Shown: positions 1 to 64,000 of the stretch, piece by piece
Numbering within the stretch: position 1 is the stretch's first letter
Layout of the letters: every line of letters starts with the position of its first letter
From: Coriobacteriia bacterium
Lineage (GTDB): Bacteria; Actinomycetota; Coriobacteriia; Anaerosomatales; Anaerosomataceae
Assembly (NCBI GenBank): GCA_030652115.1
Contig: JAUSBK010000001.1
Location: forward strand, 306,254 to 370,253
Direction: 5' to 3'
Length of the DNA: 64,000 bases
The notes under the pieces: generated by a model
The model's database searches: none
Told to the model about the DNA's origin: nothing
The model's input: the letters and a program-made list of their open reading frames with translations, nothing else
Position numbers and translations under genes: made by a program

Positions 1-2
1 TC

Positions 3-140
3 GCGCACATCGCTTCCTCGGATTCGCACTCGCTCGAGGAGATGGGGCGCCGGACGGCGACCCTCGAGATGTCCGAGCTGTCCTTCGAGGGCCTCGCATC
101 TGCCCTCCGCGTGGCCAGGTCGGTTGAGTCGCCCGGATAG
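3..140 (+). CDS. PHP-domain metal-dependent phosphoesterase, C-terminal fragment
   Basis: Only the last 45 codons are present; the gene runs in from the left edge and ends at TAG 138-140. The segment contains ASSDSHSLEEMG followed by a short beta-alpha tail. A D-x-H-S motif followed by an E-x-x-G turn is typical of the last metal-binding strand of PHP (polymerase and histidinol phosphatase) phosphoesterases. Substrate cannot be judged from the fragment. The reading frame was chosen because it alone gives this motif and protein-like composition; the other two forward frames are arginine/proline-rich and look like shadows. Confidence 0.55.
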   Translation, partial: AHIASSDSHSLEEMGRRTATLEMSELSFEGLASALRVARSVESPG

Positions 141-277
141 TTGACGCCGCGCCGCTCGCGGGAACACACTCCCTGTATGGGATGACCGTACCTGGGGAAC
201 GGTCGTGAGCAGCCGGCGGCGGCGCGAGGTTCATCCCTGCTCCGCGGTCGCTGCACCGCGGCGTATAGGGGGCAAAC

Positions 278-1945
278 ATGTCACGGAACCGGTTGCGCGG
301 ACTCGCTGCAACGGTGTCGGCAATCATCCTTCTCTCAGGACTGGTGATCGTCCCAGGGGTGTCGGCGACAGAACCCTACTCGATCGAGCAGAAAGTCACC
401 GAGGCCGGTACCTCGCACTACGGCATCAGTACGGCGGTGTCGGGAACGACAGCCATCGTGGGCTCGTACTGGGCGCCGCAGGCGGCGTACGTGTACGTCC
501 GGTCCGGCGACACCTGGACAAAGCAGCAGACCATCACGCACACCGAGGGGTCGGCGTCGGACATGTTCGGGTTTGCGGTGGACATCGACGGCGACACCCT
601 CGTCATCGGCGCCCCTCAGCACGAGCACAGCGCGCTTCTCTCAGCGGGAGCCGCGTACGTGTACGTGCGTTCCGGCTCTACGTGGTCGCTCCAGCAGAAG
701 CTGGTCGCCACCGACGCGGGAACCTATGACTTTTTCGGCCACTCGGTGTCACTCCAAGGCGACACGGTCGTGATCGGTGCGGCTGCGGCCGAAACGACCG
801 AGGGTGACAACAGAGGGGCTGCGTACGTCTTCACCCGCTCCGGCTCGACGTGGACGCAGACGCAGAAGCTCACCGCCGCCGGAACGACCGCCCCGGGGCT
901 CGCGGATGACAGCTTCGGTCACTCGGTGGCGCTTTCCGGTGACCGGATCGCGGTCGGGGCACCGTATGCCGACCCGAATGGGGAGGCCTTCGCTGGACGC
1001 GTCTACACGTATGCGCGCTCGGGCGGAACGTGGTCGTTTGACGAGCACATCCAGGCTGCGACGCCCGTGACGTATCACTACGTAGGGCGGGATATCGCGC
1101 TCGACGGTGCGACACTCCTGGTTGGTGCGTTTGGCGGTCCAGGAGCGGCGAACATGTATGTGGACACTGCCTCTGGTTGGACGCTCCAGCAGACGCTGCT
1201 CCAACCGGATTACACACCGGGAAGCTACTTCGGTTACACCGTGGACCTCTACGGCGATACGGCAGTGATCGACGCTCAGTACGCGGACGGCGGTTCGGTT
1301 CAGGATGCCGGCGCCGTGTACGTATTCACCCGGAGCGGGTCGACCTGGACGTACCTCAAGACGCTCTACGCTGCCGACGGAGCGCTCTCTGACAGGCTCG
1401 GCGCATGCGCCGTCGGTCCCGGTGTGGTGACGGCCGGCGCTGAGTGGGGGGCCTCGGCCACCGGCAAGGCGTACTTCTTCAGCACTCCCACGCCGCCCGT
1501 GACGCTCGCCCCCGTCTACCGCTTCTACAACTTCACCAACAACACGCACTTCTTCACCTCGTCGCTCGACGAGGCGAACTCGGTCATCCTGAACTACCCG
1601 AAGGTTTTCCGCTACGAGGGCATCTGCTATTACACCAACCCCGCTAACAACACGCAGCCCCTCTACCGCTTCTACAACCGTGTGAGCGCGAGCCACTTCT
1701 ATACTGCGTCGCTCGACGAGGCGAACCACATCCTGGCCACCTGGCCGCACATCTTCACCCTTGACGGCCAGACCTACGCCGTGAACCCGGCGCCGGTCCC
1801 CAACAGCGTTCCGGTCTACCGGTTCTTCAACCTCACAAACGGCAGCCACTTCTACACGTCAAGCGCGGAAGAGGCCGACATGGTGATCGCCACCTGGCCA
1901 ACGATCTACAGCTACGAGGGCCCGGCGTTCTGGATCGGGCAGTAA
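278..1945 (+). CDS. Secreted FG-GAP propeller protein with DUF5648-type repeats (array member 1)
   Basis: A 555-aa exported protein. Residues 1-30 form a Sec signal peptide (basic start, hydrophobic core, VSA before the likely cut). Residues about 35-400 hold successive blades of the form FG.SV.....DT.V.GAP....G.AYV(F/Y).R.G..W, matching FG-GAP_2-type propeller repeats. Residues about 413, 461 and 513 begin three repeats with RF(Y/F)N, HF(Y/F)T and W/P-x-(I/V)-(F/Y) anchors, as in DUF5648. FG-GAP propellers often bind ligands or other surface proteins; the function here is unknown. Stop is TAA and member 2 begins 37 bp later, so co-transcription is likely. No transpeptidase motif or membrane anchor follows the repeats, so the repeats may provide surface attachment (inference). 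Confidence 0.9.
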   Translation: MSRNRLRGLAATVSAIILLSGLVIVPGVSATEPYSIEQKVTEAGTSHYGISTAVSGTTAIVGSYWAPQAAYVYVRSGDTWTKQQTITHTEGSASDMFGFAVDIDGDTLVIGAPQHEHSALLSAGAAYVYVRSGSTWSLQQKLVATDAGTYDFFGHSVSLQGDTVVIGAAAAETTEGDNRGAAYVFTRSGSTWTQTQKLTAAGTTAPGLADDSFGHSVALSGDRIAVGAPYADPNGEAFAGRVYTYARSGGTWSFDEHIQAATPVTYHYVGRDIALDGATLLVGAFGGPGAANMYVDTASGWTLQQTLLQPDYTPGSYFGYTVDLYGDTAVIDAQYADGGSVQDAGAVYVFTRSGSTWTYLKTLYAADGALSDRLGACAVGPGVVTAGAEWGASATGKAYFFSTPTPPVTLAPVYRFYNFTNNTHFFTSSLDEANSVILNYPKVFRYEGICYYTNPANNTQPLYRFYNRVSASHFYTASLDEANHILATWPHIFTLDGQTYAVNPAPVPNSVPVYRFFNLTNGSHFYTSSAEEADMVIATWPTIYSYEGPAFWIGQ

Positions 1946-1982
1946 GGGGACGGGCGCACAGCCTGCGCGAGAGGAGCCGACG

Positions 1983-3989
1983 ATGAAGAGGCGCTGGACA
2001 ACTCGAATTGCGGCAATCGTGATCGGGGCGCTGATGCTTGCCACGATGGCGCCGGTTGCGGTGCCGTCAGCGGCGGCGAGCGCTGCGCCGTTCGCGATAC
2101 AGCAGGCGCGGGTGTTTTCGGGCATCACGCCGAGCCTCGACGGCTACGCCACCTCGGTGGCGATCTCCGGGAACCTTATGGCGGTGGGCTCGCCGGACCT
2201 GAGCAACGACCAGGGCGCTGTCTACGTGTACAAGCGAACAGGGACGACCTGGTCGTGGGTTGAGACGCTCTATGCAGCCGGAGTCTCCGACGGCGACGAG
2301 TTCGGCAAGTGCGTGGCGATGGACGGCAACCGCCTCGTGGTGGGTGCTCCGCACCACTGGACCGGAGGCGGTCCGGTGGGCGTGGCCTTCGTGTACACCT
2401 GGAACGGCACGACCTTCGGCACCCCCGTGCAACTGTCCGGCGAGACGATCGCCGCTGACGAGCGCTACGGCGAGGCGGTTGCCATCGACGGGGACACCCT
2501 CGTGGTGGGGGCGCCGCTAGACGGCACCGCCGGGTCGGCGTGGCCGTACCGGTGGAACGGCGCATCATGGATCAACCAGGGCACGCTCAACGGCTCGGCT
2601 GGCGACGCGCTGGGCTGGTCTGTCGCGATCGCCGGTGACACGATTCTCGCGAGCGCCACCGGCCGCGACAATCCGGTGGGGCCCCTTGTGGACGCCGGCA
2701 GCTTCATGGTCTTCACGCGTACCGGCGCCGCATGGTCGTACCAGCAGCGTCTGTATGCCCCCGACCCCAAGGCAGGCGCCTTCTTCGGATCGCCCATCGA
2801 CATGTCCGGCTCGGGGTACACCGCGCTGATTGGCGCGCCGAACTGGGATGCGGGCGCCGGCGACGATAACACCGGACGTGCGTACATGTACGCGCGCGGG
2901 CTCACGAGTTGGGCACACAGCCAGACGCTCGCGAACCCCGGCACCAACTCGCCCGATGGCGACTACTTCGGCACGGGCGTGGCGCTGGACGGGGACCGTC
3001 TCGCGTTGGTGGGTGCGTTCTGGGACGACTCGCATCTGGGCGCCGGCTACTACTACACCAGGACCAGCGGCGACTGGGGCATGAGCCAGAAGATCAGCAT
3101 GAGCGGTACGAGCCCTGCGGTGGCGCTGTTCGGTCGCTCGGTGGACATGGACAACGGCACCACGGTTGTAGGGGCTCCCACAAGCGGCAATGCGGGTCCG
3201 CCGCTCGTGTCGATTCCCGGGTCGGCCTTCGTGTACTCCACCCGCGCGACGATCACGGGCATCTGCCGCAACGCGCAGACGGGTCTTCCGATGGCGGGTG
3301 TTGAGGTGCAGGCGCACTACCTAGACGCGTGGGGTGATGCTTCACCGGCCTCGGAGTTCGTGGTGTCCGGCGCCGACGGCAGGTATACGCTCACTGTTGA
3401 CTCGGGACGCGTCTACGTCAACTTCCTTCCTGGAGCCCTGTATGAGGCTGGGTGGTACAACGACGTCGAGTCGTGGCCAGAGGCGTCACCGATCGACGTC
3501 TGGGCCGGCAACACGTACAACGTGGACTTCACGATCTACCCGAAGTTCTCGGTTTTCCGCTTCTTCAACGTCACCAACAACACGCACTTCTTCACCGACT
3601 CGCTGCAGGAGAAGAACATGGTGCTCGCCACGTGGCCCGCGATCTTCCGCTACGAGGGGATCGCGTACACCACGAATCCCGCGCTCAACCTGCAGCCGCT
3701 CTATCGCTTCTACAACCGGGCGAGCAAGAGCCACTTCTACACGGCGTCACTCGATGAAGCGAATCACGTGATTGCCACCTGGTCGCACATCTTCACCTAT
3801 GACGGGCCGACGTACTCCGTCTCTCCGATCGCGGGTGCGGGCATGTCGCCGGTCTACCGCTTCTACAACGTGCGCAACGGGAGCCACTTCTACACGGCCT
3901 CTGCGCAGGAAGCCGACATGGTGATCGCAACGTGGCCTGACGTGTACCGCTTCGAAGGGCCAGCGTTCTGGGTGGGCGGCTCGTTCTAG
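1983..3989 (+). CDS. Secreted FG-GAP propeller with carboxypeptidase-regulatory-like insert and DUF5648-type repeats (array member 2)
   Basis: A 668-aa paralogue of its neighbours with a signal peptide (MKRRWTTR start, cleavage near AAASA). The propeller spans about residues 35-415. At about 421-520 a domain starting TITGICRNAQTGLPMAGVEV and containing GADGRYTLTVDSG matches the carboxypeptidase regulatory-like/CNA-B beta-sandwich pattern and is absent from members 1, 3, 5 and 6. Three DUF5648-type repeats begin near 523, 572 and 623. ATG at 1983 follows GAGAGGAGCCGACG. The gene lies 37 bp after member 1 and 30 bp before member 3. The insert looks like a modular spacer or extra binding domain between propeller and tail. 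Confidence 0.9.
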   Translation: MKRRWTTRIAAIVIGALMLATMAPVAVPSAAASAAPFAIQQARVFSGITPSLDGYATSVAISGNLMAVGSPDLSNDQGAVYVYKRTGTTWSWVETLYAAGVSDGDEFGKCVAMDGNRLVVGAPHHWTGGGPVGVAFVYTWNGTTFGTPVQLSGETIAADERYGEAVAIDGDTLVVGAPLDGTAGSAWPYRWNGASWINQGTLNGSAGDALGWSVAIAGDTILASATGRDNPVGPLVDAGSFMVFTRTGAAWSYQQRLYAPDPKAGAFFGSPIDMSGSGYTALIGAPNWDAGAGDDNTGRAYMYARGLTSWAHSQTLANPGTNSPDGDYFGTGVALDGDRLALVGAFWDDSHLGAGYYYTRTSGDWGMSQKISMSGTSPAVALFGRSVDMDNGTTVVGAPTSGNAGPPLVSIPGSAFVYSTRATITGICRNAQTGLPMAGVEVQAHYLDAWGDASPASEFVVSGADGRYTLTVDSGRVYVNFLPGALYEAGWYNDVESWPEASPIDVWAGNTYNVDFTIYPKFSVFRFFNVTNNTHFFTDSLQEKNMVLATWPAIFRYEGIAYTTNPALNLQPLYRFYNRASKSHFYTASLDEANHVIATWSHIFTYDGPTYSVSPIAGAGMSPVYRFYNVRNGSHFYTASAQEADMVIATWPDVYRFEGPAFWVGGSF

Positions 3990-4019
3990 GCCGAGGCAGC
4001 GAGCTCGAGGGGAGCTGTG

Positions 4020-5684
4020 ATGAGGATGCGAAGGGTCCGGGCGCTTGCTGTGACTGCGGCGCTGCTGACTACAGTGGTCGTGCTTACGGCACCAGCGGCG
4101 GCCTACGGTGCGTTCGCCGAGCAGGTGGCGAGACTGCACGCGACCGATGGTGCGCAGAACGACTGGTTCGGGAACAACGTGGACATCGACGGCGACACGG
4201 TCGTGGTCGGCGCACCAGGGGATGACTCGCAGCGTGGCTCGGCCTACGTATACATCCGAACGGCCGGCGGCTGGGTCTTCCAGCAGAAGCTCACGGCGCC
4301 GGCGCTTGCGGCTGGAGACATGTACGGCGCGGATGTGGCCGTTTCGGGCGACTTCATCGTCGTGGGTGCGCCGTACCGTACCGCGGGTACCGAGATCCTG
4401 GCGGGTCGAATCTACGTCTACCGCCGGGTGGCCGGCGTGTGGGGTCCCGTGTATGACACGGCAGCCCCCGTTCCACATGCCGGTGACTCATTCGGCTGGT
4501 CGGTGGACATCGAGGGCAGCACGATCGTCGTGGGCGTGCCCTACTTCGATAGCGTGTACGGTCCCGAGCATGGACTCGCCTACGTCTACCGATGGAACGG
4601 CTCGGCATGGTCGTCCTTCCAGTACCTCGAGGACACCGACCCTGGTGAGGACAACATGCTTGGCCGATCGGTGAAGATCTCCGGCACCACCATCGTTTGC
4701 GGTTCGCCCGGCGAGGATTCCTTGGCGGGCAGTGTGGTCGTGTTCGGCTGGAACGGCGCCGTGTGGACGTTCAGGCAGAAACTCTACGTTTCGGGCGGGG
4801 CGGCGGGAGACCAGTTCGGCAACTCCGTCGATGTCTCAGGCAACACCATCGTCGCCGGTGCGCCAGGCCGCGACCTGATGACGGGAATAGACGCGGGGGC
4901 GGCCTACGCCTTCGTGAACCCGGGCGCTGCGTGGGCGTGGCAGGCATCGTTCGTGTCTCCCGATCCGAGCGAGTACAAGGGCTTCGGCTCAGGCGTCGGC
5001 ATCGACGGCGACACGCTTGCCGTCGGCGAATGGCAAGGCTCGGCGGGTGCTGGTGCGGCGCATTTCTACAGGCGAAGCGGCACACTCTGGCCACGCGTGC
5101 AGTCCACGGACATGTCGGCGGCCAATCCGGCGGTGCGCATGTTCGGCTGCTCGACTGCAGTGAGCAAGGGCACCATCGTCGTCGGCTCGTACCTGGCGAG
5201 CACCGCCACGGTGACCGAGCCGGGCGGCGCCTTCATCTACTCACATCTTGAGCCGGTCTATCGCTTCTATAACCCGGGTGCGGGAACGCACTTCTACACT
5301 CCCTCGGCAACAGAACGCGACCATGTGCTGGCCACCTGGCCGAACGTCTTCTCGTACGAGGGGGTCGTGTACAAGACGAATCCCGAGAACAACCCGCAGC
5401 CGCTCTACCGCTTCTTTAACCACACGAACGGCAGTCACTTCTACACGGCGTCGCTCGTGGAGGCGGACCATGTGATCGCCACGTGGCCGGGCATCTTCAC
5501 GTACGAGGGGCAGACGTACGCGGTCACCCCGTGGCCGTGCGCCGGGCCGACCGTGTACCGCTTCTACAACCTGAAGAATGGCAGTCACTTCTACACGGCC
5601 TCTGCTGAAGAGGCCGACATGGTTATCGCCACGTGGCCAACGGTGTACCGTTACGAGGGACCGGTATTCTGGCTCGGGCAGTAG
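4020..5684 (+). CDS. Secreted FG-GAP propeller protein with DUF5648-type repeats (array member 3)
   Basis: A 554-aa protein; ATG 4020 is preferred over the GTG directly before it because GAGGGGAG lies 6-8 bp upstream. The signal peptide ends near APAAAYG. Seven blades can be counted by their (F/Y/L)G turn: DWFG, DMYG, DSFG, NMLG, DQFG, KGFG and RMFG, each followed by a D/S-G-x-T-(I/L)-V-x-G strand, which fits a complete seven-bladed propeller. Three DUF5648-type repeats begin near residues 412, 460 and 511. It lacks the beta-sandwich insert of members 2 and 4. It is the clearest member for counting blades. Function unknown. Confidence 0.9.
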   Translation: MRMRRVRALAVTAALLTTVVVLTAPAAAYGAFAEQVARLHATDGAQNDWFGNNVDIDGDTVVVGAPGDDSQRGSAYVYIRTAGGWVFQQKLTAPALAAGDMYGADVAVSGDFIVVGAPYRTAGTEILAGRIYVYRRVAGVWGPVYDTAAPVPHAGDSFGWSVDIEGSTIVVGVPYFDSVYGPEHGLAYVYRWNGSAWSSFQYLEDTDPGEDNMLGRSVKISGTTIVCGSPGEDSLAGSVVVFGWNGAVWTFRQKLYVSGGAAGDQFGNSVDVSGNTIVAGAPGRDLMTGIDAGAAYAFVNPGAAWAWQASFVSPDPSEYKGFGSGVGIDGDTLAVGEWQGSAGAGAAHFYRRSGTLWPRVQSTDMSAANPAVRMFGCSTAVSKGTIVVGSYLASTATVTEPGGAFIYSHLEPVYRFYNPGAGTHFYTPSATERDHVLATWPNVFSYEGVVYKTNPENNPQPLYRFFNHTNGSHFYTASLVEADHVIATWPGIFTYEGQTYAVTPWPCAGPTVYRFYNLKNGSHFYTASAEEADMVIATWPTVYRYEGPVFWLGQ

Positions 5685-5722
5685 GGGGTGCGAGCGGGGA
5701 GCTCGCGCGGAGGGAGTCGTAC

Positions 5723-7744
5723 ATGAGACGTCGTTGGGTGACCCGGTGTGCAGCGATCGCGACCGGAGCGCTGGTGCTTGCCACGGTGGTGCCGCTTGCG
5801 GTGCCGACCGCGATGGCCGGCTCGGCTCCATTCGCGGTCGATGAGGACATCATCTACGCGCAGACTCCGGTGACGGATGAGAGATTCGGCTCCGCGGTGG
5901 CGATCGACGGCGACACCCTCGTGGTGGGCGTGCCCGAGTACGACACCTTGGCCGGTCCGCAGAATGTCGGCCGGGTGGATGTCTTCGTGCGGTCCGGGAC
6001 CGACTGGGTGAAGCAGACGTCGCTGTACGCTTCAGCGCCCGGTGACGGTGACAAATTCGGCACCTCGGTGGCGATCTCTGGTGACCGGATCGTGGTCGGG
6101 GCACCTTTCTACTACGGGTCGCATGGCGAATCGGGCGCCGCGTATGTCTTCACGCGTACCGGGACGGCGTGGTCGGCGGCGGACATGCTGCCTGATGAGT
6201 TCGCTCAGGAAGGCGATCAGATCGGCCAGTCCGTTGACATCGAGGGCACCACTATCGTGGTCGGCTGCCCCGGGGACAGCAGCGGGCGCGGAGCGGTGCG
6301 TCCGATCTACTGGAACGGGAGCGACTGGGACTCCGGCGGTGGCGTGCATCTGCTCGACCCGTCGGGCATGGCGGGAGACCGCCTCGGCACGTGCGTGTCG
6401 CTCTCGGGCAACACGGTGCTTGCATCGGCCGGTGGAGATGACGTGGGAACGGTGGCGGCGATCGTGGACGCGGGCAGCGTGCTGTCGTTCACGCGCAGCG
6501 GCACGACGTGGTCGTTCGAGCAGAAGTGGCAGGCGCCCACGCCGGTGGCCGACGAGCAGTTCGGCGGCCCCATCGACCTGCAGGCAGGCGGCTATGTGGC
6601 CGTCATCGGCTCGCCCGCGCATGACGTAGGTGCCGAGGTGGATAAGGGCATCGCGTACGTGTACGCGCGTGGCACGAGCGGTTGGGTGCTCACCGCCACG
6701 CTCGATAACCCCGGCCCCAACTCGCCGGACGGCGACTGGTTCGGCTCGGCGGTAGCCTTCGACGGTCATAACCTGATCCTCATCGGCGCCTTCTGGGACG
6801 ACCTCCACACCGGCGCGGCGTACTACTTCCAGTACCGCGAGGGCGAGTGGGTGATGGCGCAGAAGGTCACGCCGGACGCATACCCGTGTTGCGCGCTCTT
6901 TGGCGATTCGGCGGCGCTCGACGGCGGGATCGCGATGATCGGCGCCACGCTCGCCTCTACGGGTTGAGCGGATCAAACGGGCGCAGTTTACGCCTATAAC
7001 AGCAACGCGACGATCACCGGCACCTGCTACGACGCGCTAACGGGACTCCCGCTCGCGGGCGTTGAGGTCTCGGCATACTACCCGGATGGCTGGGGCGATC
7101 CGGAGCTTGAGCAGTACGTGACGACCGGCGCTGACGGCAGGTACACGCTCACCGTCGACTCAGGCGAGTATTACCTCGGCACGATGGGGCCAAGCTCTCT
7201 CTACCAGGCTGGCTGGTACAACAAGGCCAGCGGATGGACAGATGCCGACCCCTGGACGTTCTGGGCGGGCACCAGCACTACGATCAACTTCACCATCTAC
7301 CGGAAGGCGCCGGTCTTCCGGTTCTTCAACAAGCTCAACATGACGCATTTCTTCACCGACTCGATCGCCGAGCGCGACCACGTGATCGCGACCTGGCCCG
7401 GTGTGTACGACTACGAGGGCATCGCCTACTACACAAGTCCGAATACCGACCTGCAGCCGCTGTACCGTTTCTACAACACGCGATCGAACAGTCACTTCTA
7501 CACCGCGTCGGCCGACGAGCGGAGTCGTGTGATCGCAACGTGGCCGACCATCTTCAACTACGACGGCCCCACCTATCGCGTCTCGGCGGGACCGGACTAC
7601 GGCAGGTCTCCTGTCTACCGCTTCTACAACGTGCGAAATGGCAGCCACTTCTACACGGCGAGTCTCGATGAAGCGAACCACGTGATCGTCACGTGGCCGG
7701 ACGTGTACCAGTTCGAGGGCCCGGCATTCTGGATCGGACAGTAG
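5723..7744 (+). pseudogene. FG-GAP propeller/regulatory-like/DUF5648-type protein interrupted by an in-frame TGA (array member 4)
   Basis: ATG 5723 starts a signal peptide (MRRRWVTR, near-identical to member 2). The same frame stays open to TAG 7742-7744 except for one TGA at 6965-6967. Upstream are about 414 residues covering almost the whole propeller; downstream, without a frame change, come GAVYAY, the regulatory-like domain (from about residue 428, with GADGRYTLTVDSG) and three DUF5648-type repeats (about 529, 578, 630). Member 2 gives the full-length template, so this is one gene with one nonsense codon, not two genes. No start with a ribosome site lies close after the stop. It may be a genuine pseudogene, a sequencing error (CGA or TGG to TGA), or rarely read through. 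Confidence 0.85.
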
Positions 7745-7767
7745 CGCTGCTGCAGCCGCAGATCGAC

Positions 7768-7800
7768 GTGGGCGCCCCTCCGGGGGCGCCCACTTTCGTT
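7768..7800 (+). terminator. Rho-independent-like terminator after array member 4
   Basis: An 11-bp perfect stem (GTGGGCGCCCC at 7768-7778, complement at 7783-7793) with a TCCG tetraloop is followed by TTTCGTT. It separates array members 1-4 from members 5-6 and suggests two transcription units. Confidence 0.75.
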
Positions 7801-7864
7801 ACGTCTGCCTCCGCCCTGGGAACCCACGTCTCTAGGGAGGGGTTTGAGGGGGGAGGTGGCAGTG

Positions 7865-9529
7865 ATGCCGCGCATTCGTTTGTGTGCATCGGCGCTCGTT
7901 GTGGTGCTTGCATTTGCGCTGGTGGTGGGTCCACTACCCGAGGCGGGCGCTGCGGTGGAGACGCCGCCTCCTGTTCAGTACACGGCCCGCGTGTTCGCCG
8001 CTGACAGCCCGACCGACGAGGACTTCGGCTACTCCGTGGCGATCGACGGGAACACTGCGGTGGTGGGCTCGCCAGACTACAACGGGAAGGGCGCCGTCTT
8101 CGTCTATGAGTATGTGAGCGGACTGTGGACGTTCAGCGAGGAGCTGCCGGCGGATTCGGGCGTCGGGGACCGTTTCGGCCACTCGGTGGACATCGATGGT
8201 GATCTCATCGTCGTGGGCATGCCGTACGGGAACTCGAGCGCGGCGGACGATACGGGTGCGGCCATCGTGTACGAGCGCGGTTTGGCGGGGTGGGAGTACC
8301 TGACCGAACTAGCTCCCGAGCCCAGCTCGGTCGGCGACCTCTTCGGCTGGTCGGTTGCCATGTCGGGGAACCGGGCAGTCGTGGGCTCGCCCAAGGACGA
8401 CCAGATGGCCACCGATTCAGGTGCGATCTACATCTTCACGAGGACCGAACCCGCCTATGTCAAGTACATGTCCTCGGCGGCCGAGGCGGGCGCCGAGTAC
8501 GGCACGTCGGTCGACCTTGATGGCGACTACATCATCGTGGGCGCTCCCCGGGACGACACCGCCGCAGGCGCGGATGCGGGCGCGGTCCACTTCTACCACT
8601 GGGACGGCGCGTTCTGGGACTACCAGGGGATCCGCTTCGGCTCGAGTGACGATGCGGGTGACCGGTTCGGCTACGCGGTATCGATCTCCGGCGATCGCGC
8701 GCTGGCGGGGGCATTCCTGGACGATGTCGCCACGGCGGAGGGTGCGGGGTCGACGGACGTATTCAACCGTTCGGGCACGAACTGGTTCTGCACCCAGACA
8801 CTGGTCTCGCCAGCGCCGAACGCCGGCGACAACTTCGGCATGGCCGTGTCGGTGGAGGGTACGTTCGCACTCGTGGGCGCGCCATGGGACGACAGCTACG
8901 CGGGTTCGGTGCACGTCTATCAATGCCTGGGTGACACCTGGACGCTCATGCGGAAGATGACGCCGCTGCCGGGTGACAGCCTTGCTGGATTCTCGGTCGC
9001 GGCGTCATCGCAGGGCCGCGGTATCGTCGGCAACGTCACGGGCACGGGCGCCCAGCCGGCCTCGGGCACAGCGTGCATGCTCGCACACCTCGAGCCGGTC
9101 TACCGCTTCTACAACGCGGGCGCGGGCACGCACTTCTTCACCAACTCGGCCGAGGAGCGCGACCACGTGATCGCCACCTGGCCGACCGTGTTCACCTACG
9201 AGGGTCCGGCGTACAACACGAACCCGCACAACAACACGCAGCCGCTCTACCGTTTCTACAAGCCGAGCAGCTCGAGTCACTTCTACACGGCATCGCTCGA
9301 CGAAGCGAACCACGTCCTTGCAACGTGGCCGCACATCTACAGCTACGATGGCCCGACGTACGCGGTCACGCCGTACGCCGAGGCGGGCACGCTGCCGGTC
9401 TACCGCTTCTACAACGTCCGCAATGGCAGCCACTTCTACACGGCGAGTCTCGATGAGGCGAACCACGTGATCGCCACGTGGCCGACGGTCTACCACTACG
9501 AGGGACCGGCGTTCTGGCTCGGGCAGTAG
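7865..9529 (+). CDS. Secreted FG-GAP propeller protein with DUF5648-type repeats (array member 5)
   Basis: A 554-aa exported protein. ATG 7865 (MPRIRLCAS) is chosen because GGGGGGAGGT lies 7-12 bp upstream; an in-frame earlier start at 7844 would bury that site. The signal peptide ends near PEAGA. The propeller has blades marked by EDFGYSV, DRFGHSV, DLFGWSV, AEYGTSV, DRFGYAV and DNFGMAV. DUF5648-type repeats begin near residues 411, 459 and 511. The 5' leader and first residues closely resemble those of member 6, so the two are probably the youngest duplicates. It follows the terminator at 7768 and so probably has its own promoter, although I see no convincing -35/-10 pair. Confidence 0.9.
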   Translation: MPRIRLCASALVVVLAFALVVGPLPEAGAAVETPPPVQYTARVFAADSPTDEDFGYSVAIDGNTAVVGSPDYNGKGAVFVYEYVSGLWTFSEELPADSGVGDRFGHSVDIDGDLIVVGMPYGNSSAADDTGAAIVYERGLAGWEYLTELAPEPSSVGDLFGWSVAMSGNRAVVGSPKDDQMATDSGAIYIFTRTEPAYVKYMSSAAEAGAEYGTSVDLDGDYIIVGAPRDDTAAGADAGAVHFYHWDGAFWDYQGIRFGSSDDAGDRFGYAVSISGDRALAGAFLDDVATAEGAGSTDVFNRSGTNWFCTQTLVSPAPNAGDNFGMAVSVEGTFALVGAPWDDSYAGSVHVYQCLGDTWTLMRKMTPLPGDSLAGFSVAASSQGRGIVGNVTGTGAQPASGTACMLAHLEPVYRFYNAGAGTHFFTNSAEERDHVIATWPTVFTYEGPAYNTNPHNNTQPLYRFYKPSSSSHFYTASLDEANHVLATWPHIYSYDGPTYAVTPYAEAGTLPVYRFYNVRNGSHFYTASLDEANHVIATWPTVYHYEGPAFWLGQ

Positions 9530-9552
9530 AGTTCGAGGGGGAGGTTGCAGCG

Positions 9553-11214
9553 ATGCCACATGTTCGTTCGCGTGCCCTAGTGCTCGTGGTTGTACTGGCG
9601 GTCTCGTCGTTCGCGGTGCCGTTGCCGGCGGCTGGAGTGTTGGACACGCCTGCGCCGGTGCAGTGCACTGGGACGGTATGGCCTGCAGGCGGTGTGGTCG
9701 ACGACCAGTTCGGTTACTCGGTGGCTATCGACGGCAACACGGCCGTGGTGGGAGCGCCTGCCTACGAAGACAGGGGCGCTGCGTTCGTCTACGAGTACAA
9801 CGGGACCAACTGGGTCTTCGCGCAGCGGATTCCGGCCGACCCGGCGGTCGGAGACGGCTTTGGGACAGCGGTCGACATAGACGGGGACTACATCGTGGTC
9901 GGCGCCCCATGGGACACTGTCTCCGCCGTTCAGCGCGGATCTGCGGTCGTCTTCCACCGTGGGCCGGGCGGATGGGCGTACTACGCGGAGCTTGTTCCGA
10001 CCACGGCTGCTGCAGGCGACCGGTTCGGCTTCGCGGTGTCGATCTACGGGACCACCGTCGTGGTTGGCGCGCCGCGGGATGACTCCCTGGCCGCGGACGC
10101 GGGCGCGATCTACATCTTCAAGGAGGGCAGCTCCACACTCAAGCGACTCATGGCCAGTTCCGAGGCCGGCGCCGAGTTCGGCAGGGCGGTGGACGTGTAC
10201 GGGAACTATCTGGTCGCGGGCGCTCCCTTCGAGGACAACGCCGGCGGTACGAACGCAGGATCCGCGCTCATGTACTACGGGGACGGCGCGACCCCGTGGA
10301 CGGCGACGGGCTACGTATACGCGCACGATCCACAAGCCAACGCCGGCTTCGGCTTCTCGGTAGCCACCAACGGCGCGAACGCCATGGTGGGCGCATACAC
10401 CTACGATGTCGGCACTCAGGCCGCTGCGGGTGCGGTCGACGCGTTCACGCGTTCCTCGAGCGGTCTGGGCGCCACGTGGCCCTGGTCGCAGACGCTTACT
10501 TCGCCGCAGCCGAATGCGAACGACAACTTCGGCCAGGCGGTCTCGGTGAGCAGTTCAGTGGCGGTCGTGGGCGCGCCGTGGGATGACGGCATGGCCGGCT
10601 CGGCGCACTTCTACGAGAAGACGGCCGGTGGCTGGACCCTTACGCGGAAGATTCCGGGCGCCGGATGGTTCGGCTACTCGGTAGCGGCGTCGGCAGAGGG
10701 GCGCTTCGTCGTGGGCGCGATGGTCGGCGACGGCGCCGCCATGGACTCCGGCGTGGCGTACTTCTACGCCATCTGGCACCCGGTCTACCGCTTCTACAAC
10801 GCGGGCGCGGGCACGCACTTCTTCACGAGTTCGGCCGAGGAGCGCGCCCATGTGATCGCCACGTGGCCGACGATCTTCGCCTACGAGGGCGTGAGTTACT
10901 CGGTGAACCCGTACAACAACAAGGAGCCGCTCTACCGCTTCTACAAGCCGAGCAGCTCGAGTCACTTCTACACCGCCTCGGAAGAGGAGCGCGACCACGT
11001 GATCGCCACGTGGCCCACCATCTACCAGTACGACGGTCCCACCTACGAAGTCTCGCCGTCGCCCGAGGCGGCCAAGCTACCGGTGTACCGCTTCTACAAT
11101 CTCCAGAACGGCAGCCACTTCTACACAGCGAGTCTCGATGAGGCGAACCACGTGATCGCGACGTGGCCGACGGTCTACCGCTACGAGGGGCCGGCGTTCT
11201 GGCTTGGCCAGTAG
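9553..11214 (+). CDS. Secreted FG-GAP propeller protein with DUF5648-type repeats (array member 6)
   Basis: A 553-aa exported protein starting at ATG 9553 (MPHVRSRA) behind GGGGGAGGTTGCAGCG; an in-frame start at 9478 would overlap member 5 and is rejected. The signal peptide ends near LPAAG. The propeller spans about residues 40-400 and DUF5648-type repeats begin near 408, 458 and 510. The first repeat is nearly identical at DNA level to that of member 5 (around 9100 and 10780), including the KPSSSSHFYTAS block that follows, which suggests recent duplication or gene conversion. The gap to member 5 is 23 bp, so they are probably co-transcribed. It closes the array. Confidence 0.9.
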   Translation: MPHVRSRALVLVVVLAVSSFAVPLPAAGVLDTPAPVQCTGTVWPAGGVVDDQFGYSVAIDGNTAVVGAPAYEDRGAAFVYEYNGTNWVFAQRIPADPAVGDGFGTAVDIDGDYIVVGAPWDTVSAVQRGSAVVFHRGPGGWAYYAELVPTTAAAGDRFGFAVSIYGTTVVVGAPRDDSLAADAGAIYIFKEGSSTLKRLMASSEAGAEFGRAVDVYGNYLVAGAPFEDNAGGTNAGSALMYYGDGATPWTATGYVYAHDPQANAGFGFSVATNGANAMVGAYTYDVGTQAAAGAVDAFTRSSSGLGATWPWSQTLTSPQPNANDNFGQAVSVSSSVAVVGAPWDDGMAGSAHFYEKTAGGWTLTRKIPGAGWFGYSVAASAEGRFVVGAMVGDGAAMDSGVAYFYAIWHPVYRFYNAGAGTHFFTSSAEERAHVIATWPTIFAYEGVSYSVNPYNNKEPLYRFYKPSSSSHFYTASEEERDHVIATWPTIYQYDGPTYEVSPSPEAAKLPVYRFYNLQNGSHFYTASLDEANHVIATWPTVYRYEGPAFWLGQ

Positions 11215-11229
11215 CACGTGACGGCTGAC

Positions 11230-11244
11230 GCCCGATCATCGGGC
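11230..11244. terminator. Small hairpin between convergent genes
   Basis: GCCCGAT-C-ATCGGGC is a perfect 7-1-7 inverted repeat between the end of the propeller array and the convergent apgM gene. There is no T-tract, so its role as a shared terminator is tentative. Confidence 0.35.
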
Positions 11245-11252
11245 AAGCAGCC

Positions 11253-12560
11253 TCACTCCACGGCCCGGAGGCCTTTCAGGTCTGCGGGCCGTGGTATGCC
11301 GAAGGCCCGGTGGCCGGTGATGCGGTCGGCAAGGAACGCCGAGCGGTCGGCTGCATCGAGCGCGAGCGGGAGCACGTCGGTGCCGCGTACCACGCCGAGC
11401 GAGCCTGCGGCGGCGGCCGTTTCGCCGTAGGCGGTCACCCCGTCGGCGCCTGCCACGCCGCCCGCGATCGTGAGCGGAACCGCGCCTCCGCCGTGGTAGA
11501 GCGGCCCTGCCGATGGCGTCTGGTGGTCCGGGCACACGATCACCACGATCTCGCCACGCTCGGCGAGCGGCACGAGCGGCGCGAGCGCGCGGTCCACCGC
11601 CGCGATGATCTCCGCCTTGCGGGCGGGGTTCTTGTGGTGCCCGGCCTGGTCGGTGCGCTTGGTGTGCAGGTGCACGAACTCGTACCCCTCGGCAAGCAGC
11701 GCGAGCGTGGCCTCTACGCGCACGGCCACGTCAGCCTCGGCATCGCTCACCGTGCCAAACTCGCGGTGGTCGAGCCCGATGGCGGCAGCGAGGCCGTGGT
11801 AGAGCGGTCCCGAGCCGAGGCTGACCCCGCGCATGCCGAAGCGGGCCGGAAACGACGTGTAGCGTGCGGGCGCGCCCGCCCACTTGGCGAGCATCGCGTC
11901 GAGCGGACGCCCGGCGAGCACGGTGCGCGAGTGGCGGATCCAGGCGTTCACCGCACACGCGGTGCGCGCGGCCGCCTTGGCGTCGGGCGCCTCTTCGAGC
12001 GGCAGCACCTCGAGGACTGCGGTGCCCGCATGCAGCGGATCGGCGTCGCTCACGAAGTGCGAGAGCGCCGGCCCGTCGGTGGGGTTGAGGAAGAGCAGAC
12101 CCTGCAGGGCACCGGTGTGCACGAAGTGGGCCTGCACGCTGCCGTACTCGAAGTCGAGCGAGATGCCGTCGAGTCCGGCCTCGCCCTCGCGCGGGTCGGG
12201 CCGCTCCTCGATCCACAGCACACCCTCGCGCTCGGTCACGCGCGCGAGGTTGGCGCGCAGCACCACTTCGCCGGGAGAAGGCGGCAGGTCCTCGCCGAGC
12301 GCTTCGAGCAGTCCGCGCCCGGGGAACTCGGCTTCCGTGTAGCCGAAGAGCGCGAAGTGCGCCTGGTGCGAGCTGGGCGCAAGGCCCGGGCCCACGGGGT
12401 AGAGGAGGCCGCTTCGGCCGAGGGAGGCGAGCGCGTCGAGGTTGGGCGTCTCGGCGGCCTCGATCGGGGTGCGTCCGTCGAGCTCGGGCTGCGGGCGGTC
12501 GCCCGCGCCGTCGGGCACCACCATCACGATGGGGCGCCGTACGTCCGCGCTCTCGCCCAT
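11253..12560 (-). CDS. apgM: Cofactor-independent phosphoglycerate mutase, ApgM type
   Basis: A 435-aa protein of the alkaline-phosphatase superfamily, predicted to interconvert 2- and 3-phosphoglycerate in glycolysis in the cytoplasm. The N-terminus has VMVVPDGAGDRP, the metal-site aspartate strand of this fold, followed by TPIEAAETPNLDALA, typical of the archaeal-type ApgM family. Further metal-site segments are SSHQAHFALFGY and, near the C-terminus, HLHTKRTDQAGHH and VCPDHQTP. ATG 12560 is preferred over upstream in-frame starts because GGAGGGGACGG precedes it directly. It is convergent with the propeller array and divergent from the methyltransferase gene. Confidence 0.85.
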   Translation of the reverse strand: MGESADVRRPIVMVVPDGAGDRPQPELDGRTPIEAAETPNLDALASLGRSGLLYPVGPGLAPSSHQAHFALFGYTEAEFPGRGLLEALGEDLPPSPGEVVLRANLARVTEREGVLWIEERPDPREGEAGLDGISLDFEYGSVQAHFVHTGALQGLLFLNPTDGPALSHFVSDADPLHAGTAVLEVLPLEEAPDAKAAARTACAVNAWIRHSRTVLAGRPLDAMLAKWAGAPARYTSFPARFGMRGVSLGSGPLYHGLAAAIGLDHREFGTVSDAEADVAVRVEATLALLAEGYEFVHLHTKRTDQAGHHKNPARKAEIIAAVDRALAPLVPLAERGEIVVIVCPDHQTPSAGPLYHGGGAVPLTIAGGVAGADGVTAYGETAAAAGSLGVVRGTDVLPLALDAADRSAFLADRITGHRAFGIPRPADLKGLRAVE

Positions 12561-12650
12561 CCGTCCCCTCCGTCCGAAAACGCGCGTGCGCGTGAGCACG
12601 CCCTCGGGCTAGTATGTCACAGGGGATGCACGCAACCGGGGGAGGCGGCT

Positions 12651-13439
12651 TTGACCGAACTGTCTGCAGACGAGCTCAAGGCGCTCGCACGGGAGCGCTT
12701 CGGCGCGCGTGCCGATGACTACCGCACGAGCGCGCTTCACGCATCGGGGCCCGACCTGGAGCTGCTGCTCACCTGGTTGGATCCACAGCCCGCCGAGTGC
12801 GCGCTCGACGTGGCCACCGGCGGCGGACACACCGCACTCGCCCTCGCGCGCACGGGTGCCGACGTGGACGCGTGTGACCTCACGCCCGAGATGCTCGAGG
12901 CGGCCGACGCGCTGCTCGCCGAGCACGACTGCACGGCCACGTTCGCGGTGGCCGAGGCGGACGCGCTGCCCTATCCCGACAGCACGTTCGACATCGTGAC
13001 CTGCCGCATCGCCGCACACCACTTCCCGGACGCGCAGGACTTCTTCGAGGAGGTCGTGCGCGTGCTCAAGCCGGGCGGTCGGTTCGGCTTCCAGGACCAG
13101 ACGCTGCCGCCTGAACCTACCTCGGCGGTGCTCACGGACGCCTTCGAGCGCACGCGCGACGCGAGCCACAATCAGTCGTACAACATCGACGGCTGGGTCA
13201 CGCTCGTCGAGCGGGCAGGCCTTTCGGTCCAACACACCGAGATCATCGACAAGCGCCACGACTTTGCCCGGTGGACCGCGCGCCAGGATTGCAGCGAGGC
13301 CACGGTCGAGGAGTTGTGCCAGCAGATGGCCGAGGCGCCGAGCGGGATGCGCCGCTGGCTCGAGCCGATCTACGAGGACCATCAGCTGACCTCGTTCCGC
13401 AACCGGCACCTCGTGCTGCTCGCGCTCAAGCCGGTCTGA
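12651..13439 (+). CDS. Class I SAM-dependent methyltransferase (Methyltransf_11/UbiE-like)
   Basis: A 262-aa cytoplasmic methyltransferase. TTG 12651 is the likely start, since GGGGGAGGCGGC lies just upstream and no nearby in-frame ATG exists. SAM-binding motif I is LDVATGGGHTALALA at about residues 55-70, followed by the acidic strand-2 segment VDACDLTPEML and by DALPYPDSTFDIVTCR (motif II/III), RVLKPGGRF and GFQDQ. The family includes UbiE and many small-molecule methyltransferases, so the substrate cannot be named. It is transcribed away from apgM and toward the molybdopterin-domain lipoprotein, 71 bp before that gene. Confidence 0.8.
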   Translation: MTELSADELKALARERFGARADDYRTSALHASGPDLELLLTWLDPQPAECALDVATGGGHTALALARTGADVDACDLTPEMLEAADALLAEHDCTATFAVAEADALPYPDSTFDIVTCRIAAHHFPDAQDFFEEVVRVLKPGGRFGFQDQTLPPEPTSAVLTDAFERTRDASHNQSYNIDGWVTLVERAGLSVQHTEIIDKRHDFARWTARQDCSEATVEELCQQMAEAPSGMRRWLEPIYEDHQLTSFRNRHLVLLALKPV

Positions 13440-13510
13440 CGCGCCGCGTGTCCGGCGCGCCGCCGGAGCGGGGACATACACTCACGTCACGCATCGTGAG
13501 GAGGCGCCCC

Positions 13511-14209
13511 GTGAATCGCAATCGCACTGTCGCACTGGCGCTCGTCGTCCTGCTCGTGCTCGGCGGATGCGCCGCAGGTTCCGACGAGGCACCTGCGCCC
13601 GAGCCCGACGCAGGCGGTGGGGAGGTCAGCGAGCTCGCCGATGTCGAGATCACCGAGTATGAGGGCGAGCGGCTCGACTCGTCCGACGCCTTCCGCGAGA
13701 ACTCGATCTCAGGTCCCCAGGACGTGGACATCGAGGAGTACCGCCTCGAGGTGAGCGGCCTGGTGGACGATTCCGCCAGCTACACCTACTCGGAGATCAC
13801 GAGCGGCTATCCCAACTTCGAGAAGGTAGTGCAGCTCGACTGCGTGGAGGGCTGGAGCGCCAAGGTGCTCTGGCGCGGCGTGCTCGTGCGCGACATCCTC
13901 GACGCCTCCGGTGTGCAGTCCAGCGCACAGAGCGTCATCTTCTCGGCGGCGGACGGTTACACCACCTCGTTCCCGGTGGAGTACTTCTACGACAACGACA
14001 TCATCCTCGCGTACGCGATGAACGGCGTGCCCCTGCGCCCCGAGCGCGGCTTCCCGTTCCAGCTGGTGGCCGAGGACAAGTGGGGCTACAAGTGGTGCAG
14101 GTGGGTCACCGGGATCGAGCTGTCCGCCGAAGAGGACCCGGGCGGCTACTGGGAAGACCGCGGCTACAACAACTCGGGTGATCTGGACAAGTCGTTCTTC
14201 GGCAGCTGA
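13511..14209 (+). CDS. Lipoprotein with sulfite-oxidase-type molybdopterin-binding domain
   Basis: A 232-aa protein beginning at GTG 13511 behind GTGAGGAGGCG. A lipoprotein signal ends LVLGGC. The mature part (about residues 75-225) resembles the oxidoreductase molybdopterin-binding fold: LEVSGLVDD, VQLDCVEGWS with Cys about 111 at the position of the molybdenum-ligating cysteine, WRGVLVRDIL, NGVPLRPERGFPFQL and the KWVTGIEL-like KWCRWVTGIEL strand. Unlike sulfite oxidase it has no dimerisation or heme domain, and no MsrQ-like membrane partner is adjacent. It probably acts outside the membrane as a redox or cofactor-binding protein; its activity is unproven. Confidence 0.8.
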   Translation: MNRNRTVALALVVLLVLGGCAAGSDEAPAPEPDAGGGEVSELADVEITEYEGERLDSSDAFRENSISGPQDVDIEEYRLEVSGLVDDSASYTYSEITSGYPNFEKVVQLDCVEGWSAKVLWRGVLVRDILDASGVQSSAQSVIFSAADGYTTSFPVEYFYDNDIILAYAMNGVPLRPERGFPFQLVAEDKWGYKWCRWVTGIELSAEEDPGGYWEDRGYNNSGDLDKSFFGS

Positions 14210-14293
14210 GTCGCGTACACCGCGCCACCGCCCACCCGGGCACGCGCCCTGGGGGATACTGGTCATGTTCGGTTCCCGTGCCGAGGAGGGGCG

Positions 14294-14731
14294 ATGCTGA
14301 AGGAGTTCAAGGAGTTCGCGTTCAAGGGGAACGTGATCGACCTGGCCGTGGGCATCATCATCGGCGGTGCGTTCGGCAGCGTGATCACGTCACTCGTCAA
14401 GGATGTCATCATGCCGCCGATCGGCGCGCTGCTCGGCGGTGTGGATTTCCCCAGCAAGATGTGGGTCATCAAGGAGGGCGCAACGGCCGCTCCGTATTCG
14501 ACGCCTGCTGCGGCTGCCGAGGCCGGTGCCGTGGTGATGAGCTATGGCGCGTTCATCAACACGGTGATCAGCTTCCTGATCGTCGCGCTCGTGGTGTTCT
14601 TCCTGGTGAAGGCGACGAACAAGCTCCGCAAGGCCAAGGAAGAGGAAGTCACCACCAAGGAGTGTCCGTACTGCAAGACCGAGATCGCGCTCGAGGCATC
14701 CAGGTGCCCGGCGTGCACGAGCGAGGTCTAG
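14294..14731 (+). CDS. mscL: Large-conductance mechanosensitive channel with C-terminal zinc ribbon
   Basis: A 145-aa channel that opens under membrane tension to release osmolytes. The N-terminus FKEFAFKGNVIDLAVG and first transmembrane helix with IIIGGAFGSVI are classical MscL. A periplasmic loop follows, then TM2 around FINTVISFLIVALVVFF and the charged NKLRKAKEEE helix. The last about 25 residues (CPYCKTEIALEASRCPACTS) form a C-x2-C...C-x2-C zinc ribbon replacing the usual C-terminal coiled tail. Rubredoxin-like tails occur in some actinobacterial MscL proteins. ATG 14294 follows GAGGAGGGGCG. It converges with the next gene. Confidence 0.95.
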   Translation: MLKEFKEFAFKGNVIDLAVGIIIGGAFGSVITSLVKDVIMPPIGALLGGVDFPSKMWVIKEGATAAPYSTPAAAAEAGAVVMSYGAFINTVISFLIVALVVFFLVKATNKLRKAKEEEVTTKECPYCKTEIALEASRCPACTSEV

Positions 14732-14732
14732 C

Positions 14733-14754
14733 CGTGCTCTAGCCTTCGAGCACG
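14733..14754. terminator. Bidirectional hairpin between mscL and the convergent gene
   Basis: CGTGCTC (14733-14739) pairs with GAGCACG (14748-14754) around an 8-base loop. It lies directly after the mscL stop and overlaps the end of the convergent minus-strand gene, so it could end both transcripts. No long T-tract. Confidence 0.45.
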
Positions 14755-15479
14755 CTCCGCACCACGGCGTTGAAGTCGGCGGCGGGGCCGCCATCGCGCT
14801 CGGCGCGCCAGGCGTCGATCACGGCGCGGCCCACCGGCTCGAAGTACTCGGCAAGGTAGCGCTCATAACGGGCCTCGTCGTAGGTGACGCTGCCGTCGAA
14901 GTTCACGTAGTTACCCGCGAGCTGGCAGCTGAGTTGCCCTGGCTCCTCGTCCCAGCCGGCATCCACCAACTCGGCGATCTCCTCGCCGGTGGCATACTGC
15001 ACCGGCTGCAGCAGCTGCACGCCCGCGTATGCGAGCACCCGCTCGGCGGCGGCGATGCTTGCCGGCGTCTGCGAGAGTTTGATGCGGCCGTTGTGGGAGT
15101 TGCGCTCGCCTGAGATCACCGGCGCATTGTCGTTCGACCACGCGAGCGGAACGCGCAGCAGGTGGAGGTACAGATGGCAGGCGAGGCATGGCGAGCAGAT
15201 GCCGAAGCGGCGCTGCAGTTCGGCTGCGGGACGCGCATTCATCGCGGACCAGAGCGCGGGGTCGGAGAGCGCGAGCGGCTCGCGGATCGTGACCCGGTTG
15301 TCGAGCAGCCCGCGGAGGACGCCAACCGCCCGGCCCGGCGCGCCGCGGTCGCCGGTCTCGGTGCCGGTGTACGCGACCGTGGGCACCAGCGTGCGGAAGC
15401 TGTGATCGCGCACGGCGGCCACCGCAGCGGCGATGCTGTCCCGCCCGGCGATCTCCACGATGGCTACGGAGTGCTCCAT
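14739..15479 (-). CDS. Conserved hypothetical protein, possible PP-loop ATPase-like
   Basis: A 246-aa soluble protein that I cannot assign firmly. The N-terminus VEIAGRDSIAAA resembles a divergent SGGxDS PP-loop, as in ATP pyrophosphatases that adenylate substrates. A cysteine cluster CSPCLACH near residue 125 and the following SGERNSHNGRIKLSQ segment suggest metal or nucleotide binding. ATG 15479 (MEHSVAIVE) is taken as the start; a GTG six bases upstream is also possible, and neither has a strong ribosome site. It has no operon partner: mscL converges on one side and the VapBC pair ends 31 bp upstream. Confidence 0.5.
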   Translation of the reverse strand: MEHSVAIVEIAGRDSIAAAVAAVRDHSFRTLVPTVAYTGTETGDRGAPGRAVGVLRGLLDNRVTIREPLALSDPALWSAMNARPAAELQRRFGICSPCLACHLYLHLLRVPLAWSNDNAPVISGERNSHNGRIKLSQTPASIAAAERVLAYAGVQLLQPVQYATGEEIAELVDAGWDEEPGQLSCQLAGNYVNFDGSVTYDEARYERYLAEYFEPVGRAVIDAWRAERDGGPAADFNAVVRSVLEG

Positions 15480-15510
15480 GTGCACAGTGTACCCGAGTGG
15501 ACGAGCGCTC

Positions 15511-15945
15511 TCAGGGGAGCAGTCGCACCCGGCACTCGGAGACGCGCGCCTGCATCCGGTCGGCTGTGACGAGCTCGGCGTCCAACAGCATCGCGAGCGC
15601 GGGGAACAGAGCGTCGTTGATCGTGAGTCCGTGAGTGCGGGCGAGCGCGACAGCTGGTTCTGTGAGGCGACGGGTGAGAGGGACCGTGACGAGGTCGATG
15701 TCGTCGAGCGCGCCAGCCGCGGACTCCACGTGATCGAAGCCGAGGCGCGAGTACCGAAGTGCATTGAGTACCTCAGCGGCGAAGTGGCCGGGCGCTGCGA
15801 GAGTCACAAGCCGCGAGCGATGCTCCTCGAGGAGTGCCCTCGCAGCGTCCACGGATGACTCGTCTTGCGTCTTGTACCACTTCACAGCGACCGAGCTGTC
15901 GATCACGACAATCCGTGCCTCCTGGGATCCTGTCGTCACAGCCAT
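15511..15945 (-). CDS. VapC-type PIN-domain toxin (pair 1)
   Basis: A 144-aa PIN-domain protein, predicted Mg-dependent endoribonuclease. The first acidic residue sits in VVIDSSVAVKW, a conserved glutamate in AAEVLNALR, and the distal acidic pair in TINDALFPALA and LVTADR. ATG 15945 overlaps the antitoxin stop by one base (TGATG), which argues for translational coupling and fixes the start. VapC proteins cleave tRNA or rRNA when freed from the antitoxin. First of three VapBC pairs in the window. Confidence 0.85.
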   Translation of the reverse strand: MAVTTGSQEARIVVIDSSVAVKWYKTQDESSVDAARALLEEHRSRLVTLAAPGHFAAEVLNALRYSRLGFDHVESAAGALDDIDLVTVPLTRRLTEPAVALARTHGLTINDALFPALAMLLDAELVTADRMQARVSECRVRLLP

Positions 15946-16235
15946 CACTCGTCTTCCTGTCGCAGCCATCGAGGCGGAGCGTCTCGGATGGCGCGGATGG
16001 CTTCCTCGGCGGTCGGCGCATCCTTTGGCATGTGCGTGGCGATCTCCCGCATCGTCTTCATCGCTTCGCCGATCCGCTTCGAGCGTGCGTCTTGCTCGCG
16101 CTCCATATCGAGCGACTCGCCGTAGCGCGCGATCGCTTCCTGGATGAACGCCGAGCGGCTGACGCCGGCCTGGGCGGCGCGGCGGTCGACGTCTTCCAGC
16201 ATGCCGTCGGGGATGGAGACGGTGGGCTTGGCCAT
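15945..16235 (-). CDS. Ribbon-helix-helix antitoxin of VapBC pair 1
   Basis: A 96-aa protein with an N-terminal CopG/Arc-type ribbon-helix-helix (MAKPTVSIPDGMLEDVDRRA) and a helical acidic C-terminus that would wrap the toxin. It probably binds DNA as a dimer of dimers and neutralises the PIN toxin. ATG 16235 opens the beta strand in the usual position; an upstream in-frame extension lacks a ribosome site. The palindromic block at 16246-16269 just upstream is a candidate operator. Confidence 0.85.
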   Translation of the reverse strand: MAKPTVSIPDGMLEDVDRRAAQAGVSRSAFIQEAIARYGESLDMEREQDARSKRIGEAMKTMREIATHMPKDAPTAEEAIRAIRDAPPRWLRQEDE

Positions 16236-16245
16236 TGTGCGCTCC

Positions 16246-16269
16246 GGTGGTAGGACTTCTGGTACCACC
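16246..16269. promoter_or_regulatory. Candidate VapBC-1 operator
   Basis: GGTGGTA (16246-16252) and TACCACC (16263-16269) form a 7-bp inverted repeat with a 10-bp spacer, 11 bp before the antitoxin start. Placement fits autorepression by the ribbon-helix-helix antitoxin. Confidence 0.5.
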
Positions 16270-16360
16270 GAGAGTAGTACCGTCGAGGATCCGAGGTCAA
16301 GTGCGTGCTGACATTGCGGCCGCATCGGTCCAGCGCGACTATGATAACTTGAGTTAGTCA

Positions 16361-16382
16361 TATGAATGGTCTACCATTCATA
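16361..16382. promoter_or_regulatory. Perfect palindromic operator at the start of the wHTH-nucleotidyltransferase gene
   Basis: TATGAATGGT-CT-ACCATTCATA is a perfect 10-2-10 inverted repeat ending two bases before ATG 16385. A TATGAT -10-like hexamer lies at 16340-16345. Bound protein would block transcription or initiation. The winged-helix domain of the adjacent protein is the obvious candidate ligand. Confidence 0.65.
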
Positions 16383-16384
16383 GC

Positions 16385-17008
16385 ATGACAACCGACATCG
16401 ACATTCTCGAGGCGCTCTTCGGCGGTCCGGGGCGGACGGCCGTGCTGCGACTGCTCGCCGCTCAGACATCGGATCTCACCGGGAGGCAGATTGCCGAGCT
16501 TGCTGGTCTGAGCCAGCCAGGTGCCGCAGGTGCGCTCAACCATCTTGCGGGTCTGGGCGTGGTCCAGCGGCGCCGCGCCGGGCGCGCGATCCTTCATCAG
16601 CTGGACCGGGAGAACCTGCTCGTGCAATCGATCGTCTTGCCTGCACTGGCCGCCGAAGCCCACCTGATTGAGGACCTGCAGTCCGAGCTCCGCACGGCGT
16701 TTGGCCCACTGGCCGAGAGCCTCGTGCTGTTCGGGAGTGTCGCGCGGGGGGAGTCCGCGCCCGGAAGTGACATCGACGTACTCGTGGTGACTGCCGACAA
16801 CGACGATGCGACTCGGGCGATGCAGGTGGCGGACCGCGAAGGACCGAGGTTCTTCAGACGGTACGGGATGCCACTGTCGGTGATCGTGACCGCTCGCGAT
16901 CGGCTTCCCGCCGAGCCGGGAGCGTTCTTGGCCCGGGCGCGCGACGAGGGAATCCTCGTCAGCGGGATCGGACTCTCGACACTGATGCCGCATGGTTCCG
17001 CAGAGTGA
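16385..17008 (+). CDS. Winged-helix/nucleotidyltransferase fusion, MNT-type antitoxin
   Basis: A 207-aa fusion. Residues about 8-75 form a winged helix-turn-helix (TGRQIAELAGLSQPGAAGAL, then a basic wing). Residues about 100-195 form a minimal nucleotidyltransferase: LFGSVARGESAPGSDIDVLV carries the GS...D-x-D metal-binding motif (Asp about 129 and 131). In MNT-HEPN modules the MNT protein AMPylates and silences the HEPN RNase. The next gene overlaps by 17 bp and is HEPN-like, so this is probably the antitoxin with a built-in autoregulator. A perfect palindrome ends next to its start codon. Start is ATG 16385; no good ribosome site is visible, so the mRNA may have a very short leader. Confidence 0.8.
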   Translation: MTTDIDILEALFGGPGRTAVLRLLAAQTSDLTGRQIAELAGLSQPGAAGALNHLAGLGVVQRRRAGRAILHQLDRENLLVQSIVLPALAAEAHLIEDLQSELRTAFGPLAESLVLFGSVARGESAPGSDIDVLVVTADNDDATRAMQVADREGPRFFRRYGMPLSVIVTARDRLPAEPGAFLARARDEGILVSGIGLSTLMPHGSAE

Positions 17009-17399
17009 CCGAACTCGGCCGAGCACCAAGGCCGACGCCCGGCAGTATCTCGCCAAGGCCGACGAGTTCCTCGCCGCCATGGAATCCCAACTCGCCGCAC
17101 AGCAGTGGGATGCGGCCGGCCTTGCGGCGATCCACTCGGGAATCTCTACGGCGGATGCGGTGCTGTCGTACCGCGGCGGCGTCCGCAGCGCGGGTCAGGA
17201 TCATCGTGCTTCCGCGGAGCTTCTGGTCCAGGTGCTGGGTTCAAATGCCGAGGATGGCTCCAAGCATCTCCGACGGCTCATCCAGAAGAAGACACTCGTG
17301 GAGTATGAACAACGGAGGCTTACGCAGGCCGAGGCGACGGATCTGGCCGAGCACGCCCGCCGGCTCCTGAAGTGGGCCCAGACGCAGGTGCCTTCCTGA
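16992..17399 (+). CDS. HEPN-domain protein, predicted toxin partner of the MNT fusion
   Basis: A 135-aa all-helical protein. ATG 16992 lies inside the 3' end of the nucleotidyltransferase gene (17-bp overlap). Residues 65-71 (RSAGQDH) fit the R-x(4-6)-H catalytic motif of HEPN ribonucleases, and the preceding AAIHSGISTADAVLSY helix is typical of HEPN proteins paired with nucleotidyltransferases. Predicted role: RNA cleavage leading to dormancy unless the partner modifies it. The DNA-binding part of the system sits in the partner, not here. An alternative is a non-toxic HEPN partner of the nucleotidyltransferase. Confidence 0.75.
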   Translation: MVPQSDRTRPSTKADARQYLAKADEFLAAMESQLAAQQWDAAGLAAIHSGISTADAVLSYRGGVRSAGQDHRASAELLVQVLGSNAEDGSKHLRRLIQKKTLVEYEQRRLTQAEATDLAEHARRLLKWAQTQVPS

Positions 17400-17402
17400 G
17401 TC

Positions 17403-17915
17403 TCACTCCATCCGCGTGCCCACGAGCTCCCAGGTGCCGGTATAGAGGTGGCCGTCCACGCCGGAATCAATGGACCCCTCCATCACACCCGTGAAGGCGT
17501 CGCTGCCGTCCTGGGTAGCGCGGACCACGATAGTGCTCGTCCAGGTGGCGCCGTCCTCGTCGGCGTAGGCAGCGGAACCTTCGTAGACCCAGTCATTGCC
17601 GTTCGACTCCACGACGCCTGAATACCGGTCGTCGTTCATCTGCATCTGCATCACGGGGCCGACAACTGCACACTCCCACTGCGCGCTTGGCTGGTCGCCG
17701 AGGAAGCGGTACTCCTCGTTGTCGATGTCGGTGAGTGTGGTGGCCACGGTCCAGCGACCCTCGAGGATGGCAGGGTCGATGTCCTCGGCGGACTCGCCGG
17801 GGCTCTCGGCGGGCTCGGAGCTCGTGGGTGTCTCCGACGGCGCGGGTTCACAGCCGAAGGCGACAAGGGCGAGCACGAGTGAGAGTGCGACGAGCAGCAG
17901 GCGACGAAGCGACAT
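17403..17915 (-). CDS. Hypothetical lipoprotein
   Basis: A 170-aa exported lipoprotein starting at ATG 17915, with a signal peptide ending LVAFGC. A serine/glutamate/proline-rich linker (about residues 23-50) is followed by a compact beta-rich domain beginning EGRWTVATTLTD and ending YTGTWELV, a layout like lipocalin- or YceI-sized ligand pockets, but no family is recognisable. It is divergent from the HNH gene and convergent with the HEPN gene. Function unknown. Confidence 0.7.
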   Translation of the reverse strand: MSLRRLLLVALSLVLALVAFGCEPAPSETPTSSEPAESPGESAEDIDPAILEGRWTVATTLTDIDNEEYRFLGDQPSAQWECAVVGPVMQMQMNDDRYSGVVESNGNDWVYEGSAAYADEDGATWTSTIVVRATQDGSDAFTGVMEGSIDSGVDGHLYTGTWELVGTRME

Positions 17916-17989
17916 GCGAACCACCCCCTGAAAGGGTGTGTACCCGCCGAACGAGGGTTGGGCATACACTGATGCGGGAGGTTCGCCTA

Positions 17990-18961
17990 GTGGAGTCGCC
18001 GCTTCAGTTGGTGCTCGACCAACTCGACCCCGAGCATGCTCGGGCGCTGTTGTGGTTCGCCGAACACGAGGGCGACATCGGGCCGCGACCGTGGCGGGTC
18101 GACGGGCAATCCGTTGTGACCGGGGTGCAAGTACCACTTGTTGCCCAGCGCGGCATCCACCAGCCCAGCGGCTGGCAGGTGGCACTCAGCATCACCGCCA
18201 CACGAGCCAGCGTCTACTTCGATGGCGTACCGCAGCCGATTGATTCGGATACATGGGCGCTGCCCTACATGGCGCACACCGGGCGAGATGGTACGGGCAC
18301 CGAGTCTCCCTGGAATCGAGCTCTCCTGGGCAACCTGAATCGCAGAATCCCCGTCGGGGTATTCGTGCCGCATGGGGCTCACTATATGAACCTCGGCCTG
18401 GCGATGGTGGAGTCATATGACCCGCGGACGGGGACGTTCCTGCTTCGTGGTCCCCTGAAGTTCGGGCAGCGTTCGGACGTCTGGTCTAACGGTGATGATG
18501 AGACTCCGACGACTCAGGCGGCCATGGCGCGCGAGTCCGAGGGGTGGTCCGATCAGATCCGAGAACTCGACGAACCGATTGTGTACTCTCGAGGCAAGCG
18601 TCGCGTTGCGCAGGTTCAGTTCCGCCAGAACCTGTTGCGCGCGTACGACAACAGGTGCGCCGTGACGGGGTACGAAGCTCACGACGCTCTGCAGGGAGCG
18701 CATATCCTCTCCTACCGCGGTCGATCAAGCCAGCTTGTGCGCAACGGGTTGCTCCTTCGAGCAGACATACACCTGCTGTTCGATCGCCATCTGATCGGAA
18801 TCGAGCCGGAAGTGCTCAAGGTTCGGCTGGCCCCGGGGCTGTTGTCGACCGCCTATTCGGGTCTCGAGGGGCGGTCGCTCTCACGTCCGCAGCGCGACGA
18901 TGATGCACCAGATACCAAGCGTCTGGCTGTTCATTGGGCGGTCTTTGAGAGGTCCTTCTGA
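17990..18961 (+). CDS. HNH endonuclease-domain protein
   Basis: A 323-aa protein. GTG 17990 is preferred because GGGAGG lies 8 bp upstream; an ATG at 17972 is also in frame. The C-terminal part (about 205-290) has RCAVTGYEA, the QGAHILSY histidine segment, NGLLLRADIHLLFDRHL and IGIEPE, which match the HNH_2 type beta-beta-alpha metal nuclease. The N-terminal about 190 residues have no clear family and may recognise DNA. HNH proteins of this layout occur as McrA-like restriction or other defence enzymes. Lying between a toxin pair and an AlbA_2 regulator, it fits a defence role (inference). Confidence 0.75.
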   Translation: MESPLQLVLDQLDPEHARALLWFAEHEGDIGPRPWRVDGQSVVTGVQVPLVAQRGIHQPSGWQVALSITATRASVYFDGVPQPIDSDTWALPYMAHTGRDGTGTESPWNRALLGNLNRRIPVGVFVPHGAHYMNLGLAMVESYDPRTGTFLLRGPLKFGQRSDVWSNGDDETPTTQAAMARESEGWSDQIRELDEPIVYSRGKRRVAQVQFRQNLLRAYDNRCAVTGYEAHDALQGAHILSYRGRSSQLVRNGLLLRADIHLLFDRHLIGIEPEVLKVRLAPGLLSTAYSGLEGRSLSRPQRDDDAPDTKRLAVHWAVFERSF

Positions 18962-18970
18962 CGCGGACTC

Positions 18971-19019
18971 TACTCTGAAGCCCTTGCCCTTCCGCCACTT
19001 CCGAGTAGACTTCAGAGTA
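18971..19019. promoter_or_regulatory. Split inverted repeat at the start of the AlbA_2-type regulator
   Basis: TACTCTGAAG (18971-18980) and its exact complement CTTCAGAGTA (19010-19019) are separated by 29 bp; the second arm runs into the ATG. Two half-sites about 39 bp apart centre to centre suggest a looped or cooperative operator. Confidence 0.55.
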
Positions 19020-20389
19020 TGGATCTCAAATCGCTCAAGAAGCGCCCCGAGGGCAAGACGCTCGAGTTCAAGCGCGACGTCTCCTCGGCGGGGCCGATCC
19101 TCAAGACGGTGTGCGCCTTCGCCAACACCGCCGGCGGCACGCTGCTCATCGGCATCGAGGATCGCACCGGCTCCATCGTCGGTGTGGCGGATCCGCTGGA
19201 TGCAGAGGAGCGCCTGAGCAGCATCATCGCCGACGGCATCACACCGCGCCTGCTCCCCGAGATCGAGATCATTCCGTGGCGCACCACGCAGGTGCTCGCG
19301 GTGCAGGTGCATCTCGGACAGTCGCGTCCGTATCACGTCACGTCGGTGGGCCCCGCCGAAGCCACATATGTCCGTCTCGGCTCCACGAACCGCAGTGCCG
19401 ACGCGGAGCTGATCGCCGAGCTGGCCCGCTCGTCGCGAGGCGAGAGCTTTGATGAGCAGCCGGAGCGGGGTCTTGGCGTGGACGCCATCGATCTGGCCGC
19501 GCTGCGTGACGCGTTTGCAGGCACGCGCAGCATCCGTCGCGCCGACCTCACGACGCTCAGGCTCACCACGCTCGTGCATGGTGCCGAGACACCCACCGCC
19601 GGCGGCATGTTGCTCTTCGGCCAGGATCGCCTGTCGCGGTATCCGGATGCGTGGATCCAGGCCGGGCGCTTCAAGGGCCTCACGAAGAGCACGGTGATCG
19701 ACTCGGCGGACATCACCGCCTATCCCACGACGGCCGTGGACCACGCGCTCGCGTTCGTGGTGCGCAACACGTCGCTCACCTACGAGATCGGGCGGCCGCG
19801 CCGGCTCGAAGTGCCCGAGTACCCGCCGGTGGCCGTGCGTGAAGCGATTGTGAACGCGCTGGTGCACGCCGACTACTCGCAGCGGGGTGCGCCCATCCGC
19901 ATTGCGATCTTCGACGATCGTCTCGAGATCGAGAACCCTGGCATCCTTGTGCCGGGGCTCACGCTCCGCGATGTGCTCGGCGGCGTGTCCAAGCTGCGGA
20001 ACCGGGTGATCGCGCGCGTGTTCCACGAACTCGGCCTGATAGAGCAGTGGGGTAGCGGGATCACGCGCATGCGCGAGGCGTGTCGTGCGGCCGGGCTTGC
20101 CGAGCCGCTGTTCGAGGAAGTGGGCATGCGGTTCCGCGTGACGCTCTTCTCCGCGCGGCGGGCGACGCCGGCTGCTGATCCCGTGGACGCCTCGGCCCTC
20201 GAGGCCCTCAGGGCGGCTGACGGCCTCACCACGAACCAGGTCGCTGCGGCGATCGGTCGCACGCCCCGGGCTACCCGCGCCCGGCTGATCAAGCTGATCG
20301 AGCAGGGCCTGGTGGTGGAGATCGGCAGCGGCCCGAATGATCCGCATCGGCGATACCACGTGGCAGAAGACCCTGCGCGCTGGGGGTAG
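19019..20389 (+). CDS. AlbA_2 (Schlafen-type)/HATPase_c_4 transcriptional regulator
   Basis: A 456-aa protein of the family often labelled ATP-binding or RecG-like regulators. Residues about 10-125 form the AlbA_2 domain (TLEFKRDVS, FANTAGGTLLIGIED). Residues about 270-370 match the HATPase_c_4 module (VREAIVNALVHADYSQRG, DDRLEIENPG, EQWGSGI). The last about 60 residues look like a winged helix (TTNQVAAAIGRTPRATRA). ATG 19019 coincides with the edge of a 10-bp inverted repeat, suggesting autoregulation. Such proteins are frequent in defence islands; the signal sensed is unknown. It lies 57 bp after the HNH gene on the same strand. Confidence 0.85.
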   Translation: MDLKSLKKRPEGKTLEFKRDVSSAGPILKTVCAFANTAGGTLLIGIEDRTGSIVGVADPLDAEERLSSIIADGITPRLLPEIEIIPWRTTQVLAVQVHLGQSRPYHVTSVGPAEATYVRLGSTNRSADAELIAELARSSRGESFDEQPERGLGVDAIDLAALRDAFAGTRSIRRADLTTLRLTTLVHGAETPTAGGMLLFGQDRLSRYPDAWIQAGRFKGLTKSTVIDSADITAYPTTAVDHALAFVVRNTSLTYEIGRPRRLEVPEYPPVAVREAIVNALVHADYSQRGAPIRIAIFDDRLEIENPGILVPGLTLRDVLGGVSKLRNRVIARVFHELGLIEQWGSGITRMREACRAAGLAEPLFEEVGMRFRVTLFSARRATPAADPVDASALEALRAADGLTTNQVAAAIGRTPRATRARLIKLIEQGLVVEIGSGPNDPHRRYHVAEDPARWG

Positions 20390-20441
20390 CGGGCCACCTC
20401 GGCACCTCTGACGGGTACGTTCTCCTGAGGAGGTTGTACGC

Positions 20442-21140
20442 ATGACGCTTCGGCTGAGAACGAGCCTGACCCACCCGTGGATCATCACGCACGGTGAGGC
20501 CGACGCGGTCCAGCACCGGTTGGCCAGCGTGGTGGAGTTGCGCGCGATGCCTGTGGACGGCCGCGGCAGCCCGAAGATCGCCGCCGGCGTGGACGTGGCG
20601 TACACAAAAGACGGCACGCACGCGTGGGCTGCCGCCGTGGCGATGGACCGCGAGTTCCACGTACTCGCTTCGGCCGTGATCGAGGGCGATCCGGACATCC
20701 CGTACAAGCGCGGCTACCTGGCGTTTCGCGAGGGCCGGCTCACCATGGAGGCGCTCATGAGCCTCGGCGTGGAGCCTGACCTCGTGTTCTGCGACGGCCA
20801 CGGCGTGGTTCACGAGCGCGGCTGCGGCCTCGCGTCGCACGTTGGCGTGCTGCTCGGCGTGCCCACCATCGGCGTGCCGAAGACGCCGTTTCATGCGGTG
20901 GACCACCCTCCCGGCCCGCATCGGGGCGACTACTACGTGCTCACCAAGGAGTGGGGCGCGCAGGGCGCGTCGGTGCGGCTCAAGGCTGGCTCCAAGCAGG
21001 TTTACGTCTCGCCGGGGCATCTCACCGACCTCGACAGCGCGCTCGCGCTCGCCATGGCGTGGTCGAGCGGGCGCCACCGCGTGCCCGACCCGCTTTCGGC
21101 GGCGCACACGCTGTCCGTCAAGACGCGCGGGGCGGGCTAA
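20442..21140 (+). CDS. nfi: Endonuclease V
   Basis: A 232-aa DNA repair enzyme that nicks one base 3' of deoxyinosine and related lesions. Catalytic segments are present: AAGVDVAY with the first Asp, the Glu-bearing YLAFREG, and the LVFCDGHGVVHERGCGLASH block with the second Asp, then GVPTIGVPKTPF with the conserved Lys. Length is normal for the family. ATG 20442 follows GAGGAGGTTGTACGC, a strong ribosome site. It lies on the same strand as the regulator but is a housekeeping repair gene. Confidence 0.92.
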   Translation: MTLRLRTSLTHPWIITHGEADAVQHRLASVVELRAMPVDGRGSPKIAAGVDVAYTKDGTHAWAAAVAMDREFHVLASAVIEGDPDIPYKRGYLAFREGRLTMEALMSLGVEPDLVFCDGHGVVHERGCGLASHVGVLLGVPTIGVPKTPFHAVDHPPGPHRGDYYVLTKEWGAQGASVRLKAGSKQVYVSPGHLTDLDSALALAMAWSSGRHRVPDPLSAAHTLSVKTRGAG

Positions 21141-21219
21141 GGTTCGGCTGCGTTCCGGTTCACGAGCGGTTGATACCCCGGCGGTACGCTCCTTCGGTCC
21201 ACCCCGACAGGAGCTTCCC

Positions 21220-22049
21220 ATGCCCACGGAACTGCTCGAGACGCCCGACGATGATCGCGCGCTTTTCGGCGATGTGAGTGGTCTGATCGAGGCCGCACGC
21301 ACGCGCGCTGCGGTGGCCGTGAACAGCGAGCTCGTGATGCTGTACTGGAGCATCGGCAAGCGCATCCGGGAGGATGTGCTCGGTGGTGAGCGGGCGGCGT
21401 ACGGGCAGGCGGTGGTGAAGCGGTTGGCCGAGCGTCTGACCGAGAGGTATGGACGAGCCTACAGCAGGCGCAACCTTCTACGCATGATGCAGTTCGCTGG
21501 TTCGTGGTCGGACGCACGAATTGTGTCGCCACTGGCGACACAATTGACCTGGTCCAACATCTGCGAGGTCATGAACATCTCTGACCAGCGCAAACGAGAC
21601 TTCTACCTCACGTTCGCTGCGCACGAGAGCGCGCGATCCTCGATGAGATGTGGCGCTTCATCATCGAGCTTGGCGGCGGGTTCGCCTTCGTGGCGCGGCA
21701 GAAGCGCATCACGGTCGACGGCGACGACTACTACCTCGACCTGCTCTTCTACCACCTCGGCATGCGCTGCTTCGTGGCCGTGGAGCTCAAGTCGCGCAAG
21801 CTACAGCCCGCCGACTACGGTCAGATGCTGCTCTACCTGCGCTGGCTCGACGCCAACGAGCGAGGGCCCGCCGATGAAGCGCCGGTCGGGCTGATTCTCT
21901 GCACCGACAAGGGGCTGCAACAGACGAAGCTTCTCGGCTTGGACGACGGAGAGATCCGCGCGGCGCGCTACATCACCGGGCCGCTCCGTGAGCAGATGCA
22001 GCGCCGGCTGAGGGAGGCGGTTGACGCACTCGAGGAGGGGTTGCCGTGA
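21220..22049 (+). pseudogene. DUF1016/YhcG-type nuclease, disrupted by internal deletion and frameshift
   Basis: The first part, from ATG 21220, encodes a typical DUF1016 N-terminal domain (LYWSIGKRIREDVLGGERAAYG, SRRNLLRMMQFA, QLTWSNICEVM) as far as FYLTFAAHESAR near 21630. The PDDEXK-type C-terminal domain continues in another frame from about 21636 (FIIELGGGFAFVARQKRI, DDYYLDLLFYH, FVAVELKSRKL) to 22049. Full-length members have a long linker segment between these parts, which is missing here. A deletion not divisible by three therefore joined the halves. The downstream frame could start at ATG 21648 and make a 133-aa nuclease domain alone, but no ribosome site supports that. Confidence 0.85.
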
Positions 22050-22066
22050 TGGGTTATGCTCCTGGT

Positions 22067-22303
22067 ATGAAGACCGCCATCTCGATACCGGACGACCTCT
22101 TCGTGGCCGCCGATGCGCTCGCGCGCGAGCTCGGCCAGTCGCGCAGCCGTCTGTACTCTCAGGCGATGCGCGAGTACCTTGCTCGGCACTCGGCTGACAG
22201 CGTGACCGAGGCGCTCGACAGGGTGTGCGCGGAGATACCAGCGGCCGATGCGGATCTCGCCCGCGCTGCCGCGCGACGGACCCTCGAGCAGGTCGAGTGG
22301 TGA
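22067..22303 (+). CDS. Ribbon-helix-helix antitoxin of MazEF-like pair
   Basis: A 78-aa protein beginning MKTAISIPDDLFVAADALA, a ribbon-helix-helix DNA-binding strand and helix, followed by SRSRLYSQAMREYLAR and an acidic C-terminus. It probably represses its own operon and neutralises the MazF-like toxin. ATG 22067 is chosen over an in-frame ATG at 22046 because the family starts directly with the K-T-A-I-S-I-P strand. The stop codon overlaps the toxin start (GTGA), indicating coupling. It lies 17 bp after the DUF1016 remnant. Confidence 0.85.
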   Translation: MKTAISIPDDLFVAADALARELGQSRSRLYSQAMREYLARHSADSVTEALDRVCAEIPAADADLARAAARRTLEQVEW

Positions 22304-22641
22304 TCGCACAGGGCGAGATCTGGTGGGCCGATCTCGGCGAGCCGTCGGGATCCGCGCCTGGCTACCGTCGGCCCGTGGTCGTGGTTCAGGGCGACTCATT
22401 CAATCGGAGCCGCATCTCGACCGTTGTGTGCGTGCCACTCACGAGCAACCTGCGATGGGGCGACGCACCCGGTAACGTCGTCCTCGATGCTGCCACGACC
22501 GGCCTGCCCAAGGACTCGGTCGCCAACATCACGCAGCTGGTGACACTCGATCGCGGCATGCTCGCGGACCGTGTCGGCAGCTTCCCGCCGCACAAGCTCG
22601 ACCTCGTGCTGTACGGCATCGACATCGTCCTCGGCCGCTGA
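22300..22641 (+). CDS. MazF/PemK-type mRNA interferase toxin
   Basis: A 113-aa endoribonuclease of the MazF fold. Typical segments: GEIWWADLGEP at the start, GYRRPVVVVQGDSFN with the catalytic arginine, TVVCVPLTSNL and a C-terminal KLDLVLYGIDIVLG. It would cleave mRNA at specific short sequences when the labile antitoxin is lost. GTG 22300 overlaps the antitoxin TGA; a GTG three bases earlier is equally in frame. Length is normal and catalytic residues appear intact, so it is probably active. Confidence 0.88.
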   Translation: MIAQGEIWWADLGEPSGSAPGYRRPVVVVQGDSFNRSRISTVVCVPLTSNLRWGDAPGNVVLDAATTGLPKDSVANITQLVTLDRGMLADRVGSFPPHKLDLVLYGIDIVLGR

Positions 22642-22752
22642 CGAACGCCCCCGGCGCACTGTGCGGCCACGAGCGTCCCATGAATACCCGTCCGGCACGC
22701 GGGCCGATTCGGGCGCATACTCGAAGGGAGATTACCCTTGGAGGTGTGCGCC

Positions 22753-23340
22753 ATGGACGGCGAAGCGATCATCGCGATCATCAGTGAACACGGACCGGCT
22801 CCGGCGAGCGCGATCGTCGGGTTCCTGGCGGCCGAAGGGGTAGAGGCAACGACTGCTGCGACCACCGCAGCGTTGCGCAGGCTGGAGACGCAGGGCAAGG
22901 TCGCGTGCACGCCGCGAGACAACTGGCGGCTGGCCGGCGCACTCGCGCCGGAGCGCACCGCCAAGGCGCGTGCAGCACGCGTGTCTGCTGCCTCGGGCAG
23001 CCGCGTGAAGGCGCTCATCTACTGCCCGGAGATGATTCGCGACGTACCGCGCCTCACGCGCAACACCGTGCTGCACTTCTCGGCGCTCGACACTGGCGGC
23101 TTTCGGCTGCGCGACTACGCGGATGGTCATCGCGTCGAGATCAAGGAAGTCGCCGGCATCACCAAGACCGTCTTCCTCGAGGCGGCCTATAGCTGGACGC
23201 AGTTCGAGTTTGACGCTGACGACTCGGCCACGCCGGTCACCGACACCGAGTACTGGACGCGGCGTATCACCGCGATGAACGCCTCGCACGCCGAAATGCT
23301 CGCCGCGGGCGAGCGGACGATGGGTGCGACTGCAGGCTGA
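22753..23340 (+). CDS. Hypothetical protein with N-terminal HTH-like domain
   Basis: A 195-aa soluble protein. Residues about 1-60 (EAIIAIISEHGPAPASAIVGFL, then TAALRRLETQGKV) look like a winged helix with R-L-E-x-x-G-K-V recognition and wing. An alanine/arginine-rich linker follows, then a beta-rich C-terminal domain of about 110 residues (VLHFSALDTGGFRLRDYADG) I cannot assign. ATG 22753 follows TTGGAGGTGTGCGCC with good spacing. No partner gene is obvious. It could be a DNA-binding regulator or a small replication/defence accessory; function unknown. Confidence 0.65.
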   Translation: MDGEAIIAIISEHGPAPASAIVGFLAAEGVEATTAATTAALRRLETQGKVACTPRDNWRLAGALAPERTAKARAARVSAASGSRVKALIYCPEMIRDVPRLTRNTVLHFSALDTGGFRLRDYADGHRVEIKEVAGITKTVFLEAAYSWTQFEFDADDSATPVTDTEYWTRRITAMNASHAEMLAAGERTMGATAG

Positions 23341-23459
23341 GGACTTCCCGGCGGCACGCACAACAACTATCATAAGGTCGGCAGGCGGAATGGGGATTCC
23401 GAGTGCCGTTGGGGTGCGGCGCGGGGGCGCCGAATGCACGACCGGGGGACGGGGGATCG

Positions 23460-24359
23460 ATGTCCGCAGCCGACGGGATCCGCGTCGTCGACGTCGACGC
23501 ACAAACGACCGACACATTCCTGGAGTACGCGCGCACCTTCGGCCCCGTGCATGACGATTCGTACGTCTCTTCTGAGGACCTCGCCTCGTTCAACATCGCG
23601 CACGAGCCCGCCTTGTTGGCGCTTGATGCCAGCGGCGCACCGCTGGGCGCCGTCTCCCTGTTGCTCAACGGGTTCGCCACCGAGCATCTCGCGCGATTCC
23701 GGATTCTCCACGCGACCGATCCCGCAGCCTATCCGCTCCTGCTCGATGCCATACTGCTTCGCGTCCCGGAGGGCATCGAGCGCGTCTACCTGTTTCTGCC
23801 GGAGCATCCGGGCGACGTGCTCGAGAGCCTCACTGCGGCGGGCTTCGGGCAGTGCCGACGGGCGTACATCATGCTGAACGCGAGCCCGGCGAGCATGGCA
23901 GAACTCGACTTGCCGGGTGAGACGACGTTCGAGCAGGCGCAGCCCATCGTTGCCAAAGACTGGGCGAACATCATCAACACTGCGTTCCACGGCCATCCGG
24001 GGCACTTCAACATGACCGCCGAGCAGGCTGACGAGATGCTGTCGCAGAGCCGGGTCATCCGCGCAGGCACGCTCATGGCGCATCGCGGGGGCAGGCCGGC
24101 GGGCCTGGTGCTCACGCTGGCCGACGAGCACAGCCCGTACTCTGCAACGGTCGAGACGCTCGCGGTCATGCCGGCCGACCAGCACATCGGCATGGGCCGT
24201 GCGCTGCTGCGCGCCGCGCTGCGGGCTGCCGGGCGCGACGGACGTTCGTCGGTGAGCCTCTCGGTGAGCACCTTCAGCAAGCGCGCGATGGCGATGTACC
24301 TGGACGCTGGCTTCAACGTGCACGACGTCCGGGTGTGCTGGGAGAAGCGCCTCGCGTAA
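23460..24359 (+). CDS. GNAT-family N-acetyltransferase, probable tandem domains
   Basis: A 299-aa protein starting at ATG 23460 behind GGGGGATCG. The C-terminal half is a standard GNAT fold: LAVMPADQHIGMGRALLRAAL is the acetyl-CoA pyrophosphate-binding motif (Q/R-x-x-G-x-G/A), followed by VSTFSKRAMAMYLDAGF. The N-terminal half (about 1-140) has a similar alpha/beta layout with a weaker motif and may be a degenerate second GNAT domain. It would acetylate an amine on an unknown small molecule or protein. Stand-alone gene in the accessory zone. Confidence 0.75.
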   Translation: MSAADGIRVVDVDAQTTDTFLEYARTFGPVHDDSYVSSEDLASFNIAHEPALLALDASGAPLGAVSLLLNGFATEHLARFRILHATDPAAYPLLLDAILLRVPEGIERVYLFLPEHPGDVLESLTAAGFGQCRRAYIMLNASPASMAELDLPGETTFEQAQPIVAKDWANIINTAFHGHPGHFNMTAEQADEMLSQSRVIRAGTLMAHRGGRPAGLVLTLADEHSPYSATVETLAVMPADQHIGMGRALLRAALRAAGRDGRSSVSLSVSTFSKRAMAMYLDAGFNVHDVRVCWEKRLA

Positions 24360-24374
24360 GGCGGCGGCGCGGTC

Positions 24375-24731
24375 TCAGGTGACCGGCGCGCCGAGGAGCG
24401 TCCGGATCTCGCCGATAACACTCGCGCGTTCCTCGCCCTGGAACTCATCTATGCGCTTGAGCGTGATGAGCACGCTCCGGTACGTGTCCTTGCGCGCACG
24501 GCTGGCGAATCGGCCCGGCTCGGGCGGAAGGAAGATCGCGAGGTCCTCGGAGAGCTTGATTCGGGCCGCCACAGCGCGTGCCTTCTCGAGGTCGACCCCG
24601 GTGGGCTCTTCCCATGCCGAGAGGGTGTGCATCACGTAGGCGATCGCGAACGCCCCCGCGGCGTTTCCGGACTGCTGGAGGCCGAGCATGCCGCCCGCCA
24701 TCATTCTGTTCATCTGCGAATCGCGGCTCAT
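24375..24731 (-). CDS. Small hypothetical protein coupled to the DNA glycosylase gene
   Basis: A 118-aa mostly helical, soluble protein. ATG 24731 overlaps the glycosylase stop codon (ATGA), which fixes the start and implies translational coupling. A glycine/methionine-rich segment (MMAGGMLGLQQSGNAAGAF) is followed by charged helices with VLITLKRIDEF. No family is recognisable. The coupling suggests a role linked to base-excision repair, or only shared expression. Confidence 0.6.
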   Translation of the reverse strand: MSRDSQMNRMMAGGMLGLQQSGNAAGAFAIAYVMHTLSAWEEPTGVDLEKARAVAARIKLSEDLAIFLPPEPGRFASRARKDTYRSVLITLKRIDEFQGEERASVIGEIRTLLGAPVT

Positions 24732-25375
24732 CTCGGCGGCTCCCATCCTTCGGTGCGCCTGAGCGCGTGTCCCTGCCACAGGTAGAGCGAAGCGCACGTG
24801 CGGTACGGCGCCCATGCCTCGCCCACGCGTGCGATGGCCGCGCGGCTGTCCTCGCTTTCGAGCCGGTAGAGCCAGGCCACCGCCGAGCGCAGCGCCCCGT
24901 CGTCAACGGCGAGCACGTCGGGGCGGCCGAGCGAGAAGATGAGGAACATCTCGGCGGTCCAGCGGCCGATGCCCTTCACCTCGGTGAGTTTGGCGATGAC
25001 CTCCTCGTCGGGGAGGGTGACCACGCGCTCGAGGTCGAGCGACCCGTCGGCCACGCGGGCGGCCAGGTCGCGCAGGAACGACGCCTTGCTGCCCGACAGC
25101 CCTGCGCCGCGGAGCGTGGCGTCGTCGGCTGCGAGGATGTGCGCGGGCGTTGGGTCGCCACCGAGTGCGGTCACCAGGCGCGCCCAGATCGTCGTGGCCG
25201 CCTTGTCGGAGAGCTGCTGCGCCACGATGGCACCCGCAAGCGAGGAGTAGAGGTCCGCCTCGAGCCCCTGCTCGATCGACCCCACGCGCGCGATCAGCGC
25301 ACCGAGCGTCGCATCGGCGGCCGAGAGGTGGCGCACCTCGGCGGAGCTTGGCGTGTACGAGAGCGTCTTCGGCAT
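24728..25375 (-). CDS. DNA-3-methyladenine glycosylase II (AlkA-like, HhH-GPD)
   Basis: A 215-aa base-excision repair enzyme that removes alkylated purines. The helix-hairpin-helix GPD signature is visible: AIVAQQLSDKAA near residue 50, the hairpin LTEVKGIGRWTAEMFLIF near 130, and the catalytic aspartate region RPDVLAVDDGALR. It lacks the N-terminal domain of E. coli AlkA and is therefore the short bacterial/archaeal form. ATG 25375 gives MPKTLSYTP. The downstream 118-aa gene overlaps by four bases. Confidence 0.88.
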   Translation of the reverse strand: MPKTLSYTPSSAEVRHLSAADATLGALIARVGSIEQGLEADLYSSLAGAIVAQQLSDKAATTIWARLVTALGGDPTPAHILAADDATLRGAGLSGSKASFLRDLAARVADGSLDLERVVTLPDEEVIAKLTEVKGIGRWTAEMFLIFSLGRPDVLAVDDGALRSAVAWLYRLESEDSRAAIARVGEAWAPYRTCASLYLWQGHALRRTEGWEPPR

Positions 25376-25409
25376 GCGCCGATTGTAGCGCGCCGAGGGC
25401 GTCCTACCG

Positions 25410-25438
25410 TTGACGGTGTCAGAGCACGGTCGTACTGT
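25410..25438 (+). promoter_or_regulatory. Promoter of VapBC pair 2
   Basis: TTGACG (25410-25415), a 17-bp spacer and TACTGT (25433-25438) form a good sigma-70-type promoter 35 bp before the antitoxin start. The -10 is embedded in the operator repeats. Confidence 0.65.
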
Positions 25439-25461
25439 CGGTACGACCAGATGGTACGACC
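25428..25461. promoter_or_regulatory. VapBC-2 operator with three regularly spaced half-sites
   Basis: GGTCGTAC (25428-25435) faces GTACGACC (25441-25448), and a second GTACGACC follows at 25454-25461. Spacers are 5 bp each, so half-sites repeat about every 13 bp. They overlap the -10 box, a classical arrangement for autorepression by a ribbon-helix-helix antitoxin. Confidence 0.75.
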
Positions 25462-25472
25462 AGGAGGCATCG

Positions 25473-25754
25473 ATGGCGGTCGAGAAGTTCTCCATTTCCC
25501 TGCCCGAGGAGCTCGTGGCGGATCTGGATGAGTTTGCGGGTCAGGATGCGCTCACTCGCAGCGGGCTCATCCGTGAGGTGGTCTCCGAGTACGTGTCCAA
25601 GCGGCGTTCGGCCACCTACGAGGAGGAACGCCACGCGCGGATCACGCGGGCGATCGAGGGTTTCGAGCGCCTCGCCGATGAGTGGGGTCCCGACGAGCGG
25701 AGCTCGTTGGACCTTCTCCATGAGATCAGGGAGGAGTCGCTCGGTGAGGAGTGA
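25473..25754 (+). CDS. Ribbon-helix-helix antitoxin of VapBC pair 2
   Basis: A 93-aa antitoxin. The N-terminus MAVEKFSISLPEELVADLDEF is a CopG-type ribbon-helix-helix, with SGLIREVVSEYV as the second helix, and the tail is acidic and helical. ATG 25473 follows CCAGGAGGCATCG; an earlier in-frame GTG/ATG extension would translate through the operator and is rejected. It probably binds the three half-sites upstream and masks the PIN toxin encoded next, whose start overlaps its 3' end. Confidence 0.87.
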   Translation: MAVEKFSISLPEELVADLDEFAGQDALTRSGLIREVVSEYVSKRRSATYEEERHARITRAIEGFERLADEWGPDERSSLDLLHEIREESLGEE

Positions 25755-26148
25755 GCGAACGCCCATGGTGCTTGATGCGTCGGTTGGGGTGAAGTGGTTC
25801 AAGGCGGAGGCCGGTTCCGATGACGCCCGGAAGGTTCTCGCTCTCCACGATGCTCGGCAGGTGCACGTCGTGGTGCCCTCGCAGTTCATGCTCGAGGTGG
25901 TTGCCGTTGCCTCCCGGGACAGCGTCGACCGGGGCCGGGAGGTGTGGGCGCTGCTACGGGATGCGGACCTCACCGTTGTCGGCCTGGATGACGCACTAGC
26001 CGGCGCGGCCCTTGAGCAGTGCCGGCTCCTCGGCTGCTGCTTCTACGATGCGCTGGCGCCCGGTCTCGCGGCTCTACTCGGCGCTACCCTATACTCGGCT
26101 GACGCCAAGGCGCATATGCGTTTTCCCGGCGTGCAGTTGCTCGGCTGA
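25744..26148 (+). CDS. VapC-type PIN-domain toxin (pair 2)
   Basis: A 134-aa PIN-domain RNase toxin. Acidic residues appear in VLDASVGVKWF, MLEVVAVAS, CCFYDALAPGLAAL and LYSADAKA. GTG 25744 overlaps the antitoxin stop by 11 bp and has GGGAGGAG 8 bp upstream; ATG 25765 (MVLDASV) is a reasonable alternative start. It is the same type as pair 1 but diverged, so not a local duplicate. Catalytic residues look intact. Confidence 0.85.
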   Translation: MRSERTPMVLDASVGVKWFKAEAGSDDARKVLALHDARQVHVVVPSQFMLEVVAVASRDSVDRGREVWALLRDADLTVVGLDDALAGAALEQCRLLGCCFYDALAPGLAALLGATLYSADAKAHMRFPGVQLLG

Positions 26149-26176
26149 CGGTATGCTGTGCACGGGAGGTGCCGAC

Positions 26177-27208
26177 GTGAGCGACGAGTTGATGTCAGGC
26201 GCGGATGAGGCGGCCCCGGTGGAGCCGGGAGCGACGGGCGAGACGATCGAGTGGGAGTACCGCGTCCCGCTGCTGACGAGCCGCTTCATGCTTTACGACT
26301 TCATCAAGGTCATCATCCTGTCCGTGTTGATCATGTATGTGCTCGTTGCGGTGATGGGCTGGTTCGTCGACGGCGAGTTCGTATGGATGCCTCCCCAGGT
26401 GTTCCTCATCGCCAGCGGCGCCATGGCGGGCCTCTTCACGATCGCCTGCCTGCTCCTCGGCAATCACGTCACGATGCAGTTCTCCGTTGGCCCAGACGGT
26501 GTGGGTTACGCTTCGGGCACCCGCGAGAAGAAGTGGAATCGCGCGGCGATCATCGTCGGAGCGCTCGCAGGCAGTGCGACCGCAGCCGGCGCGGGGCTGA
26601 TCGCCTCCTCCCAGGAAGAGGGCGGCTGGCCGTGGGCCGAGCTGCACCGGGCGAACGAATACCCCGGACCGCGGGTGATCACGCTGCGCAACTCATGGCG
26701 AGCGGTGCTGCGGTTGCACTGCACGCCGGAGAATTACGAGCAGGTGCGGGCCGCGGTGTTGGCGGGTCTGGCGAAGGGCGCCGCCGAGCGAGTAACGATC
26801 GAAGCCGAAGCACCGCCGAGCGTGCCGCGGCCGTGGTACTCATGGGCTGCCGCGGTGGTCGTGCCGGTGGTGGCAGCGATCCTGGTGACCGCGTGGCCGT
26901 GGCTGCAGTACGAGGACGGCATGCGATTCGTGGTGTTCTCGGCGCTGCTGCTGATCGTCGCGGGGCTTCTCGGCGGCTGTCTCCGCCGATGGGCTGCCGC
27001 GGCGTCTCTGGTACCCACGGCGTATATCGCGTTCCTGACGGTGCGCGAGATGCTCTCGACCTCTGAAGGCTGGTTCCCCGGCGAGATCGTCTACGGCTGG
27101 GAGTACGACACGGCGCTGCTCGCGATCACGCTTGCGGGTGAGGCAATGCTCGTGGGGCTCGCGCTATGGCGGCTGTTCAGTCGGGAGCGCGCAGCGGCCG
27201 AGGGCTAG
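26177..27208 (+). CDS. Multipass membrane protein of unknown function
   Basis: A 343-aa membrane protein. GTG 26177 has GGGAGGTG 7-8 bp upstream. Two transmembrane helices lie near residues 45-70 and 80-105 (FIKVIILSVLIMYVLVAV; VFLIASGAMAGLFTIACLL). A cytoplasmic or external soluble stretch with a YcxB/PH-like beta pattern follows (VTMQFSVGPDGVGYASG, ITLRNSWRAVLRLHCTPENY), then at least four more helices at the C-terminus. No family is confidently recognised. It overlaps the convergent VapC-3 gene by four bases. Confidence 0.7.
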   Translation: MSDELMSGADEAAPVEPGATGETIEWEYRVPLLTSRFMLYDFIKVIILSVLIMYVLVAVMGWFVDGEFVWMPPQVFLIASGAMAGLFTIACLLLGNHVTMQFSVGPDGVGYASGTREKKWNRAAIIVGALAGSATAAGAGLIASSQEEGGWPWAELHRANEYPGPRVITLRNSWRAVLRLHCTPENYEQVRAAVLAGLAKGAAERVTIEAEAPPSVPRPWYSWAAAVVVPVVAAILVTAWPWLQYEDGMRFVVFSALLLIVAGLLGGCLRRWAAAASLVPTAYIAFLTVREMLSTSEGWFPGEIVYGWEYDTALLAITLAGEAMLVGLALWRLFSRERAAAEG

Positions 27209-27621
27209 GTGGCCGAGTCGACCCAGAGCACCTCGACGCCCGCCGCTTGCGCGACCTCTCGTAGCCTGCGGTCAGCGGTGACGAGCGGTACGTTCTCGGT
27301 TTGGGCCAGAGCGACGTACGCGCAGTCGTACACCGAGTGACGGTGCGCTATCGCGATATCGAAGGCGAGCTCAACAAGGTCGGTCGATTCCAACAGCTGG
27401 AGATCGATCCGCTGAAGGATGCCCAGCGATTCTCGAACGACTTCGGGCGTGTACTCGCCTCGGTCGGCCTTCTTCCAGAGTGCCTGCGTGCATTCAAGCA
27501 TGCACCAGTCTGGGGCGACAGGAGTCTCGGACGCCTCGAAGCGCGAGCGGGCATCCGCCGTACCGGCTTCCTCGAGGACGAGCTTGACGAGCACGCTGGC
27601 GTCGAAGACCGCGCAGCTCAT
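27205..27621 (-). CDS. VapC-type PIN-domain toxin (pair 3)
   Basis: A 138-aa PIN-domain protein. Acidic positions are in AVFDASVLVKLVLEE, MLECTQALWK, HSVYDCAYVALA and LVTADRRL, as in active VapC RNases. ATG 27621 overlaps the antitoxin stop codon (ATGA). The pair is of the FitAB-like class because the antitoxin has an Arc-type N-terminus. The gene ends against the convergent membrane-protein gene. Confidence 0.87.
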   Translation of the reverse strand: MSCAVFDASVLVKLVLEEAGTADARSRFEASETPVAPDWCMLECTQALWKKADRGEYTPEVVRESLGILQRIDLQLLESTDLVELAFDIAIAHRHSVYDCAYVALAQTENVPLVTADRRLREVAQAAGVEVLWVDSAT

Positions 27622-27848
27622 CGGGAGTCCCGGAACTCACGAATGATCTCGGTCGAGTCAGTCGTGCTCGGAGGGATGCTCGCTCGGAATGCGTCGAGCA
27701 GCGCGAGCGACTCCTCCTTGTTGAGGCGCACCGACTTCTTGAGAGTGCGCTTGATCTCGGCCTGAAGCGATCGGCCGTTCTGCTCCGCACGGCTGCGCAG
27801 CTGCTCCAGCACCTGTGGGTCGATGTCGCGAATGAGGAAGTCTGTCAT
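27618..27848 (-). CDS. Arc/FitA-type antitoxin of VapBC pair 3
   Basis: A 76-aa protein beginning MTDFLIRDIDPQVLEQLRSRA and continuing GRSLQAEIKRTLKKS, the Arc-like ribbon-helix-helix of FitA antitoxins. The C-terminus is helical and acidic (STEIIREFRDS). ATG 27848 is used because it begins the DNA-binding strand; the much longer upstream extension in this frame is antisense to serS and not real. A GTATCG-type palindrome 27 bp upstream is the probable operator. Confidence 0.85.
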   Translation of the reverse strand: MTDFLIRDIDPQVLEQLRSRAEQNGRSLQAEIKRTLKKSVRLNKEESLALLDAFRASIPPSTTDSTEIIREFRDSR

Positions 27849-27874
27849 GGCGCCCGGCCTTTGCTGACGATGTG

Positions 27875-27889
27875 GTATCGAAACGATAC
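27875..27889. promoter_or_regulatory. VapBC-3 operator palindrome
   Basis: GTATCG-AAA-CGATAC is a perfect 6-3-6 inverted repeat, 27 bp before the antitoxin start and overlapping the likely -10 region of the minus-strand promoter (TAGTAT, read on the minus strand). Confidence 0.6.
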
Positions 27890-28028
27890 TACCCATTCTG
27901 TTCTTCCCTCCGCAATCGTCGTGCAACTCGTTGTGGGCGCAACCTCGGCTATACTCGCAGGCGACGTGTAACGCGCGGTCACCCGCATCTGAACCGCATC
28001 TGACCGGCCGACTCACCCGGAGGCAACA

Positions 28029-29315
28029 ATGCTCGACGGCCGCTACCTTCGCGACAATCTCGAAGCCGTTCGCACCGCACTCGGCACGCGCGCTGGCGGG
28101 TGGGACTTCGACCGCTTCGTGGCGCTCGACGACGAGCGTCGCCGGCTGATCGGCGAGGTGGAGAGTCGCCAGGCGCAGCGCAACGACGCTTCCAAGCGCA
28201 TTGGCGAGCTGATGAAGGCGGGACAGCGCGATGACGCTGAAGCCGCCAAGGAGCAGGTGCGTGTCATCAACGACGAGATCACCGGGCTCGACGCCGATCT
28301 CGCCCTGGTTGATGCCGACGTCCGCGAGATGCTCCTCACCATCCCGAACGTTCCCGATGCCAGCGTGCCGGTGGGCGCCGACGAGAGCGACAACGTTGAG
28401 ATCCGCCGCTGGGGCACGCCGCCGGAGTTCAGCTTCGAACCGGTGGCGCATTGGGATCTCGGTCCGGCCCTCGGCGCGATCGACTTCGAGCGCGGTGTGA
28501 AGCTCGCCAAGAGCCGCTTCGTGGTGCTCGGCCGCGACGGCGCGCGCCTCAACCGCGCGCTCATCAACTTCATGCTCGATACCCACGGCGCCAAGGGCTA
28601 CACCGAGTGGTCGGTGCCGGCGCTCGCCAACGAGGAGACGCTTCTCGGCACGGGCCAGCTTCCCAAATTCGCCGACGACCTCTTCCACACCGACGAGGGG
28701 CTGTTCCTGATTCCCACCGCCGAGGTGCAGCTCACCAACCTGCACCGCGACGAGGTGCTCGAGGCCGACACGCTCCCACGCCGCTACTGCGCGTACACGC
28801 CGTGCTTCCGCGAGGAGGCGGGCGCGGCGGGCCGCGATACCCGCGGCATGATCCGTGTGCACCAGTTCGACAAGGTCGAGTTGGTGAAGCTCGCCGCCCA
28901 GGAGAGTTCGTTCGATGAGCTCGAGGGCATGGTCGCCGATGCCGAGGACATCTTGCAGCAGCTCGGCATCGCCTACCGGACGATCGTGCTTTGCACCTGC
29001 GATATGGGCTTCTCGGCAGCTAAGACCTACGACATCGAGGTGTGGCTCCCGAGCTACAACAACTACAAGGAGATCTCGAGCTGCTCCAACTGCACTGACT
29101 TCCAGGCGCGTCGGGCAAGCATCAAGTACCGCTCGCCGGGCGAATTCAAGGGTTCGCGTCTCGTGCACACCCTGAACGGCAGCGGGCTCGCGGTGGGCCG
29201 AACGCTCGTTGCGGTGCTCGAGAACTATCAGCAGGCCGACGGCTCGGTGGTTGTGCCCGAAGTGCTGCGCCCGTATATGGGCGGCCAGGACGTGATTCGG
29301 GGGGAGGCGCGATGA
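28029..29315 (+). CDS. serS: Serine--tRNA ligase
   Basis: A 428-aa class II aminoacyl-tRNA synthetase that charges tRNA-Ser. The N-terminal about 110 residues form the long coiled-coil arm that grips the variable arm of tRNA-Ser. The catalytic core follows: motif 2 CFREEAGAAGRDTRGMIRVHQF with the arginine, and motif 3 NGSGLAVGRTLVAVLE. ATG 28029 follows CCCGGAGGCAAC. A TATACT -10-like box lies at 27950-27955 without a convincing -35. Three of the four tRNA genes in the window are serine tRNAs. The next gene overlaps by four bases. Confidence 0.97.
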   Translation: MLDGRYLRDNLEAVRTALGTRAGGWDFDRFVALDDERRRLIGEVESRQAQRNDASKRIGELMKAGQRDDAEAAKEQVRVINDEITGLDADLALVDADVREMLLTIPNVPDASVPVGADESDNVEIRRWGTPPEFSFEPVAHWDLGPALGAIDFERGVKLAKSRFVVLGRDGARLNRALINFMLDTHGAKGYTEWSVPALANEETLLGTGQLPKFADDLFHTDEGLFLIPTAEVQLTNLHRDEVLEADTLPRRYCAYTPCFREEAGAAGRDTRGMIRVHQFDKVELVKLAAQESSFDELEGMVADAEDILQQLGIAYRTIVLCTCDMGFSAAKTYDIEVWLPSYNNYKEISSCSNCTDFQARRASIKYRSPGEFKGSRLVHTLNGSGLAVGRTLVAVLENYQQADGSVVVPEVLRPYMGGQDVIRGEAR

Positions 29316-29932
29316 AGCGCGCAGCGCCGTTTGCGATGCTGCTGCTTGTGCTCGCACTTGCGCTGGGTGGATGCGGGGACGACGCAACCGGGGATGCAGC
29401 GGACAGCGGTTCCACGGGGACCACCACTTCGGCGATCACCGTTGTGGAGGGCTTTGACGCCATGGCGACCGATGGCGCAAACGAGTCGGCCGCGCTCTCG
29501 GCGCTGCCCGCGCTGGCGGAGGCCCAGAAGGAGTCCGGCGAGTGGGACGATGTGGACTGGGAGGCGGTCGACGCTGCCGAGCCCCGGTTCGTCGCGTACA
29601 TCGTGCGAGTCGAGCTTGCCGACCAGGTCGCGCTGTTCGAGGTTCGTGCCGACGGGATCCCGCACAATCTCTACGGCTACCAGCGGGCCTTCGACAGCGG
29701 TTCGATCATCTGGACGGCGGCTGCCGACTCGCAGGGCGCGACAGCGGTAGCTGCGAGCGCGGGGGAGACGCTGGTCACCTCGGCCGTTGAGACAGCGATG
29801 CGCGATGCGTTTCCGGAGGACCCGTTCACGGTCTTGGTCGCGGGTTACCGGTTTGCCTACCTCCTCGAGGGGACGGACCCGCTGCTTTTCGAGGTGGCCC
29901 CCGACGGCAGTCTCATCTCGGCGAGCAGGTAG
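29312..29932 (+). CDS. Hypothetical lipoprotein coupled to serS
   Basis: A 206-aa protein starting at ATG 29312, overlapping the serS stop (ATGA). The signal peptide ends LALALGGC. A short threonine/serine linker leads into a domain with ALPALAEAQKESGEWDD and repeated beta strands (FVAYIVRVELADQVALFEV, FTVLVAGYRFAYLLEG) with no family match. It is anchored outside the membrane. Overlap with serS probably reflects shared expression, not function. Confidence 0.7.
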   Translation: MKRAAPFAMLLLVLALALGGCGDDATGDAADSGSTGTTTSAITVVEGFDAMATDGANESAALSALPALAEAQKESGEWDDVDWEAVDAAEPRFVAYIVRVELADQVALFEVRADGIPHNLYGYQRAFDSGSIIWTAAADSQGATAVAASAGETLVTSAVETAMRDAFPEDPFTVLVAGYRFAYLLEGTDPLLFEVAPDGSLISASR

Positions 29933-29956
29933 CGGACGCGAACCGCAGCGGCGGCG

Positions 29957-30424
29957 CTAGGCGGTACTCAGCATCCCCAGGAACCTCGGAACGCTCGGCG
30001 GCGACGCGTTCTTGTCGGCGGGCATGCCCGCAGTGACCCTCGCCAATGTGATCGACTCGAGTTGCTGCCAGACGAGCGCGTCGAGCTCGTTCCACATCCT
30101 GTGCGCGCCGCAGTATCCGGAGCGGTTGCATGCTTGGGGGTCACGGGTGCATTGCGCCAGTGAGAACTCCGGCTCACACGCCCGGATGATCTGCGCCATC
30201 GTGATCTCCTCGGGAGTCAACGCGAGCGAGAGCAGATTCTTGTTGTAGCCCTCGTTGCGCACGAGGTTGGCCGCAGTCAGGAACATCACGATGGAAGCGC
30301 CGAAGTTCTCCGGCACATCGGCTGCCTCGCACAGATCGCGCACGGAGATCGTCGCCCCCACCGGGATCTGCGCGAGCTCGTACATGATGCGGACGGCATA
30401 GTCCGTCCGTCTGGTGATCGCCAC
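29957..30424 (-). CDS. Rrf2-family transcriptional regulator with candidate Fe-S ligands
   Basis: A 155-aa regulator. GTG 30424 follows GAGAGGTGGGG; longer in-frame starts read through the palindrome and are rejected. The winged helix is typical of Rrf2 (RRTDYAVRIMYELA, then ISVRDLCEAADVPENF). Cysteines fall at 92, 99 and 105 (C-x6-C-x5-C), matching the cluster-ligand positions of IscR and NsrR, and Asp 8 matches the fourth ligand described for NsrR. It probably senses Fe-S status, redox or nitric oxide. Its regulon cannot be seen, but a palindrome at 30468-30484 suggests autoregulation. Confidence 0.87.
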   Translation of the reverse strand: MAITRRTDYAVRIMYELAQIPVGATISVRDLCEAADVPENFGASIVMFLTAANLVRNEGYNKNLLSLALTPEEITMAQIIRACEPEFSLAQCTRDPQACNRSGYCGAHRMWNELDALVWQQLESITLARVTAGMPADKNASPPSVPRFLGMLSTA

Positions 30425-30467
30425 CGTACCCCACCTCTCGTGCGCCCCCGCGCATACGAATTGGTCG

Positions 30468-30484
30468 GAATGGTACCACCATTC
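30468..30484. promoter_or_regulatory. Palindrome upstream of the Rrf2 gene
   Basis: GAATGGT-ACC-ACCATTC is a perfect 7-3-7 inverted repeat 44 bp before the Rrf2 start, in the expected promoter region. Size and position fit an Rrf2-family operator. Confidence 0.6.
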
Positions 30485-30595
30485 GGGGGGCCAGGCGCGC
30501 TGTCCTGCCAATCGGCCCTGCCGATTTGGCGAACGGCGACAAACGGAGTGTGAGCGGCATCACATTAACCGAAGGTAACGACGACGTAAGGTTCC

Positions 30596-31087
30596 CTAGT
30601 GCCGACGACGGGCGAGCGTGCTAGCGACGAGCGCGATCGCCTCTTCAGCCGAAGAGGCGAGAAGCAGCAGGTCGGCACCGGCCGCGCGCAGCGACTCGCC
30701 CGGGTCCCAGCCCAGCGCGATGACGGTCCTGTCGGCCTTGAGCGCGAGGGCCACCTCGGAGATCGTGCCCGTGCCGCCGGGAAGCGCGATCACCACGTCG
30801 CTCGAGAGCACGTTGATGACGTTGCGCGCATCGCCCATACCGGTTCGGATGGCGATATCCACGTGGTGGCTGGCTTCGTCGGCGGTGTCTCCCTTGAGCA
30901 CGCCGACCACGAGGCCGCCCGCCTCATGCGCGCCGCGGGACGCCTCGTCCATCACTCCGCATGCGCTGCCACCGGTCAACAGCACCCATCCGCGCTCGGC
31001 CACGAGTGCGCCCACGCGATAGGCCAACGCCCGCGCGGGTGCATCGAGCGTACGACCGGCCCCCATGACGCCGACGATCGTCTGCAT
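30596..31087 (-). CDS. LOG-family (TIGR00725-like) Rossmann-fold protein
   Basis: A 163-aa protein of the SLOG/lysine-decarboxylase-like superfamily, which includes phosphoribohydrolases that release bases from nucleoside monophosphates. Glycine-rich segments TIVGVMGAGRT and LLTGGSACGVMDEASRGA precede the hallmark ALPGGTGTISEVALAL (PGG-x-GT-x-x-E). ATG 31087 has GAGGTGACGCTCG upstream. It is divergent from a membrane-anchored Rossmann-like gene and a SLATT gene, 127 bp away. SLOG domains are known partners of SLATT proteins, so a link is possible though the strands differ. Confidence 0.82.
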   Translation of the reverse strand: MQTIVGVMGAGRTLDAPARALAYRVGALVAERGWVLLTGGSACGVMDEASRGAHEAGGLVVGVLKGDTADEASHHVDIAIRTGMGDARNVINVLSSDVVIALPGGTGTISEVALALKADRTVIALGWDPGESLRAAGADLLLLASSAEEAIALVASTLARRRH

Positions 31088-31144
31088 CGAGCGTCACCTC
31101 CCGTGCCCATCGTACTCACATGTTGCGCGTCTCGCACGCATTGC

Positions 31145-31173
31145 TTGACCGGTCGATGCCGACGGCACACACT
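31145..31173 (+). promoter_or_regulatory. Candidate promoter of the membrane-anchored/SLATT pair
   Basis: TTGACC (31145-31150), 17-bp spacer, CACACT (31168-31173). The -35 is good and the -10 weak. It lies 41 bp before ATG 31214. Confidence 0.4.
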
Positions 31174-31213
31174 CGCGGCAGGGTTCAGGGGAGCGCGGGG
31201 AGACGCACCGCTG

Positions 31214-32068
31214 ATGGATCTGTTCGCGGGCAAGATGACGCTCTACGCGCTTCTGAGCGCGTTTGCCGCCGCGCCGCTCACGGTCGGGCTGCTCTCCCTG
31301 TTCAGGCGGTCGGTCGTCCGGGGGATGAAGGTTGATACCGGAGCGACGCACGGGGACAGGCCCGGCGCGGCCGATTCGAGCGCGGGGCGCTCACGGCTCA
31401 CGCTCAGGTCCTCGGACGCCGCCCAGCTCGCCGCGCTCGGCGTCTACAGCGCTGCGGGGGTGACGTTCGCTCCGTTTGCGCTTCGTCGGCGGAGCGAGCT
31501 GCTCTTCGACTACCTGTCGAGGGTGTGGCTCCATGTGGGCGCGGTGCATATGATCGCTGGTCCGGACCTGGTCACGGCGACGGTCTCGCCGCCCGAGTTT
31601 CTCGTGTTCCTGAGCGGTCGTATGTCGCGACGGTTCATCCACGATTCGATTGATCTGGGGGCGTACTTGTCTGGTCTCGATCTGGCGCCGGACCCCGACG
31701 GCCGTTATCGCGTGAACCAGCTGTTCTGCCGCGACAACGTGTGGCGCGATGCCATGCGTGGCCTCGCCGGGGTCAGTGCCGCGGTCCTCATGGACCTGCG
31801 CGGCTTCACTCCCGCCAACCGGGGCTGTGCGTACGAGATCGGCGAGCTCCTCCAGGGTGTGCCGTTGGGACGGGTAGTGTTCGCCGTTGACGGGACCACC
31901 GACCGACTGTTCCTCGATGCGTTGTTCGAGGAGATCCGAACAGGCTTGCCCGTGGAGTCGCCCAACGCGTGGCCCGGAAGCATCGCATCGCGCATCGTTT
32001 CGGTGGATGATTCGGTCGAGGGGCGCAGGAGGCTGCTGCGCGTGCTTGCCGACAGCGTTCCCGCCTGA
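31214..32068 (+). CDS. Membrane-anchored protein with Rossmann-like (TIR/SLOG-like) cytoplasmic domain, partner of SLATT protein
   Basis: A 284-aa protein. One N-terminal transmembrane helix (about residues 8-30) is followed by a basic linker and a soluble alpha/beta domain. Distinctive segments are DYLSRVWLHVGAVHMI, VSPPEFLVFLSG, DPDGRYRVNQLFC, VLMDLRGFTPANRGCAYEIGEL and VVFAVDGTTDRLFLDAL. Hydrophobic strands ending in acidic or polar turns with a following G-C-x-x-E-I helix resemble nucleotide-binding effector folds such as TIR or SLOG, but I cannot name a family. The two-TM SLATT gene follows after 10 bp with its own GGAGGG, so the two form an operon. Predicted role: sensor or effector of a membrane-acting conflict system (inference). 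Confidence 0.65.
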   Translation: MDLFAGKMTLYALLSAFAAAPLTVGLLSLFRRSVVRGMKVDTGATHGDRPGAADSSAGRSRLTLRSSDAAQLAALGVYSAAGVTFAPFALRRRSELLFDYLSRVWLHVGAVHMIAGPDLVTATVSPPEFLVFLSGRMSRRFIHDSIDLGAYLSGLDLAPDPDGRYRVNQLFCRDNVWRDAMRGLAGVSAAVLMDLRGFTPANRGCAYEIGELLQGVPLGRVVFAVDGTTDRLFLDALFEEIRTGLPVESPNAWPGSIASRIVSVDDSVEGRRRLLRVLADSVPA

Positions 32069-32078
32069 TGGAGGGCCA

Positions 32079-32522
32079 ATGAACGAAGAGGAGTACCTCA
32101 GCACGCGGCTCGACGACCAGCTCGCATGGTACGACCGCAAGGCGAACCTCGCGCGCCGCAGGTACAAGACCCTGCGGGCGATCGAGTTCACGAGTGCCGC
32201 ACTCGTCCCGGTCGCGGTGGTGCTGGGAAGCAGCCTCTACCACCGGCTCGCTGCCGCATGTCTCGGCGCGCTGGCGGCAGCAGCAACCGGCTTTCAGTCG
32301 GCCAACCACTACCAGGAGAACTGGGTCGAGTACCGGGCGGTGGCCGAACAGCTCAGAAGCATGCGTTTTGCGTTCCTGGCGAGGACAGCGCCGTACGACG
32401 GTGACGACGGATTCAAGGTGTTCGTCAGCCGTGTCGAGGAGCTCCTCTGCGGCGAGCACGTCTCCTGGGGCGGCCGTATGGGTGCTCAGCAGAAGAGTCC
32501 ACTTCCGGACTACCTCCGCTAG
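32079..32522 (+). CDS. SLATT-type two-transmembrane protein (DUF4231-like)
   Basis: A 147-aa protein with the SLATT layout: an amphipathic N-terminal helix with W-Y-D-x-K-A (DDQLAWYDRKANLARRRYKTLR), two adjacent transmembrane helices (about residues 38-72) separated by a tight YHRL turn, and a conserved post-TM helix FQSANHYQENWVEYRAVAEQLRS. SLATT proteins are predicted pore-forming effectors in nucleotide-dependent conflict systems, usually paired with a sensor or nucleotide-generating gene. ATG 32079 follows TGATGGAGGGCCA. It overlaps the convergent downstream gene by four bases. Confidence 0.8.
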   Translation: MNEEEYLSTRLDDQLAWYDRKANLARRRYKTLRAIEFTSAALVPVAVVLGSSLYHRLAAACLGALAAAATGFQSANHYQENWVEYRAVAEQLRSMRFAFLARTAPYDGDDGFKVFVSRVEELLCGEHVSWGGRMGAQQKSPLPDYLR

Positions 32523-32914
32523 CGAAGCCAGACTACCAGCATCCCTACACCGAACGAGGCCACGTTCATCACGACCGACATCCTGAGTGCGCTGCCGCGC
32601 CACTCGGGCAGCAGGCGTGCCAGCACCTGCCACTCCACGAGCACCACTGCCACCTCCAGCACGGCCAGCGTTGCCGCCGTAACGGGATCTGCGAGTGAAC
32701 GGCTTCCGCTGGCGGCCATCTCGGCCGCAAGGAGGAGGTTGACCGTCGGATTAGTGGCGACGTTGATGAGCCCGAGGACGGCCAGCTCGCGCGGTGCGCG
32801 CATGCCGAACCACGCGGCTACAACTGCCAGCTCCACCACCAAGGTGATGGCGAGCGAGGTACCGAGCGACCGCACGACCATCAGTGCGGCGCCTGCGATC
32901 TCCGCGTTGTTCAC
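32519..32914 (-). CDS. Small membrane protein
   Basis: A 131-aa hydrophobic protein with about four predicted transmembrane helices (SLAITLVVELAVVAAWF; ELAVLGLINVATNPTVNLLLA; AATLAVLEVAVVLVEW; VVMNVASFGVGMLVVWL). GTG 32914 overlaps the stop of the upstream gene (GTGA), which fixes the start and shows coupling. No catalytic motif is visible. The pair may form a membrane complex; function unknown. Confidence 0.7.
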   Translation of the reverse strand: MNNAEIAGAALMVVRSLGTSLAITLVVELAVVAAWFGMRAPRELAVLGLINVATNPTVNLLLAAEMAASGSRSLADPVTAATLAVLEVAVVLVEWQVLARLLPEWRGSALRMSVVMNVASFGVGMLVVWLR

Positions 32915-33258
32915 AGTCCGTCGGTGGGCGGTGTCTCCGCAGCTCCGGCGGCCGGTGCCTGCGGCTGAGCCGCCGGCGCGGGTTCGATGCCTGCTGCGGC
33001 GAGCGCCTCGGCTTGCTTGCGCCTGTCGCGACGCACCAGCCAGACGATGAGCAGCACCACGAAGGCTATGAAGCCGACCACGGCGAGGCCGAAGCAGCCG
33101 AAGATGATGCCGAACGTGGTCGTCATCATGCGCTCGTACTCTGCGGCGGCCTCGGGGTAGAGCTCCGGATCCACGGCGTTCGCCCACGCCGGGGTCACGC
33201 CCGCGAGCCAGGCCGCGGCAGCGAGCGGCAGTGCGGTCAGCCGCGCGGTCGTGCGCAT
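32911..33258 (-). CDS. Small exported/membrane protein with alanine-proline tail
   Basis: A 115-aa protein with a signal peptide (ending TPAWA), a short acidic segment, one strong transmembrane helix (FGIIFGCFGLAVVGFIAFVVLLIVWLV), a basic stop-transfer patch RRDRRK and an alanine/proline-rich cytoplasmic tail. ATG 33258 follows GGAGGAGGCCCC. It sits 13 bp after the HtrA-like protease gene and overlaps the next small membrane gene, so the three are probably one operon. Confidence 0.75.
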   Translation of the reverse strand: MRTTARLTALPLAAAAWLAGVTPAWANAVDPELYPEAAAEYERMMTTTFGIIFGCFGLAVVGFIAFVVLLIVWLVRRDRRKQAEALAAAGIEPAPAAQPQAPAAGAAETPPTDGL

Positions 33259-33271
33259 GGGGCCTCCTCCG

Positions 33272-34447
33272 CTAGCGGACGCTCTCCGTCTCGCCGAGTG
33301 TGACGTCGCCGGAATAGACGTCCCACTCCTCGTTGTCATCCATCCGCCAGACCTCGACCTCCAGCAGCGCCCCGATCTCCTTCGACCGGATGGTGCCGGC
33401 CAGATTGAGCTGCGTCGTGATCGCCTCGCCGTCGACCGCCACGATGATGTCGCCCGGCTCGAGCCCGGCCTCCTCAGCAGGCGAGCCCTCGTCGATCGTG
33501 TCGATGTACGCGCCCTGCTCGACCGGCAGTCCGTAGAGATCCGCGGTTACCAGGTCGATGGTGATGGTGTTGGCGCCCAGGTACGGGTTGAACGACCGGC
33601 CGTGCGCGATGAGATCCTCGATGATGCCTTCGGCCACGCCGATCGGGATGCAGAAGTTCAGTCCCTGCGTGCCAAAGTCGCCGAGTCCGGCCGACGGGAT
33701 GCCGACCCACTCGCCTCTGTAGTTCACAAGCGCACCGCCCGAGTTGCCGTGATTGACGGCGGCATCCACCTGGATTGCGGCCGCGAGCTGCGCGAGTTCG
33801 AGCTCGCCGGCCTGCTCGCCGGTGAACAGCTCCTGGCCGAAGGTGCGGCCGGTGGCCGAGACGATGCCGGTGGTGACCGAGATGCCGATGCCGACGGGGT
33901 TTCCGATGACCACGATCGGGTCGCCCGGCCTCAGTTCGTCGGACGAGCCCACCTCGATCGGGTTCAGCCCGTCACGCTCGACTTTGATGACCGCGATGTC
34001 GTTGATGGCGTCGCGACCTACGATGCGTGCGGGCACGTTCTCCACGCCGAGCTGCACGAGGACCTCGTCCTGGGGCGTGACGAGGTCGCTCTGGGTGACC
34101 ACGTGGTTGTTGGTGACGATGTAGCCGTCCTCGCTGATGATCACGCCGCTGCCGGTGGACTCGGGCGAGGAGGTCGCGTAGCCGGTGTTCGGATCCACGA
34201 GCTCGGCGCCCGAGATGATGGAGACGACCGAGGGTGCGGCTGCGTCGGCGGCAGTTCGGGCGAAGTCGGCGCTCACCGCGCCGGCGGGCATACCTGTCGA
34301 AGCGTCGCCGCCGCTGAACGCGCCAAAGATCGCAAGGATGAGCGACAGGAAGATCGCCGAGGCGAGACCGCCGCCGATGGCGGCGAGCACGACCGGCAGG
34401 ACGATGCTTCGCTGGTTCGGCTGACCGGTTGCGGGATCGTACGCCAT
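33272..34447 (-). CDS. HtrA/DegP-type serine protease, membrane anchored
   Basis: A 391-aa trypsin-like envelope protease of the S1C family, for clearing or sensing misfolded exported proteins. A single N-terminal transmembrane helix (about residues 16-42) anchors it. The catalytic triad is present in IVTNNHVVT (His), INDIAVIKV (Asp) and HGNSGGALV (Ser). One PDZ domain follows, from about residue 285 (GAYIDTIDEGSPAEEAGLEPGDIIVAVDG). ATG 34447 follows AGGAGGACGTGAGGAT. It lies between a zinc-ribbon membrane protein and two small membrane proteins on the same strand, suggesting an envelope-stress operon. Confidence 0.93.
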   Translation of the reverse strand: MAYDPATGQPNQRSIVLPVVLAAIGGGLASAIFLSLILAIFGAFSGGDASTGMPAGAVSADFARTAADAAAPSVVSIISGAELVDPNTGYATSSPESTGSGVIISEDGYIVTNNHVVTQSDLVTPQDEVLVQLGVENVPARIVGRDAINDIAVIKVERDGLNPIEVGSSDELRPGDPIVVIGNPVGIGISVTTGIVSATGRTFGQELFTGEQAGELELAQLAAAIQVDAAVNHGNSGGALVNYRGEWVGIPSAGLGDFGTQGLNFCIPIGVAEGIIEDLIAHGRSFNPYLGANTITIDLVTADLYGLPVEQGAYIDTIDEGSPAEEAGLEPGDIIVAVDGEAITTQLNLAGTIRSKEIGALLEVEVWRMDDNEEWDVYSGDVTLGETESVR

Positions 34448-34515
34448 ATCCTCACGTCCTCCTTCGTGGCGGTCCGCCAAGTGCGCGCTGGCCGACCGGT
34501 GGCATCGGGCAGCGG

Positions 34516-35616
34516 TTACTCGTCGGCGGAGCCTATGTCCGAGACGTACCAACCCTCGTCACCCACGACGAGGAGCGCGCCGACGTTTTCGGTGGTCCCG
34601 TCGGACCAGTACATCGTGAAGAGCACCACCGCGCTCCCGTCTTCCTGGATCTCGGCGCCGAGGAACTCCCAGTCGGTGTACTCGCCGGTGAGTTCGCTCA
34701 AGTCGTAGTCGTAAAGTGGCGTGGTCGTGAAGGTGTACGCGTCGTCGATGCGTCCCTCCATGATCGCGAGCAGCATTTCGTTCACCGTCCACGCCGCGGC
34801 CTCCTCGGCCGTGAGCGCAGTCGTGTCTGTCGCCGGCTCATCGGCACCCTCTTCGATGGCCACCTGGGTCATGTCGACGGTGTAGACGTCGGTTGCGAAC
34901 CATTCTCCGTTGCGGCTCTCGAGGATCACGCCCTTGTCGTACGTGGCCTCGTCGGGCGTGATGTAGTACTCCTCGTAGCCGTCCTCCATGGTGATCTCGA
35001 CGTACCACCAGTCCTCGCCGCGGTAGTACTGATCGGCGACATCGGTCAGGGCATCCATGGATGATTCAAAGCCCTGCTCCTCGCTGATCTCGATCCGACC
35101 GCGCTCGCCCTCCTGCTCGACCACGATCGAGTTCTCATCGTCGGTCGTGGTCTCGTCGTCGGGGATGAAGAAGAGCGTGACGCAGCACCCGAGGATGCAC
35201 AGCAGTATCACGCCGGCCACGATTGCGATGATCATTCCGGTCTTCTTCTTGGGTGGTGTGGCTGGTGGCGCCGAGTAGGTGGGCTGTGCGGACGGCGCCT
35301 GCTGCTGATAGGTGGGCTGTGAGGACGGCGTCTGCTGGTAGGCAGGTTGCTCGTTGGCGGGCTGCTGCTGGTAGCCCGAGGTGGGCGGGGCCACGGGCGT
35401 GGCCGAGTACTGCTCGTGGGGGATCGCCGTCGTCTGCACGTAGGGCGACTCCGGCACCCTTGAGGTCGGCGCGGGTTCTTCCAAGACGCCCTGCACGGCC
35501 TCATCCGGGCCGGGTTCCGGCGCGGCGGGAACCTCTCCCGTTGTGAGGTGGACACCGCAGTCTCCGCAGAACTCCTTGTCCTCAGGGTTCGCGGCACCAC
35601 ATGCGGGACAGATCAT
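34516..35616 (-). CDS. Zinc-ribbon membrane protein with extracytoplasmic domain
   Basis: A 366-aa protein. The N-terminus MICPACGAANPEDKEFCGDCG is a C-x2-C...C-x2-C zinc ribbon in the cytoplasm. A long proline/glutamine-rich linker (about 30-120, with repeated QQPxYQQ-like units) leads to one transmembrane helix (GMIIAIVAGVILLCILGCCVTLFFI), and about 200 residues lie outside, with two probable DUF4878/NTF2-like folds (ALTDVADQYYRGEDWWYVEI; MLLAIMEGRIDDAYTF). The layout resembles membrane sensors or scaffolds. It is the first gene of the run into the HtrA-like protease, 68 bp apart. Confidence 0.8.
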   Translation of the reverse strand: MICPACGAANPEDKEFCGDCGVHLTTGEVPAAPEPGPDEAVQGVLEEPAPTSRVPESPYVQTTAIPHEQYSATPVAPPTSGYQQQPANEQPAYQQTPSSQPTYQQQAPSAQPTYSAPPATPPKKKTGMIIAIVAGVILLCILGCCVTLFFIPDDETTTDDENSIVVEQEGERGRIEISEEQGFESSMDALTDVADQYYRGEDWWYVEITMEDGYEEYYITPDEATYDKGVILESRNGEWFATDVYTVDMTQVAIEEGADEPATDTTALTAEEAAAWTVNEMLLAIMEGRIDDAYTFTTTPLYDYDLSELTGEYTDWEFLGAEIQEDGSAVVLFTMYWSDGTTENVGALLVVGDEGWYVSDIGSADE

Positions 35617-35672
35617 TGCGTCTCCTCCCCCGTGCTCGGACTATGTAGAGCGTATCCCCGTAAGCGGGGGTC

Positions 35673-35697
35673 GTCCAGGCGGCGCAGCGGCCTGGAC
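35673..35697 (-). terminator. Hairpin after the PEGA-propeller gene
   Basis: GTCCAGGC (35673-35680) and GCCTGGAC (35690-35697) form an 8-bp stem just past the stop of the minus-strand gene; a second CCCCG/CGGGG hairpin follows at 35656-35669. No T-tract. Confidence 0.35.
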
Positions 35698-35700
35698 CCG

Positions 35701-37407
35701 CTACTTCGCGATCTCGGCGAAGTGCGCCTCGTAGCGCCCGCCTCCGGCCTCGGCGAACGTCTCGTACGGCGGGATCTCGTACACGCGCAGCCGGTTGTCG
35801 AGGAAGTCGCTGAAGATGAGCAGCTTCCCGTCGTCGGAGACATCGAGCGCGGTGGGCTGGTTGCCCGCGATGAGCGCGTCGAGCGGCGCGCCGGTGGCCG
35901 CGTCGAAGACCAGGATCGAGCCCCACTCGGGGCCGGGGATGTAGTAGCTCTTCTCGTTGTTCTCGCCGCGGCAGCTCACGAACAGCATCGTGCCGTCGGG
36001 CGTGAGGTCGATCGTGTTGGGCTTCTCGTCCACGTCCACGAACTTGGTGGTGGCTCCGGTCTTCATGTCGTGCACCCAGATGAGGTCCTGCGACATGTCC
36101 GAGATGAACAGGCGTCCGTTCTTCTCGTCGGCCACGATGTGCCTGAGCGCACCACCCTCGGTGAACAGGACTTCTTTGGTGTACGTGGCGAGGTTGATCC
36201 GCTCAAGATCTCCCGAATCGAAGCCGGCCACGTACAGCCACGTGCCGTCGTCGGTGGCATACATGCCGCGCGGCGTGTTCGAGACGCCGATCCGCTTCAC
36301 GAGCTTCCCGGTAGCCAGGTCGATGATCGACACGTCGTCGCCGGACCAGTTTGATGCGTACAACGTCTTCTCATCGGGGGAGAGCTCGACCCATTTCGTC
36401 CATGTGCTGCCGGAGTCGAACTCGCGCACCACCTGTCGCGTCTTCACGTCGATCTCGAAGCACTTGGCGGTCTCCATCTGGCTGGTGTAGGCGAGCGTCC
36501 CCGCCTCGTTGAAGATGACTTCCACCGCGCCGTACTCGCCGATGTCCACTCCGCCAAGCAGTTCCCCGGTGCGCGGGTCGAAGATCTGGATGGACGGGGG
36601 GCCGTCTAAGATGCTCGTCCACGCCTCGCTGCCGTCGTGCGTGACCGAGACGCCCTTCGGCGCGCCGAGTGTGGTGATGAGGCCGAGGCCGTGCAGCACC
36701 TGGCCTTCGGGGTCGAGGTAGTACTCGAGCGCGAGTGGCGCGTCGATCGAGTACTCGCGCGTGAAGGTGTTGTAGCCAGCCATCTCGATGGTGAGCGTGA
36801 CGGTTCCCGACAGTACCTCGGCGTTGAACGGGGCCGTTCCGCTCAGTGCCTTCCCGCTGGCAGGTTTGATGGTGACCTTCGCGCCCCCGGGATGCGTGGT
36901 CACCGTCACCGCCTGTGGCAGAGGCTCGAGGTCGTAGTCGAGCTTCGACTTACGAAGGCGCTTGAGCTCGACGGTGGTGCCCACCGGCTCGTAGCCCGTG
37001 CGCTCGATCTGGACCGAGTACATGCCGGGCTCGAGGTCCTCCACTTCCAGCGTCCCAGTGCCCACCACCGAGCCATCGAAAAGGATCATCGCATCGCTGG
37101 GTGCCGCGGTGATGATCGCCGAGGCGGGGCGGGTGAAGAGGAACGCGGCGAGGCCGATCGCCGCGAGTGCTGCGACGACGAGCCCAAGACGCGTGAGCGG
37201 TGACACGCGAGAGGATGTCCGACGGGGGCCGCGACCGCCGCGCTGACGGTGGCCGCGCGGAGCCACGAACTGCGGCTTGTCCTGCCGACGGGGGTTCGCA
37301 ACGTGAGCCGCGCTTCGCCCCGCGACAGTACGGGCCGGGTCGATCGTCCCGTACTTGCCGTGGAAGGACTTGCTCGATCCTCGTTTGCGGCTCCGGTACT
37401 GCTCCAT
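35701..37407 (-). CDS. PEGA-domain and YVTN-type beta-propeller membrane protein
   Basis: A 568-aa protein. A basic cytoplasmic tail of about 65 residues precedes one transmembrane helix (LGLVVAALAAIGLAAFLFT). Outside are PEGA-like repeats (SVQIERTGYEP; VTVTTHPGGAKVTI; VTLTIEMAGYNTFTREY) and then a C-terminal propeller of about 330 residues with YVTN-type blades (PDEKTLYASNWSGDDVSIIDL; DDGTWLYVAGFDSGDLERI; PDGTMLFVSC). PEGA modules bind surface glycans or proteins in other bacteria, and YVTN blades are protein- or ligand-binding. ATG 37407 with GGGGGTG upstream is preferred to GTG 37413. Function is likely structural or sensory at the cell surface. Confidence 0.82.
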   Translation of the reverse strand: MEQYRSRKRGSSKSFHGKYGTIDPARTVAGRSAAHVANPRRQDKPQFVAPRGHRQRGGRGPRRTSSRVSPLTRLGLVVAALAAIGLAAFLFTRPASAIITAAPSDAMILFDGSVVGTGTLEVEDLEPGMYSVQIERTGYEPVGTTVELKRLRKSKLDYDLEPLPQAVTVTTHPGGAKVTIKPASGKALSGTAPFNAEVLSGTVTLTIEMAGYNTFTREYSIDAPLALEYYLDPEGQVLHGLGLITTLGAPKGVSVTHDGSEAWTSILDGPPSIQIFDPRTGELLGGVDIGEYGAVEVIFNEAGTLAYTSQMETAKCFEIDVKTRQVVREFDSGSTWTKWVELSPDEKTLYASNWSGDDVSIIDLATGKLVKRIGVSNTPRGMYATDDGTWLYVAGFDSGDLERINLATYTKEVLFTEGGALRHIVADEKNGRLFISDMSQDLIWVHDMKTGATTKFVDVDEKPNTIDLTPDGTMLFVSCRGENNEKSYYIPGPEWGSILVFDAATGAPLDALIAGNQPTALDVSDDGKLLIFSDFLDNRLRVYEIPPYETFAEAGGGRYEAHFAEIAK

Positions 37408-37427
37408 GAGCACCCCCGGCAGCCATA

Positions 37428-38141
37428 CTACTTGAGTTCGAACACCACCGTCACGGATGCGGTGATGTCCAGCTGGCCGGGCTCTATGGCAACCGATCCT
37501 GCCGCATCCATCGACTCGGCGGCAGCGCGGTAGTAGATGGGTGTGCTGAGGCCGGTCTCACTCACGCTGATGATCTCGCCCAGGTTCTTGCCCGCGGCCT
37601 TCGCCATCACTTCGGCGCGCTCGCGCGCATCGGCGATTGCGAGCTCGATCGCCTCGTTGCGGACGTCGGCGTCGTCATCGAGCATGAACGAGGGGCCGCC
37701 GATCTCGTTGGCGCCCGCCTCGCTTGCCGCGCCGATCACGTCGCCGATCTTCTCGATGTCGCGGATCTTCGCGCGCACCTGGATGCTTGCGCGGTAGCCG
37801 GTGATCACGGGCGTGTCGCCGGTGTACGACTGCTCGGGGTAGACGCTCACGTTGGCGGTCTGGATGTCCTCGGATGCGACCCCGGCGCCTTTCACGGCTG
37901 CCGCGACCCCCTCGGCGATGGCGTTGGCCTTCGAGAGCGCGTCCGACGCCTCGTCGGACTGGACGGTCACGCCGAAGTACATCTCGGCCACGTCCGGTGC
38001 GGCGACGCTCTCGCCCGAGCCGCTCGCCGTGACCGTGTACAACGGCGCAGCGCCATCGGTGGTCACGACCTTCGTCTGACAACCGCCGAGCGCAAGGACG
38101 CTCAGTGCCAGCGCCGCAGCGATGATGAGCTTGGTGTTCAT
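37428..38141 (-). CDS. SIMPL-domain (DUF541) lipoprotein
   Basis: A 237-aa exported lipoprotein with a signal ending VLALGGC. The body is a full SIMPL domain: YTVTASGSGESVAAPDVAEMYFGV, the paired ALSKANAIAEGVAAAVKGAGV helix and the C-terminal ASVTVVFEL strand. Family members include periplasmic and outer-surface proteins of uncertain role, some linked to oxidative stress. ATG 38141 follows AAAGGAGCAGCC. It precedes the PEGA-propeller gene by 20 bp on the same strand, so they are probably co-transcribed. Confidence 0.85.
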   Translation of the reverse strand: MNTKLIIAAALALSVLALGGCQTKVVTTDGAAPLYTVTASGSGESVAAPDVAEMYFGVTVQSDEASDALSKANAIAEGVAAAVKGAGVASEDIQTANVSVYPEQSYTGDTPVITGYRASIQVRAKIRDIEKIGDVIGAASEAGANEIGGPSFMLDDDADVRNEAIELAIADARERAEVMAKAAGKNLGEIISVSETGLSTPIYYRAAAESMDAAGSVAIEPGQLDITASVTVVFELK

Positions 38142-38279
38142 GGCTGCTCCTTTCGGACGGAGCGGTCGTACCCGCGCCCGCCTCCCGGGTGTGTCTTACC
38201 CGTTGGACGGGGTCACGCCACGGATGGTTCGCCGAAGTGTGCAGCATGACAGAAGCAGGTCGCGTGGCGCGTGCGTCGA

Positions 38280-38792
38280 ATGACGGTTCAGTACGACCCA
38301 AACCCGCTCGGCACGCCCGGCCAGTGGTACGTAATGGACCTTGATCTCAGCGGTATCCAGACGGCGCAGGGTGGCGGCAACCCGTCGGAGTACCTCCAGT
38401 ACATGAAGGCGTACTCCACGGTCGAGCAACTCGATGACGCGAGCGTCAACGGCGTGGACTGTGAGCACTACTTCCTCACGATCGACACCACGAAGCTTGC
38501 CGACATGGCCGTGGAGAACTACAAGACCCTCGCCGAACAGATGCCCGCGGGTGCCGCCGAGCCGGACGAAGAGGCGCTCCGAGCGATGTACGAAGGCGCG
38601 ACCATGACGGTCGACATCTACATCTCCAAGGAAGATGGCATGCCGCGCCGCCAGGAGATGTGGATGGATTTCAGCGGTGATCTCGATGCGACGATGGAGA
38701 TCACGCTCGACCTGTTCGACTTCAACCAGCCGGTCGAGATCACGGCGCCCGATGGTGCGGTGCCCCTGCCCGAGCTTGACTCGGGAGTCTGA
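38280..38792 (+). pseudogene. 5'-truncated DUF6612/LppX-like lipoprotein gene
   Basis: A 170-codon frame that starts abruptly in the middle of a beta-rich domain (MTVQYDPNPLGTPGQWYVMDLD). The layout, with YMKAYSTVEQLDDASVNGVDCEHYFLTID and VDIYISKEDGMPRRQEMWMDFSGD, resembles the second half of LppX/LprG- or DUF6612-type lipoproteins, which bind lipids in other actinobacteria. There is no signal peptide or lipobox in any upstream frame, and no ribosome site. I read it as a 5' deletion remnant. A functional cytoplasmic protein starting at 38271 or 38280 is less likely. Confidence 0.6.
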
Positions 38793-38813
38793 CTCGAACG
38801 TCAGCGCATATAA

Positions 38814-38844
38814 CGAAGGGCCCTGCCGATGGCGGGGCCCTTCG
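38814..38844. terminator. Strong hairpin after the truncated lipoprotein gene
   Basis: CGAAGGGCCC (38814-38823) and GGGCCCTTCG (38835-38844) form a perfect 10-bp stem with an 11-base loop. It could terminate both the plus-strand gene and the minus-strand tRNA transcript. Confidence 0.7.
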
Positions 38845-38856
38845 TGTAAGTCTTCG

Positions 38857-38933
38857 TGGCGCGCCCTGCAGGATTCGAACCTGCGACCTTCTGATTCGTA
38901 GTCAGACGCTCTATCCAGCTGAGCTAAGGGCGC
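38857..38933 (-). tRNA. tRNA-Arg (anticodon ACG)
   Basis: The minus strand folds into a complete cloverleaf: acceptor GCGCCCT/AGGGCGC, anticodon arm TCTGA-CTACGAA-TCAGA giving ACG, T-arm with GGTTCGAATCC, discriminator G and encoded CCA at 38857-38859. ACG is normally modified to ICG by TadA, whose gene lies at 42334. Confidence 0.95.
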
Positions 38934-38951
38934 GTGTGTGCGCGAGGCTTC

Positions 38952-38983
38952 AGTATCCTGCCTGGTCGCACGTTAGTTGTCAA
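38952..38983 (-). promoter_or_regulatory. Candidate promoter of tRNA-Arg
   Basis: On the minus strand a consensus TTGACA (38978-38983) is followed, after a long 20-bp spacer, by GATACT (38952-38957). It lies between the two tRNA genes, about 19 bp before the tRNA-Arg 5' end. Confidence 0.45.
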
Positions 38984-38984
38984 A

Positions 38985-39078
38985 TGGCGGAGAGTGAGGG
39001 ATTCGAACCCTCGAAGGGGCTATTAGCCCCTTACTCGCTTAGCAGGCGAGCGCCTTCAGCCGACTCGGCCAACTCTCC
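38985..39078 (-). tRNA. tRNA-Ser (anticodon GCT)
   Basis: Cloverleaf on the minus strand with acceptor GGAGAGT/ACTCTCC, anticodon loop CTGCTAA (GCT), a long variable arm AGGGGCTAATAGCCCCT typical of serine tRNAs, GGTTCGAATCC in the T-arm, discriminator G and encoded CCA. Confidence 0.95.
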
Positions 39079-39098
39079 GCGTGAGAGAAGCGCCGCCC

Positions 39099-39127
39099 AT
39101 TGTAGCAGGGGTGCCGCCGAGCGTCAC
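39099..39127 (-). promoter_or_regulatory. Promoter of tRNA-Ser(GCT)
   Basis: GTGACG (39122-39127), a 17-bp spacer and TACAAT (39099-39104), read on the minus strand, end 20 bp before the tRNA 5' end. Confidence 0.6.
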
Positions 39128-39136
39128 CGCCTCGAT

Positions 39137-39844
39137 CTACGAAGGCTGAACGCCGGCTTCGGTAACCTCACGCGCGCCGCTGCCGACCACATGGCCGTCC
39201 ACGAGCCGCAGCTCCTCGTCGGCGTGATCGGCCATGCGCGGGTCGTGGGTGACCATGATGCACGTCATCGCGCGCTCGTGGACCTGACGCTTGAGCAGCT
39301 CGACCACCTGGAGGCCGCGCTCGGTATCCAGGTTCGAGGTGGGCTCGTCCACCAGCATAACCTCCGGCTCGTTCATAAGCGCTCGCGCGATCGCCACGCG
39401 CTGACGCTCGCCGCCTGAGAGCAGTGACGGGCGGTGGCCTGCGCGCTCGGCCATGCCGAAGTCGGCGAGCAGCCCGTCGGCGCGCTCACGGTCGGCGCGG
39501 GTGACCTTGCCCGAGAGGTGTGGGACGAGCAGGAGGTTCTCGCGCGCGCTCAGGTACGGCACGAGGTGATGCTCCTGGAAGACGAGCCCGACCTCGGTGC
39601 GGCGGTATCGGGCCGCCTCGGTGGCGCTGCGCAGGTGCACGGGCTTCCCGCCGATGATGATCTCGCCCGAGGTGGGTTGGAGCAGCCCGGCGATGATCGA
39701 GACAAGCGTCGTCTTCCCCGAGCCCGAGGGCCCGAGCACGGCGAGCAGCCGGCCCTTGCCGAGGGCGAACGACACGTCGTCGAGCGCGGTCACCTGCGTA
39801 CGGCCGCTGCCGTAGACCTTCGTGATATTCCTGACCTCGAACAT
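39137..39844 (-). CDS. ABC transporter ATP-binding protein, MacB/LolD-like
   Basis: A 235-aa ATPase that powers a MacB-type exporter or lipoprotein-release system. Walker A GPSGSGKT, the Q-loop region VFQEHHLVPYLS, signature LSGGERQR, Walker B VMLVDEPTS and H-loop VTHDPRMADHAD are all intact. ATG 39844 overlaps the permease stop by one base (TGATG). It is the second gene of the pair; no periplasmic adaptor gene is adjacent, as often in Gram-positive bacteria. Confidence 0.93.
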   Translation of the reverse strand: MFEVRNITKVYGSGRTQVTALDDVSFALGKGRLLAVLGPSGSGKTTLVSIIAGLLQPTSGEIIIGGKPVHLRSATEAARYRRTEVGLVFQEHHLVPYLSARENLLLVPHLSGKVTRADRERADGLLADFGMAERAGHRPSLLSGGERQRVAIARALMNEPEVMLVDEPTSNLDTERGLQVVELLKRQVHERAMTCIMVTHDPRMADHADEELRLVDGHVVGSGAREVTEAGVQPS

Positions 39845-40998
39845 CAGGCCTCAGCGCTCCTGCCGAGGGCCGTGGCCGGGTCGGTCTTGAGGATGCTCCT
39901 GAGTGAGAAGAGGCTTCCCACGTACGCCATTCCGAAGACGGCGAGCACGGCGACCGCCCAGCGGCCGAGGTCGGGGTCGAACGCCATCATCGGCGGCATG
40001 CCGGCGCCCGCGCCGAGCGCGACGACGATGCCGAACGCGGTCGCCACCGCCACGAGGATCGTGATCTGCAGCAATAGCTGGCGGTAGAGGTAGGCGTTGG
40101 AGGCGCCGATCGCCTTGATCGCCGCGATCTGCCCGGTCTTGTGCAGCGTGGTGATGTAGAAGAACACGCCTACGAGCAGCGCGCCGATGATGATCGATAC
40201 CCACTGGATCCCGCCGACAGCCAGGATCATCTCGGGCATGCCGTTGCCGGCACGGGCGGCCTCTTCGGGGGAGGCGAGCGTGTACGCGTCCCCAAACTCG
40301 GCCTGCACGTCCTCGAGGCTGGCGTCATCGGTGAGCTCGATCGCGGCCACCGAGGCGCTGCCCGCGAATTCCGCCTCCATCTGCGCCGCGCCGGCGGCGT
40401 CCGCGCCGCCCTCCTCCTCGACGCGCCCGAGGACGGAAGCGACGTGGAGCTGCTCCCAGGTATCGAGGCTCACGAAGAGCGTCGGCACCATCACGTAGCG
40501 GCGGTTCTCGGTGAAGCCGACCACGGTGAGCTCGGTCTCCACTGGTGTGAGGGTGACCGTGTCGCCGAGTTCGATGCCCTCGAGCTTGGCCGTGATGTCC
40601 ATGACGGTCTCACCGGTTCCGATCTCTCCGGTGCCCTCAACGATCGGCAGCTGGTCGAGCCGGTCGCCCAGGCCGATGACGCGCACGTCGAACGGCTCCT
40701 CGGCGGAGCCCACGCTCGCGAAGGTGTGGCCCACGCCGTAGGCGCTCGCCACGCCGGGCGTATCGGCGATCGTCTCGAGGTCGTCGGCCGAGAGGATGGA
40801 CCGCTCGAGTGTGGGATACGTGTCGCGCTGGAAGACGAGCGCGTCGGCGTCGAGCGAGGACTTCGCGCCCGACATGCCGGTCAGCAGACCCTCGGACATG
40901 GCCGAGGTGACCATGGTGAGTGAGACGACCAGACCGATCGCGAGGGCGATCAGCGCGAACTTGAGCTTGCTGCCGAGCAGTTCCTTGAGCGCGAGCAT
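39844..40998 (-). CDS. ABC transporter permease, FtsX/MacB-like
   Basis: A 384-aa permease with the FtsX/MacB topology: TM1 near residues 15-38 (LKFALIALAIGLVVSLTMV), a large extracytoplasmic domain of about 220 residues, then three C-terminal helices (IIIGALLVGVFFYITTL; ITILVAVATAFGIVVALGAG; WAVAVLAVFGMAYVGSLF). ATG 40998 follows AAGGAGCCGC. It forms a complex with the ATPase encoded downstream. Substrate unknown; members export peptides, antibiotics or lipoproteins. Confidence 0.9.
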   Translation of the reverse strand: MLALKELLGSKLKFALIALAIGLVVSLTMVTSAMSEGLLTGMSGAKSSLDADALVFQRDTYPTLERSILSADDLETIADTPGVASAYGVGHTFASVGSAEEPFDVRVIGLGDRLDQLPIVEGTGEIGTGETVMDITAKLEGIELGDTVTLTPVETELTVVGFTENRRYVMVPTLFVSLDTWEQLHVASVLGRVEEEGGADAAGAAQMEAEFAGSASVAAIELTDDASLEDVQAEFGDAYTLASPEEAARAGNGMPEMILAVGGIQWVSIIIGALLVGVFFYITTLHKTGQIAAIKAIGASNAYLYRQLLLQITILVAVATAFGIVVALGAGAGMPPMMAFDPDLGRWAVAVLAVFGMAYVGSLFSLRSILKTDPATALGRSAEA

Positions 40999-41032
40999 GC
41001 GGCTCCTTCGCGTGGGCAAAGCGAGCGGGCTA

Positions 41033-41122
41033 TGGCGGAGGGGGTGGGATTCGAACCCACGAGACCCTTGCGGGCCTACTGGTTTTCAAGACCAGGGCGA
41101 TCAACCGCTCTGCCACCCCTCC
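41033..41122 (-). tRNA. tRNA-Ser (anticodon TGA)
   Basis: Minus-strand cloverleaf with acceptor GGAGGGG/CCCCTCC, anticodon loop CTTGAAA (TGA), a serine-type long variable arm (GGCCCGCAAGGGTC), GGTTCGAATCC T-arm, discriminator G and encoded CCA. Confidence 0.95.
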
Positions 41123-41132
41123 GCGCACGTGG

Positions 41133-41161
41133 ATTATAGCGGAGGAGGGTCATCGCCGTGC
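41133..41161 (-). promoter_or_regulatory. Promoter of tRNA-Ser(TGA)
   Basis: A perfect TATAAT -10 (41133-41138 on the minus strand) lies 10 bp before the tRNA. The -35 at 41156-41161 (GCACGG) is weak. Confidence 0.55.
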
Positions 41162-41235
41162 TACGCGGCGCCACCCGGGCCGCGCGCAGGTACGGCCTCG
41201 CGCGCGGCCCGGGTGCAGGATCGATCTCGTCGGTG

Positions 41236-42231
41236 CTATGGCTCCAGGTCCCGCAAGAACACGTACACAAGCGTGCTGTACGCCTCGAGATGATCTTCCG
41301 GCCTGTCGCCGAGCAGCCAGTCGATGAACTTCAGATAGTCGAACTCCGTGTGCCAGATCTCCCAGAGGTCGTCGTAGTCCGTGCCCGCGAACTCGGTCGC
41401 GGCATCGAGCTGCAGATAACCGTCAAGGTCGCCGATCTCCCAGTTCGTGGACTCGAATGCCGCCACAGCGATGCCCGCTTTCGAGAACGCCGTGTAGTCG
41501 CTGAAGCCCGGCGGGGTGATGCCCGCCGGGTATCGGGGACTCGTGTGCGTGCGAATGCCGAGGTCGTAGTCGTCGATGATGCCGAGCATTTCATCGCGAA
41601 CCCAGGTCTTGTGGTTGAAGGCCGCGTGGATGTAGCGGTAGTCGCCCACGATCAGCGAGTCGAAGTTGATCATCGCGATCGCGCGTTCCCGGTCGGCCTT
41701 GCTCATCTGCTTCACGTAGTAGTTCGAGCCTTCGAGGCCCACCTCTTCCGCACCGAAGGCGATGAAGGCGATATCGTAGGGCAGGTCGGCGTCGGCCAGG
41801 CGCTCGGCCACCTCGAGCATCACGCCCACACCAGAGGCGTTGTCATCGGCACCCTTTCCCGCCGGCACGCAGTCGTAATGCGCCCCGACGATCACGAGCG
41901 GCACGGTCTTGCCGGCAGGGGACGCCGTTGCCTTCTTGAACGCGATCACGTTCTGCGAGTACGACGGTTTCGAGGTCGGGCCGTAGGTGAAGGACTGGAA
42001 CCCGGCGTTGTAGCCCATCGAGTCGAACCATGTGTCGATCTGCTCCGCAGCGGCGAGTTCCTGTCCGGTTCCGGCCGCGCGTGTCTCGGCTGCCAGCTCC
42101 TCCACATAGCCGTAGGCGAGCGTGCCCATCCCCTCGGGCACCACCGGCGTTGCAAGCGCGCTCGGCGCGAGCAGCGCGAGCAACAACCCGCCGGTCAGTG
42201 CAAGTGAGGTCAGCTTCTGTAAGCGACGCAT
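41236..42231 (-). CDS. Secreted M28-family zinc aminopeptidase
   Basis: A 331-aa exported metallopeptidase that probably removes N-terminal amino acids from peptides outside the cell. A signal peptide ends near PSALA. The M28 two-zinc site is recognisable: VIVGAHYDCVPAGKGADDNASGVGVMLE with His, Asp and the bridging Asp, FIAFGAEEVGLEGS with the catalytic Glu pair, and NFDSLIVGD with the next Asp. The distal zinc His should lie near the C-terminus (WHTEFDYLKFIDW). ATG 42231 with GGGAGGAGTGACCCCT upstream is used. It is divergent from tadA. Confidence 0.9.
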   Translation of the reverse strand: MRRLQKLTSLALTGGLLLALLAPSALATPVVPEGMGTLAYGYVEELAAETRAAGTGQELAAAEQIDTWFDSMGYNAGFQSFTYGPTSKPSYSQNVIAFKKATASPAGKTVPLVIVGAHYDCVPAGKGADDNASGVGVMLEVAERLADADLPYDIAFIAFGAEEVGLEGSNYYVKQMSKADRERAIAMINFDSLIVGDYRYIHAAFNHKTWVRDEMLGIIDDYDLGIRTHTSPRYPAGITPPGFSDYTAFSKAGIAVAAFESTNWEIGDLDGYLQLDAATEFAGTDYDDLWEIWHTEFDYLKFIDWLLGDRPEDHLEAYSTLVYVFLRDLEP

Positions 42232-42333
42232 AGGGGTCACTCCTCCCAGTCCACGCCCATGACAAGACTTCCTACCCCTCGGCGGGAGCCTACACGCCCT
42301 CCGCTGTGTTGAGATGCTGTAGCATCGGTGGGG

Positions 42334-42792
42334 ATGGACGAAGACGTCGTATACATGGCGCTCGCGCTCGAACAGGCGCGTTTGGCCGCCGCCGAAGGGG
42401 AGGTCCCCATCGGCGCCGTTCTCGTGTGCGACGGTGCCGTTGTGGCGCACGGGCGTAACGCGCGCGAGAGCGCCGCCGATCCCACCGCGCATGCCGAGTT
42501 GATCGCGATCCGTGAGGGCGCGTGGCGACTCCGCAGGTGGCGCCTGTCGGGGTGCACGCTGTACGTCACGCTCGAGCCATGCCCCATGTGCGCCGGCGCG
42601 CTCGTGAACGCGCGCGTCGACCGGCTCGTTTATGGCGCAGCCGATCCCAAGGCCGGGGCCACGGGCACGCTGTACGACCTCTCGGCCGATTCGCGGCTGA
42701 ATCACAGTTTCGAGGTGCGCGGCGGAGTGCTGGAGGACGAGTGCGGGCAGATACTCAAGGAGTTCTTCCAGGACCTGCGGGGGCGTCGGTAG
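42334..42792 (+). CDS. tadA: tRNA-specific adenosine deaminase
   Basis: A 152-aa zinc deaminase that converts A34 to inosine in tRNA-Arg(ACG), whose gene lies at 38857. Zinc and proton-shuttle residues are in AHAELIAI (His about 53, Glu) and LEPCPMCAGA (Cys pair). The C-terminus contains the family RGGVLEDECGQILKEFF helix. ATG 42334 is preferred over GTG 42328, since GGTGGGG precedes it closely. It precedes the DUF2207 gene by 21 bp on the same strand. Confidence 0.92.
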   Translation: MDEDVVYMALALEQARLAAAEGEVPIGAVLVCDGAVVAHGRNARESAADPTAHAELIAIREGAWRLRRWRLSGCTLYVTLEPCPMCAGALVNARVDRLVYGAADPKAGATGTLYDLSADSRLNHSFEVRGGVLEDECGQILKEFFQDLRGRR

Positions 42793-42813
42793 GAACACAT
42801 CGGGGAGGCGTCG

Positions 42814-44691
42814 ATGAAGTCTCGGTCGGCACGGTTCGCACTGGCAGCATTGGTCGTGGCGCTCGGCTTTGCGCTCGCGGCTGCGCCGGCTCACGCCAAG
42901 TCGTACAGGATGACGAACGTGGCCATCACCGCCGAGGTCGCGCCTGACGGCTCGATGCTCGTCACCGAAGAGCGCACCTTCGACTTCAACGGCGACTACA
43001 CCTTCGCGTACTGGGACCTCTACAAGAGCGGCCCGATCGACGCCCAGACGCTCGGGGCCTACCCGGTCATGGAGATCCTCGGCGTGTCGGGTCCTGAAGG
43101 CGACTACGCTATCACGGAGGACTTCGACGCGATCGAGATGCGCCCTCCGCAGACCTACAAGGTCACCGACTTCGGTGACTCGATCGAGGTCCGCGCATTC
43201 TTCCGGGCCGCGGACACCGAACATACGCTCACGCTTCGGTATCGAGTCTACGGCGCCGCCGTGCGCTGGCAGGATACCGGTGAGCTCTACTGGCAGTTCG
43301 TGGGCGACGCCTGGGAGCTCGACAGCGAGAACGTGTCGGTGCACATCATCCTGCCGGAGGGCGTGACGCGCGACGAGGTGAGGGCGTGGGCGCACGGTCC
43401 GCTCACGGGTGACGTGATCTTGAACGACGACGGCACGTTGGATCTCGTCGTCGACCGGCTGCCCGTGGGCTACTACGTGGAGGGGCGCGTGCTGTTCCCT
43501 CCCTCGGCGCTCAGCACTGCCGAGATGATCGACGAGCCGCGCCTGCAGTCGGTGCTCGCCGAGGAGGACAAGCTGGCCGACGAGGCGAACACCGAGCGCT
43601 TCTGGAGCCGCGCGCAGATGGTGCTCTGGAGCGTGCTGCTCGGCATCCTGCCGCTCGCGGCGCTCGCCTGGGCGTATCTCTACTGGAAGAACCACGGCAA
43701 GGAGTACGTCCCGCAGTTCCGGGGTGAGTACTTCCGCGAGGAGCCCTCCGACTTGCCACCGGCACAGGTCTCGGCGCTCATCAACATGGGCGCCCCGAGC
43801 GAAACCGCGATGACCGCCACGCTGATGGATCTCATCGATCGGGGTGCCATAGCCATCGGGCGAGAGTACGCGGAAAAGAAGGCGCTTCTCGGCCTCATGA
43901 AGTCGGATGTGGAGACGTACCGCCTCACGCGGGTGCGAGAGAAAGAGATCGGGCTTGCGGCGAGCGAGCAGAAGCTCATCGACTTCCTCTTCGGCACGAT
44001 GGCGCGTTCCGACAGCTTCACGATGGAGGAGCTCAAGCAGATCAACCAGAGCAAGACGCGCGCGGACGACTGGCTCGAGGGCGTGGCCGAGTACAAGAAA
44101 CTCGTGACCGAAGAGGTCGAAGCGCGTGGCTTCTTCGAGCAGAAGGGCGGTAAGGCCGTCGGCGGCTTCATGGCGCTCGGCTTCCTCATCATGTTCTCCG
44201 GCATCGGCCCGGTCATCTTCGCCGGTACCGGGTGGTTCCTCCTGTGGACGATCCCGATCGGTCTCGCGATCGCCATCCTCGGCGGCAGCATGAAGCGCCG
44301 AACGCCGGCGGCGGCGGAGCTGGCGGCCAAGTACGCGGCCGTGCAGAGCTACCTCGAGGACTTCGGCCGGCTGCAGGAGAAGCCGCCGACCTCGATCGTG
44401 CTGTGGCGGCACTTCCTCACGCTCGCCGTGGTCTTTGGCATCGCCGAGCAGGTGATGCGCGACCTGAAGATCGTGGCTCCCGAGATCATGGCCTCTCCGA
44501 TGATGGGCACCTGGATGTGGATGGCTACGCCGAGCTCGAGCGGCCTCTCGCCTATGAACTCGCTCTCCACCGGGATGGTGTCCGTGGCCTCCGTGGCGGC
44601 GAGTCACAACTCGTCGTCCTCCGGTGGCGGCGGCGGGTTCTCGGGCGGTGGCGGCGGCGGTGGCGGTGGCGGTGGCGGCGGGGCAGGGTGA
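42814..44691 (+). CDS. DUF2207-family membrane protein
   Basis: A 625-aa protein with a signal peptide (ending APAHA), an N-terminal extracytoplasmic domain of about 210 residues (ITAEVAPDGSMLVTEERTFDFNGDY), a transmembrane helix near 270-290, a cytoplasmic domain with winged-helix-like segments (DLPPAQVSALINMGAPSE, MTATLMDLIDRGAIAI), two more central helices (about 445-490) and a glycine-rich C-terminus (GGGGGGAG). This is the standard DUF2207 architecture. Role unknown. ATG 42814 follows CGGGGAGGCGTCG. Confidence 0.88.
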   Translation: MKSRSARFALAALVVALGFALAAAPAHAKSYRMTNVAITAEVAPDGSMLVTEERTFDFNGDYTFAYWDLYKSGPIDAQTLGAYPVMEILGVSGPEGDYAITEDFDAIEMRPPQTYKVTDFGDSIEVRAFFRAADTEHTLTLRYRVYGAAVRWQDTGELYWQFVGDAWELDSENVSVHIILPEGVTRDEVRAWAHGPLTGDVILNDDGTLDLVVDRLPVGYYVEGRVLFPPSALSTAEMIDEPRLQSVLAEEDKLADEANTERFWSRAQMVLWSVLLGILPLAALAWAYLYWKNHGKEYVPQFRGEYFREEPSDLPPAQVSALINMGAPSETAMTATLMDLIDRGAIAIGREYAEKKALLGLMKSDVETYRLTRVREKEIGLAASEQKLIDFLFGTMARSDSFTMEELKQINQSKTRADDWLEGVAEYKKLVTEEVEARGFFEQKGGKAVGGFMALGFLIMFSGIGPVIFAGTGWFLLWTIPIGLAIAILGGSMKRRTPAAAELAAKYAAVQSYLEDFGRLQEKPPTSIVLWRHFLTLAVVFGIAEQVMRDLKIVAPEIMASPMMGTWMWMATPSSSGLSPMNSLSTGMVSVASVAASHNSSSSGGGGGFSGGGGGGGGGGGGGAG

Positions 44692-44811
44692 CCGTTCGTC
44701 GGGTTTCGATCGCCGTTCGGGTTAAGGAATGGCCGCAACACGCCGATTTGGTAAGAACAAGTGACACCACCGCGCCCGTGCGTCAAACGAAGAGAGAGCG
44801 ATTCTAAGGCT

Positions 44812-45264
44812 ATGCATCGGTCCAAACTGTTGCTGACAACCGCCCTTCTTCTGACGGTTCCCGCTCCCGCCTACGCGATGAGCGCGGGTGACGTGCCTCA
44901 GTGGCTGGCAATCGGCGCGGGCGTTGCGGCGCTCATCGCCGCTGCTGTGCTCCTGGCAGGCATCCTTGCGGTGGCAAAGATCGCCGAGGGCGCCGCTATC
45001 GCTGAGAACATCCGCTACGCCGTTCTCGCCGTGATCTGCATGACCGCTTCGGTCCTGATCGGCTGGGTCGGGCGTTGGCTTCCCGCTTTCTCGGCCGACC
45101 ACGCACGGCTGGGAGCCGACCTACTCCTGGTGGTGGCGATGGCGCTGTTCAGCGTCTACTTCGTGCGCGTGAGGCTGGCGATGTCTCGCTTTCTGAAACG
45201 CCTCACTGGCGAGGAGCAGCTCCTGGCTGCCGTGATCGACCCCGACACACCGGACGGCGAGTAG
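44812..45264 (+). CDS. Small membrane protein
   Basis: A 150-aa protein with a cleavable or retained signal (MHRSKLLLTTALLLTVPAPAYA), then three predicted transmembrane helices (WLAIGAGVAALIAAAVLLAGILAV; YAVLAVICMTASVLIGWV; LGADLLLVVAMALFSVYFV) and a short charged cytoplasmic tail. ATG 44812 is used; the AAGAGAGAGCG 13 bp upstream is a possible ribosome site. A 76-aa gene follows after 4 bp and is probably co-transcribed. Function unknown. Confidence 0.65.
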   Translation: MHRSKLLLTTALLLTVPAPAYAMSAGDVPQWLAIGAGVAALIAAAVLLAGILAVAKIAEGAAIAENIRYAVLAVICMTASVLIGWVGRWLPAFSADHARLGADLLLVVAMALFSVYFVRVRLAMSRFLKRLTGEEQLLAAVIDPDTPDGE

Positions 45265-45268
45265 TCCG

Positions 45269-45499
45269 ATGGCCAACGATCTGGCACTGTCGATCGAGAA
45301 GACGCTCGGACCTCTTGTGGGGGTCGTGCTCGCGGGCGTCTCAGTCGAGTTGGAGACCAAGCGAATCGGCAAGGACCCCGACTCGATCGACATCCTCGAT
45401 CTGCCGGTCATCGCCGACAACCTGGCGCTGCAGCTGAGACTGCTCGTTGGCAAGGAGATGGCCGAGGCCGCGGCGCAACAGGTGCGTAGGCTCCGCTGA
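45269..45499 (+). CDS. Small soluble hypothetical protein
   Basis: A 76-aa protein (MANDLALSIEKTLGPLVGVVL...) with an amphipathic helix, a short KDPDSIDILDLPVIA strand-loop and a second charged helix. It begins 4 bp after the upstream membrane-protein gene, so they probably form an operon and may interact. No family recognised. Confidence 0.6.
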   Translation: MANDLALSIEKTLGPLVGVVLAGVSVELETKRIGKDPDSIDILDLPVIADNLALQLRLLVGKEMAEAAAQQVRRLR

Positions 45500-45538
45500 C
45501 GGGCGGGTCAGCGCCCCGGGGCGCTCCCGGCACGCGCG

Positions 45539-45567
45539 TTGCTCCTCCCGACCGCGGCGGCTATACT
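45539..45567 (+). promoter_or_regulatory. Promoter of tRNA-Ser(GGA)
   Basis: TTGCTC (45539-45544), a 17-bp spacer and TATACT (45562-45567). The predicted start of transcription is about 30 bp before the mature tRNA 5' end. Confidence 0.65.
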
Positions 45568-45606
45568 CGCGTATGCGTTTGTGGCCGCCTCGCGGCCTCA
45601 CGAGCC

Positions 45607-45699
45607 GGAGAGTTGTCCGAGTGGTTTAAGGAGCACGACTGGAAATCGTGTATGCGGCGTTAAACCGTATCCAGGGTTCGAATCCCTGACTCTCCGCCA
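45607..45699 (+). tRNA. tRNA-Ser (anticodon GGA)
   Basis: Plus-strand cloverleaf with acceptor GGAGAGT/ACTCTCC, anticodon loop CTGGAAA (GGA), long variable arm of serine type, GGTTCGAATCC T-arm, discriminator G and encoded CCA (45697-45699). Confidence 0.95.
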
Positions 45700-45710
45700 G
45701 ATCATCTACC

Positions 45711-45737
45711 GTGGGCCGCCCCGTACGGGCGGTCCAC
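45711..45737 (+). terminator. Hairpin after tRNA-Ser(GGA)
   Basis: GTGGGCCGCCC (45711-45721) pairs with GGGCGGTCCAC (45727-45737) with one G-T wobble and a CGTAC loop. It lies between the tRNA and the MFS gene; there is no T-tract. Confidence 0.5.
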
Positions 45738-45752
45738 GCCTATGATGGAGCC

Positions 45753-46961
45753 ATGAAGAACCGCCATCTGCTGATCATCTTTGTCGTCGTGCTCGTGAAC
45801 ATGCTGGCCTTCGGCATCGTCATCCCGTTGCTGCCGTACCTGGCGGACAAGACGGGCGCCTCCGAGTTCCAGATCGGTCTGCTTGTCGCTTCCTATCCGC
45901 TTGCGCAGTTGGTGGGAGCGCCGCTGCTCGGCCGGCTGTCCGACCGATACGGGCGCAAGCCGATCCTGCTGCTGTCGATTCTCGGCACGGCCATCGGGTT
46001 CGTGGTCCTTGCGCTCGCGAACTCGCTCCCGCTGCTGTTCCTGAGCCGTGTCATCGACGGGTTGACCGGCGGCAACATCAACGTTGCGCAGGCCTACATC
46101 GCCGATGTGACCGACCATAAGGAGCGCGGCAAGGCGATGGGGCTGATCGGCGCCGCCTTCGGACTCGGCTTCGTCGTCGGACCGGTCACCGGAGGTCTGC
46201 TCTCGGACATCAGCTACTCGGCGCCGGCATGGGCTGGCGCGGCTATCTCGGTCGTGAACCTCGCGGCGGTGACGCTGTTCCTGCCGGAGTCGCTGTCCTC
46301 CGAGGCGCGCGCGCGCCTCGTCGCCCTTAAGCGCAAGGTCTTCGATCTGGCCGGGCTGCGCCACGCGATCAAGCATCGGCGCGTGGGGCCGATCCTCACG
46401 ATCCGGGCGGTCACCGGCGTATCGTTCGCGCTGTTCGAGACGATGTTCTCGCTGTGGGCGCTGGCAGCCCTCGGCTTCAAGGCCAGTCAGACCGGCATCT
46501 TCCTCGGCTACATCGGTGTCTTGAGCGTCATCGTGCAGGCTGGCCTCATCGGCAGGCTGACGAAACGCTTCAGCGACGACGCGCTGCTCCTCGGGGGAGT
46601 GGGCCTCTCCGGTGTTTCGCTTCTGGCGTGGGCGTTCGTGCCGAACGTCCTCCTGTTGGTCCTGGTGGTCGTTCCGCTGTCCCTCGGTCTTGCGGTCAGC
46701 TCGACCGTGATGACGAGCGCGCTTTCGAAGGCGGTCGGTGCCGATGAGGTGGGCGGCGTACTGGGAGCGCAGACATCCATCATGAGCCTCACACGCGTGG
46801 TGGCGCCGATCATCGGCGGCTTCCTCCTGCAGCACGCGACGGTGTGGTCCCCCGGGCTGCTTGCCGGGCTGCTCACGCTTGCGATGGCGCCGTACGCGTG
46901 GCGAACGCTCTGCCTCGCCCCGGGACGCAGCTCCTGCGAGGAGTCGTTCGACGAGGCATGA
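45753..46961 (+). CDS. MFS drug/metabolite efflux transporter
   Basis: A 402-aa transporter with twelve predicted membrane helices. The first cytoplasmic loop has the MFS motif A in TetA form (GAPLLGRLSDRYGRKPILLLS), and motif C-like GFVVGPVTGGLLS lies in helix 5. This fits the tetracycline/bicyclomycin-type drug:proton antiporter group, but the substrate is unproven. ATG 45753 is chosen; the upstream frame runs into the tRNA hairpin. It stands alone, 54 bp after the tRNA. Confidence 0.88.
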   Translation: MKNRHLLIIFVVVLVNMLAFGIVIPLLPYLADKTGASEFQIGLLVASYPLAQLVGAPLLGRLSDRYGRKPILLLSILGTAIGFVVLALANSLPLLFLSRVIDGLTGGNINVAQAYIADVTDHKERGKAMGLIGAAFGLGFVVGPVTGGLLSDISYSAPAWAGAAISVVNLAAVTLFLPESLSSEARARLVALKRKVFDLAGLRHAIKHRRVGPILTIRAVTGVSFALFETMFSLWALAALGFKASQTGIFLGYIGVLSVIVQAGLIGRLTKRFSDDALLLGGVGLSGVSLLAWAFVPNVLLLVLVVVPLSLGLAVSSTVMTSALSKAVGADEVGGVLGAQTSIMSLTRVVAPIIGGFLLQHATVWSPGLLAGLLTLAMAPYAWRTLCLAPGRSSCEESFDEA

Positions 46962-47038
46962 TGGCCGAGGAAACGCCGCGTTCCCGGTGCCCTGGCGCGG
47001 TATCCTGTGAGTGTCGCGCAACACCTCGAGGAGGCTTC

Positions 47039-47602
47039 ATGCCGGATACCGTCGGGCGCCTGCACGTGATCGCCGGGTGCATGAGCAGTGGAAAGACGGG
47101 CGAGCTCATCCGCCTGCTCTCCCGCCACACTGTCATCGGCGACACGATGATCATCTACAAGCACTCGGTCGACTCGCGCGACGGCTGCAAAGCGCGCTCG
47201 CGACTCGGCACCGAGATGGAGGCTGTCGTGGTGGGCGATCCCGTGGAGATCGACGCGCGGGACTGCACCGTTGTGGCCATCGAGGAGGCGCAGTTCTTCG
47301 GCGAGGGTCTCGTTCCCGTGGTGCAGCGGCTGCTCGCCGAAGGTCGGCTCGTGTACGTGACCGGCCTCAATCAGGACTTCCGCGGCGAGCCGTTCGGCGT
47401 GATGCCCACGCTCATGGCGCTTGCCGATGAGATGTCGCTCCTGACCGCCATCTGCCAGAAGTGCCACGGCGTGGCCACGCGAACCCAGCGGGTGATCGAC
47501 GGGCAGCCGGCGCCGTGGAGTTCGCCGCTCATCTTGGTGGGAGGCGCTGACTACTACGAGGCGCGCTGCCCCGACTGCCACGAGGTTCCGGGCAGGTCGT
47601 AG
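47039..47602 (+). CDS. tdk: Thymidine kinase
   Basis: A 187-aa salvage enzyme phosphorylating thymidine. The P-loop is GCMSSGKT at about residues 13-20; VVAIEEAQFF is the Walker B-like DEAQFF segment with the catalytic Glu, and VTGLNQDFRGEPF is the substrate loop. Two cysteine pairs (ICQKCHG and CPDCHE) form the structural zinc site of type II thymidine kinases. ATG 47039 follows CGAGGAGGCTTC. It converges with the response-regulator gene. Confidence 0.95.
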   Translation: MPDTVGRLHVIAGCMSSGKTGELIRLLSRHTVIGDTMIIYKHSVDSRDGCKARSRLGTEMEAVVVGDPVEIDARDCTVVAIEEAQFFGEGLVPVVQRLLAEGRLVYVTGLNQDFRGEPFGVMPTLMALADEMSLLTAICQKCHGVATRTQRVIDGQPAPWSSPLILVGGADYYEARCPDCHEVPGRS

Positions 47603-47617
47603 CCTCTGGCGTGACGC

Positions 47618-48580
47618 CTACCGAGGACCGGGCTGGGCGCGCCGCTCCACCATCACCGAGCTGCCGGGTTGCTGGCGCGCGTATGCGCGCAGCTCGGCGC
47701 CGGCGTCGGTGAGTGTGATGACCGAGTCGGGGTACGAGTCGATCACCGGGACGATGCCGATCGAGAGCGTGAGCGGACCGTAGTGCGTTGCATCTCCCGA
47801 ACGCGTGGTGAGGATGAAGAAGCCGCGGTCGCGGTCTTCGTCCTCGTAGAAGTCCATGACACTGAGGTCGAAGGACTCTGCGATCCCCTTCGCCACGGCT
47901 TCGGCGGTCTCGGGATCGCAGATGACGACGAAATCGTCGGCTCCCATGTGGCCCACGAACGATTCTCCACATCCTGAGAAGCCCACGGACTCGAGGATGA
48001 GCTCCGAGACATGCCGGAGCAGCAGATCGCCGCGTGCGTAGCCGTAGCGCCGGTTGAATGGCTTGAAGTCGTCGATATCGATGAAGACCGCCGCGAACGG
48101 ATGCTGACGAGCGAGCATGAAGGCGAGGCGCTCCTCGGTGAGCGCGTTACTCGGCAGGCCGGTGAGCGCGTTGGCGAAACGCTCACGCCGCATGCGCCGC
48201 ACGACCATTTGGATGCGGGCGTCGAGCACGAGCGGATCGACTGGCTTGGCGATGAAGTCGTCCGCGCCCGCCTCGATCGCCATGATCTCGAAGCCGGGCT
48301 GGTCCAGGCCGGTCATCACCAGCACGGGGATGTTGTGGCTGCCAGGCGACGCTTTCATGCGCTTGCACAGCTCGAAGCCGTCGATGTCGGGCAGGTTCAG
48401 GTCGAGGATGATCGCATCAGGTACGTGCTCGGTGAGCGAGTGGAGCGCGGTGATGCCGTCGGCCGCGCTCCAGACCTTGTAGCCGCGTTCCTCGAGGGAC
48501 ATCGTGACCATCTGCCGCAACGTTGCTGAGTCCTCGATGATCAGTACGTTGCACTTCTCCGAAGTCCCGTGCGATTCCAT
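47618..48580 (-). CDS. Response regulator with degenerate GGDEF-like output domain
   Basis: A 320-aa cytoplasmic protein. Residues about 10-125 are a receiver domain: acidic pair in LIIEDS (Glu 16, Asp 17), phospho-acceptor Asp 60 in IILDLNLPD, and Lys near 112 in DDFIAKPVDP. Residues about 135-320 have the diguanylate-cyclase fold (LTGLPSNALTEERL, VFIDIDDFKPFNRRYGYARGDLLL), but the signature loop reads HMGADDFVV instead of GG(D/E)EF. The cyclase is probably inactive or altered and may bind nucleotide or act as an interaction module. ATG 48580 has a weak AAGGTG site. No histidine kinase is nearby. Confidence 0.85.
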   Translation of the reverse strand: MESHGTSEKCNVLIIEDSATLRQMVTMSLEERGYKVWSAADGITALHSLTEHVPDAIILDLNLPDIDGFELCKRMKASPGSHNIPVLVMTGLDQPGFEIMAIEAGADDFIAKPVDPLVLDARIQMVVRRMRRERFANALTGLPSNALTEERLAFMLARQHPFAAVFIDIDDFKPFNRRYGYARGDLLLRHVSELILESVGFSGCGESFVGHMGADDFVVICDPETAEAVAKGIAESFDLSVMDFYEDEDRDRGFFILTTRSGDATHYGPLTLSIGIVPVIDSYPDSVITLTDAGAELRAYARQQPGSSVMVERRAQPGPR

Positions 48581-48731
48581 GCGGCACCTTCTTCTCGTGT
48601 CGCCGAGCCGGGTGTTCGCTGGCGCGGCCGCAGCTTCCACTGCGTGTATACCCGGTGTCATCTCCCGAAAGCGACTACCCAGTGGGCGCACTTCTTGCTT
48701 CGATGCGGTATCCGCCCTGAAAGGGACTGCT

Positions 48732-49037
48732 ATGACCGATACCGCTCCCGCAACCGTACGCGTGATCGCCCTGCTCCACGGCTACTGCCGCGAGCACGGG
48801 CTTCCTACCAGCCTCACGATGCGCGTTCCTACCGAAGGGATTCGCGCCCTGGACCTTGCTTCCTCTTTGGGTCTGCCTGTCGAGCGCATCGAAGGCCTGT
48901 TCCTGAACGGCCACCTCGTCGGCCTAGGGGCCACGATCCGCCCCGGCGATCGCGTGGCGTACGTGCCCTACGGCACGCCGGCGTCGCACCCCGCGTTCTT
49001 CGGTCGTGCAGGCATCGAGGAGTACGCGATAGCCTAG
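48732..49037 (+). CDS. Ubiquitin-fold (Mut7-C/MoaD-ThiS-like) protein
   Basis: A 101-aa protein with a beta-grasp pattern: a first strand (LTMRVPTEGIRALDLASSLGLP) with the family helix, then GLFLNGHLVGLGATIRPGDRVAYVP, a segment typical of ubiquitin-like domains fused to Mut7-C RNases. It lacks the C-terminal Gly-Gly tail of MoaD and ThiS, so it is not a sulfur carrier. Here it is free-standing. ATG 48732 follows AAAGGGACTGCT. It is divergent from the response-regulator gene. Confidence 0.7.
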   Translation: MTDTAPATVRVIALLHGYCREHGLPTSLTMRVPTEGIRALDLASSLGLPVERIEGLFLNGHLVGLGATIRPGDRVAYVPYGTPASHPAFFGRAGIEEYAIA

Positions 49038-49042
49038 GGCTC

Positions 49043-49999
49043 TCAGGTTCCCGACACACGTGCGATGAGTGTCGCCAGCGCTCCCGATGACAGCGGCGCC
49101 ATGCCGCCCCCTTCGGGAGCGAGGTTCAGCATGAGGAGCATGCCGCGGCCGTAGGCGAGCAACACGGACTCGTACGCGATGGCGTCGTCGCGCTTCTCGA
49201 AGAGCGTGAACGCCACGCGTCCGGTGGCTTCGGCGATGGTGTGCAACGTGACGAGTCCCGCGTCCGTGGGGTGGTAGATCGCGGGCAGCGCGCCGTTTCG
49301 ATCGGTGACCGCGAAGAGACCGGCTTCGGCAAGCCTACCCATCGCCAGGTCGACGGTGGGCGTGTCCATGAACGCGCTCGCGTCGAATGGGAGCACAGAG
49401 GCGAGGAGGTTCGAGCTCCAGCGCGGGTCGTCGATCATCGACTCGGCGAGACGCGCGGCCACCTCCGAGGCGACGAGACCTTCTGGGTACTGCGTGTGGT
49501 TCGCGAGCGCGGCGAGTCGGCCGTACCGGAGTGCGTCGGCCGCAGCCACGAGCGCGACAATGCCGCGACCGTCGAGTTCGAGGCGCGTGTCGCTGTCGAT
49601 CACTGGCGGCTCGCCGACGAGCGCCGTGCTCATGACCGCAGCTATCTCTGCGGCCGAGGACGCGGCGAGGAAGTTCGAGTCGAGCGCGCTTGCCAGGACG
49701 CTCGTGCCGGTGTCGTCGAACGCGTAGACCGCGCGGTGCAGCCACGCATCTCCCGCGGCCGCGGTGATCTTGAGCGCACGCGTCGGGTTCGCGATGCGGG
49801 CGAGGTTGGCTGCCAGGAGGTCGCGAGCCGCCGAGGGCAGTGTCAGGAGACCGTCCTCGAACGCACGAAGCGCGTCCGGCCCTCCGCCGCCCAGCCGTCC
49901 GGGCGCGATCGGACCGAGCTGAAGCTCGAGGCCGGAGACTGCACCAGCAAGCTCAACGGCGGACAGTTCGATGCGCGAGTTCTCGGCGTCGTATCTCAC
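49043..49999 (-). CDS. Helical cytosolic protein, last gene of the 49-57 kb cluster
   Basis: A 318-aa, alanine/leucine-rich, mainly helical protein without signal or membrane segment. GTG 49999 is chosen since GAGGAG lies 8 bp upstream; the previous in-frame GTG overlaps that site. Two wing-like segments (ESMIDDPRWSSNLLASVLP; MGRLAEAGLFAVTDRNGALPAIYHP) suggest winged-helix folds, and the whole resembles scaffold or chaperone proteins of secretion clusters, but no family is recognised. It begins 13 bp after the 1036-aa membrane protein on the same strand, so the two are probably co-transcribed and functionally linked. Confidence 0.65.
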   Translation of the reverse strand: MRYDAENSRIELSAVELAGAVSGLELQLGPIAPGRLGGGGPDALRAFEDGLLTLPSAARDLLAANLARIANPTRALKITAAAGDAWLHRAVYAFDDTGTSVLASALDSNFLAASSAAEIAAVMSTALVGEPPVIDSDTRLELDGRGIVALVAAADALRYGRLAALANHTQYPEGLVASEVAARLAESMIDDPRWSSNLLASVLPFDASAFMDTPTVDLAMGRLAEAGLFAVTDRNGALPAIYHPTDAGLVTLHTIAEATGRVAFTLFEKRDDAIAYESVLLAYGRGMLLMLNLAPEGGGMAPLSSGALATLIARVSGT

Positions 50000-50012
50000 G
50001 TCACGCACTCCT

Positions 50013-53000
50013 CTACTTGTTCGCCAGCGTGGGAGCCACGCGCTGGATGTGTTCGGCAAGGCGGCTGCCCTCAGCCTGGATGGCCGAGGCGAACTCGTCC
50101 GGGGTGTAGCCGTTCTTCGCGAGGTAGGCGATCGTGCCCTTGTCCATCTGCGGGCTGGCGGCGATGGTCCGCGCCATCTGCGCCAGGTGCGGGTTCGCCA
50201 CTACGCCCGTCTCGGCGACCGCGGTGCGCTCGGTCATCAGCAGCAGCCGGTCCATCGCCTTGGCCGCGGTCTTCGGGTCGAGCGCCGGCTTGGCGAGCGC
50301 CTGTACCTGCTGCTCGGCGACGGCGGGGAACTCCGAGACGGGGAAGCTCGGGTTGGTGAAGCGCGGCGGCTCACCCACTGCGGCCTGCATCATGCGCGTC
50401 TGATCGACCACCGACTCGCCTGACGTCGTGACCACATTGCCCGTGGACGCGTCCACGACCGTTCCCTTGCCCTGGGTGGCCATGCGCAGCTCGGTGAACT
50501 CGCGCGGGTAGGCATCTTTCGGTCCCGCTTTGCCGCCCATGCCGCTGTAGAGCTCGACCTTCGCGTCCGATGGATCGAGTCCGCCGGGAAGCTTCACGTT
50601 GCTGGCGACATCGTTCGTGACCTGCTTGTTGAGCCGTTCGTAGAGTTCCGAAGGGGAGATGCCCCGGCGTGAGGCCTCGGCAGCCAGTTCGTCGGGGTTG
50701 AAGATCGCAACGACCGCCTTGTCGTTGTCGGTGAGCGCCGAGGCAGCCTTCATCGCGCGTCCGGCCGAGCTGCCCGAGTCACCGATGATCACACGCTCGA
50801 GGGTGACGCGCTGCGCGGCGGTGTCCCACTGCGTCACCGCGGTCTGAGCGGCCTTCGTGACGGCACCGTCGACGTGCTCGGCAACCACGCGGTTCATGAC
50901 GGCGGCCTGTGCCTTCGAGATCTGCCCGAGCTTCTCGAGCTCGGCGAGCTTGGCCATGCCGCCCTTCTCGTAAAGCTTGAGGATCGCCTGCTGGTCGACG
51001 GTCTTGGTCGCCGCGGCCACGCCCTGACTCGCGACGACGTCATCGACACCGGCGGTGAGCTGCTGCACCGCGGCTTTCGGCACCAGGAGCGACGACGGTA
51101 CCGGCGGAGCGGGCGCGAGCTCCTTCCACAGCTGCGGCTGGCCAAGGAGCTTGCGCGCGCCAGCCTCGATCGTGAAGTCGAGTGCGGTGTTCACGGCACC
51201 GTACTTCGTGCCGCGCGCCAGGTCCTCGGCGGTGAACGAGTGCCGAACGAGCGCCTGTCCGGTCTCCGGGTCGATTGCCTGCAGGCCGGTCTCTGGGTCG
51301 ATCACGGGGATGCCCACCATGTTCTCGCCAACGGCGGTGCCGACGCCCTTGAGCATGTTGTAGCCCGCGCGCAGGCCCTGGGCGAGCGGCCCCAGCGGGG
51401 TGGGGGTCAACACCGTGGCGATGCCGCTCACGGCCATGTCCGCCGCGAGCTGCACGCCAGCGACGGGGTAGTAGGCGAGATCGGCGACCGTAACGTCGTA
51501 CGCGAGCGCATCGGATACCAGCTCGTTCGAGCGAATCTGGTTCTGTAGAACCCACTTGCGCTGGGCATCGATCTGCTGCTGCCTCCAGTAGGCGGCCTTT
51601 GCTTCGCCCTCGGCCCGCGCGAGCTGGATCTGGCGACAGATCTTGGCGAGCTCCGGGTCCTGCTGCAGGTTCTGTCTGCGGTTGGCGTCGAGCGTCGCGT
51701 CGTACTGTGCCTGCTCGCTCCCGGTAACCCAGCCCCAGCGCTTGTCCCAGGTGTAGCCCTGCTGCTGCATTTTGAGTGTCTGCGCAGCCTCTTCGGCGCT
51801 GACCCACGCCTCGCCGGCCTCGTCCCAGGGCACGCGCATGTACACACGCCCGTCTGCGCTCTGCGGGAGGCCTGCAATCGCGTCGGGTACCGGCGGTGTC
51901 ACCGGCTGCGCGCCGGGGCTCTCGGAGATGAGGCCCCTGAGAGACTCGAGGATCTCGTTCGGGTCGAGCTTGTCGGTGAGTTGCAGCAGCGATCCGGCGG
52001 CGAGGATCAGGCTCGAGAGGCCTACCGCGGCGGCGCCCTGCACGGGGTTGAGCGGCTGTTGGCCGCTCGTATCGAGGACGTTGCTCGGATCGTACTCGCT
52101 GCCCACGGCGCCGTAGTCGTCGGAGGTGTTGGTGGGTTCGTCGATCCCGTCGGGTATCAGCGCCCGTACCGCCGGATCCATGGTCTCCAGGCTGCCGCCG
52201 TCAGTCACATACCAGAGCGCCTGCTGGCCGATGCTGTCGAAGGCCCCCGCTTCGTAGATGTTGCGCAGAACCCGGAGCATGTCCTCGTCGGCCATCTCGA
52301 AGAACGAGAAGCGCTCACCCGATGAAGGTGCGCTGGCTGAGTGCAGCGAGCAGAAGCCCTTGACCAAGTGTTCGGTTGTGCCCGGATCGACACTGAGCAG
52401 TTCGTTGCCGGCCGTGACCATGATCTGGGTCTGGGGGGACTCGGGCAAGAGGCGGGTACCCATGGGTACGAGGACGGTCACGGGCTCACCGAGCTCGTTT
52501 GTGAAGATGGCCTGGATGCAGTCGCCGCTAATGCCGCCCACGCCTAACACCTCGACCGAAAGCCCGTCGACCTCGCCCCGCATCACCTCGGGAAGCGCGG
52601 TGTCGTAGTCCTGCTGCGCTTCGGCAGGGGCCGGCGTCACGCCCGCGAGCAGTGCGAGCGCGAGACCCGCGGTTGCCACGGCCGCGACCGTGCGATAGCC
52701 GAGCAGGATCCGGGCATTCATCCCGATGTTGATGCCGAGGTTGAGGATTGCGAGTCCGTAGATGAACACGGGCACCGACCTGAACATGACCGACGACAGC
52801 TGCGTGATCGTCATCAGCGCGCCCCAGGTGATGAGCCAGGGGAGCGTGTAGCTCATCGTCACGCCCTTGGCCCCGGTACGCACGTTCACGAAGCTGCCAT
52901 AGGCGATGCCGCCGACGAATCCGAGCGTGAGCAGCACGACCCACCAGATCGGACCAGGCGGACGGAGCGTGATGATCGAGAAGACCACCATCGAGAGAAA

Positions 53001-53123
53001 CGCGGCCGACTGGCTGATCATGATGCGCTTCGGCTTGACCGCCTTCTCTTTGCGGTAGGTGAGGACCTGGATGAGCACGCCGACGGCGAAGAGGCTGATG
53101 AAGAAGACGGAGAAGATCTGCAC
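50013..53123 (-). CDS. Very large multidomain membrane protein of unknown function
   Basis: A 1036-aa protein. Residues 1-165 carry five predicted transmembrane helices (IFSVFFISLFAVGVLIQVL; WWVVLLTLGFVGGIAYG; LAILNLGINIGMN and others). An extracytoplasmic or cytosolic part follows (about 165-370, VMRGEVDGLSVEVLGVGGISG), one more hydrophobic stretch near 370-390 (AAAVGLSSLILAAGSLL), and a long alpha-helical C-terminal region with a W-D-x-x-G-W-V segment, a hydrophobic AADMAVSGIATVLTP stretch and a 300-residue tail (VELYSGMGGKAGPKDAYPRE). Layout and size recall toxin- or secretion-associated proteins, but no catalytic motif is visible. Start ATG 53123 lies 12 bp after the zinc-ribbon gene. Confidence 0.75.
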   Translation of the reverse strand: MQIFSVFFISLFAVGVLIQVLTYRKEKAVKPKRIMISQSAAFLSMVVFSIITLRPPGPIWWVVLLTLGFVGGIAYGSFVNVRTGAKGVTMSYTLPWLITWGALMTITQLSSVMFRSVPVFIYGLAILNLGINIGMNARILLGYRTVAAVATAGLALALLAGVTPAPAEAQQDYDTALPEVMRGEVDGLSVEVLGVGGISGDCIQAIFTNELGEPVTVLVPMGTRLLPESPQTQIMVTAGNELLSVDPGTTEHLVKGFCSLHSASAPSSGERFSFFEMADEDMLRVLRNIYEAGAFDSIGQQALWYVTDGGSLETMDPAVRALIPDGIDEPTNTSDDYGAVGSEYDPSNVLDTSGQQPLNPVQGAAAVGLSSLILAAGSLLQLTDKLDPNEILESLRGLISESPGAQPVTPPVPDAIAGLPQSADGRVYMRVPWDEAGEAWVSAEEAAQTLKMQQQGYTWDKRWGWVTGSEQAQYDATLDANRRQNLQQDPELAKICRQIQLARAEGEAKAAYWRQQQIDAQRKWVLQNQIRSNELVSDALAYDVTVADLAYYPVAGVQLAADMAVSGIATVLTPTPLGPLAQGLRAGYNMLKGVGTAVGENMVGIPVIDPETGLQAIDPETGQALVRHSFTAEDLARGTKYGAVNTALDFTIEAGARKLLGQPQLWKELAPAPPVPSSLLVPKAAVQQLTAGVDDVVASQGVAAATKTVDQQAILKLYEKGGMAKLAELEKLGQISKAQAAVMNRVVAEHVDGAVTKAAQTAVTQWDTAAQRVTLERVIIGDSGSSAGRAMKAASALTDNDKAVVAIFNPDELAAEASRRGISPSELYERLNKQVTNDVASNVKLPGGLDPSDAKVELYSGMGGKAGPKDAYPREFTELRMATQGKGTVVDASTGNVVTTSGESVVDQTRMMQAAVGEPPRFTNPSFPVSEFPAVAEQQVQALAKPALDPKTAAKAMDRLLLMTERTAVAETGVVANPHLAQMARTIAASPQMDKGTIAYLAKNGYTPDEFASAIQAEGSRLAEHIQRVAPTLANK

Positions 53124-53135
53124 CGTCGCGCCTCC

Positions 53136-53687
53136 CTATCCTGCTACGTCGTCCCGCTTGAGCACGATCCTGACCGCCCAGCTGGTCCCGGCAAGCGCGC
53201 GCACGGCGTCACGCACGCCGGGATCGCGTCCGGTGCGCAGTCGCTCCCAAAACACGATGCGCCCGTTCGTGCCGTCGACGGCCACCGAGCACTCGTACTC
53301 GTCACCTCGGCTGGCCGAGTAGACGCCGTTCTTCTCGGTGATCGCGAGGTTCAGGCCCTCGAGCCGACGGCGAATGAGCTGGCGCAGCGTCACCGCGGGA
53401 TCGGGGGCCGGCGCAGGTTCGGGCACCGGCTCGGGTAGCGGGGTTACCGGCACAGCGGCCGGGACAGCGTACGCGGGCTGCTGCGGAGCGACGGGAGTTG
53501 CCGCGGGTGTGTACGCGGGCTGCTGCGGAGCGGCCGTTTGCTGAACCCACGGCGGGGTCACCTGCTGACCGGAGTCGGTGTCGTACCACCCCGAGATCGC
53601 GTTCCAGGCATGCCCTCGCGTGCAGCTCCAATTAGCGTCGAGGTACACGTTCTCCCGACACTGACTGCAGAATCCCGCTATCGCCAT
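53136..53687 (-). CDS. Zinc-ribbon protein with proline-rich linker
   Basis: A 183-aa protein. The N-terminus MAIAGFCSQCRENVYLDANWSC has a C-x2-C...C-x(4)-H ribbon. A proline/alanine/glutamine-rich linker (about residues 45-100, with QQPAY repeats) joins it to a C-terminal domain of about 80 residues (RQLIRRRLEGLNLAITEKNGVYSASRGDEYECSVAVDG). ATG 53687 follows GGGGGAGC. It precedes the 1036-aa membrane protein by 12 bp. Its layout parallels the zinc-ribbon membrane protein at 34516, but without a membrane helix. Function unknown. Confidence 0.72.
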   Translation of the reverse strand: MAIAGFCSQCRENVYLDANWSCTRGHAWNAISGWYDTDSGQQVTPPWVQQTAAPQQPAYTPAATPVAPQQPAYAVPAAVPVTPLPEPVPEPAPAPDPAVTLRQLIRRRLEGLNLAITEKNGVYSASRGDEYECSVAVDGTNGRIVFWERLRTGRDPGVRDAVRALAGTSWAVRIVLKRDDVAG

Positions 53688-53789
53688 CGATGCTCCCCCT
53701 GCCGGCGCTGCGCGCAATCCAACCGCCCGTGCTAGCACGAGTATAGGGGAGACTTCGGCAGGCGCTACAGATGACTTGAGCGGCCGCCC

Positions 53790-56700
53790 TCAGTTGGTGA
53801 GCCGTGCGATGTCCTCGGTGGTCCATCTGCCGGGCTCGAGGTACATGTCGCCCGGCGCGATGAATGCCTTCTGGCCACCTGTGCCCGGATCGTAGATGAT
53901 GACCTGCTGCTCGCGCTGATCGAAGCAGGTGCCGCCGGGTGCGTCGTTCCAGTACTTCTGCGTCTTCACCCACACGAATATCCGAACGTCTCCAACAGGC
54001 ACGCCCAGGCGATCGATGTCGAACGTGCGGATGCTGGTGTTGGCCTCTGCATCGTCCGTGTACGAGAACCACTGCGCGCGGTTCGTGTAGTAGACCTCGC
54101 CGGTCGTCTTGTCCACCACGTCGATGCCGTCACAGCGCACCGCGGTGTCTTGAACGCTGGAGCCACCGATGACGATCGGAATGGCGAAGCTCGTCGGGAT
54201 GGCCTTGACGACGCTGCTCGCCGAGTCGTACGGGTGGTTCCAGTCCCAATCGTCGACCACCTGGAAGTCGTCGAGCGACTCCTTCCACGTGAGGACCTCG
54301 GCACCCTGGCCGAGAACCAGCCATTGGTCCTCGTCGGAGAACGCCTCCTTGACGTCCTGGATGCCGCTGTAGATCGACTTGCCGAGGTTGATGACCGGGT
54401 CGTACTCCTTGTACACGCTCACCGCCGTCTTGAGCGCCGACTTCCACCACGCCTGGCTCGGGGCGTCGGTGGTCTTCGCCATCGCCGTCGGTAGTTTCTT
54501 GCCGGAGTGGCCGGTGAGGTCGTCGCCCGAGACCGGGAACTCGATCTCGCCCTTGGTCACGTGCGTCTCGTACGTGCCACCCCACGTGGTGACCTGGACG
54601 CGGTTGAGGTCGCGGCTGCCGTCCCAGTACTGCGCGCCGACTCGCACCGCGTAGTTGCCGTACCAGACGTAGATCGACTGTCCGCCCACATCGAGGAACC
54701 CGGGCCAGGAGGCCTTGAGCATCCACGACGTGTACCCCTCGGTGGCATCGCGCTGTGCGAGCTCACCCCGGTCGGGCACGAGCTCGATCATGACCGAGGC
54801 CAGCTCGCCACCGGAGAGTGCGATGGGCTCGGTCACGGTGAGGCCCGCTCCGGTGGCTGTGATCACGTACGCGCCACTCGGCTTCACGGTGAGCTCCCCG
54901 GCGTCGAAGTGCCCCTCGGCGTCGGTCGTGAGACTCGCCACTGTCTCGCCCTTGTTGTTGGCGATCGTGACCGGCGCGCCTGCCACGCCCGTGCCGAGCC
55001 GGTCGATCACGCGGCCGGTGAGCTGCGCTGTCGTGGCCTCCTTCATCGTCACGGTCCCGGCGGTCTCCTCGCCGAGTCGTACCTCGAAGTCGACGGGCGC
55101 GAGGCCCTGGTAGCCACCCTTCTTGAACGCGATGCGATACGTGCCGTACGGCATCTCGAGCACGAGATCGCCGTTCTCATCGGTGATGTCTGACCGGTCG
55201 TAGCCGACCAGGTAGGTCTGCACGCCCGAGAGCGCCACGCCGGCCTCGTCGGTCACGTGGACCCTGAGCGTCCCGTGGTTGTCCAGCCGGATGCCCACTG
55301 AGGCGATCGGTTTCGTGCGCGTTGTCTCCACGGTGGTACTCGCGGGGTTGAAGCCCTCCTTGGTGGCAGTGATCGTGCCGCTGCCGAATTCGACCTCCTC
55401 GATCACGAAGCACCCGCTTGCGTCGGTCAGCACGGTCCTGCCGCCAAAACTCACCTCAACGCCGGCGAGCCCGCCCGTCCACCAGCCGAGGTCGGCCATC
55501 CCCGAGGCGTTCGAGACGCGCCCCTGTACCACGCCCTTCTGGATGACCTGCACGATGCTCGCGGCGGTGTCGTTGTCGGCCGTGTACTGCTCGCTCGTGG
55601 TGGTGAGTGCGTACGAGATGTCGACTGTCTCGGCGGTGAGGTCGGCCGGTACGTCCCACACCTTGGCGAAGGTGCTGGTCTCGCCCGTCTTGATGGTTCC
55701 GATGTCGAGCGTGCCGATCGCCTCTCCGTCCACTGCTACCTCGAGCGTGATGCTCTTCGCGTCCTGGCTGCCCCGGTTCACGACCGCACCGGTGAGCAGG
55801 CAAGGCGAGCCACAGACGGCCTTCTTCGGATTGCTCTTGAGGCTGGCTAGATCGAACGTCACGTCCGCGAGGATGGGCTGCCCGCCGTCGAGCACGATCG
55901 GGTCGCCCGCAGGACCGTCCTCGGAGATCGGCTGGAGGACGAAGCGGGCCTGCTCCGCGGGTGTTCCGCCGAGTTCCTGGTGGCGCGTCTTGTCCACGAA
56001 GAGGATTGCCGGGCCGCTTTCGAGCTGCACCAGCTCCAGGTCGCGGAGCTCGGCGGTGAGCGCCGGCATACCCTCGCTGGATCGGCTGGCCCACGTGTCC
56101 GTGACCTCGCCGGTGCGCAGGTCTACGAGCGAGATCCGCTGGTTGAGGGCATCGGCGGTCTCCCAGTACACGAGCACGCGGCCGCCCTCGGCCACTATGC
56201 CCAGTGCCGACGGTGTCGCGCCACCGAACTCCTCGTTGCCGGCGAGGAGCACGTCGCGCGTGACTCCCATCGTGTCGGGATCGATGATCGCGAAGCGGGA
56301 CTCGTACTCGTTGCTGGCGGCGAAGAAACGGATGTACGACACGGCCAGCAATCCCGTATCGGCGTCGAAGGCGAGGTCGAACGATCCGTCCGACACCTTC
56401 TCGGGCGGATCGGTGATGACGGAGCTTCGTACGCGCATAGGCGGGGTGCCGGGAGCGATCTCCATGATCGCAACCGCCGGGCGTGGGCCGGTCTGCGTGC
56501 CGAGACTCTGCGGCGAGGTCTCTTGCGTCGCCATCCAGATCCGCTCGCCGTCGGTGGCGAGCGCGCAGGTGTCGCCGTGCGGGGTGAGATAGGTGGGCAC
56601 ACCCTCCGGCTGCATGTCGAGACCGAACCGGGTGATGTATACCGCGCTGTTTGAGCGGAACGACTCGTAGATCGCATCGTCCACGCGGACCACGTCCATC

Positions 56701-57320
56701 GGGTCGTACGACTCCCAGGTTCCGGCCGGCACCCACCGTGTGCGACCGGCGCCCAGCTGCGGCGCGAGGACCTGCGTGCCGTCGGCGAGATAGTGCTCCC
56801 ACTGCACCTGGTGTGCGGTGCCTCGCGCGTAGAAGAGCAGGTAGGAACCGTCGTCGAGCGTGACGAGCGCGGGGTCGGCGTTCTGGATGCCGGTAACCTT
56901 GTAGGGCGCGAGCCCGCCCTGCGTCTCGAAGTCCGTCTCGTCATACGCGGGGTGGCCGAGTGCGTTGACGCTGAGCGTGGCGCCCGCGTCGCTTACCTCG
57001 GTGACCTCGAGCGTGGCATCGGGCAGCGAATCCGCGTTGAGATCGGCTTCAGCGGACACGCCCTCGGTGAGCACGTAGCTCGTGGGCGAGGAGGAGATCA
57101 CGAACTCCGCCGAGGAGCCGACCACCCGCACCAACTCGGCGGTGTGCGTCTCACCGGCGTAGTCGAACTCGGCGGATTCGCCCACCTCGAGCGTGAGCGT
57201 CCCCTCCGCCTCGCCGCCGTCGCCTCCGCCATCGTCTTCCGAGCATGACGACGGCCCGCATCCCGACAGCGCGAGCATCACAGCGAGCACGACCAACAGA
57301 AGCGACCGAAGTCGTCTCAC
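53790..57320 (-). CDS. Very large surface lipoprotein with CARDB and carboxypeptidase-regulatory-like domains
   Basis: A 1176-aa protein. GTG 57320 has GGGGGAGGAACC upstream; the lipoprotein signal ends LALSGC. After a glycine/glutamate linker come a beta domain (residues about 40-110), a propeller-like region (about 130-480, with LVTLDDGSYLLFYARG and VRVDDAIYESFRSN), a CARDB-type domain (about 500-600, VNRGSQDAKSITLEVAVDGEAIG), then three regulatory-like beta-sandwiches (VQGRVSNASGMADLGW; LRVHVTDEAGVALSGV; LTGRVIDRLGTGVAGAPV). The last about 300 residues are unassigned. It is an adhesin- or receptor-like surface protein, 103 bp upstream of the zinc-ribbon/membrane-protein operon. Confidence 0.82.
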   Translation of the reverse strand: MRRLRSLLLVVLAVMLALSGCGPSSCSEDDGGGDGGEAEGTLTLEVGESAEFDYAGETHTAELVRVVGSSAEFVISSSPTSYVLTEGVSAEADLNADSLPDATLEVTEVSDAGATLSVNALGHPAYDETDFETQGGLAPYKVTGIQNADPALVTLDDGSYLLFYARGTAHQVQWEHYLADGTQVLAPQLGAGRTRWVPAGTWESYDPMDVVRVDDAIYESFRSNSAVYITRFGLDMQPEGVPTYLTPHGDTCALATDGERIWMATQETSPQSLGTQTGPRPAVAIMEIAPGTPPMRVRSSVITDPPEKVSDGSFDLAFDADTGLLAVSYIRFFAASNEYESRFAIIDPDTMGVTRDVLLAGNEEFGGATPSALGIVAEGGRVLVYWETADALNQRISLVDLRTGEVTDTWASRSSEGMPALTAELRDLELVQLESGPAILFVDKTRHQELGGTPAEQARFVLQPISEDGPAGDPIVLDGGQPILADVTFDLASLKSNPKKAVCGSPCLLTGAVVNRGSQDAKSITLEVAVDGEAIGTLDIGTIKTGETSTFAKVWDVPADLTAETVDISYALTTTSEQYTADNDTAASIVQVIQKGVVQGRVSNASGMADLGWWTGGLAGVEVSFGGRTVLTDASGCFVIEEVEFGSGTITATKEGFNPASTTVETTRTKPIASVGIRLDNHGTLRVHVTDEAGVALSGVQTYLVGYDRSDITDENGDLVLEMPYGTYRIAFKKGGYQGLAPVDFEVRLGEETAGTVTMKEATTAQLTGRVIDRLGTGVAGAPVTIANNKGETVASLTTDAEGHFDAGELTVKPSGAYVITATGAGLTVTEPIALSGGELASVMIELVPDRGELAQRDATEGYTSWMLKASWPGFLDVGGQSIYVWYGNYAVRVGAQYWDGSRDLNRVQVTTWGGTYETHVTKGEIEFPVSGDDLTGHSGKKLPTAMAKTTDAPSQAWWKSALKTAVSVYKEYDPVINLGKSIYSGIQDVKEAFSDEDQWLVLGQGAEVLTWKESLDDFQVVDDWDWNHPYDSASSVVKAIPTSFAIPIVIGGSSVQDTAVRCDGIDVVDKTTGEVYYTNRAQWFSYTDDAEANTSIRTFDIDRLGVPVGDVRIFVWVKTQKYWNDAPGGTCFDQREQQVIIYDPGTGGQKAFIAPGDMYLEPGRWTTEDIARLTN

Positions 57321-57383
57321 GGTTCCTCCCCCCGAGGACTCTCTCAGACGATGGTACCCCAGCGGCACCCACCTCCGACGCGA

Positions 57384-57408
57384 AACGGGCGACCCGCAGC
57401 CGCCCGTT
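57384..57408 (-). terminator. Terminator after the PntAA/Ald-like gene
   Basis: AACGGGCG (57384-57391) pairs with CGCCCGTT (57401-57408) around a 9-base loop, 26 bp past the stop of the minus-strand gene. A short TTTCG follows on that strand. Confidence 0.55.
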
Positions 57409-57433
57409 CACACCACTGACCCGTGCGCGACGC

Positions 57434-58597
57434 CTACGCGTCGCCGCCCATCGCGTGAAGCGCACCCTCGTGCACGATCTTCCCGTCGCGGGTCACGAGC
57501 GCATGCCGCACGATCTCGTCGTCCCAGGCGGGCGTCTCGAGGCCGTTCTGGAAGAGGTTGCGCACGAAGTCGAGCATGTTCTTGCCGTACAGCCAGCTCG
57601 CGTGCACGGCAACCGAGCCGGGGATGTTGATGTAGCCCATCACCGTCACGCCGTGGACCACGAACTCCTCGGCGGGCACGGTGGCGGCGCAGTTGCCGCC
57701 CTGGTCGACCGACACGTCCACGATCACCGAGCCGGGCCGCATGGAAGCGACCATCTTGTCGGTGATCAGCACCGGCGCGACCTCACCGGGTACGAGCACG
57801 CTCAAGATGATCACGTCCGCCGAGGGGACGAGCGGCTTGAGGGCCTCGCGCTCACGGTTGAGCCAGTCGGCCGGAAGCGCCTCGGCGGAGCCCACCTCGT
57901 CAAGCACCAGGTCCTGCGGCATCTCGAAGCCGACGATCTCGGCGCCGAGCGCCTCGGCCTGCTTGCGCGAACCCTCGCGGATGTCGAACACCTTGACCCG
58001 CGCTCCGAGACGCTTGGCTGTCGCGATCGCCTCCATGCCCACCACGCCTGCGCCGATGATGAGGAACTCGGCTGGCTCGGTGGTGCCCATCGGGGTCTCG
58101 ATGGCCGGGATGAAGCGGGGGAGCGCTGCCGCTGCGAGGATGACCGCCTTGTAGCCGGTTACGAGCGACATCGAGGAGAGCGCGTCCATGGGCCGGGCCC
58201 GTGGGATCCGGACGATGCCGTCCATGGTGAGCGACGTGACGTTGCGGTCGCGGAGCGTGCGGATGATGTCATGGTTCGCCGGCGCGGCGGGGTGGAGGAA
58301 TGTGATGAGCATCGCGCCCTCGCGCACCATGTCCGCTTCATGCTTGCCGACCTTCACGTTGAAGTGCGGCTGCTTGACCTTAAGGATGATGTCGGCGCGC
58401 GCAAAGACCTCCTTGGCGCCAGCGACGACCTGCGCGCCTGCGGCCACGTAGTCGGCGTCGCTGTGCAGCGTGGCCTCGCCTGCCGAGGCCTCGACGATCA
58501 CCTCGAAGCCCATCTGCACGTACGCTGCGACCTCTTCGGGGAGAGCCGCCACCCGGTGCTCGCGTTCGAGAATCTCCCTCGGAATGCCGATGATCAT
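57434..58597 (-). CDS. PntAA/alanine-dehydrogenase-like NAD(P)-binding enzyme
   Basis: A 387-aa soluble protein of the alanine dehydrogenase/proton-translocating transhydrogenase alpha family. The N-terminal domain has MIIGIPREILEREHRVAALPEE and VKVGKHEADMVREGAMLITFLHP. The Rossmann core is FLIIGAGVVGMEAIATAKRLGARVKVFDIRE, the NAD site of PntA subunit alpha-1. It lacks the transmembrane part of full PntA, and no pntAB/pntB gene is adjacent, so it is a lone subunit or a separate dehydrogenase. ATG 58597 follows ACGGGGAGGAAGC. It is divergent from carbamate kinase. Confidence 0.8.
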   Translation of the reverse strand: MIIGIPREILEREHRVAALPEEVAAYVQMGFEVIVEASAGEATLHSDADYVAAGAQVVAGAKEVFARADIILKVKQPHFNVKVGKHEADMVREGAMLITFLHPAAPANHDIIRTLRDRNVTSLTMDGIVRIPRARPMDALSSMSLVTGYKAVILAAAALPRFIPAIETPMGTTEPAEFLIIGAGVVGMEAIATAKRLGARVKVFDIREGSRKQAEALGAEIVGFEMPQDLVLDEVGSAEALPADWLNREREALKPLVPSADVIILSVLVPGEVAPVLITDKMVASMRPGSVIVDVSVDQGGNCAATVPAEEFVVHGVTVMGYINIPGSVAVHASWLYGKNMLDFVRNLFQNGLETPAWDDEIVRHALVTRDGKIVHEGALHAMGGDA

Positions 58598-58777
58598 GCT
58601 TCCTCCCCGTGTCAGTGCCCCAACGACTGCATAAACCGAGTAGCGCAGTGCATACACTCACACTACTCTTGATCCCTCTGTCTATGTTCCCAACATCGTG
58701 CGCAGCACCGCCACTGCGTGGGTATCATGATGTTCTCGGCTGCATACGCGCCGCCGCTCGCGAAGGAGTGCCGCTCC

Positions 58778-59737
58778 ATGCCCAAGAAGACCATCGTCGT
58801 GGCGCTCGGTGGCAACGCGCTGCTGAAGCGCTCCGATCCGATGACCGCCGACGCGCAGCGCGCGAACGTGCAGGTGGCCGTGCGGCAGCTCGCGCCGCTT
58901 GCGAGTGAGTACAACCTCGTGCTGGCGCACGGCAACGGCCCGCAGGTGGGGCTGCTCGCGCTGCAGGCCGCCGCGTACACGGACGTGGAACCGTACCCGC
59001 TCGATGTGCTCGGCGCCGAATCGCAGGGCATGATCGCCTACATGCTCGAGCAAGAGCTCGGCAACCTCGTGCCGCCGGAGATGCCTATCGCCACCATCCT
59101 CACAATGGTGGAGGTCGACCTTGCCGACCCGGCGTTTCAGACTCCCACCAAGTTCGTCGGGCCCGGCTACGACAAGGCCGAGGCCGATGCGCTCGCCGAG
59201 CGCAGGGGCTGGTTCTTCGCGCTCGATGGTGAGAAGTGGCGCCGCGTGGTGCCCTCGCCAGAGCCGAAGCGCATCTTCGAGATCCAGCCGATCAAGTGGC
59301 TGATCGAGAAGGGGTGCGTGGTCATCTGCGCCGGCGGTGGCGGCATCCCCACGGCGTTCGATCCCGAGGCGGTCAACCGGCTCGAGGGCGTGGAGGCCGT
59401 CATCGACAAGGACCTCGCGGGCGAGCTGCTTGCGCGCGAGCTCGACGCCGACCTGTTCGTGATGGCCACCGACACCGATGGCGTGTACGTGGACTGGGGT
59501 CTGCCCGGTCAGCGCCGGCTCGGCTGGGTCACACCCGAGAAGCTTGACATGTACTCGTTTGCGACTGGGTCGATGGGGCCGAAGGTGGAAGCGGCGAAGC
59601 GGTTCGTGAAGACGACGTGCAGGCGGGCCGCCATCGGCAGACTCGAGGACATCGCTGCGATCGTGGAGGGCAAGGCGGGGACGAACGTGGTCTGCGGCAT
59701 CCCGCGCGAGTACCGCAGCAATCCGGACCTCACGTAG
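58778..59737 (+). CDS. arcC: Carbamate kinase
   Basis: A 319-aa kinase converting carbamoyl phosphate and ADP to ATP, ammonia and CO2 in fermentative arginine or purine breakdown. Family segments: [12 protein letters not shown] at the start, [16 protein letters not shown], the [20 protein letters not shown] carbamate/ADP site, [12 protein letters not shown] and [20 protein letters not shown] 58778 follows GCGAAGGAGTGCCGCTCC. No arcA or arcB gene is adjacent, so the source of carbamoyl phosphate cannot be seen here. It is divergent from the PntAA-like gene. Confidence 0.93.
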
Positions 59738-59764
59738 GACCGTCGGCAGCGTCAGGAGGCAACG

Positions 59765-60514
59765 GTGAAGAAGCTCGGCTGGCGCGTGAAGTTCGGTCTG
59801 GTGCTGGTCGCCATCAGCGCCGTGCTGCTCTATGCGCACTCACTCGCGTTCCACGACTCCGACTTGCACGAGTTCGGGCCGTTCCTCCTCACGCACGAGA
59901 TCGCCATGATGCCGCTCGAGGTGCTCGTGGTCACGCTCGTCATCCACTCGCTGCTCCAGCGCCGCGAGCATGAGGAGAAGATGCAGAAGCTGAACATGGT
60001 GATCGGCGCGTTCTTCAGCGAGGTGGGCGACGAGCTACTGCGTCGCGTGTCAGCGCTCGACGAGAAGGCCGACATCCGGGAGCACTTCCTCGTGGACGAC
60101 ACGTGGGACGCACGGCGCTACGCCGAGGCGAAGCGGATCGCATCGGCACACAAGTATGGCGTCCGCATGACCGCAGCCGACCTCAAGTCGCTCCGCGACT
60201 TCATCGTCGCCAGGCGCCAGTTCCTGCTCGGCCTCCTGCAAAGCCCCACGCTGCTCGAGCATGAGGCGTTCACCAACGTGCTGTGGGCGGTCTTCCACCT
60301 TGCCGAGGAGCTCGACCACAGGACCGACTTCGACGCACTGCCCGAGAGCGACATCGCCCACCTGACCGGAGACGTGAAGCGGGCCTACGCAGCCACGGCG
60401 GCCGAGTGGCTCGACCATGCGCGGCACCTGCAGACGCGGTACCCGTACCTCTTCTCGCTGCTGGTGCGGACGAACCCGCTCGACACGCAGGCGTCCGCGG
60501 TGGTGGCCGAGTAG
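59765..60514 (+). CDS. Membrane protein with large helical cytoplasmic domain
   Basis: A 249-aa protein starting at GTG 59765 behind CAGGAGGCAACG. Two transmembrane helices near the N-terminus (FGLVLVAISAVLLYAHSLAF; LTHEIAMMPLEVLVVTLVIHSLL) are followed by about 180 residues of charged helices (RREHEEKMQKLNMVIGAFFSEVGDELL...). Similar unnamed proteins occur in methanogens and anaerobic bacteria. No catalytic motif. It begins 27 bp after carbamate kinase and may be co-transcribed. Confidence 0.7.
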   Translation: MKKLGWRVKFGLVLVAISAVLLYAHSLAFHDSDLHEFGPFLLTHEIAMMPLEVLVVTLVIHSLLQRREHEEKMQKLNMVIGAFFSEVGDELLRRVSALDEKADIREHFLVDDTWDARRYAEAKRIASAHKYGVRMTAADLKSLRDFIVARRQFLLGLLQSPTLLEHEAFTNVLWAVFHLAEELDHRTDFDALPESDIAHLTGDVKRAYAATAAEWLDHARHLQTRYPYLFSLLVRTNPLDTQASAVVAE

Positions 60515-60517
60515 CGC

Positions 60518-62383
60518 CTACCGCGGCGTGATGCGGACGGTGTGGACCGCCGTGTCCGCCCTCGGCGAGTAGGTGAGGAGCTGCCCCTCGAGGCGCACCT
60601 CGCCGTCGGGCGCGTCGATCACCGCTCCGCCCGGGTACTGGCTCGCCGGCACGAAGAACTCGGCCGGGGCCGGAATCGCCGGATCGCGCCGGAAGCGGAA
60701 CTCGAACGCCTTCGAGCGGATAGCGAAGCTCATCGAGAGCGGCTCGCCGGGGACCGCCATCGCGTACGGGCGCACCGCGGCGGCCAGCGCGCGGCCTCCG
60801 TCATCGGGCGAGCCGTCACCCCGCTGCTGGTCGCGGCTGAAGATCGAGAGGTCCTCGTCGTTCCACAAGTCGCCGCGCTCGTTGGTGTTGTCCGCCGTGT
60901 AGTTCCACAGCGTGAAGCTCGCGCAGTTGGCCTCGAGCGCGCGCATCGTGGCGTCGAGCGCGCGGGTCTGCTTTGAGAAGTCGCCGGTGGTGTACGCCCG
61001 CTTGCCGTCCATATCGAACGGGATCCCGCACTCGCCGATCACCGCAGGGATGCCGCCCAACTCGACTCGGCCACGGGCCACGAGCGCGCCGATCTGCCGC
61101 GCGAACGACGCAGCGACGCGCCTCTTCCCGAACGCCACCTTCGCGGTGGTCATGTCCGCGCCGAGCCACGGCGTGTGCGACTTGCGGAGCAGGGTCATCC
61201 CGTCGTACCAGTGCGGCGCGTAGGCCGCGTTCTCGATCCCGGCCGGCGTGAGCGCCGCGCCGCTCTCCGGCTGCCCCTCGAGGAAGATGACGGCGTGTGG
61301 CATGCGTTCGCGGATCGCCGAGGCGAACCTGCGAGCGAACGGCAGATAGAAGTCGCGGTTGAACTCGACCGGATGGCCGTCGATCTGCGTGAAGTAGTCG
61401 GGCTTGAGGACGCGGGGTGTGCTGCCCTCGGCATCCCACACGCCGTGTGCGCGCCAGACGCATTCGGCGCCCGGCAGCCACGCGCTGCGACCGTGGGGGT
61501 TCAGCTCCACCTCGCCGGTGCGCTTGAAGCCGGTGAGACCCAACTCGTACGTGCCCACGCGCTGGGGGATCCCGCTGCCGAGCGCGAGCGACTGCAGCGG
61601 CGTGGGCGAGGGGCCGAGCTTGAGCGGGAACGTCACCCCGGCAAGGTCGTGTGCGCCGATGAGTCCGGTGCTCGGCTCGTTCAGCGTGTCGAAGCCGATC
61701 ACGTTCGGCAGGTCGCCCAGGCGTTCGGCAAGGTGCGCCACGGCTGCGATGTAGTGACCCTGCAGGTACTCCTGCGCGGGCACGCCCGCGATCCGCATGT
61801 CGGGCGCGAACACATCTCCGCCGAAGAAGAGCGTCCACATCGTGAGATTGGCGAGCTTGCCGTAGTTGGTGGGCCAGATCATGCGCGGGAACGGGTCGCC
61901 GTGTTCCTGGTGCGTGAGGGCGCCGCCGGTCTCGGCAAAGGCGGCCATATCGAGGCCCGCGGCCTCGAGCGTCCAGCCGGGCGCACCGTCGCCGCCGGTG
62001 AAGCGGCTCCACACGTCCTGGTGCGGGTCGATGAAGACGCTGATGTCGTACTCGGCGGCCTTCTCCACGATCGCCCGGAAGTAGGTGAGGTATGCCTCGT
62101 CGTACTGGCCGGGACCGGTGTGCTCGATCGCCTCCCAGGTGGTGAGCAGGCGCAGGAACGTGAAGCCCCAGTGCCGGAGCCTGCCGAAGTGCTCGTCGGC
62201 CTCCTCGAGCGGGAAGGGCCGGCCGACGAACGAGACATCGCGGTGATCGAAGAAGCCCTCACGCCGCCAGGTGGCGCCGTCGGGGGAGAACGGCACCTTG
62301 GAGCTGCCGCCCAGGTTCACGCCGCGCAGGATGAGCGTGCGGCCGTGCTCGTCGGCGAAGCGGTCACCCTGGATGCGGATCAC
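60518..62383 (-). CDS. Glycoside hydrolase family 5 (endoglycoceramidase-like)
   Basis: A 621-aa hydrolase with a GH5 TIM barrel (residues about 1-500) and a C-terminal beta domain. It opens with RILRG-like LILRGVNLGGSSKVP. The acid/base Glu is in FDTLNEPSTG (about residue 235) and the likely nucleophile in VIGECGIPFD (about residue 450). The layout resembles the endoglycoceramidase/sterylglucosidase-type GH5 subfamilies with a C-terminal domain. There is no signal peptide, so the enzyme is predicted cytoplasmic, acting on an imported or internal glycoside or glycolipid. ATG 62383 is used. It converges with the upstream membrane-protein gene. Confidence 0.85.
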   Translation of the reverse strand: MIRIQGDRFADEHGRTLILRGVNLGGSSKVPFSPDGATWRREGFFDHRDVSFVGRPFPLEEADEHFGRLRHWGFTFLRLLTTWEAIEHTGPGQYDEAYLTYFRAIVEKAAEYDISVFIDPHQDVWSRFTGGDGAPGWTLEAAGLDMAAFAETGGALTHQEHGDPFPRMIWPTNYGKLANLTMWTLFFGGDVFAPDMRIAGVPAQEYLQGHYIAAVAHLAERLGDLPNVIGFDTLNEPSTGLIGAHDLAGVTFPLKLGPSPTPLQSLALGSGIPQRVGTYELGLTGFKRTGEVELNPHGRSAWLPGAECVWRAHGVWDAEGSTPRVLKPDYFTQIDGHPVEFNRDFYLPFARRFASAIRERMPHAVIFLEGQPESGAALTPAGIENAAYAPHWYDGMTLLRKSHTPWLGADMTTAKVAFGKRRVAASFARQIGALVARGRVELGGIPAVIGECGIPFDMDGKRAYTTGDFSKQTRALDATMRALEANCASFTLWNYTADNTNERGDLWNDEDLSIFSRDQQRGDGSPDDGGRALAAAVRPYAMAVPGEPLSMSFAIRSKAFEFRFRRDPAIPAPAEFFVPASQYPGGAVIDAPDGEVRLEGQLLTYSPRADTAVHTVRITPR

Positions 62384-62495
62384 GGCGGCTCCTTCTCGGC
62401 GGGTCTGGAGGGTGTATGCCCGGGGCGGGAGACGGTGTCACCGTTCGGCACTCCAAGCCTGCCGCCCGTCGCTCGCGCGTGCTATGTTCCTACGA

Positions 62496-64000
62496 TGGAA
62501 GCAGTGGAGTCCCCGAAGCGCGCTGCAACGGCGCGAATGATTGCCGTAGGTCTGGCGCTCGCGGTCGGCCTCCTGGCGTTGAACTGGGCTGGCCGCACCA
62601 ACTACCTGCTCTTTCATGCGATTGTCGAATCGTTCTCGCTGGTGGTAATGGCGGGCATCTTCGTTGTGGCGTGGAACACCCGGAAGGTCGCCTCCAGTCC
62701 TTACCTGCTCATCCTCGGCGTCACGCACCTGTTCGTCGTCATCGTCGCGGTGCTCCACACATTCGCCTACAAGGGGATGGGCGTCTTCCCGGAGGGCGGC
62801 GCGAACCTTCCAACTCAGCTGTGGATCATATCGCGCGTCCTCGAGTCGCTCGGCTTCATCGTTGCGGGTGTTGCTCTGCGCAGAACCGTGCAGTTGCGCA
62901 GCGTGTTCATCTTCTTTGGCACGCTGACCGCCCTTACCCTCGCCAGCATCTGGCTCGTGCCGGTGTTCCCGACCATGTACGTGGAGGGCGTTGGGCTGAC
63001 GACCACCAAGGTCATCTCCGAATACGTTGTGATGGCGATGTTCCTCGGTGGCTTCGCGCTGTTATGGCGAGGGAGGGACCGCTTCGAGCCGCACGTTGCC
63101 CGGCTCCTGCTGTGGGCGATCGCTCTCCTGATCGCGGCGGGCATGGCATTCACTCTGTATGTGGACGTGTACGGCGTGCTTAACCGCATCGGGCACTACC
63201 TCACGCTGATCTCCTTCGTGCTCATCTACCGTGCGCTCATACACACCGTCCTGCGCGAGCCGTACAGCGTGCTGTTTCGCGAGGTGAAGCGCCGCGAGGA
63301 GGCGGAGCACCGCATTGCTGAGACGCTGCAGACGGCCATCCTCTCGGTCCCTGACCGCATCGAAGGTATCGATGTCGATCACGCGCACATCTCAGCGACG
63401 GAGGCCGTCCGCGTGGGCGGTGACTTCTGGGACCTCTTCTCGCCGGCCCCGGGGCGGGTGGCGTTCGTCCTCGGGGACATCTGCGGCAAAGGGATCGAGG
63501 CTGTGGCGTCCAATGTGATGGTGCGCGTTACACTGCGTAGCTTCGCCTACCAGAATCCGGATCCGGCAGTGGTGCTGAAGCGGACAAACGATGCGGTCGG
63601 CCGACAGCTTGCCGACGACAAGTTCGCCACCGTCATATACGGAGTTATCGATGTGGAAACGGGGGAGGTGGTCGTCGCGTCCGCCGGTCACCCCGCGCCG
63701 ATCATGCACCTCGAAGACTCGGCCGTGCCCCTCGACCTGCCGACGAACCCTCCGCTCGGCGTCCTGGATGAGCACGACTTCGAGACCGGCACCTTTACGC
63801 TCGACCGCGAGGGGGCTCTGGTGCTGTTCAGCGACGGCCTGATCGAAGCCGGCCACAGGGCCGAGATGTTCGGAGTCGACCGGGTCGTGAGTCACCTGGT
63901 GTCACACGGCCACCAGCGGCGAGGCGCCGCCAGGGCGCTTCTCGACAGATCGCTCGAGCATGCCGGCGGAAGCGTCGATGACGACGTCGCGGTCATCGTG
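62496..64000 (+). CDS. Membrane-bound PP2C (SpoIIE/RsbU-type) phosphatase, right-truncated
   Basis: An open frame of 501 codons from ATG 62496 to the right edge. Residues about 15-245 hold about seven transmembrane helices resembling a MASE3-type sensor (WAGRTNYLLFHAIVESFSLVV; HLFVVIVAVLHTFAYKGMGVFPEGGANLPTQLW split across two helices). A short coiled linker leads to the PP2C domain: VRVGGDFWDLF and GDICGKGIEA carry metal-binding Asp residues, then VASAGHPAP and LVLFSDGLIEAG. Such phosphatases dephosphorylate anti-anti-sigma factors. The C-terminus, expected DDDVAVIV region, is just being reached at the edge. Confidence 0.88.

Follow-up and report, generated by a model that had tools for sequence, protein, structure and literature searches.

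How six adjacent genes that join one kind of beta-propeller to one kind of C-terminal module came to lie side by side in a Coriobacteriia genome, and what that module does for the proteins that end in it, are the questions raised by the locus analysed here. The locus lies at one end of the window, that is, the whole stretch of 64,000 nucleotides that was studied (contig C1:306254-370253 of a 2.38-Mb genome), to which all positions below refer unless a contig or another region is named.

Six propeller genes end in the same module

The genes, which we call g1 to g6, all lie on one strand and span positions 278-11214. Together with their flanks they are organised as follows:

1-140, plus strand: left flank, end of a PHP-domain gene (whole gene at contig C1:305674-306390)
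278-1945, plus strand: g1, signal peptide, FG-GAP_2 propeller, DUF5648 (module at 1511-1942)
1983-3989, plus strand: g2, propeller, carboxypeptidase-regulatory-like insert (3246-3548), DUF5648 from 3549
4020-5684, plus strand: g3, propeller, DUF5648 from 5253
5723-7744, plus strand: g4, propeller, insert at 7007-7309, DUF5648 from 7310; in-frame TGA at 6965-6967
7768-7793, plus strand: terminator-like hairpin between g4 and g5, then TTTCGTT (read by eye)
7865-9529, plus strand: g5, propeller, DUF5648 from 9095; sister of g6 in both trees
9553-11214, plus strand: g6, propeller, DUF5648 from 10780; module model with mean pLDDT 94.2
11253-12599, minus strand: right flank, apgM-type phosphoglycerate mutase gene

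A hydrophobic, signal-like N-terminus was found in all six products, and each gave strong matches both to FG-GAP_2 (PF14312; E 1e-42 to 1e-66, 143-221 bits against a curated cut-off of 23) and to DUF5648 (PF18885; E 1e-30 to 1e-50, 106-171 bits against a curated cut-off of 25). The proteins end with DUF5648, exactly or to within a few residues, and a Pfam search of g1-g6 found no anchor family besides it. The architecture described in the first-pass annotation, in which six paralogues share a signal peptide, a propeller and three C-terminal repeats, is therefore confirmed except that g4 is not intact. Its in-frame TGA falls between most of the propeller on one side and the insert and DUF5648 on the other, so that the upstream product is propeller alone and the downstream part, which has the insert and DUF5648, lacks a signal peptide; the gene is a pseudogene or else the assembly has a wrong base here. 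The same annotation counted 18 DUF5648-type repeats, which is correct for sub-repeats of about 48 residues, but the Pfam domain is the three-repeat unit, so that the array holds six domains. The extra regulatory-like domain reported for two members is the insert of g2 and g4, which comprises 101 residues upstream of DUF5648; a similar insert accompanies the same type of propeller in a related genome, G024 (CarboxypepD_reg match at E 6e-4, below Pfam's own cut-off). The hairpin between g4 and g5 suggests that the array is divided into two transcription units.

Elsewhere in the window, the minus strand codes for a GH5-type glycoside hydrolase (60518-62383) and for a large protein with carboxypeptidase-regulatory-like and CARDB domains (53790-57368). 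Ahead of the window on contig C1, a GGDEF diguanylate cyclase gene (L031:9293-10849) lies upstream of the prephenate dehydratase and PHP genes and of the array.

The propellers resemble those of integrins

An AlphaFold model of g3 (mean pLDDT 75.6) found its best Foldseek matches among the integrin-alpha propellers (E 1e-17), and a profile of the array proteins also retrieved integrins by sequence (E 6e-14). The seven-bladed FG-GAP-type fold proposed earlier thus agrees with a predicted model, as distinct from a solved structure; the comparison with integrins applies to the propeller only.

Occupancy of the site varies among relatives

All 34 FG-GAP_2 matches of the genome fall inside the array, and no FG-GAP_2 propeller was found in four genomes of the same genus (G001-G004). 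In five genomes of the family (G002, G005, G012, G013 and G015) the site is empty, the PHP-domain and apgM genes being adjacent with about 12-66 bases between aligned ends, while in three genomes of another genus (G006, G020 and G023) it holds one propeller gene, whose C-terminal part consists of three CWB2 repeats. These three genes form a clade of their own in the propeller tree (100/99). Copy number at the locus, which the first-pass annotation had proposed to compare across related genomes, does vary, with 0, 1 or 6 propeller genes at the site.

A site that is empty in five family genomes, and in three others contains a propeller gene from a different clade, could be an integration hotspot into which the array arrived as a block by horizontal transfer. 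We regard this origin as possible but doubtful, as the GC content of the array genes (0.64-0.67) equals that of their surroundings (0.667), the DUF5648 modules of the array are nearest to modules of the home genome, and loss of an ancestral gene in most relatives would fit equally. It would be compatible with the exchange of anchors that we propose below.

The array is divergent and shows signs of module shuffling

The propellers of g5 and g6 are 50% identical; all other pairs reach 30-47%, and their agreement at synonymous sites is what chance would give, or close to it. The DUF5648 modules are 60-81% identical across the six genes. Because the propellers are mostly so far apart, and their synonymous sites so close to chance, the array is an old or fast-diverging set and not a fresh duplication. 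The earlier statement that two late members are nearly identical in parts was too strong: g5 and g6 reach 81% identity in DUF5648, and their longest exact run of DNA is 47 nt, within the module.

Phylogenetic analysis placed the adjacent g5 and g6 as sisters in both the propeller and the DUF5648 trees, and likewise g2 and g4. The six array propellers do not form one clade in the propeller tree (AU p 4.5e-8), in which individual deep branches are weakly supported, and g2 and g4 fall beside genes of G024 and G441, with which they have the insert in common. Since the six propellers are not one clade and g2 and g4 group with these genes of other genomes, the array draws on several propeller lineages, which were brought together or kept, and did not expand from a single gene. 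Nor do the data favour the origin that had been suggested from the alternation of architectures, in which a two-gene unit was duplicated and genes were then lost: neither tree places g1 and g3 as sisters, and the insert of g2 and g4 occurs with the same propeller type in G024 and G441, in addition to the result of the AU test.

The clearest departure from a common history is seen in g1. A TolB-like propeller gene on contig C8 has a module 94% (protein) and about 91.7% (DNA) identical to that of g1, as against 60-69% protein identity between the g1 module and those of g2-g6. The DNA match (1496-1944) covers the module span only, starting 15 bases before the module and ending at the stop codon, and codon identity between the two modules is 0.83 as against 0.68 in a region-specific shuffle (p 0.0002). 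The module of g1 has thus been exchanged, and the incongruence between propeller and repeat histories for which the first-pass annotation had recommended separate trees is established for this gene. Since copy number varies and the g1 module matches a distant gene up to the module edge, module shuffling is supported.

A first comparison of codon identity had hinted at homogenisation of the module over all six genes; the region-specific shuffle leaves most pairs weak or not significant. Homogenisation stands for g4/g5, for g5/g6 and for g1 with distant genes (p per pair, uncorrected for the number of pairs). Evidence for recombination can accordingly be called strong in the case of g1 and modest in those of g4/g5 and g5/g6; most of the remaining pairs give weak evidence or none.

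The array might also be an ordinary tandem family, whose six members arose locally from a single propeller-DUF5648 ancestor and in which the module has no special role. Such a history would account for the pairing of g5 with g6 and of g2 with g4 in both trees, and an AU test on the DUF5648 protein tree leaves one clade of six unrejected (p 0.22). It conflicts, however, with the failure of the propellers to form one clade and with the match of the g1 module to a distant gene over the module only, at about 91% DNA identity. We consider it improbable, and already disfavoured by these results.

DUF5648 is a predicted folded module on many secreted proteins

The genome as a whole contains 44 DUF5648 matches on about 30 unrelated secreted proteins, in which the partners of the module include multicopper oxidase, subtilase, M23 and CHAP domains together with DUF5122, PSII_BNR and TolB-like propellers (TolB-like being assigned by eye). 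The module is mostly C-terminal; a few proteins, in L036 and L044, have it at the N-terminus. L040:2945-4386 and L034:4351-5076 encode short secreted proteins, two of them in tandem, that are barely more than a signal peptide and DUF5648.

The structural model of the g6 module (146 residues, window 10774-11211; mean pLDDT 94.2) consists of three beta-beta-alpha-beta sub-domains. The repeats keep their order from protein to protein, with 54-66% identity between repeats at the same position and 45-52% between those at different positions. No solved structure resembling DUF5648 was found by sequence or by Foldseek at E 0.001. VIA-align aligned 120 residues of the g6 model with positions 352-483 of the Aegerolysin-L pore 9uj0, at Z 6.6 and rmsd 4.3, a range in which a match may reflect a mere common arrangement; a receptor-binding fold shared with pore-forming proteins is a possible, weak reading of these models.

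In other bacteria, DUF5648 is the C-terminal domain of the antibacterial BSAP toxins of Bacteroidales, which target O-antigen glycan (PMC12853789), and an auxiliary domain of GH70 enzymes, for which three beta-beta-alpha-beta sub-domains have also been described (PMC11299179). It has been proposed to bind glycans there (PMC12853789, PMC11299179), and a GH25 endolysin carries a fused DUF5648 (PMC13379245).

A mostly C-terminal domain common to some 30 secreted proteins of one genome could in principle act as a sorting or export signal for dedicated machinery, in the manner of PEP-CTERM or type IX sorting domains, and not as a binding module. This seems very unlikely to us, given that the domain is confidently predicted as folded over 146 residues, that the protein stops with it and has neither a hydrophobic nor a charged tail, that it is sometimes N-terminal or stand-alone, and that in other bacteria it serves as the receptor-binding domain of a toxin.

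DUF5648 and CWB2 exclude one another

We compared the distribution of DUF5648 with that of CWB2 (PF04122) across 69 genomes of the order (this one and 68 related), which are mostly drafts and mutually kin. At least ten CWB2 matches are present in 46 of the 69, each of which has at most one DUF5648 match, whereas the eight genomes with at least three DUF5648 matches all lack CWB2; none of the 69 is rich in both. The exclusion is significant when kinship is ignored (Fisher p 3.6e-7), and the eight DUF5648-rich genomes represent three taxonomic groups and hence at most three independent cases. Within the window's genus, CWB2 is absent from five of five genomes and DUF5648 has 3-44 matches, and in two other families DUF5648 has 15 (G038), 21 (G440) and 10 (G442) matches, again with no CWB2 in any of the three. 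As CWB2 is found nowhere in the genome of the array, the array proteins are not CWB2-anchored members, and SLH anchors (PF00395) were absent from all 41 genomes tested.

One module replaces the other on two unrelated families of carriers. Eleven propeller genes of relatives carry three CWB2 repeats (13 if two with fewer repeats are included), where the array propellers carry DUF5648 instead. Among the subtilases, three CWB2 repeats follow the protease in 18 genes of relatives, and the G000 gene has DUF5648; in G002, G003 and G038, subtilase and DUF5648 matches lie in open frames that agree in contig and length (read from tables). Some subtilases of the same genus (G001 C6, G004 C175) have neither module. 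Judged from these comparisons, DUF5648 stands where relatives have CWB2, which is the main point and one that the first-pass annotation missed; the surface role that it had proposed for the family gains support from the comparison with CWB2. None of the results speaks for the antigenic diversity that it had also considered.

A model for display on the cell surface

We think it likely that DUF5648 displaced CWB2 as a non-covalent surface anchor and that the array displays different propellers on it. The array products would be secreted, two-part surface proteins, in which the N-terminal seven-bladed FG-GAP_2 propeller forms the exposed, outward-facing and fast-diverging working part and probably binds ligands, as integrin alpha heads do. 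The C-terminal, pseudo-threefold beta/alpha DUF5648 would hold the protein non-covalently on the producer's own surface, presumably by binding a glycan of its wall or envelope. CWB2, the three-repeat wall-polymer anchor of most relatives, would then have been displaced across the surface proteome in the window's genus and apparently in two other groups. A more far-reaching version, on which we are evenly divided, is that CWB2 gave way to the unrelated DUF5648 protein family by protein family in three groups of the order, following a change of envelope polymer, and that DUF5648 is a general self-surface anchor for a different polymer.

An anchor of the CWB2 or DUF5648 sort is not strictly needed, since three genomes (G010, G452 and G454) have neither, G010 also lacking SLH. 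The existence of such genomes fits a different idea, in which DUF5648 binds glycans of external substrates, such as biofilm polysaccharide or other cells, rather than the own wall, and CWB2 was lost separately. The domain in BSAPs and GH70 enzymes is indeed believed to recognise O-antigen of other cells or alpha-glucans, and may in those proteins be directed at foreign glycans rather than the producer's own. Under this idea, though, both the complementarity with CWB2 in three groups and the presence of DUF5648 in the place of CWB2 in two families of carriers would be coincidence, and we hold it to be unlikely.

If DUF5648 is the anchor, a domain to which Pfam's name assigns no function would acquire a concrete and testable role in these bacteria from its exclusion of CWB2. 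The swap would also be a natural experiment in how dozens of surface proteins of one cell are given a new anchor, and with DUF5648 the surface proteomes of uncultured Coriobacteriia could be predicted.

Comparison with known systems

The array propellers share the seven-bladed FG-GAP fold with the beta-propeller of integrin alpha-subunits; identity in the best structural matches is about 14-18%, and a ligand role is suggested by analogy alone. With BSAP toxins and GH70 enzymes, the array proteins have in common the same Pfam domain and its division into three sub-domains, each with beta strands and a helix, as seen in the g6 model. There, however, DUF5648 is a receptor-binding or auxiliary part within one protein family, whereas here it is found on about 30 different secreted proteins of a single genome of Coriobacteriia type. 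A parallel in organisation is provided by the Cwp/SlpA proteins of Clostridioides difficile, which are likewise secreted and combine a variable functional part with an anchor of three non-identical repeats; all three CWB2 repeats are required for anchoring, and the ligand is the polymer PSII (PMC4973711). In the relatives, CWB2 is carried by members of the same propeller and subtilase families. The array differs from all CWB2-anchored proteins in using DUF5648, which may, by analogy, work as CWB2 does.

Follow-up and report, generated by a model that had tools for sequence, protein, structure and literature searches.

Organization of the propeller gene array

The window analyzed here is a stretch of 64,000 nucleotides from a Coriobacteriia genome (G000, 2.38 Mb in 14 contigs, 98% complete; window at G000:C1:306254-370253). 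Six FG-GAP_2 propeller/DUF5648 genes are arranged head to tail at positions 278-11214 of the window, and member 4, the fourth of them, carries an in-frame TGA. No internal stop was found in the other five array members. The features of the array are as follows.

278..1945, + strand: member 1, FG-GAP_2 and DUF5648, uninterrupted
1983..3989, + strand: member 2, closest paralogue of member 4, same architecture, uninterrupted
4017..5684, + strand: member 3, FG-GAP_2 and DUF5648, uninterrupted
5723..6967, + strand: member 4, 5' part, signal peptide (by eye) and seven FG-GAP_2 blades, the last of them only as far as its strand 2, 414 amino acids (PF14312 match and models)
6965..6967, + strand: in-frame TGA, codon 415 of member 4
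6968..7744, + strand: member 4 frame continued, with strand 3 of blade 7, carboxypeptidase-regulatory-like domain, DUF5648 tail and TAG (PF18885, PF13620 and models)
7768..7793, + strand: terminator-like hairpin of 11 pairs, directly 3' of member 4 (consensus scan only)
7844..9529, + strand: member 5, FG-GAP_2 and DUF5648, uninterrupted
9478..11214, + strand: member 6, FG-GAP_2 and DUF5648, uninterrupted, its listed start overlapping member 5

The true start of member 6 is probably downstream of the listed one. The hairpin at 7768-7793 is strong in its 11 pairs and has a weak T run; it comes from a consensus scan of positions 1-11400 that found 8 such sites against 4.2 expected. It possibly splits the array into two transcription units and, since it follows member 4, polar effects of the TGA would stay within member 4.

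All the FG-GAP_2 matches listed for the source genome fall in the array cluster (34 counted among the matches listed), and none of four congeneric genomes has an FG-GAP_2 match, which suggests that the array was expanded or acquired specifically in this lineage. DUF5648 has a much broader distribution than FG-GAP_2: the source genome has 44 matches, a strong expansion, and the congeners have 14, 24, 3 and 8. Proteins of quite different kinds in the source genus seem to carry it as a C-terminal module. One carrier, as judged by eye, is an S8-type peptidase-like protein (L061, 130-2631).

A single in-frame TGA in member 4

The frame of member 4 extends over 674 codons from ATG 5723, with an SD-like GGAGGG on its 5' side, to TAG 7742-7744, and the TGA at 6965-6967 (+ strand), codon 415, is its sole internal stop. 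Beyond the TGA the same frame continues for 258 further codons without a stop, and the other two forward frames contain 5 and 6 stops in that stretch. GC3 is 0.84 before the TGA and 0.83 after it, so that coding composition is retained on both sides. The part before the TGA matches FG-GAP_2 (PF14312, 2.2e-42) and the part after it matches DUF5648 (PF18885, E 5.6e-50); the strength of the latter match argues that the open frame after the TGA is not there by chance. A carboxypeptidase-regulatory-like domain (PF13620) after the TGA is a weak match, at 3.7e-06 and below its cut-off. FG-GAP_2 and DUF5648 are thus both present in member 4, but the TGA splits them and they do not share a single open frame. 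These observations bear out the first-pass annotation, which had described a single in-frame TGA in the fourth propeller paralogue, a frame open on both sides of it over 674 codons, and a product alignable with member 2: the two proteins align end to end with 52% identity. We have also considered a separate downstream gene and rejected it. The first start codon after the TGA, GTG 7118, comes 50 codons later and already falls within the following domain. It is preceded by no more than a weak GGAG, and a signal peptide is not apparent by eye.

Position of the stop in the predicted fold

In AlphaFold2 models built with six sequences from the window, codon 415 lies in a loop (residues 409-420) that joins strand 403-408 to strand 421-426 in blade 7. 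The TGA is therefore located inside a blade and not at a domain boundary. Because it precedes strand 3 of this blade, that strand is lost along with the carboxypeptidase-regulatory-like domain and the whole DUF5648 tail. The earlier proposal that the seventh blade loses its last strand together with the tail is accordingly upheld and made more precise: the stop interrupts the blade after its second strand, within the connecting loop. An N-terminal strand at 41-45 is present in the model of full-length member 4 (pLDDT 70.2) and absent from that of the 414-residue truncated protein (pLDDT 80.9). Strand 41-45 is predicted to pair with 421-426 and would close the ring. In propellers of the integrin type, according to an excerpt of PMC3192720, the fourth strand of blade 7 is non-sequential and comes from the N-terminus; the loss of strand 41-45 in the truncated model fits closure of this type. 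Even when truncated, the protein is modelled with confidence as a partial ring, so that its loss of function may be less than total.

Relatives at the site and the age of the stop

Member 2 has no stop at the site, and neither does a homologue from another genus (genome G024), in which residues 1-544 could be aligned with 46% identity. The latter alignment is gapless around codon 415 and has Asp at the site. Of these three sequences, only member 4 thus carries the TGA. Between member 4 and member 2, dN is 0.55 and dS 1.05 before the site, and dN is 0.35 and dS 0.83 after it. With the G024 homologue as outgroup, member 4 has 48 unique changes and member 2 has 58 before the site, and the corresponding numbers after it are 14 and 16. 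These counts indicate that member 4 does not evolve faster than member 2 on either side of the TGA, and the region after the TGA, which shows no extra divergence, appears to have been under constraint until recently.

No further lesion was found in the remaining 673 codons of member 4. Had member 4 been free to decay, one or more additional stops would be expected with 95% probability at a neutral divergence of 0.046 when only stops are counted; with indels included at an assumed one tenth of substitutions, an additional stop or frameshift would be expected with the same probability at 0.011. The lack of a second stop or frameshift suggests that the TGA, if real, is young, with neutral divergence since its appearance below roughly 1-5%.

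Possible explanations for the TGA

The frame of member 4 is free of decay except for the TGA, and a consensus error would leave the same picture. The main rival to a real stop is a wrong consensus base at the TGA, arising from sequencing or assembly error or from a minor strain variant, with the gene intact in the organism; this possibility deserves attention but stays well short of probable. Such an error would agree with the TGA being the only lesion in 674 codons, with the lack of relaxed constraint in the comparison with member 2 and the G024 outgroup, and with an assembly in 14 contigs whose recovered relatives are mostly MAG records. On the other hand, a 203-base probe at the site matches itself and otherwise gives only short matches of 79-88%; the DNA around the TGA is thus unique in the genome, which makes repeat collapse unlikely. 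Moreover, a crude scan of the window gave no other frame of a real gene that we judged to show such a pattern. A scan of genome contigs with the read-through protein of member 4 returned 0 loci, so that no further assembly of the species emerged from it. The same scan with a neighboring protein, which we take to be phosphoglycerate-mutase-like, returned 9 loci, several of them titled Coriobacteriia or Actinobacteria and mostly MAGs. It is also conceivable that the stop is real and favored by selection, the 414-residue protein being a functional short form without the tail, as its model retains most of the ring. We consider this very unlikely, given that the cut falls within a blade and would take away the predicted ring-closing strand, and that the sequence after the TGA has no extra divergence and kept its constraint until recently.

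Programmed or leaky readthrough of the UGA, which would yield an open short propeller along with a closed long form that bears the tail, draws on the intact and constrained frame beyond the stop, but we regard it as highly improbable. The variant in which low-level readthrough gives mostly a short, unclosed, tail-less propeller and a rarer closed long form with a putative glycan-binding tail is, in our view, extremely improbable. None of the 44 tRNAs of the genome has a UCA anticodon (all tRNA matches read by ARAGORN). UGA readthrough has been linked to a tRNA-Trp with a four-pair anticodon stem or with A9C/G24A (excerpt of PMC13092985); the tRNA-Trp of this genome is canonical, with a 5-pair anticodon stem, A9 and G24, and is the unmodified form by the criteria given in that excerpt. 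RF2 (prfB) is present (461.6 bits), and TGA is an ordinary stop that ends 22 of 52 genes in the window, the member 4 frame included, by crude GC3-based gene calls of which some are doubtful. The 80 bases from the TGA onward fold worse than shuffled sequences (z +1.38), 186 of 200 shuffles folding at least as well, and contain no stable or SECIS-like stem. The location of the TGA inside blade 7, away from a domain boundary, and its absence from member 2 and the G024 homologue argue in the same direction. If readthrough were nevertheless true, member 4 would encode a surface protein whose form is hedged or regulated, among siblings that are otherwise uninterrupted. Reassignment of UGA is rejected, in view of RF2, the common use of TGA as a stop, the lack of a UCA tRNA and the canonical tRNA-Trp. 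A selenocysteine codon would be in keeping with the clade, which uses Sec as judged by strong tRNA-Sec matches (63 bits or more) in 25 of the 31 genomes searched. However, the best tRNA-Sec match in the source genome (47.6 bits) is the window's own tRNA-Ser. SelB over the cut-off is absent from this genome and present in 24 of 31 genomes, and SelA is likewise absent and present in 16 of 21. Furthermore, no stem follows the TGA and no Cys is found at the site in the aligned homologues (member 2 and the G024 sequence). With no sel genes in the assembly and no stem, selenocysteine is rejected, and we give it next to no chance. The lack of selA, selB and tRNA-Sec in an assembly that is 98% complete reflects either loss or an assembly gap (L119, L126); a gap is possible because part of the flank of the sel locus in genome G001 matches a 4.7 kb contig of the source genome. 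Taken together, the evidence supports the order in which the three options had initially been ranked, namely recent pseudogene, sequencing error and, less likely, readthrough.

Preferred interpretation

On balance, we favor the view that member 4 is a very recent nonsense pseudogene, the fourth copy in a redundant six-gene array. One very recent nonsense substitution would have inactivated a secreted FG-GAP propeller with a DUF5648 tail. Ribosomes would halt at codon 415 through the action of RF2, and the resulting 414-residue product would lack strand 3 of blade 7, so that the N-terminal strand would be left without a partner and the ring would not be closed. The putative glycan-binding tail would be missing as well, and the product would probably be misfolded or non-functional. 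The five sibling copies would make loss of member 4 tolerable.

Comparison with other propellers and interrupted genes

Propeller genes disrupted by in-frame stops or frameshifts have been described, with possible sequencing errors noted by the authors (excerpt of PMC9218822), and member 4 would add one more case in which an in-frame stop interrupts such a gene. As in those described in the excerpt, the coding sequence remaining after the stop is still readable. Those propellers are highly repetitive and both of the cases described in the excerpt involve deletions, whereas the blades of member 4 are diverged and one substitution suffices. Member 4 also belongs to a tandem array. Among solved structures, integrin alpha chains (PDB 9b9k and others) have the nearest folds. 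Member 4 shares its predicted fold with the seven-bladed FG-GAP propellers of the integrin alpha type, where the N-terminus provides blade 7 with its fourth strand (PMC3192720). In contrast to them, it is bacterial, carries a DUF5648 tail and shares only 13-17% identity among the matches listed, and its truncated form is predicted to be incapable of closing the ring in that way. DUF5648 (PF18885) occurs in the C-terminal domains of BSAP and in GH70 enzymes (excerpt of PMC12853789); unlike in these proteins, the DUF5648 of member 4 sits beyond a stop.

Among the matches listed for the read-through protein, internal stops occur only in member 4 and in a match on contig C2 of genome G001. The latter, with an apparent 2 TGA, was rejected as a second interrupted case because the sequence has unknown bases (residue X), for which reason it is read as a scaffold gap. 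Two DUF5648 matches of the source genome also contain stops; these are normal ends of genes into which the profile extends. In the G001 assembly, a DUF5648 gene (L061, near 2600-2850) is broken at unknown bases, apparently by a scaffold gap in its repeat-like tail.

For the genetic code at large, the TGA of member 4 carries no implications. It does show why annotation pipelines would split one gene into two fragments here, a propeller without its tail and a DUF5648 protein standing on its own. If the stop is real, member 4 would show the very first stage of gene loss within a tandem family of surface proteins that is specific to its lineage.
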